Positions 1-20,992 of a stretch of DNA of 20,992 nucleotides are shown piece after piece (the first letter of the stretch is position 1; each line of letters opens with the position of its first letter). Below the pieces are notes generated by a model. It worked only from the letters and a program-made list of their open reading frames with translations, had not been told where the DNA came from and made no database searches. A program made the translations under genes and the position numbers. This DNA comes from a virus: positions 1-20,992 of IMG/VR virus record IMGVR_UViG_3300038548_000086; one strand, 5' to 3'.

Positions 1-1
1 C

Positions 2-1300
2 AAGTGGACGCCTCGGGCCTATCAAGAGCCGTTGTGGGAAGCGCTCGAAAAGGGCTACAAGCGGGCGATCTGCGTGTGGCATCGCCGCGCGGGCAAGGAT
101 CTGTGCGCGATCAACTTCTGCGCCACCGCTTCGATGGAGCGGGTGGGTCTGTACTGGCACGTGTTTCCAACTTATTCCCAGGGTCGGAAGGTCGTATGGG
201 AGGGGATGGACAAAGGGGGCCGAGCCTTCCTAGATGCTTTCGGCCCTGGGGATGAACCGGAGAATTGTCTCTGGTATCGGAAACGCGACGACGACATGAC
301 GCTGTGGCTACACGGCGGCTCGAAATTTCAGGTCGTGGGTACTGACCACATCGACAGGCTGATGGGTGCGAACCCGGTGGGGCTCATCATGAGTGAGTAC
401 GCGCTACAGAATCCTGCGGCCTGGGAACTGTTGCGCCCGATCCTCGCGGAGAACGGCGGCTGGGCGATCTTCCCGTACACCCCTCGTGGCCGGAACCATG
501 GCTACGAGATCTACAAGTACGCGCAGGCTCACCCGGAGACATGGTTCAGCGAGAAGCTCACTGTCGAAGACACGGGCGTCGTCCCTGAAGACACGCTTGT
601 CGAAGAAAAGGAGTCGATGCCGATCGAGATCTTCGATCAGGAGTATTTCTGTTCCTTCGAGGCGTCGCTTGTCGGTGCGTACTACGCGGAGCAGCTCCGC
701 TGGATGGCAGAGCAGGAACCCCCTCGTATCTCCGATAATGTTGCATGGCTCCCTGATCGTGAAGTCATCACCGGCTGGGATTTGGGTCACTACGACTCCA
801 CTGCAATCTGGTTCGCCCAGATCGTGGGACGCGAGATCCGCATCATCGACTACTACGAGGCTCGTGGAGAACCGATCGACCACTACGTGAAGTACATGCG
901 GGAGCTGCCGTACGTGTATGGCGATGCTTACCTGCCTCACGACGCCAGTCACGAAACCCTGGCCGGTGGTACTACGCTCCAGCAGATGAGGAACCTTGGG
1001 GTCAGGGCGCTGCTCAACCCGAAGGTTCCGGTTGCCGACCAGATCAGTGGCGTGCGACTGTTCCTACGCCAGTGCTGGATTCACGACACGAAGTGCAAGC
1101 GTGGCCTACAGGCGCTACGGGAGTACACCAAGCAGCCGCTGCAAGGGGAACGCGGTCCTGGCGGGGAAATGCTCTATCGGGACAAGCCCTTGCACAACTG
1201 GGCGAGCCATGGTGCTTCCGCGCTCGCCACCTTGATGTTCGGATTCCGCCCGGAGTCAGCGATCAAGTTCAAGCAGCCGGATACACGATGGGTGGTCTGA
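2..1300 (+). CDS. Terminase large subunit (5' end outside window)
   Basis: ATPase-nuclease that pumps phage DNA through the portal and cuts it. The frame is open to the window edge and already encodes recognisable family sequence (TPRAYQEPLWEAL), so the true start lies upstream; the in-frame TTG at 32 is not the start. Visible motifs: an arginine-rich Walker A, HRRAGKDL, at nt 80-103; Walker B with catalytic Glu, VGLIMSE, at nt 377-397; a TPRG motif near nt 478 that fits ATPase coupling motif III; and the first RNase H-like nuclease Asp in GWDLGHYDST (Asp codon 779-781). A PHDASH segment near nt 936 fits the second acidic region. The C-terminal motif reads HNWASHGASAL where relatives usually have SHxADA, so the usual third Asp is a Ser (codon 1217-1219). 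It overlaps the next gene by 13 nt. Identity is confident; the consequence of the Ser is open. Confidence 0.95.
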   Translation, partial: KWTPRAYQEPLWEALEKGYKRAICVWHRRAGKDLCAINFCATASMERVGLYWHVFPTYSQGRKVVWEGMDKGGRAFLDAFGPGDEPENCLWYRKRDDDMTLWLHGGSKFQVVGTDHIDRLMGANPVGLIMSEYALQNPAAWELLRPILAENGGWAIFPYTPRGRNHGYEIYKYAQAHPETWFSEKLTVEDTGVVPEDTLVEEKESMPIEIFDQEYFCSFEASLVGAYYAEQLRWMAEQEPPRISDNVAWLPDREVITGWDLGHYDSTAIWFAQIVGREIRIIDYYEARGEPIDHYVKYMRELPYVYGDAYLPHDASHETLAGGTTLQQMRNLGVRALLNPKVPVADQISGVRLFLRQCWIHDTKCKRGLQALREYTKQPLQGERGPGGEMLYRDKPLHNWASHGASALATLMFGFRPESAIKFKQPDTRWVV

Positions 1301-1488
1301 AACTTGCTTCCACGCGGGATATGGCGAACGCCATACAAGACTTCCACTTGATGCTCAAGGCTCTCGATGCCAGCATTTCCGAGCTTTCGAGTAGGATTGA
1401 GGTCCTGGAGCGTAACGTGCCTGCGGAACTGGTCGGTCGTGACCTGGGTCCGCACAAGCAGAAGCCACCGAAGAGTCTGAAGAAATGA
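1288..1488 (+). CDS. Small coiled-coil protein of unknown function
   Basis: A 66-residue reading frame between terminase and portal. It overlaps the terminase end by 13 nt and ends with the ATGA that starts the portal gene. The middle (LKALDASISELSSRIEVLERNV) has the heptad-like spacing of a short coiled coil, and the tail is lysine- and proline-rich (KQKPPKSLKK). No strong Shine-Dalgarno precedes ATG 1288; an alternative ATG at 1321 would give 55 residues and remove the overlap. Its position filling the gap, with stop/start coupling to the portal gene, argues that it is translated. I do not recognise a family. Small proteins at this place can be small terminase subunits or packaging accessories, but nothing visible here (no clear helix-turn-helix) supports that. 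Confidence 0.6.
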   Translation: MGGLKLASTRDMANAIQDFHLMLKALDASISELSSRIEVLERNVPAELVGRDLGPHKQKPPKSLKK

Positions 1489-3599
1489 GCGCAACTTCAT
1501 ACCTACCGCCCGACGAGTATGGTGGCGATCCGACCCAGACTGAGTACGACTCGCAGTCGCCGGATGGACCCGCGATCGTAGAGATCCGCCCGTTGTCGGT
1601 GAACGAGATCAAGGGCATCGTCCAGCGTGAGATCGAGGACTCGCTCGGTGGTCTGGGCTCCCAGGTTTCTGAGCAGCAGCGTCTCGCGCTTCGGTACTAC
1701 TACGGACGCCCGCTGGGCAATGAGATCCAGGACCGCTCCCAGGTGGTCATGCGCGACGTGCTGGAGGTGGTCGAGTGGACCATGCCCAGCTTGATGCGGA
1801 TGTTCTCGGGCGGTAGCCAAATTGTTCGCTTCATGGCGCGTAACGCGGAGCAGCAAGAGAACGCTGACAACGCGACCTCCTACATCAACTACCTGTGGGA
1901 GCACAAGATCGACGGCTTCCAGGTTCTCCACGACACCTTCAAGACCGGGCTGATCGAGAAGAACGGTTTCATCAAGGTGTACTGGGAGGAGAAGCGAACC
2001 CCCCGTGTCGAGACCTACCAGGGTCTGACCGAAGAGCAGTTGATGGTCCTGCTTGACGACGATGACGTTGAGCCGGTCACGCAGCCCGATCAGCCGAACG
2101 AAGACGAGCCGCTCTTCGACATCCAGATACGACGCTGGCACATCGAGAAGGGCATCAAGCTCGACACCATCCCGCCTGAGGAGATGCTGGTTGCACGCCG
2201 CATGATCCGGCTGAACGATGAGTCGCAGTTCACAGCGCAGCGCAAGAAGTACACGGTCTCCTCTCTGGTGGCGATGGGCTTCGACTTCAACATCCTGGCT
2301 CGCGTCCCGTCAGACGACATGCCCGAGTACAGCATGGGCCGCACCGAGCGGCTGTCCGAGGATGAGACCTATCCAGTCACCACCGCAGAGCGCAGGGACG
2401 CTGCCGCTCGCGAGATCTGGACCACTGACTGCTACATCAAGATCGACGAGGATGGCGATGGCTACGCAGAACTGCGTCGCATCCTGATCGTTGGCGAGCA
2501 CGCCACCACGATTCTGGAAGACGTGGAGATCGCGTCTAACCCGTTCATCTCGATGACGCCCGTTCCGGTGCCACACAAGTTCTACGGGCTGTCCCTGGCG
2601 GATCTTGTTCTGGACCTCCAGATGATCCGGTCCACGATCATGCGCCAGATCCTCGACCACATCTATCTGTCGAACAACCCTCGGTTGGGCATCGTAGAGG
2701 GGATGGTCGAGATCGAAGATCTGTTGTCGGTGCGCCCTGGCGGCATCGTTCGGATGCGAGCCCCTGGTCAGATCGAACCGATCATGCTTCCGCCGTTGCC
2801 GCGTGAAGCGTTCGAGTCGCTCCAGTACCTAGAGGACGTTCGCAGTAACCGGACGGGTGTGATGGCTCACGGTCGTGAGATGGATGCGTCTGCCATCAAC
2901 TCGACTGCAACCGGCATGGCTCAGCTCATGGCGGAGAAGCAGCAGAAGATCGAGCTGATCGGTCGCATCTATGCCAACGCCTTGAAGGATCTGTTCCGCA
3001 AGATGCTGAGGTTGGTGATCGAGAACAACAGCAAGGAAGAGCAGATCAAGATCAACGGAGAGTGGATTACGATCAATCCCGGCGAGTGGGACACGGAGAT
3101 GGATCTGGAGATCCAGGTGGGTCTCGGTGCTGGTCAGGCGGTTGAGCGGATCAACAACCTGGAGAAGATCCAGGCGAACCAGCAGGCTCATTGGTCGGGT
3201 GGCGGTGCTAACTACACCGTGACACCGAAGAATCTGTGGGAGTCCTCGACACGTCTTTCGGAAGCGGCGGGGTTCAAGAACAAGGATTTGTTCTTCCAGA
3301 ACCCGGACGGCCAGGAGCCGCCGCAGCCTCCCCCCGACCCGGATCTCAAGCGGCTGGAGCTGGACGCGATGAAGGCCGAAGCGGACATCAAGCAGAAGAT
3401 GGCTGAGCTGGAGCTGGACGCGCAACGCGAGATGCACCTCGTCTCGCATCGACAGGCTGAGCTGGAGAGCCAGGAGCGCACGAAGATGGCTGACATCGCG
3501 ATGCGCGAGCGACTTGGCTTGGGCCAGCAGGAAGCTACGATCGAGGCTGCCGAGATCAACGCCGACGTGAATGACGAAGGCGAAGGAGAGAAAGAATGA
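1485..3599 (+). CDS. Portal protein
   Basis: Forms the dodecameric ring at the capsid vertex through which DNA enters and leaves. 704 residues is within the range of large portals of short-tailed phages (P22-like). The N-terminal half includes a crown/wing-like alpha/beta region. The diagnostic segment is at about residues 455-500, with RTGVMAHGREMDASAINSTA followed by a long helix (QLMAEKQQKIELIGRIYANA), which in this family leads to the stem and clip. The last ~80 residues (about 620-704) are a charged, Glu/Lys/Gln-rich predicted coiled coil after a proline-rich linker (QEPPQPPPDPD). The start ATG overlaps the previous stop (ATGA), and the stop overlaps the next ATG in the same way. Position after terminase and before scaffold and capsid fits. 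Confidence 0.93.
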   Translation: MSATSYLPPDEYGGDPTQTEYDSQSPDGPAIVEIRPLSVNEIKGIVQREIEDSLGGLGSQVSEQQRLALRYYYGRPLGNEIQDRSQVVMRDVLEVVEWTMPSLMRMFSGGSQIVRFMARNAEQQENADNATSYINYLWEHKIDGFQVLHDTFKTGLIEKNGFIKVYWEEKRTPRVETYQGLTEEQLMVLLDDDDVEPVTQPDQPNEDEPLFDIQIRRWHIEKGIKLDTIPPEEMLVARRMIRLNDESQFTAQRKKYTVSSLVAMGFDFNILARVPSDDMPEYSMGRTERLSEDETYPVTTAERRDAAAREIWTTDCYIKIDEDGDGYAELRRILIVGEHATTILEDVEIASNPFISMTPVPVPHKFYGLSLADLVLDLQMIRSTIMRQILDHIYLSNNPRLGIVEGMVEIEDLLSVRPGGIVRMRAPGQIEPIMLPPLPREAFESLQYLEDVRSNRTGVMAHGREMDASAINSTATGMAQLMAEKQQKIELIGRIYANALKDLFRKMLRLVIENNSKEEQIKINGEWITINPGEWDTEMDLEIQVGLGAGQAVERINNLEKIQANQQAHWSGGGANYTVTPKNLWESSTRLSEAAGFKNKDLFFQNPDGQEPPQPPPDPDLKRLELDAMKAEADIKQKMAELELDAQREMHLVSHRQAELESQERTKMADIAMRERLGLGQQEATIEAAEINADVNDEGEGEKE

Positions 3600-3883
3600 C
3601 TGTCAGGAAGAAGACTACCGTCGCCAGCAAGCCCGCTGAGATCGAGAGAATGGGGAGCGCCAAGAAGTTTGCCCAGGAGATGCTGGACGAACTCAACATG
3701 GTGGCTGCGGACCCGGATTTCCAGATTCATCGAGTCCGCAAGCGGTGCCTGGCTGCTGGCGCGCACCCCCCGACGGCCGAGGATAGAGCGGCGTTCAAGG
3801 CTTTGCAGAACGTGCCCGAGGAGGACCTGGACGAGCCGAGTGTCAACGCGCAGCCTGAAGCGGAAGCGGCTCCGACTGCATGA
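3596..3883 (+). CDS. Hypothetical phage protein, 95 aa
   Basis: Small charged protein, coupled by ATGA to the portal gene upstream and by ATGA to the gene downstream. A basic N-terminus (TVRKKTTVASKP) is followed by a probable amphipathic helix (SAKKFAQEMLDELNMVAADP) and an acidic, alanine-rich, probably disordered tail. There is no membrane segment or recognisable catalytic motif. I do not recognise the family. Lying between portal and scaffold, it may be a head-assembly accessory, but that rests on position alone. Codon use matches the neighbours, and the double stop/start coupling supports it as a real gene. Confidence 0.75.
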   Translation: MTVRKKTTVASKPAEIERMGSAKKFAQEMLDELNMVAADPDFQIHRVRKRCLAAGAHPPTAEDRAAFKALQNVPEEDLDEPSVNAQPEAEAAPTA

Positions 3884-4245
3884 CACTCCCGAAGCCCCCC
3901 TCCGACATCGAGATTGCTCAGGAAAAGTTCGAGCAAGAGCAAGAGGAAGAGCGACAGCGAGATCTGGACATCCACCGCGCTTCCGAGGTGGAAGACATAC
4001 TGCGCAACCCGCTGATTACGGAAGCGTTTGACAGGTTGGATGGGTGGTACAACGATGCTCTTCGGTACTCCCCGATCGACAAGCCGGAGATTCGCGAGCG
4101 GGCTCGGTATCGGCTCGATGCGCTGGAGCACTTCAAGAACGAGTTGCAACGTGTGATGGTCACTGGCACCATCGCGTCGAAGGAGCGTTCTGAAAAGGAC
4201 GCGCTTGTGCAATGGCTGGCACAAGACAGGGCTGAAAACGGATGA
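3880..4245 (+). CDS. Conserved-type small phage head-region protein, 121 aa
   Basis: Helical, highly charged protein. Residues ~10-40 are a Glu/Gln/Arg-rich probable coiled coil (EQEQEEERQRDLDIHR). The rest contains a pattern I have seen in small phage proteins near head genes: a short acidic helix with an aromatic (NPLITEAFDRLDGWY), then arginine-rich helices (RERARYRLDALEHFKNEL), then a VTGTIAS turn. The function of such proteins is not known to me. It begins with an ATGA overlap and ends 6 nt before the GTG of the scaffold-like gene, so it belongs to the same translational unit. Possible roles include a scaffold- or portal-associated factor; this is inferred from position only. Confidence 0.78.
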   Translation: MTLPKPPSDIEIAQEKFEQEQEEERQRDLDIHRASEVEDILRNPLITEAFDRLDGWYNDALRYSPIDKPEIRERARYRLDALEHFKNELQRVMVTGTIASKERSEKDALVQWLAQDRAENG

Positions 4246-4251
4246 CCTGTC

Positions 4252-5322
4252 GTGTCAAATGGAGCCATCACCACCGTCGATAGCTCGATGGCGGGACGCC
4301 TCGAATCGTTTCTAGACCAGGAAGATGCTGAGGGTGGTCCCGCGCCCTTGCCGGGAGCGGACACCGATCCCAGAGCACCGCAGGGTGAAGTCCAGGAAGT
4401 CCAGGAAGACCTGGGCACCCAAGGTCTCGACGAAGACCTCCCCGATGACGAGGACGACCTCGACGATGACGAGGGAGTCGAGATAAAGACCGAGGCTGGC
4501 GACGAGTCGGTCATCGACACGTTCGCGGAGCTGGCGCAGTCGTTCGAGGTCGAAGAGGATGAACTCCTCGCTCACCTCCAGATCCAGGGCAATGACGGTG
4601 ACACCGTTCCGCTCGCCGAGGTCGTGGACTTCTATCGCAAGGGTCCATCGCTGAACGAGACGATGATCGCCGAGGTCGAGAAGACCCGGACTGAGCTGAC
4701 CCAGATCAACAGTGCCCAGGTGCGAGCCCTCGAAGAGGCAACCGCTCGCATTATCCAGCGTGTCCAGTCACAGACCGAGCCCGATGGTGGCTGGGATGAG
4801 CTTCGGAACCGCGATCCTGCGGAGTACATCCGGCTCAAGGAAGAGCATTCCGCCGAGCGGATGGTTGCGAAGGAAGCGATGGATGCGCTGGAGAACAACC
4901 GTCGCGAGCAGGCGGATGGTCAGTCGCAGCGACGCCAGGAATACGTCGAGTCGCAAGCGCTGAAGGTCTATCAGCTACGACCCGAATGGAAGGACAAGGC
5001 GACTGGCGAGAAAGCGTTCGAGGAGATCCAGTCGTACCTCGTATCTACGGGCTTCCCGCCCGAGCAAATGGAGGCGCTGGAGGATGCGCTCTCCATCGTG
5101 ACCGTCTGGAAGGCTGCCCAGTACGACAAGGCCCAGGCTCAACGCCCGGAGCTGAAGAAGCGTCTGCGCAGACTTCCAGTCAAGCAACTACGGACTTCTG
5201 CGCGGCGAGAAACTGTTCCCGCTGAGGAACAGCAACGAGCGCGCCGCGCCCAGTTCGAGAAGGCCCGAAAGTCGGGCTCCGTCGAAGATGCCGCGGTGTT
5301 GATGTCGGAGCACCTAAAGTAA
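4252..5322 (+). CDS. Scaffold-like acidic head-assembly protein
   Basis: 356-residue acidic, helical protein immediately upstream of the major capsid gene, the usual place for the scaffold that templates procapsid assembly and is then lost. Residues ~20-90 are very acidic and low in complexity (DLPDDEDDLDDDEGVE), consistent with a disordered arm. Residues ~95-300 are mostly helical with coiled-coil character (TRTELTQINSAQVRALEEAT), and the C-terminus is basic (EQQRARRAQFEKARK), as often seen where scaffolds contact capsid protein. No catalytic Ser/His/Asp pattern of a capsid protease is evident. The start is GTG with no strong Shine-Dalgarno; ATG at 4288 is an alternative. The TAATG stop/start overlap with the capsid gene indicates coupling. 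The call rests on position and composition. Confidence 0.8.
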   Translation: MSNGAITTVDSSMAGRLESFLDQEDAEGGPAPLPGADTDPRAPQGEVQEVQEDLGTQGLDEDLPDDEDDLDDDEGVEIKTEAGDESVIDTFAELAQSFEVEEDELLAHLQIQGNDGDTVPLAEVVDFYRKGPSLNETMIAEVEKTRTELTQINSAQVRALEEATARIIQRVQSQTEPDGGWDELRNRDPAEYIRLKEEHSAERMVAKEAMDALENNRREQADGQSQRRQEYVESQALKVYQLRPEWKDKATGEKAFEEIQSYLVSTGFPPEQMEALEDALSIVTVWKAAQYDKAQAQRPELKKRLRRLPVKQLRTSARRETVPAEEQQRARRAQFEKARKSGSVEDAAVLMSEHLK

Positions 5323-6320
5323 TGGCAGCTACATTCGGAGCAACACAAGAATCGTACGATACGGTAGGCAGGCGAGAGTCGCTGTCGGATCTGATCTACA
5401 ACATCGCGCCGACAGAGACGCCTTTCTTGATGATGGCCGGTCGAGGGACCGCGACCGCAATCAAGGAAGAGTGGCAGATGGACTCCCTGGCAGCCCCGGC
5501 GAACAACGCCGTGGAAGAGTCCGAGAAGGTCGCCACGGTACTCACTGTCGAGCCCACTATCCGCGTCATCAACTACTGCCAGATCAGCTCGAAGCACCTG
5601 TCTGTGTCGGGCACGGCGGAAGTCATCAACAAGGCTGGCCGCAACTCGGAGCTTTCGTATCAGCTCGCCAAGCGCGCGAAGGAGCTGAAGCGGGACATCG
5701 AGTTCACCTGCGTGGGTACGACCATCGCGCCGTTGGCGACAGACCCAAGGCAGTCGGCTTCGGTCGCGAATTACTTCCACACAGCCCTCGACGGGCAGGT
5801 GGGAACAGCTCCCGCGCTGGATGGTGCCCACACGAACATCGGCACCGGCACGCTCGGTGGCTGGGACGGCAGTGTGCATGATCCCTACGTCGATGGTGCC
5901 GCGCGGGCGCTCACCGAGTCGATGGTGAAGGGCGTGATTCAGGGCGCATGGACCAACGGTGGTGATCCGACCATCCTCATGTGCGATCCCTTCAACAAGA
6001 CCGTGATCTCGGGCTTCACCGGGAACTCGACTCGGTTCGATCGAGGCGAGGACAAGCGGTTGGTCGCAGCGATAGACGTGTACGTGTCTGATTTCGGCGA
6101 ACATCGTGCGGTGCCGAATCGGTTCTTCACATCGTCGGGCGTCCAGTGGATGTTCGCGTTCACGCCGGAGCTGTGGGAGATCTGTTACCTGCGGCCGTTC
6201 CGTCAGCACGCGCTGGCGAAGATCGGTGACTCGGAGGATCGCACGATCCTGGCTGAGTGGACCCTCAAGGGTCTGAACCACGCGGGCAACGGCGCAGTCT
6301 TCGACATCGCCAGAAGCTAG
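5322..6320 (+). CDS. Major capsid protein, SU10-like (DUF5309-type)
   Basis: Builds the icosahedral shell, presumably with an HK97 fold. The 332-residue length and the N-terminal pattern fit the SU10/DUF5309 capsid family: GRRESLSDLIYNIAPTETPF (about residues 16-35), then an EEWQMDSL strand, then NYCQISSKHLSVSGTAEVI around 85-105, and a helix with RAKELKRDIEF (about 120-130). The C-terminal part (EDRTILAEWTLKGLNHAGNG) is also typical. Unlike HK97 gp5 there is no obvious long delta domain; the separate upstream scaffold gene fits. The start is coupled to the scaffold stop (TAATG). A strong hairpin follows directly. Family assignment is from pattern memory but is very consistent along the chain. 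Confidence 0.93.
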   Translation: MAATFGATQESYDTVGRRESLSDLIYNIAPTETPFLMMAGRGTATAIKEEWQMDSLAAPANNAVEESEKVATVLTVEPTIRVINYCQISSKHLSVSGTAEVINKAGRNSELSYQLAKRAKELKRDIEFTCVGTTIAPLATDPRQSASVANYFHTALDGQVGTAPALDGAHTNIGTGTLGGWDGSVHDPYVDGAARALTESMVKGVIQGAWTNGGDPTILMCDPFNKTVISGFTGNSTRFDRGEDKRLVAAIDVYVSDFGEHRAVPNRFFTSSGVQWMFAFTPELWEICYLRPFRQHALAKIGDSEDRTILAEWTLKGLNHAGNGAVFDIARS

Positions 6321-6328
6321 TAGCTAGC

Positions 6329-6352
6329 GGAGGGGGGCTTCGGCCCCCCTCC
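6329..6352 (+). terminator. GC-rich hairpin after the capsid gene
   Basis: Perfect 10-bp inverted repeat GGAGGGGGGC / GCCCCCCTCC around a TTCG tetraloop, 8 nt after the capsid stop codon. UUCG loops are exceptionally stable. It is followed by CGTTGAAG rather than a T-run, so it is not a textbook intrinsic terminator. It may partially stop transcription or protect the 3' end of capsid mRNA from exonucleases. It lies in the only real gap between genes in the window. Confidence 0.65.
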
Positions 6353-6381
6353 CGTTGAAGCCGGGGCACCGGCAGAACGAC

Positions 6382-6386
6382 GGAGG
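6382..6386 (+). promoter_or_regulatory. Shine-Dalgarno deciding the start at 6391
   Basis: GGAGG four bases upstream of ATG 6391. This fixes the start of the first post-capsid gene and rejects an in-frame ATG at 6355 that lies immediately next to the hairpin. Confidence 0.75.
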
Positions 6387-6390
6387 AACC

Positions 6391-6732
6391 ATGCGTACTC
6401 TCAACGACTACTTCATGTCTATCGGAAGCAACGACTTCGGCACCCCAGACTCGTCCGACATCGTGGTTTGCCCGGACGGAGGTCGCGTGATCGGCGTGGC
6501 CTTCAATACGACCGAGGCAATCAACAACGCCGCCACTTCCGACGTTCTCGTGAATGGGGCAGCGGCATCCCCTGCCGTGGACGTGGACTTCGCCGTTACG
6601 GCGATCGACACGGCTGGGGTGGCTCGGTGCGACTCGTCGCTGTACATCGCGGACGGCGACTCGATCCAGCTCACGGCGAACGCGAATAGTGGCACGGGGA
6701 TCTGTGACATGACCCTCATCATCCGCCGCTAG
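6391..6732 (+). CDS. Small beta-rich capsid-associated protein (decoration candidate)
   Basis: 113 residues, predicted mostly beta strand, with short alternating hydrophobic segments (GGRVIGVAFNTTEAI, SDVLVNGAAASPAVDVDFAV) and a C-terminal SLYIADGDSIQLTANANSGT strand pair before MTLIIRR. Such small beta-sandwich-like proteins directly after the capsid gene are often head decoration or spike proteins; this role is inferred from place, size and composition. The start is chosen from the GGAGG upstream. It is separated from the capsid gene by the hairpin, so its expression may differ from that of capsid. Its stop codon overlaps the Shine-Dalgarno of the next gene. No signal peptide or catalytic motif is visible. 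Confidence 0.82.
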   Translation: MRTLNDYFMSIGSNDFGTPDSSDIVVCPDGGRVIGVAFNTTEAINNAATSDVLVNGAAASPAVDVDFAVTAIDTAGVARCDSSLYIADGDSIQLTANANSGTGICDMTLIIRR

Positions 6733-6735
6733 GAG
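6731..6735 (+). promoter_or_regulatory. Shine-Dalgarno for the gene at 6742
   Basis: AGGAG, six bases before ATG 6742. It overlaps the stop codon of the preceding gene, so the two are likely translated in series. Confidence 0.7.
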
Positions 6736-6741
6736 TCTCCC

Positions 6742-7077
6742 ATGCCGATGCCGACAGTGATCTCACAGCAGGGAGATGGGATTCGTCTCATCACGGCCGG
6801 GGCGGGAGCTGTCACGGCTGTTGCCTTGCCTACGGATGGGGCAGGAAAGACCGCGAGTTTCTGTTACGTCTCGGTCATGTGGAACCAAGGGGCAGCGATT
6901 ACGGAGACCGGGGTATATGTAGCAGTTGGAGCCGCTGGCGTGGCTGCCGTTGTAGATGATGACCTCTACCTAGCGCCTGGAACCGGAGTGACGTTGAACG
7001 TCGCGGGGCAATCTCACGTCTCGATCATCCGGGAAGGGGGTACGAACGTAGCGGTGAATGTGGTGCCGATCGCATGA
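6742..7077 (+). CDS. Small beta-rich protein, second decoration candidate
   Basis: 111 residues rich in Ala, Gly and Val with alternating strand patterns (GIRLITAGAGAVTAVALPTD, YVAVGAAGVAAVVDDDLYLA), ending in HVSIIREGGTNVAVNVVPIA. Composition suggests an all-beta, probably multimeric virion protein. It resembles its upstream neighbour in size and character, but I cannot show homology by eye. It has a clear Shine-Dalgarno and its stop overlaps the next start (ATGA). Candidate roles are capsid decoration, head fibre base or minor head protein; nothing in the sequence decides between them. Confidence 0.8.
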   Translation: MPMPTVISQQGDGIRLITAGAGAVTAVALPTDGAGKTASFCYVSVMWNQGAAITETGVYVAVGAAGVAAVVDDDLYLAPGTGVTLNVAGQSHVSIIREGGTNVAVNVVPIA

Positions 7078-7436
7078 GTCTGCGACCCCTGAAAGCTATC
7101 CGAACCAGCAGCGAGGGTGTTTCTGGTACAGCAGTGGGCACGGTTATAGAGACCAATCTGGCCGGGGCTCAGATGCTTAACGAGGCTGGCGAGATGCCTT
7201 CCTACGTGATGTGTTCGGTTCATGCTAACCCGAGCATCACGGACGAATACGGTGCCAATTTCATGGCAGGTGCTCATGCTGTGTTAGACATCGTAGATGA
7301 CATAGGTGTCAGCGTAGACCCCCTTAATCCGGTGATTATTGATGTGCGTGGATATGACAAACTTTCCTTCCAGAGGGTTACCAATGGAGCGAGTGTCCCC
7401 GTACACATGGTCTCGGTGGAGTTGACCTTTGCCTGA
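7074..7436 (+). CDS. Small hypothetical virion-region protein, 120 aa
   Basis: Starts with an ATGA overlap and ends 8 nt inside the next gene. The protein is probably beta-rich with segments such as AHAVLDIVDDIGVSVDPLNP and YDKLSFQRVTNGASVPVHMV. No family is recognised. Codon use looks more AT-tolerant than in the neighbours, with TTA, ATA, AAT and ATT codons in the 7140-7380 stretch, a mild hint of separate origin. As the third small gene after capsid it may belong to a decoration or head-completion set; this is positional inference only. Confidence 0.77.
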   Translation: MSLRPLKAIRTSSEGVSGTAVGTVIETNLAGAQMLNEAGEMPSYVMCSVHANPSITDEYGANFMAGAHAVLDIVDDIGVSVDPLNPVIIDVRGYDKLSFQRVTNGASVPVHMVSVELTFA

Positions 7437-7845
7437 CGATCTCATCCGCGGGAACCAGGGCTACGGCCGCAAGCCGTCGAAGCGTGGGCTCGCGGCAATC
7501 GCAGAGTACCGCCCTGTGCATATCCATCACTACGACGAAGCGGAAGACGTGACCACGATCGAAACGATCCACAACGTCCAGCCTATCTTTGACAACAACC
7601 GTGAACAGCTCTTGTCTGGTCACGACGGATACTCGCCAGACCGCACGATGCGGAAGGTGGCGTCTATACCGGAGGGTATCGTCGCGATACTCTTCAAGAT
7701 GGGTATCAACATCATGGACGACAACGACTGGCCGAAGGTCGCCGCCCTGCTGGACGACCCGGACTGGGCTCACCTGCGCACGGCACCTGGGAAGATCTCG
7801 CGCAAGCCTGTTCGGGATTACCCCACACTGAAGTCGAGGGACTGA
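7429..7845 (+). CDS. Conserved-type phage protein of unknown role, TTG start
   Basis: 138 residues beginning with TTG at 7429 and preceded by GGTGGAG seven bases upstream, so a TTG start is well supported; it overlaps the previous gene by 8 nt. The chain has a basic start (GRKPSKRGLAAIA), a middle segment HIHHYDEAEDVTTIETIHNV, and a C-terminal helical part (MRKVASIPEGIVAILFKMGI, then DWAHLRTAPGKI). I recall similar C-terminal patterns in small phage proteins encoded between capsid and adaptor genes, whose function is not known to me. It sits two bases from the GTG of the adaptor gene. A head-completion or capsid-associated role is plausible but unproven. Confidence 0.82.
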   Translation: MPDDLIRGNQGYGRKPSKRGLAAIAEYRPVHIHHYDEAEDVTTIETIHNVQPIFDNNREQLLSGHDGYSPDRTMRKVASIPEGIVAILFKMGINIMDDNDWPKVAALLDDPDWAHLRTAPGKISRKPVRDYPTLKSRD

Positions 7846-7846
7846 T

Positions 7847-8494
7847 GTGGCTTCGTTCATCGACTACGACAACCTGTGCGAGACGATTGCGTCCTGGTTG
7901 GCTCGCGACGATCTGACGGAAGAGATCAAGAATTTCGTCTGGCTCGCCGAGTGTGACATCCAGCGGACGATCCGGTTCCGCGACCCGCAGGACAGCATCT
8001 ACGAAAGCACCACCGTCGAGGACCAGGAGTGGGTCGAGCTGCCCGAGGACTACGCTGAGGGCGGACACCTCCGCTGGGACAACTCCAACAAGACCCTGCC
8101 GCAGCTCGAAGTGTCCTCGATCGCCGCGCTTGACCAGTTGAGCATACAAAAAGCCAGCACATGGTTCGGAAGGGAGCAACGCGTAGCGTTTCTGTGGGGC
8201 AACAGGCTCTACATGGGTCCCGTGCCCGGCGCGGAGCCGTTCACGCTCTACTACAAGTCGGGCGTCGTACATCTCAGCTCGAAGACCTCGACGAACCTGA
8301 TCTTGCGGGAGTACCCGGACTGCCTGCTGTACGGATCGCTGGCGACCTCCGCTCCGTTCCTGGGGGCAGATGAGCGCCTGGGCATGTGGGTTCAGCTATA
8401 CGACAACGCGAAGGAGGAGACTCGCAAGGCGGAGTGGCGGGCGCGTACGGGCCATGGTCTGCTGCGCATGAGAACCGACACGAAGGTTTTCTGA
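7847..8494 (+). CDS. Head-tail adaptor protein (SU10 adaptor-like)
   Basis: Connects the portal ring to the tail in short-tailed phages. 215 residues with the family pattern in order: an N-terminal helix pair (TIASWLARDDLTEEIKNFVW, LAECDIQRTIRFR); a strand region ending VELPEDYAEG; the LPQLEVSSIAALD segment; a beta-hairpin GNRLYMGPVPG followed by FTLYYKSG; and the C-terminal helices LREYPDCLLYGSLATSAPFL and WVQLYDNAKEE. This matches the phage adaptor family found beside SU10-type capsids. Start GTG at 7847 is directly after the previous stop, with GAGGG upstream. The stop overlaps the next ATG (TGATG). Confidence 0.9.
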   Translation: MASFIDYDNLCETIASWLARDDLTEEIKNFVWLAECDIQRTIRFRDPQDSIYESTTVEDQEWVELPEDYAEGGHLRWDNSNKTLPQLEVSSIAALDQLSIQKASTWFGREQRVAFLWGNRLYMGPVPGAEPFTLYYKSGVVHLSSKTSTNLILREYPDCLLYGSLATSAPFLGADERLGMWVQLYDNAKEETRKAEWRARTGHGLLRMRTDTKVF

Positions 8495-10086
8495 TGGAAG
8501 ACCGCATCGCCTTCGGCGAGTACACACCTGACCTGCCACCCCTCGTGAACAGTGGGCTCAGTGTTGCGAGGAACACGGTCCCTGTGCAGAGCGGCTACCA
8601 GGGGATCAACAAGCTCGTGGACTTCGCGGACTTCACGGCTCTTGATGACCGGGCCAGGGGAGCCATCGCTGGCATCGACCCGGAAGGAAACCCGTACAAC
8701 TTCGCTGGTACCGAGACGAATCTGTGGGCTAGCCGCGCTGTCACGGAGAAGGTGAGCTTCGTGGACGACGCCTACAACTGCTCGGGTGAGCTGTATTGGG
8801 AGTTCGTGGTCTACGGCAGCCAAGGCAAGCACCATGTTGTCGCGGTCAACTCTGCCGATGACACGCAATACTTCACGCTAGGAATATCAGAGGACTTCAA
8901 GCAGCTCGGGAACCCTGACCTGACGGGCACGGTTGCTCCGAGAGGAAAGCACGTAGGCGTTATCGCGAATTTCCTGATGCTCGGTAACACCTACGATCTC
9001 GTGAACGGCCAGGATGACACCGCGATCCACTGGTCTGCGATCGACGACATCTTCAACTGGCCGACGCCTGGGTCTGACGTTGCGAGCGCTGTGCAGTCAG
9101 GTCGGCAGCCGCTCCAGGGAAACGGTGGATCCGTTCAGCGTGTGGTGTCTGGATCCGAGGTCGGTGCGGTCTTCCAGGAGAACAGTATATGGCGCGTGGA
9201 CTATCGCGGCGGCGATGTTGTGTTCGAGCTGTCCCGCGTGGAGCCGGAGCGTGGTCTACTGATCCCTGCTGTTGCCCTGCCGTTCGGGAGGCAGGTGTTC
9301 TATCTCGCGGAGGATGGGTTCTATCTGTTCGACTACACCACATCGACGCCAATCGGTAGGGAGCGTGTGGACCGCACGTTCCTGGCAGACGTGGACAGTG
9401 AGTTCTTCCACCGCGTGTCTGCGATCGAGGACCCCGATACTCAGCGTATCCACATCCTGTATCCCGGCAGCGGGCACAGCGGTGGTACGCCGAACAAGAT
9501 GCTGATCTACGACTGGGGGTTGAATCGGTGGTCTCACGCTGAAGTCACTGCGGAGTGGCTCACGCTTTCGGTAGCGGCTGGTGTCGATCTGGATCTGCCG
9601 TCACCGGGTACTCCAGACGACCCCGATGCTTCTGGCGAGGGCGGTACGAACTATCCCGAGGGTGGCGTGGATGGTATCCACAGCACGACCACGGTTCCGC
9701 TCTCCAGCTTCGACCAACGTGTCGCGGCCACTGGAGCCCTGAGGATGGGGGCGTACTCCACGTCCGACATCCTACAAGGCTTCACGGGTACGAGGTTGGC
9801 AGCGACCCTGGAGACCGGGAGGCGCGAGCTGATCCCCGGCTCCAGGGCTCTCGCTATCGGAGCACGCCCGCTCGTGGACTCCGCAGACCCCACGGTCCAG
9901 GTCGCATCGCTTTCGAGAGCCAACAAGATTGGGAAGTTCTCGAACCCTGCGCACGTGAAGGACGACGATGGGCAAGCGAATTTTCGAGTGGATGGCAGAT
10001 ACCATTCCTTCCGGGTGAACCTCCCGGCAGGTTGGGACAACGCTCTAGCAATGGACGTGATGTTCAACAGGTCAGGCACTCGATGA
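8494..10086 (+). CDS. Tail nozzle / DNA-stabilisation-type protein
   Basis: 530 residues, chosen to start at ATG 8494, which overlaps the adaptor stop (TGATG); longer in-frame extensions would run into the adaptor gene. The pattern is that of a widespread short-tailed phage protein next to the adaptor: RIAFGEYTPDLPPLVNSGLS at the N-terminus, a WEFVVYGSQGKHHVVAVN strand pair near residue 103, then IHWSAIDDIFNWP, GAVFQENSIWRVDYRGGDV, EDGFYLFDYTTSTPIGRERV and a later IYDWGLNRWSHAEV. Repeated four-strand motifs suggest a beta-propeller-like core, as in T7 gp12-type nozzles and P22 gp10-type proteins. Residues ~362-400 are a Gly/Pro/Asp-rich loop. The role, extending the neck and closing the DNA channel, is inferred from family and order. 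Confidence 0.85.
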   Translation: MEDRIAFGEYTPDLPPLVNSGLSVARNTVPVQSGYQGINKLVDFADFTALDDRARGAIAGIDPEGNPYNFAGTETNLWASRAVTEKVSFVDDAYNCSGELYWEFVVYGSQGKHHVVAVNSADDTQYFTLGISEDFKQLGNPDLTGTVAPRGKHVGVIANFLMLGNTYDLVNGQDDTAIHWSAIDDIFNWPTPGSDVASAVQSGRQPLQGNGGSVQRVVSGSEVGAVFQENSIWRVDYRGGDVVFELSRVEPERGLLIPAVALPFGRQVFYLAEDGFYLFDYTTSTPIGRERVDRTFLADVDSEFFHRVSAIEDPDTQRIHILYPGSGHSGGTPNKMLIYDWGLNRWSHAEVTAEWLTLSVAAGVDLDLPSPGTPDDPDASGEGGTNYPEGGVDGIHSTTTVPLSSFDQRVAATGALRMGAYSTSDILQGFTGTRLAATLETGRRELIPGSRALAIGARPLVDSADPTVQVASLSRANKIGKFSNPAHVKDDDGQANFRVDGRYHSFRVNLPAGWDNALAMDVMFNRSGTR

Positions 10087-10430
10087 GCCACGAGGCAAAT
10101 CACAGGTCCGTGAGCCCCCCTGTCTTCTGGGCGAAGGACCGGCAGGACGAGTTCGACCGGAAGATGGCCGACTCGATCCGTGGTGTGCTGTTGGGTCACA
10201 CGAACAACCACTACACCGTGACGCTAGATGCTGGCGAGGTGTGTGTGGAGATCAACTACCCGTCAGCTAGGCCAGGGGTAGGGGTACAAATCACACCGCA
10301 GTCCTCGCTGGCTTCGACGTACCAGCGAGAGAACAACGTGTGGGGCGAGGCTGAAAACGGAAAGGTCAAGGTTTGCTATGACGGAAGCCCAGCCGGAACA
10401 GAGATCTACGCAGTCGCCGTCATCGGCTGA
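10083..10430 (+). CDS. Small conserved-type phage protein, 115 aa
   Basis: ATG 10083 overlaps the preceding stop (ATGA), which fixes the start although the frame is open far upstream inside the nozzle gene. It has a short N-terminal helix (KDRQDEFDRKMADSIRGVLL) and then an all-beta part with NNHYTVTLDAGEVCVEINYP, VQITPQSSLAS and a closing TEIYAVAVIG strand. I recall similar small beta proteins (strand, TPQT/S, strand, frya/avaviG) as hypothetical proteins in short-tailed phages. A structural tail or neck role is likely; no enzymatic motif is seen. The downstream gene begins 53 nt before this one ends. Confidence 0.8.
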   Translation: MSHEANHRSVSPPVFWAKDRQDEFDRKMADSIRGVLLGHTNNHYTVTLDAGEVCVEINYPSARPGVGVQITPQSSLASTYQRENNVWGEAENGKVKVCYDGSPAGTEIYAVAVIG

Positions 10431-10860
10431 CTTCATGCTCTTGGCGATTCCTCCCGATGACATCGGCAAGGTGTGGGAGCAGGTCGAGCCTGAGCTGGAC
10501 CGAGCATTCCGTCTCACGCGGAAGATCGAGACACACGAACTGCGCGAGGCTCTTGAGATCGGGTACGGGCAGCTTTGGGTGGTGTGGAACAACACGACGA
10601 AGGAGCAGTGGGCTGTGGTGCTGTCTGACATCCAGTCGTTCTACGGCGGCAGGAAGTGCGCTCGGATCGTAGGGTTGGCAGGCAAGGGCTTCGAGCTGTG
10701 GCGTCACCTGATCTTGGACATCGAAGTCTGGGCTGTGAATGAGGGGTGTGATGCTATCGAGATCGTGGGTCGCAAGGGATGGGCACGCATGTTCCCGGAC
10801 TACGATCCGATCGAGTACGTTCTATCGAAGGAGTTGAGCAATGGTCAGCTATGGCAGTAA
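10378..10860 (+). CDS. GNAT-fold-like phage protein
   Basis: 160 residues with a pattern seen in phage proteins that resemble GCN5-related acetyltransferases: an N-terminal LLAIPPDDIGKVWEQVEPEL, the strand LWVVWNN, the strand QWAVVLSDIQSF, KCARIVGLAGKGFELWRHLI in the place of a beta4-alpha3 acetyl-CoA turn, then EVWAVNEGCDAIEIVGRKGW. The usual Q/RxxGxG/A loop is not clear, so catalysis is uncertain and it may be a structural derivative of the fold. The start at 10378 has AAGG about 8 nt upstream but overlaps the previous gene by 53 nt; ATG 10435, directly after the previous stop, gives 141 residues and keeps the whole recognisable domain. Its place inside the virion block suggests a morphogenesis-linked role. 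Confidence 0.78.
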   Translation: MTEAQPEQRSTQSPSSADFMLLAIPPDDIGKVWEQVEPELDRAFRLTRKIETHELREALEIGYGQLWVVWNNTTKEQWAVVLSDIQSFYGGRKCARIVGLAGKGFELWRHLILDIEVWAVNEGCDAIEIVGRKGWARMFPDYDPIEYVLSKELSNGQLWQ

Positions 10861-11752
10861 TTCTTCCCAGCAGTCTACTGACCCGTGGGAGGCTCAACAG
10901 CCGTACCTGAAGCAGTTGTACGGGCGTGCTCAGGGTCTGTCCGAACAGGGCAACTACGAGTACGGCCCTGGGCGTGTGACTGGGTTCACGGGTGACTCGA
11001 TGGAGTCGTTCAGTCGAGCGAGCCAGCGTTCGCAGGGCACCGCTCTCCAGGGTATGAACCGTGATCTGACTGAGCAGACCATGCGGGGAGACTTCCTCGG
11101 TGCGAATCCCTACACCGACAACCTGAACCGCCACGTGTCTCGTGGCTTCTACAACACCGTGAATTCCTTGGGCTCGTCGTTCGGTGGGGCTGGACGCTCC
11201 GGTTCGGCTGCTCAGGGTCGTCTCCAGGGCCATGCCGAGGAGAACCTGGCTCGTGGCTTGGGTGACGTGCAGTACGAGAACTACGGTCGTGAGCGCGGCA
11301 TGATGCAGCAGGCCCAGCAGAATGCGTTCCAGATCGGCGAGGACGAGTGGCGAGACATCAACGCCCAGCGTGCGGTGGGCGAGCAGAAGGAAGCGAAGAG
11401 CCAGAGCTTCCTCGACGACCTCGTTGCTCGCTTCCAGCAGCAGCAGTATGGCACCGCTGAGAAGCTCTCCGAATTCTCGAACATGCTCGGCAACCCCGTG
11501 ATGCAGTCGCGAGGCGAGTCCTCGGGCATGAACGTCGGTGTCATCTCCTGCTGGACCGCCGCTGTGTTCTTCGGATGGTTCACCGATCAGTGGTTCGCAG
11601 CGAGACGCTACGTGATGGAGGAAGCACCCGAGTCGTTCCGCGAGTTCTACCTGACCCATGGTCGTGAGCTGGCTGCCGCGATCCAACGCGATCCCGAGCT
11701 GGCAGCCGAGTGGCGTCCGGTCTTCGAGGAGTTCGCCGCCAGGGGAGCGTAG
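10841..11752 (+). CDS. Putative internal virion protein with C-terminal CW-xxFG domain
   Basis: 303 residues, overlapping the previous gene by 20 nt. The N-terminus (DPWEAQQPYLKQLYGRAQGL) and the middle GRSGSAAQGRLQGHAEENLA and YENYGRERGMMQQAQQNAF are typical of phage proteins encoded between nozzle and large internal proteins; a long Gln-rich helical region follows (FLDDLVARFQQQQYGTAEKL). The last ~70 residues form a separate compact module: VISCWTAAVFFGW (Cys237-Trp238), an arginine-rich helix ARRYVMEEAPESFREFYLTH, and RELAAAIQRDPELAAEWRPV. I recall this CWxAxxxxG-type module from other phage proteins without a known function. Candidate ejection or tail-assembly protein; the first of four consecutive genes of this type. 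Confidence 0.82.
   Translation: MVSYGSNSSQQSTDPWEAQQPYLKQLYGRAQGLSEQGNYEYGPGRVTGFTGDSMESFSRASQRSQGTALQGMNRDLTEQTMRGDFLGANPYTDNLNRHVSRGFYNTVNSLGSSFGGAGRSGSAAQGRLQGHAEENLARGLGDVQYENYGRERGMMQQAQQNAFQIGEDEWRDINAQRAVGEQKEAKSQSFLDDLVARFQQQQYGTAEKLSEFSNMLGNPVMQSRGESSGMNVGVISCWTAAVFFGWFTDQWFAARRYVMEEAPESFREFYLTHGRELAAAIQRDPELAAEWRPVFEEFAARGA
11741..11747 (+). promoter_or_regulatory. Shine-Dalgarno for GTG start at 11753
   Basis: AGGGGAG five bases before GTG 11753. It supports this start over the in-frame ATG at 11768. Confidence 0.6.
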
Positions 11753-12493
11753 GTGCTGGTCTGGTGGATGGCCCTCGCGGGGCTGCTGAAGGGAGCGGCT
11801 GCTAGTGGTGCCGCTGGTGCCGCTGGTGGTGCCGCTGCCGGTGCTGGCGCTGCTGCTGCCGGTGGTGCTGCTGCCAGTGCTGCCGGTGCTGGCGCTGCTG
11901 GCGCTGCTGGCGCTGCTGGCGGTGCCGCTGGTGGTGGCTTGCTTGGTGGTATGGCTGGTGGTGGTGCCGCTGGTGCCGCACCCGCTGGAGCGTCAGCAGT
12001 AGGTGGAGGGGGTGGCTTGTTCGGAGGATCCAAGTTCGCCACGCAGGCGGCTCCCCATAGCCAATTCGCTAGCTCAGGATCCGGTGCGAGCAACCTGCAA
12101 ATGAAGGAGATGCTCGGGCAGGAGCCCTATGACCTCTCCACTCCGAGCCGACACGACATGATGACTGGGGCGAAGCGTGGGTTGAAGCCGATGGATCCGG
12201 GGTCACAGCCGTACATGTCGCAGCGGCCGGAGTCTTACCCCAACAAGACGATGGGGACCGATAGCTGGATGGACAAGGCTGGTGACTACATCGGTGAGGG
12301 CTTCAGCGGTGCTTGGGACGAGATGAAGAGTACGGACTGGAAGCAGGATGTGTGGGACCGGGCTCGCGCACCGGACCCCAGGTCTGAGGAGGCTGGCCGT
12401 GCGGTATCAGCACAGGCCCGATGCAAAGGAACCCCGTCCGTCCACAGGGCAACCGTCCCAGCTTTGGTGGTCGCCCCCCGACCAGCCAGGTGA
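11753..12493 (+). CDS. Ala/Gly-rich putative internal virion protein
   Basis: 246 residues starting at GTG directly after the previous stop, with AGGGGAG upstream. Residues ~13-83 are almost only Ala and Gly with a few Ser, Leu, Met and Pro (runs such as GAAGAAGGAAAGAGAAAAGG), preceded by a short hydrophobic WWMALAGLL. The remaining ~160 residues are polar, with DSWMDKAGDYIGEGFSGAWD near 190. Small-residue-rich helices can pack in membranes, and ejection proteins of short-tailed phages (for example T7 gp14) enter the outer membrane; that parallel is inference from position and composition. The last ~35 residues are Arg/Ala/Pro-rich and read through sequence that also encodes the next protein if that starts at 12421. 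Specific function unknown. Confidence 0.75.
   Translation: MLVWWMALAGLLKGAAASGAAGAAGGAAAGAGAAAAGGAAASAAGAGAAGAAGAAGGAAGGGLLGGMAGGGAAGAAPAGASAVGGGGGLFGGSKFATQAAPHSQFASSGSGASNLQMKEMLGQEPYDLSTPSRHDMMTGAKRGLKPMDPGSQPYMSQRPESYPNKTMGTDSWMDKAGDYIGEGFSGAWDEMKSTDWKQDVWDRARAPDPRSEEAGRAVSAQARCKGTPSVHRATVPALVVAPRPAR
11794..12000 (+). repeat. Low-complexity GCT/GGT/GCC tract
   Basis: Irregular run of Gly and Ala codons (GGT, GCT, GCC, GGC), with short local repeats such as GGTGCCGCT and GCTGGC. Codon mixing shows that selection acts on amino-acid composition rather than on a perfect DNA repeat, although slippage could change its length. Confidence 0.8.
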
Positions 12494-13566
12494 TGAGTCG
12501 TCTCGCTGGCCCGCGCCGCTTCGACGCTGGGTACTTCGATACTCCGGGTGGTGGCCCGGTGCGGAGGCGTCTACCGGATGGCCCGGTAGATAACGAGGGA
12601 TACGTCCGCTTCGAGGGCAAGGGTCTCCCCGGCGAGGTCATCAGTGGTGCCGGTGACCCCCTCACGCCCGCAGCGGATCCGCCCCTAGCTGGCCCTGGCG
12701 ACAACTTCAAACAGTTCGAGCAGTACAAGTTCAACAACAAGATGATGGAGTCCGAGTACGAACCGAACTACTTGCAGGCTACTGCGATGGGGCTCATGAC
12801 GATGAACCCGATGCAGTTCGTCGGGAGCCTGGGTCGCCAAGAGGATGCGTCCAACAGGTCGCAGTTCAATGATCTGGTCGGCAGCGTCCGTAGCCATGCT
12901 CGTGAGCGTGGTCGCGGCCTGCTCCCGATCGAGAAGAACGAGCTTTCCGATGCACGCGAGATGCTGATAGGAGCCCCCGGCCCGAGGGGTACGTTCGACA
13001 AGACGCAGAGCGTCATGTTCGAGGGCGAACCGTATGTTCGCGGTCATCAGGGTGGTGGTGTCTACGGAAAGTGGGGGCCTGCTGAACGCAAAAGCCTCGC
13101 TCAGCGAGACACAGATCGTGACATGCAAGCGTGGGTCGATTTCTATGACGGGATGAGCAAGGAAGCGTTCCAGGTGATGGTTGAGCGCGCAATCATCGGA
13201 GGCCCGAACCAGACAGGCGAAGAGGCGTGGATGCTCCGCAGCATATTGCAGGCCCTTGCGACCAAGGGTGGCGACAGGTTGCTGGAGATGAATAGGCGTA
13301 TGCAGCGCGTGACGATCAACAAGGCTGAGGAGGGGCAGCGTCAGCCTGGGGACATCAGCACGTCCCCGTTCAAGGCCGACCCACGCGCTCCCCTGCCCTT
13401 GCCCGCGGAAGCTGGCTCCAGCGCACCGCAAGCAGAACTGGGCTCAGATCAGGTGGCTGGAGGTACTGAGCGTCGCGCAATCGCGGAGTGGCTTAGGGAA
13501 AACCTCCGCTTGGGCGAGGGGCAGACTGGTCCTAGTCGAAGAATGGGTGGCCGCGGTAATCGCTGA
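12493..13566 (+). CDS. Putative internal virion protein, 357 aa
   Basis: ATG 12493 overlaps the previous stop as TGATG, the geometry used at several junctions here; an in-frame ATG at 12421 would add 24 residues and give a 73-nt overlap, atypical for this genome. The chain is helical and polar: a Gly/Pro-rich start (PRRFDAGYFDTPGGGPVRR), a middle helical part around YEPNYLQATAMGLMTMNPMQ, FNDLVGSVRSHARERGRGLL and DTDRDMQAWVDFYDGMSKEAF, and a Pro/Ala-rich tail. No catalytic motif or family is recognised. It lies between the Ala/Gly-rich protein and the giant protein, whose gene starts on its stop (TGATG). Size and position parallel middle ejection proteins of T7-type cassettes; this is inference. 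Confidence 0.78.
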   Translation: MSRLAGPRRFDAGYFDTPGGGPVRRRLPDGPVDNEGYVRFEGKGLPGEVISGAGDPLTPAADPPLAGPGDNFKQFEQYKFNNKMMESEYEPNYLQATAMGLMTMNPMQFVGSLGRQEDASNRSQFNDLVGSVRSHARERGRGLLPIEKNELSDAREMLIGAPGPRGTFDKTQSVMFEGEPYVRGHQGGGVYGKWGPAERKSLAQRDTDRDMQAWVDFYDGMSKEAFQVMVERAIIGGPNQTGEEAWMLRSILQALATKGGDRLLEMNRRMQRVTINKAEEGQRQPGDISTSPFKADPRAPLPLPAEAGSSAPQAELGSDQVAGGTERRAIAEWLRENLRLGEGQTGPSRRMGGRGNR

Positions 13567-16500
13567 TGGAGGAGCTTCACCCTACACGTGCGCTGATGGA
13601 GGACTCTGAGTTCCGAGACCTGGACGAAGAGTCCCAGGTCAAGCACTTGATGTCCGTAGATCAGGACTTCCGGGATGCGTTCGAGAGCGACCCGGAGGAG
13701 ACGATGCGTTCGCTCCGGGACATGGTGGGTCGGAAGCAGTACAAGGGCAGTGCGACAGGCGAAGCGATCCGCGGCTTCGGTAGAGGGCTGGGTGCTGCGG
13801 GGTTGGACACGCTCCAGCTCCCTTTCGAGACCGCGGAGTTCCTGTCCTCGCTGGCGGGTGGCGAATACCGGAGCGACATCAACCAAGCACTGGAAGAGTT
13901 CGAGCAGGAGCACTGGGCGCGTCCTGAAGAGGGGCCTGGTCAGATCGCGTACGACGCTGGCTGGGGCATGGGCACCGCTGCGTCGTTCTTCGCGGGCGGT
14001 CTCGGTGCAGCCAAGGTCCCCGGCATGATCGGGAAGGCTGGGAAATTCCTGACCAGCACGGCAGGACCGATGCGCTCGAAGGGTCTCGGGCTCGCAGCCG
14101 AGATGACTGGCGGTGCGACAGGGAACGTCGCGGCTGAACAGACAGCCAAGGTGACAGACAACATGTGGCTCATCGGTGGTGCTGCCGTCCTGGCTGGTGT
14201 CGCAGGCGGTGGCGCGATGATGGGAGCCATCAACAAGACCACGAAGCGCAGGATGCAAAGGGCGGCGGAAGGGATGCAGCCTCTTGACTCGGGTGAGTCG
14301 AGTTCCCTCCCGCCGCCCCAGGTGGGCGAAGAAGTTGCCACACCTGTTGGCGTCGGCGTAGTGCGCAAGGTCAAGGGGGACGACATCCACGTCGCCCAGC
14401 GCGACGGGCGGGAGCTGACGTACTCCATGGAGACCTGGAACGGCACCACGGTGCGTACCAAGGCGCAGCAGGCTGCCCAGGATGCGATGGACAACATCAA
14501 CGCCGAGGAGCTGGCGGAGCTGCGGAAGGCACACGGCTACGCGCCGGAGAGCCTGACTGCCATGTGGGAGGGCGAGAGCCAGACGATCCTTGAGCTGATG
14601 CACGAGGGCACGAAGAAGACCCTCGATGCTGGGCTCTACAAGCGCATCGCTCGCATCGGTGCGGAGATCATGAAGAAGGCTGGGATCAAGTACGACAAGC
14701 GGCAGGGCTTGATGGATCAGATGTTCAACGTCATCGACGCCAAGCTGATCCCCGAGGCTGAGATGAACGCCATCGCCAAGGCGACAGGCGGGCTCGCGAT
14801 CTCCGACGTGCGGTCGGTGTGGCGGCTCGTCGGGCGTGAGAGTGGCCGTCGGTTGGAGGTGCTCAAGGACATCTCGAACGGGTTCAAGAAGGCTGGCATG
14901 ATCCTCACCGACGATCAGCTCAAGGGGCTGGGTGCGGCTGCGAACGAGAACGGCATCGGCATGTGGCGTCGGCTTGAGAACGTGCGACGTGGGATGCTCG
15001 TCACCCAGGTCGCTACTGCTGCTCGTAACTTCGAGACGCAGATGGTTAACCTGACGCTGCACGGGCTGGCCGATGTCGTGGACAAGGCGATTGACATCGT
15101 GATCCCCAGTGTGAAGGGTTCACACGAAGCCATCAAGCCGTTCAAGGCTGCGCTGCGAGTCTTCATGTCACACGGTGACGACCGAGCGCGCACCAACGCG
15201 ATCGAGGAGTTCTTCGCGAAGAACGAAGACCCGATCATGCACAAGTTGTTCCGCCACTTCTCATCGGACTTGGAGGACATACCGTCCGGTGTCTTCACAC
15301 GCGACGCGATCGGCAACCTGGAGAAGGCGTCGCACCTGCTCAACAGCGTCAACCGCTTCCAGGAGTACACGATCCGCAGGGCTGTGTTCACCGATGAGCT
15401 GGAGCGTGTACTCCATCGCAAGGGCATGAACCTCGACGACTTGATCGAGAAGGGTGATCTGAAGAAGTTGGCCCGTGTGGATGTTGAGCACGCGATCCAG
15501 CGTGCGCTTGATGTGACGTGGGGTAAGGACTACGCGGGTGGCACGTTCGCTGGAAACTTCATCAAGTTCATGAACTCGGACACGCATACTCCATTCCAGC
15601 TCACGCAGCTTCTCCCGTTCCCACGCTTCATGGCGAACGCTTTCGAGTGGCAGTTCCGTCACTCCCCGCTCGGTGTCACCCGGTACATGAGCCCGAAGCA
15701 GCGGCAAGCGTTCCGTGGCGTTGGTGTCGTGGAGTCTGGTGATACCGTGAAGAGCATCGCGAAGAAGATGGGTGTGAGCCGCGAGCGGCTGTTGAAGTTG
15801 AACCCGAAGCTGAAGGTCCAGAAGAAGGGCTCGCAACTGGCCCTGCCGGAGGGCATGGAATACAACCTGGGGTTCAGGGACACACGCGCCCTGTCCGAGA
15901 CCCTGATCGGTACTGGTATCACCTACGGAGCATGGGAGACACGCAGGGCGCAGCCTGACGATGCTCGCTGGTACGAGATCAAGCCACCGGAGATGATGGC
16001 GCAGGCGCTCAATATCGACCCCGATAAGTACATCGACACGCGGGCCTTCAACCCGTTCTCCACCTACCTGTTCGCCATGCACATGGTCAACAAGTCCGGG
16101 ATCCTGACGGGCGAGGAGAGCACGGTCGGTTCGGTCACGGTGCGAGACATCATCCAGGGTGTAGCCGGTGCCAACATGCGCGCTGGTGCTGGCTTGTACC
16201 TCGTTGACCAAGCGATCCAGAAGTTTGTTGACACGTTCGAGGGCATGAATATCGACGAGTCTACGCTGGCCGAAGCAGCCCTCACGCCTGCGGCCGAGTT
16301 CTTCGGTGAAGCGTGGGCGGGGATGCTGGTCCCGTTCTCCACGGTCAAGGATCTCGTGGCACAGTTCGATGAGGGGGAGCGTCGCCTTCGTGACGAGCGT
16401 GACGAGCTTCCTGGTATCGGGCCGATAAAGCGTCGCCTGCCGTACGCAGCAGACGATCAGCCCGAGCTGCGTTCTCCACTGCGAGCAGGTCCCATCATCC

Positions 16501-16934
16501 GGGAGGACCCGTTGCTTCGGCAACTGTTCGGTTTGACCAGGAAGTCCGCGAAGAATCTCGCCGAAAGCGAGGCAGATAAGTTCGGGTTCACTCGCTCCGA
16601 TCTACTGCCGTCGTCCGGTGACGAGTCATACGATGCGGAGATGGCTGCCCGCATGGGTCCGATGGTTGAGAGCAACTTGCTCCCGTACTTGAGGAGCGAG
16701 CGATACCAGAACTCCACTTCCGCCGAGCAAGCTGAACTTTACAAAGCGCGCATCAGGGAGATACAGAAGGCTGCGAGGGTACAGACTGGGATGCGGCAGC
16801 CTTCGGCCAGGTCGAAGCTGGAAGAGCGTCGCAAGGGCAGGCGAGCGCGGAGCGTGTTGAAGGAGCGCAACCAGTCGCTGAAGGAGCGCAAGAACCGACT
16901 GGAAGGGCAGCGTCTAGGGGGCGACAGTGGCTGA
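13566..16934 (+). CDS. Large internal virion (DNA ejection) protein with LysM-like segment
   Basis: 1122 residues, the largest gene, starting on the previous stop (TGATG). N-terminal ~100 residues are charged helix. Two small-residue hydrophobic stretches follow (about 134-158 and 199-223, e.g. MWLIGGAAVLAGVAGGGAMM), possible membrane-active helices. Residues ~255-297 look like a small SH3/KOW-like beta barrel (VGVGVVRKVKGDDIHVAQRD). The long helical body includes FPRFMANAFEWQFRHSPLG near 690, and the end has the DPLLRQLFGL and basic coiled-coil segments common in large phage internal proteins. Residues ~720-761 match LysM: SGDTVKSIAKKMGVSRERLL, then LNPKL and a closing LALPEG. LysM binds N-acetylglucosamine polymers such as peptidoglycan. 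No lytic transglycosylase motif is evident. The likely role is crossing the cell envelope during ejection. Confidence 0.85.
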   Translation: MEELHPTRALMEDSEFRDLDEESQVKHLMSVDQDFRDAFESDPEETMRSLRDMVGRKQYKGSATGEAIRGFGRGLGAAGLDTLQLPFETAEFLSSLAGGEYRSDINQALEEFEQEHWARPEEGPGQIAYDAGWGMGTAASFFAGGLGAAKVPGMIGKAGKFLTSTAGPMRSKGLGLAAEMTGGATGNVAAEQTAKVTDNMWLIGGAAVLAGVAGGGAMMGAINKTTKRRMQRAAEGMQPLDSGESSSLPPPQVGEEVATPVGVGVVRKVKGDDIHVAQRDGRELTYSMETWNGTTVRTKAQQAAQDAMDNINAEELAELRKAHGYAPESLTAMWEGESQTILELMHEGTKKTLDAGLYKRIARIGAEIMKKAGIKYDKRQGLMDQMFNVIDAKLIPEAEMNAIAKATGGLAISDVRSVWRLVGRESGRRLEVLKDISNGFKKAGMILTDDQLKGLGAAANENGIGMWRRLENVRRGMLVTQVATAARNFETQMVNLTLHGLADVVDKAIDIVIPSVKGSHEAIKPFKAALRVFMSHGDDRARTNAIEEFFAKNEDPIMHKLFRHFSSDLEDIPSGVFTRDAIGNLEKASHLLNSVNRFQEYTIRRAVFTDELERVLHRKGMNLDDLIEKGDLKKLARVDVEHAIQRALDVTWGKDYAGGTFAGNFIKFMNSDTHTPFQLTQLLPFPRFMANAFEWQFRHSPLGVTRYMSPKQRQAFRGVGVVESGDTVKSIAKKMGVSRERLLKLNPKLKVQKKGSQLALPEGMEYNLGFRDTRALSETLIGTGITYGAWETRRAQPDDARWYEIKPPEMMAQALNIDPDKYIDTRAFNPFSTYLFAMHMVNKSGILTGEESTVGSVTVRDIIQGVAGANMRAGAGLYLVDQAIQKFVDTFEGMNIDESTLAEAALTPAAEFFGEAWAGMLVPFSTVKDLVAQFDEGERRLRDERDELPGIGPIKRRLPYAADDQPELRSPLRAGPIIREDPLLRQLFGLTRKSAKNLAESEADKFGFTRSDLLPSSGDESYDAEMAARMGPMVESNLLPYLRSERYQNSTSAEQAELYKARIREIQKAARVQTGMRQPSARSKLEERRKGRRARSVLKERNQSLKERKNRLEGQRLGGDSG
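15723..15848 (+). other. LysM-like segment inside the ejection protein
   Basis: Encodes about residues 720-761 of the 1122-residue protein. Hallmarks seen: the SGDTV start, IAKKMGVS helix 1, the LLKLNPKL helix 2 with conserved Asn-Pro, and the final LALP strand. Length and spacing fit a single LysM repeat. Assignment is by eye. Confidence 0.75.
16916..16921 (+). promoter_or_regulatory. Shine-Dalgarno for GTG start at 16927
   Basis: AGGGGG five bases upstream of GTG 16927, inside the end of the ejection-protein gene. It supports a GTG start and an 8-nt overlap. Confidence 0.6.
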
Positions 16935-19149
16935 GCTGAAGGACTACGACATCGACTCGTCTGCGAACATCGACTCGCCTCCCGATGGCTGGCCGGAGAA
17001 CATGTCCCGCAGCCTCGTGAACAACACGGGCCGCGATATGATGGGTGCGATCAAGCGGGACTGGGAGGGCTCAGCAACAGGCGGCGGTACGTGGCGCAAC
17101 ATCTCCCAGGACTACGACATCCAGTTCGTGGACGTGAGCAATTTCAAGATCCTGCTCGTGGATCAGACCGCGCTGTATCCGGTGGGTCGGAAGATCAAGC
17201 TGGACCAGACCACGGACGCGTGGTGCTTCGTGTCTGCGGTGTCCATGTCAGGCTCCGACACGCTCATCACGGTGGATGACTTCGACGCGACCGGGCACGA
17301 TGAAGTGGACTCGGGCGTTACGGATACGGAACCGTCGGCCACGGTCTTCATCTTCAATGCCTTCGGTGGTGTGGCAGAGCATGGCATCGGCAAGGCTGCG
17401 TTCGAGAATGCCATCGGCGGGGAGTTCGAGGTCCCTACTGCTCTCACCAGCACTGCGTTGCAGCTTGCGATCGACAACGCTGCTAGCAACGGGAACATCG
17501 TGCTGATGGAGGAGGGCGTCTACGACATCACGGACACCATCACAGTCCCGTCAGGCATCCAGATTTGGGGACGCGGGTTCCCCAACACCATCCTCCGAGC
17601 GGACGCTGGCGACCTCGCCGATGACGTGATGCGTTTCGATTCGAGTGCGGACAACATTGAACTGAAGGGCTTCCGCATCGACGGTGAGGCTTCAACCCAG
17701 ACCGCAGGCAACGGTATCAATGGCAGCGCAGCCGGTGCTCATTCCCGCATCTTCATACGCGATGTTGAATTAGTTGACATCTGGGGGACGGGCATCCTGT
17801 TCGATGGCTCTGCGAACACCTCTCAGGTATGGATGGAGAACCTGAAGTTCTTCGCGTGCGGTGACGAGTTCATCAAGATGAACGACCCTGATGGTTTGGC
17901 AGGCTCCATCTTCCTCTCCAACATCGTCGGCGTGAACCCTGGCACGGGAGGCAACGCCACTACCACTGCCAACGGCATCGAGATCGAGGGTCGGCACACC
18001 GCGGAGGGCATCGAGATCCACTTGAACGTGGACGCCGCCAACACGGGTGCCGGATACGTGATGGTGGCGCTGGATTCAGGTGGTACTGGCATCGGGGCCT
18101 ACCATTCCACGCTAACAAACTTCTCGATCACGGGTGACTTCGGTGCGACGAGCATCGTCGGGCTCAAGGTTGGTGGCACTCATAATGCAATCTCGAACGG
18201 AGCGATCGAGGTGCGTGGCCCATCGGCGAAACCCCTGGTTGTGGACGCCGAGACCAGCGGTGCTTTTGTCACGAGTGATATTGCCTTCTCGAATGTGATC
18301 TTCCAAAACGGTCTCAGCAACACGGTCTCGTCAGACTCCGAGCGGATCCTGTTCAACGGCTGCTACTTCGAGGACCAGTCCGCGCAGGGTCTTCAGCTCG
18401 ATAGCCTCGATACTGTCATCACCGGCTGTTACTTCAAGACTCAGGCGATTGGAATACAAGCTGCTGGCGGCTCAAGAGATCTTGTTATCAGCGGTTGCGT
18501 CATCCAGGACTGCTCCAACGACGGCATCTCCCTCAGCTCAGGCTCCTCTGGCACCATCATTCACGGGAACACCTTCCGTGACATCACAGACGATGGGATC
18601 GTTATCGCTAATGGCGCGACGTACGGTCCTGTCACCCCGAACATCTTCGACAACGTGACCGGGGAGAACCTGAAGATCACAAGCACGTCGTCATACGTTA
18701 CTACCTACGACGGCGCTGACGCTGATGAATCTATCTCCCTTTGTGACACCGACGGTCCCGGCAGCATGGGACCAGAGCGGGATGTCGATGGGATGATTGG
18801 CCGCTCGTTCCCGGTTCCGCCAGACGGCAACACGAAGTACCTTGTGAACTGCACGGTCAATTACGATTCTTTCTCAAGTGGGACTGGGCAAGCCAGATTC
18901 CGGGTTGGCCCTGCTGGTGATCTCACCGATCCCATTGCCGCGACCTCGGTTACGGGACCGGCCGGTGGCCCCACCGTATTCGTTGAGTTCTACCTTACGC
19001 CGAGTGTCGGGGACGTATATACGCTGGGGCTATACCGGGTGAGCGGGTCCGATGACATCTGGGCGCGAAGGGATCATCTTGAAGGCGGAGCGGCTGCGTC
19101 TTTTTCGAGAGCCGAACTTCGCATCCTTCACCTGGGCGGGGGCACCTAG
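16927..19149 (+). CDS. Tailspike with right-handed beta-helix
   Basis: 740-residue receptor-binding protein. Residues ~1-50 hold an attachment segment (DGWPENMSRSLVNNTGRDMM) repeated in the next gene; ~55-150 form a beta-rich domain typical of phage tail appendages (FKILLVDQTALYPVGRKIKL). From ~173 to ~605 there is a parallel beta-helix signature: ALQLAIDNAASNGNIVLMEE, IQIWGRGFPNTIL, then many rungs of the type NIELKGFRIDG, VITGCYFKTQAIGIQAAGG, LVISGCVIQDCSNDGISLSS. This is the pectate-lyase/P22-tailspike architecture, often with polysaccharide-degrading activity; catalytic carboxylates cannot be placed by eye. The last ~130 residues look like a separate beta-sandwich tip (FPVPPDGNTKYLVNCTVNYD). 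The start is GTG with AGGGGG upstream. Confidence 0.9.
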   Translation: MAELKDYDIDSSANIDSPPDGWPENMSRSLVNNTGRDMMGAIKRDWEGSATGGGTWRNISQDYDIQFVDVSNFKILLVDQTALYPVGRKIKLDQTTDAWCFVSAVSMSGSDTLITVDDFDATGHDEVDSGVTDTEPSATVFIFNAFGGVAEHGIGKAAFENAIGGEFEVPTALTSTALQLAIDNAASNGNIVLMEEGVYDITDTITVPSGIQIWGRGFPNTILRADAGDLADDVMRFDSSADNIELKGFRIDGEASTQTAGNGINGSAAGAHSRIFIRDVELVDIWGTGILFDGSANTSQVWMENLKFFACGDEFIKMNDPDGLAGSIFLSNIVGVNPGTGGNATTTANGIEIEGRHTAEGIEIHLNVDAANTGAGYVMVALDSGGTGIGAYHSTLTNFSITGDFGATSIVGLKVGGTHNAISNGAIEVRGPSAKPLVVDAETSGAFVTSDIAFSNVIFQNGLSNTVSSDSERILFNGCYFEDQSAQGLQLDSLDTVITGCYFKTQAIGIQAAGGSRDLVISGCVIQDCSNDGISLSSGSSGTIIHGNTFRDITDDGIVIANGATYGPVTPNIFDNVTGENLKITSTSSYVTTYDGADADESISLCDTDGPGSMGPERDVDGMIGRSFPVPPDGNTKYLVNCTVNYDSFSSGTGQARFRVGPAGDLTDPIAATSVTGPAGGPTVFVEFYLTPSVGDVYTLGLYRVSGSDDIWARRDHLEGGAAASFSRAELRILHLGGGT

Positions 19150-20832
19150 ATGACAGTAGACCAGTGGTCGAGAACCAAGGCTGACAACAGTCAGATCGCA
19201 CGTCAGGGTTGGCCCGAGAACATGAACCGCTCGGCTGTGAACAATCAGGCCCGCGATGGCATGGCTTCGGTGCGCTCCCTGGTCGAGGACGGGGAGTGGG
19301 TCAACCACCTGGACGAGTTCAACAACACCTTCACGCCCAGCGCGAGCGGTGCTCTCGACATCATCATCTCTGACGGCACCGGCAGCAACGCCACCAGCAA
19401 GTTCAGGGTGGGTGATCTGCTGCGCATCACCGGCACAGACGGAGACTCCAGCAACACCCGCTGCATCGCCGAGGTCACCGTCATCGGTAGCTACGGCACT
19501 CCGTCTGGTGCGATCACACTCACCGTCAAGAACCCGCTACTTGCGATGGGCGACACGCCCACGCTGGCGGATACCACGGATCTGCCTGACGCTGGCATCA
19601 CCCTAGTCGAGCACTTCTGGAGCCGCACGACCAAGGAGGCTGCGCTTCACCCGGTCGGCACCACGACGGGGGGGACACCGACGCAGCTTCTCGCGATCGA
19701 CGACCTCGGCAGCACGGATGCGATCGACGAGTTGAATGCGGCGTCTGGTCTCGACGCTGATCTACTCGAAGGTCTTCCCGCCTCGACCTTCGCGCTGGCG
19801 GACTCCGTATCGAGGAACGTCATCATCAACCCGTCGTTCCGAATCTGGCAGCGTGGCACCTCGTTCACGGCAGCAGCGGACGACACCATGACCGCGGACG
19901 GTTGGAAGCTGCTGCGTGACTCCGCAGGCTACAACGTGCAGCGTGTCGCTACTGGTGCGGGTCTGTCAGGTTGGCAGTGGTCCATCAAGCTCACCGCAGC
20001 GGGCAACAACTCGAAGGCTGGCATCTTGCACGTCGTGGAGAACGAGGACACGATTCAGATCGTGCGGAACGGGAGGGCGTCCCTGACGTACTGGGTCATC
20101 CTTCCTGTGGGTGGTGGCATAGATCAGATCCGCGCTGGCATCATCAATAACATCGCCACGAAGGACGCTGGTCTCTCGGATCCCGTTACCGTATGGAACA
20201 ACTCCTCGACGAATCCAACCATACATGGGGACTGGGGTGGCGGCGGCTACGCGAACACGCCTGCCAACGACGAGCACACCGCGAGGGACGACACGTGGAC
20301 GAAGATCACGATCGAGAACGTCGCGATCGGAGCCAGCACGGTGAATCTCGGTGTCTTCCTCTGGATCCAGAGCACGAGCCAGTCAACCAATGACTTCGTT
20401 CACTTCGGTGGTGTCAAGCTGGAGCCTGGGGCAGTCGCGACGACCGACTTCAACCCAGGCTTCGCGGGTGAACTGCAAGCCTGCCAGCGTCGCTTCGTGA
20501 CCACCTATGACTACGGCGTTGCTCCTGGTTCGTCCCCCTCGATCTTTGCGGGGCAGTTGAACCACCCGTCCTCAGAAGCCATCAACTTCGGCGCGAGCCA
20601 GTGTCACTTCGACTTCCGCTTCCCGGTCACGATGCTGAAGATCCCCACGGTCACGGTCTACACCCCGGATGATGGTGCTGAGGGTGTAGCACTGGGTAGT
20701 ACGGACAATGATCTCGATACCGTTGCGGAGAACATCGGTGCCAACGGCTGTACGCTCACGGTCACTGAGAATCCGACAGTGGCACAGGAGATCACAGTCC
20801 ACGCCACAGCCTCCGCTGAACCCACAGCCTGA
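19150..20832 (+). CDS. Second tail fibre / receptor-binding protein
   Basis: 560 residues, starting one base after the tailspike stop, with a GGCGGGGG stretch about 7 nt upstream. Residues ~15-45 (QGWPENMNRSAVNNQARDGM) repeat the tailspike attachment segment, and ~55-160 resemble its second beta domain (FRVGDLLRITGTDG). A short linker LDADLLEGLPASTF near 200 is typical of phage fibres. Residues ~224-440 form a carbohydrate-binding-like jelly roll (NVIINPSFRIWQRGTSF, then MTADGWKLLRD and FVHFGGVKLEPG). The final ~120 residues start with GELQACQRRFVTTY, common at the C-termini of phage fibres. No beta-helix or enzyme motif is visible, so this is probably a non-enzymatic binding fibre acting with the tailspike. 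The stop overlaps the next ATG (TGATG). Confidence 0.88.
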   Translation: MTVDQWSRTKADNSQIARQGWPENMNRSAVNNQARDGMASVRSLVEDGEWVNHLDEFNNTFTPSASGALDIIISDGTGSNATSKFRVGDLLRITGTDGDSSNTRCIAEVTVIGSYGTPSGAITLTVKNPLLAMGDTPTLADTTDLPDAGITLVEHFWSRTTKEAALHPVGTTTGGTPTQLLAIDDLGSTDAIDELNAASGLDADLLEGLPASTFALADSVSRNVIINPSFRIWQRGTSFTAAADDTMTADGWKLLRDSAGYNVQRVATGAGLSGWQWSIKLTAAGNNSKAGILHVVENEDTIQIVRNGRASLTYWVILPVGGGIDQIRAGIINNIATKDAGLSDPVTVWNNSSTNPTIHGDWGGGGYANTPANDEHTARDDTWTKITIENVAIGASTVNLGVFLWIQSTSQSTNDFVHFGGVKLEPGAVATTDFNPGFAGELQACQRRFVTTYDYGVAPGSSPSIFAGQLNHPSSEAINFGASQCHFDFRFPVTMLKIPTVTVYTPDDGAEGVALGSTDNDLDTVAENIGANGCTLTVTENPTVAQEITVHATASAEPTA

Positions 20833-20992
20833 TGCCCCGCTTTCCGGGGGTCATCGACAACTTCACGGTGCCGACGACGCCACCGCTGGAGTTCATTGAC
20901 ATTCGCAACTTGACGGACAGCCCGCGTCGGCGGGTGAAGAACCTTCTCGGCTCTGGGCTTGTCGATGCGTGGGAAGCGGTCGGCCGCCCTGT
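20832..20992 (+). CDS. Start of a further gene, cut by window end
   Basis: ATG 20832 overlaps the fibre stop codon as TGATG, and the frame stays open for all 53 codons to the window edge. The visible N-terminus (PRFPGVIDNFTVPTTPPLEF, then FIDIRNLTDSPRRRVKNLLG) is Pro-rich and then basic. I do not recognise it. Given coupling to the fibre gene it may be another appendage, chaperone or structural protein; the rest of the gene is needed to say. Confidence 0.65.
   Translation, partial: MPRFPGVIDNFTVPTTPPLEFIDIRNLTDSPRRRVKNLLGSGLVDAWEAVGRP

Follow-up and report, generated by a model that had tools for sequence, protein, structure and literature searches.

A LysM module inserted into the putative ejection protein of a phage whose closest relatives encode an SLT domain at the same locus

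The DNA analyzed here, referred to as the window, is the entire stretch of 20,992 nucleotides of one IMG/VR virus record. It carries a block of structural genes in the order terminase, portal, scaffold, capsid, SU10-type adaptor, tail protein, and ejection protein, followed by two more ORFs, a giant ORF, a beta-helix spike, and a tail fibre. This is the gene order of T7, with the giant ORF in the place of gp16. The genes that bear on the present analysis are the following:

7847..8494, + strand: SU10-type head-tail adaptor (Pfam SU10_adaptor, E 5.9e-18)
10841..11752, + strand: DNA ejection protein (PHROG 4287 "DNA ejection protein", E 1e-11), by position the probable equivalent of T7 gp14
12421..13566, + strand: ORF of 381 aa that abuts the giant gene, with no Pfam domain
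13566..16934, + strand: ORF for the giant protein of 1122 aa, which belongs to the HMO-2011 gp22-like family and probably acts in DNA ejection as an internal virion protein
16927..19149, + strand: beta-helix protein, a probable tail spike (Pfam Beta_helix, E 1.5e-14), directly 3' of the giant gene both here and in relatives

The product of the giant ORF matched HMO-2011 and the RCA phages with an E value of about 1e-17 (tblastn), many relatives were found in IMG/VR, and homology runs across the conserved C-terminal module (PFPRF...WYE...) by which the HMO-2011 gp22-like family is recognized. HMO-2011 gp22 and the large proteins of the Roseobacter phages CRP-1, CRP-2, CRP-345, and CRP-603 are homologous to it over residues of about 350-1090 and are likewise placed before or within the structural gene block, but the identity is about 20-25% and the LysM described below is absent at the site. 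T7 gp16 (internal virion protein D) and its homologs resemble the giant protein in size and in their place just before the tail spike or fibre, but the cores have no detectable match in sequence or fold. Because the gene order supports such a role, we consider that the giant ORF probably encodes the ejection (internal virion) protein at the gp16 position of a phage whose structural genes follow a T7-like order and include an SU10-type adaptor. An ejection function had been proposed in the preliminary description, and the location of the gene at the ejection-protein position agrees with this. From position and family, we infer that the protein would travel inside the head and enter the cell upon ejection.

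Three relatives that share both the gene order and the giant gene are closest to the window, namely L206 (a contig in a GTDB MAG), L008/L094, and L095/L284. Identity to the window is 31-33% for their giant proteins and about 55-60% for the capsid and/or tail proteins. ORFs homologous to the PHROG 4287 gene occur in all three, and the 381-aa ORF shows weak similarity to the equivalent ORF on the contig of L095. An 84-aa stretch at 10176-10427 of the window has a weak, sub-threshold match to Mtd_N, the N-terminal domain of the phage major tropism determinant (E 0.011). Five further phages (L311, L312, L314, L319, and L320) encode tail proteins 42-51% identical to that at 8386-10083 of the window, and the giant gene family is absent within 10 kb downstream; with similar tails lacking this family nearby, ejection genes seem to be exchanged as modules between phages that have similar heads and tails.

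The preliminary description had placed a LysM-like module deep inside this protein, and its ORF, motifs, and residue numbers are as stated there, with SGDTVKSIAKKMGVS at residues 724-738, LNPKL at 745-749, and LALPEG at 758-763. A profile search confirmed the assignment: within the whole protein, residues 721-750 matched Pfam PF01476 at 22.1 bits (E 1.5e-4), above the curated cut-off of 20.9 bits, and the score rose to 26.4 bits (E 6.8e-6) on a 101-aa segment and to 27 bits (E 1.1e-7) in a six-frame Pfam search of the whole record. This match spans positions 2-30 of the 43 in the profile; support for the second strand therefore comes chiefly from the PDB alignment and from the consensus GxxLxLP. 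The top PDB sequence match is the LysM pair of a Thermus NlpC/P60 peptidase (phmmer, E 4.9e-6), and its alignment extends to LPEG. NCBIfam and PHROG returned LysM-bearing wall proteins, including murein transglycosylase D, DipM, and a "lysM motif protein", in matches that are partial and below their own cut-offs. As profile libraries and PDB sequences are concordant, a chance motif is ruled out, and on sequence grounds residues 721-763 form a LysM. The insert has the consensus and the predicted helix pair in common with the LysM modules (PF01476, or CBM50) of the wall hydrolases MltD, DipM, and Thermus NlpC/P60. Those modules are terminal or tandem and belong to secreted enzymes; unlike them, the LysM of the window is a single internal copy, and the phage protein around it has no catalytic domain.

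The module and its surroundings comprise the following parts:

15615..15725, + strand: conserved left flank, PFPRFMANAFEWQFRHSPLG ... SPKQRQAFRG, in which P684, F685, and R687 are invariant; helices 686-698, 701-708, and 710-716 in the model
15726..15854, + strand: LysM domain, residues 721-763 (PF01476 above cut-off, PDB LysM match, NCBIfam/PHROG matches; strand-helix-helix-strand in an isolated model of low confidence)
15726..15878, + strand: lineage-specific in-frame insertion, residues 721-771, about 51 aa with boundaries of +/- 3 residues, missing in 147 distinct relatives
15855..15878, + strand: C-terminal linker of the insert, MEYNLGFR, with no counterpart in relatives and low pLDDT (751-770)
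15879..15980, + strand: conserved right flank, DTRALSETLIGTGITYGAWETRR ... WYEI, in which G782 is invariant and W802 nearly so; helix 773-795 with high pLDDT

The LysM had been proposed to interrupt what is otherwise one continuous domain, and alignment with homologs bears this out. The flanks are continuous and conserved in the relatives, residues 727-752 have no counterpart in at least 143 of 147 distinct relatives (at most four have one), and a LysM segment occurs at none of the 147 distinct homologous sites, those of HMO-2011 and the RCA phages included. This rules out that the segment, or unrelated sequence in its place, is common to all homologs. The spacing from PFPRF to WYE is 118 residues in the window versus 66-67 in more than 100 IMG/VR relatives, independent local alignments end at residues 710-715 and resume at 772, and the HMO-2011 gp22 and RCA phage proteins align with one single long gap exactly at the LysM. 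Across the site, the window reads ...FRG[VGVVESGD...LGFR]DTRALSETLIG, while the three closest relatives read ...IGRG-EVKPLITGTVG (L206), ...VAAG-DIKPIIKSTTG (L008), and ...VAQG-DVSTITKASLG (L095); from this alignment, the insert is about 51 residues long, with boundaries uncertain by about three. A complete LysM module with its linker thus interrupts, in frame, a loop that joins two conserved helices in the C-terminal half, and the insertion point is the "G|D" turn that follows the PFPRF helix. The insert carries a net charge of +7 and has a GC3 of 0.84, compared with 0.78 for the gene. There is no evidence of an assembly chimera, as the insert is in frame, its GC and GC3 are gene-like, and perfect flanking repeats are lacking, although an artefact of this kind is conceivable given a single contig.

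The loop itself varies in the family. Longer, unrelated insertions occur in the same loop after PFPRF in L058 (from about residue 818 of its protein) and L086, so the site is generally permissive, and L012 and L014 have a short tandem duplication there. In L238 and L244, the native, uninterrupted loop reads GDTSKLSRA or GDTSKISRA, like the start of a LysM (GDTxxxIA). As the insertion lies beside a GD(T) turn that resembles the LysM start, short homology may have favored recombination at this place.

A full-length AlphaFold model of the giant protein was obtained from a 66-row alignment (mean pLDDT 68.6, pTM 0.60). In it, the flanks form confident helices (701-708, 710-716, and 773-795), and the insert forms two helices, 727-735 and 739-745, with a block pLDDT of about 73-81 and no strands; the linkers at 721-724 and 751-770 are of low confidence. 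Helices held between confident flanking helices by low-confidence linkers give the appearance expected of a loop insertion. Modeled alone and without an alignment, the insert is predicted to adopt a strand-helix-helix-strand arrangement, at a low mean pLDDT of 63. LysM structures 4uz2 and 5yz6 were in the top rows of a Foldseek search with the insert, weakly, at an E value of about 2, and VIA-align gave no match at Z>=2; both of these LysM-only structural searches are weak. The core of the giant protein matched nothing in the PDB, either by profile or by full-length fold search, and T7 gp16 was not among the 50 Foldseek matches listed for the model. The BFVD neighbors of the full model are uncharacterized phage proteins, several of which are named "Large polyvalent protein associated domain". 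Phage polyvalent proteins, a class described previously (PMC5512222), are recognized by LPD or effector domains, and Pfam detected no LPD domain in the giant protein. One relative is itself a polyvalent protein: L102 (1671-10166) encodes 2832 aa in which an N-terminal ddrB-ParB, a Zeta toxin, and RadC are fused to the same C-terminal core.

Within our sample, the LysM at this insertion site is unique to one genome. None of the other contigs tested has a LysM at the giant-gene locus, a search with a gapped DNA pattern for LysM-bearing members returned 35 loci, none of them a family member, clade-specific scans of IMG/VR and a genome collection yielded no further LysM-bearing member, and the insert used as a query found no relative. 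A distant relative, L264, encodes a strong LysM (50 bits) in a 309-aa ORF of its contig (G036:C1:36417-36545), perhaps an endolysin; as it belongs to a different gene, at a distance of about 20 kb from the giant one, it was ruled out as the same feature. The papers on HMO-2011 and the RCA phages make no mention of LysM, and an open-access paper library, searched for LysM together with ejection or internal virion proteins or with podoviruses and peptidoglycan binding, yielded no description of a wall module placed in this way.

The three closest relatives have the same gene order as the window, but they lack the LysM and carry an SLT lytic transglycosylase adjacent to or fused with the giant protein. 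In L206, a 221-aa SLT ORF (5325-5990, E 7e-22) ends 1 bp before the giant gene, and in L008 one of 216 aa (5328-5978, E 3e-16) ends 10 bp before it; in both, the SLT gene sits between the giant gene and the ORF at the position of the 381-aa ORF of the window. In L095, the SLT lies within the N-terminus of the giant protein at residues 65-169 (L095:6438-6752, E 8e-26) and also matches the PHROG "internal virion protein with endolysin domain". An SLT at the N-terminus is the architecture described for T7 gp16 (PMC8954989), and L095 resembles the T7 protein in joining such a transglycosylase domain to a core of the same kind. The occurrence of the SLT as a separate gene in L206 and L008 and as an N-terminal domain in L095 amounts to gene fusion or fission among close relatives.

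In the window, the 381-aa ORF abuts the giant gene directly, so that the upstream SLT position is covered by the record and is empty. No SLT domain was found in any frame of the 21-kb record, and Pfam scans that took in the scaffold, all window ORFs from 8386 onward, and most of the smaller ones detected no lytic domain. The giant protein of the window thus differs from T7 gp16 in having an internal LysM and no N-terminal SLT, the latter being a phage-specific and not a universal feature of gp16-like proteins. Many more distant relatives have neither an SLT nor a LysM in their contigs, which are partial, and hence the absence of an SLT is not unusual in itself, and the pairing of a LysM with a missing SLT comes down to a single gain and a single loss. 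Our reading of this pattern is that a wall-cutting SLT module would have been lost, and a wall-binding LysM module gained, in a machine resembling T7 gp16.

For T7, it has been reported that gp16 exits the head together with gp14 and gp15, that its N-terminal transglycosylase acts in the periplasm, where it helps when the peptidoglycan is highly cross-linked (PMC8954989). In other phages, according to the same review, the hydrolase domain may be found on the gp15 homolog instead, and P22-like phages lack it (PMC8954989). We propose that the giant protein of the window would likewise leave the head along with the DNA and that, during its passage through the periplasm or its assembly there, the LysM would bind GlcNAc-containing glycan strands and hold the ejection conduit on the sacculus. 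Such binding may do what local cutting does in the relatives, or it may dock the conduit next to a hydrolase, of the host or of the phage, that acts in trans. Wall gripping by the LysM with functional replacement of the SLT seems plausible to us, if tentatively and a little short of an even chance. The stricter form, in which the SLT was exchanged for a LysM grafted into the largest ejection protein and the conduit is fixed to intact peptidoglycan, or passes through it, with no virion hydrolase involved, we consider rather unlikely. Wall gripping has against it that a single genome carries the LysM, and also the T7 model, in which gp16 residues 411-1118 end in the cytoplasm (PMC8954989): by naive position, a LysM at residue 740 would lie past the inner membrane in the cytoplasmic hub, away from the peptidoglycan. 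These likelihoods and those given below are shares that do not exclude one another.

The earlier suggestion that the LysM may act in place of a lytic enzyme is upheld only in part: the SLT contrast with the three nearest syntenic relatives and the lack of lytic domains in the scanned ORFs speak for it. About half of the phage genome lies outside the record, which has 20,992 bp compared with 42-45 kb for the contigs of two relatives, and in L102 an SLT ORF is located just downstream of the giant gene. A muralytic virion enzyme could accordingly be encoded elsewhere, with the LysM serving only to target it or to add affinity, which would be compatible with the binding step and with parts of the other readings while denying replacement. 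Against this, all three syntenic relatives have their SLT either directly before the giant gene or fused to it, at the very position found empty here, and we regard an enzyme elsewhere as possible, on the unlikely side.

Binding to the wall is not the only role known for LysM domains in phage structural proteins. Those of T4 gp53, Milano gp25, A-1(L) gp16, and Mu gp43 bridge or fill the hub and wedge of the baseplate (PMC10811340, PMC10966104, PMC11915804), and the LysM of the giant protein might similarly be a structural connector that docks to a virion protein (the portal, a gp14- or gp15-like ejection protein, or a neighboring copy) and never touches peptidoglycan, a role that the placement of a single copy in an internal loop would fit. 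However, these connectors belong to contractile-tail baseplates and are conserved in their own families, whereas the window shows no contractile-tail genes and its LysM is an isolated insertion in an ejection-type protein, missing from all relatives with the same core; moreover, the best profile matches are to wall hydrolases. We therefore judge a connector role unlikely. Equally low is the probability that we give to an insertion under little or no selection, in which part of a LysM would have entered a permissive and variable loop by recombination and would have no specific role. The variable length of the site in L058, L086, L012, and L014 and the presence of the LysM in one genome only are in keeping with this, but the insert keeps the whole LysM consensus between strand 1 and LALPEG, is in frame, and has a gene-like codon composition, unlike a decaying fragment, and the nearest relatives differ in SLT content too.

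It is very improbable that the helical pair is instead a DNA-binding helix-turn-helix-like element helping the C-terminal part to hold DNA like T7 gp16-C, which binds DNA (PMC8954989), since despite the positive charge of the insert and weak, sub-threshold matches of the segment to Pfam HTH families, LysM is the sole family above its curated cut-off, the HTH matches score about 11 bits lower or more, and LysM strand 1 and the GxxLxLP of strand 2 are present in the sequence.

To return to wall gripping by the LysM, the passage of DNA through the cell wall has been detailed mainly for T7 among short-tailed phages. In the phage described here, the wall module would occupy a central place in the core and not the N-terminus. 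With related ejection loci of which three have a cutter and one has a binder in the putative conduit protein, the substitution of gripping for cutting becomes testable, and the comparison of these loci suggests that one phage may grip the wall where its three closest relatives cut it.
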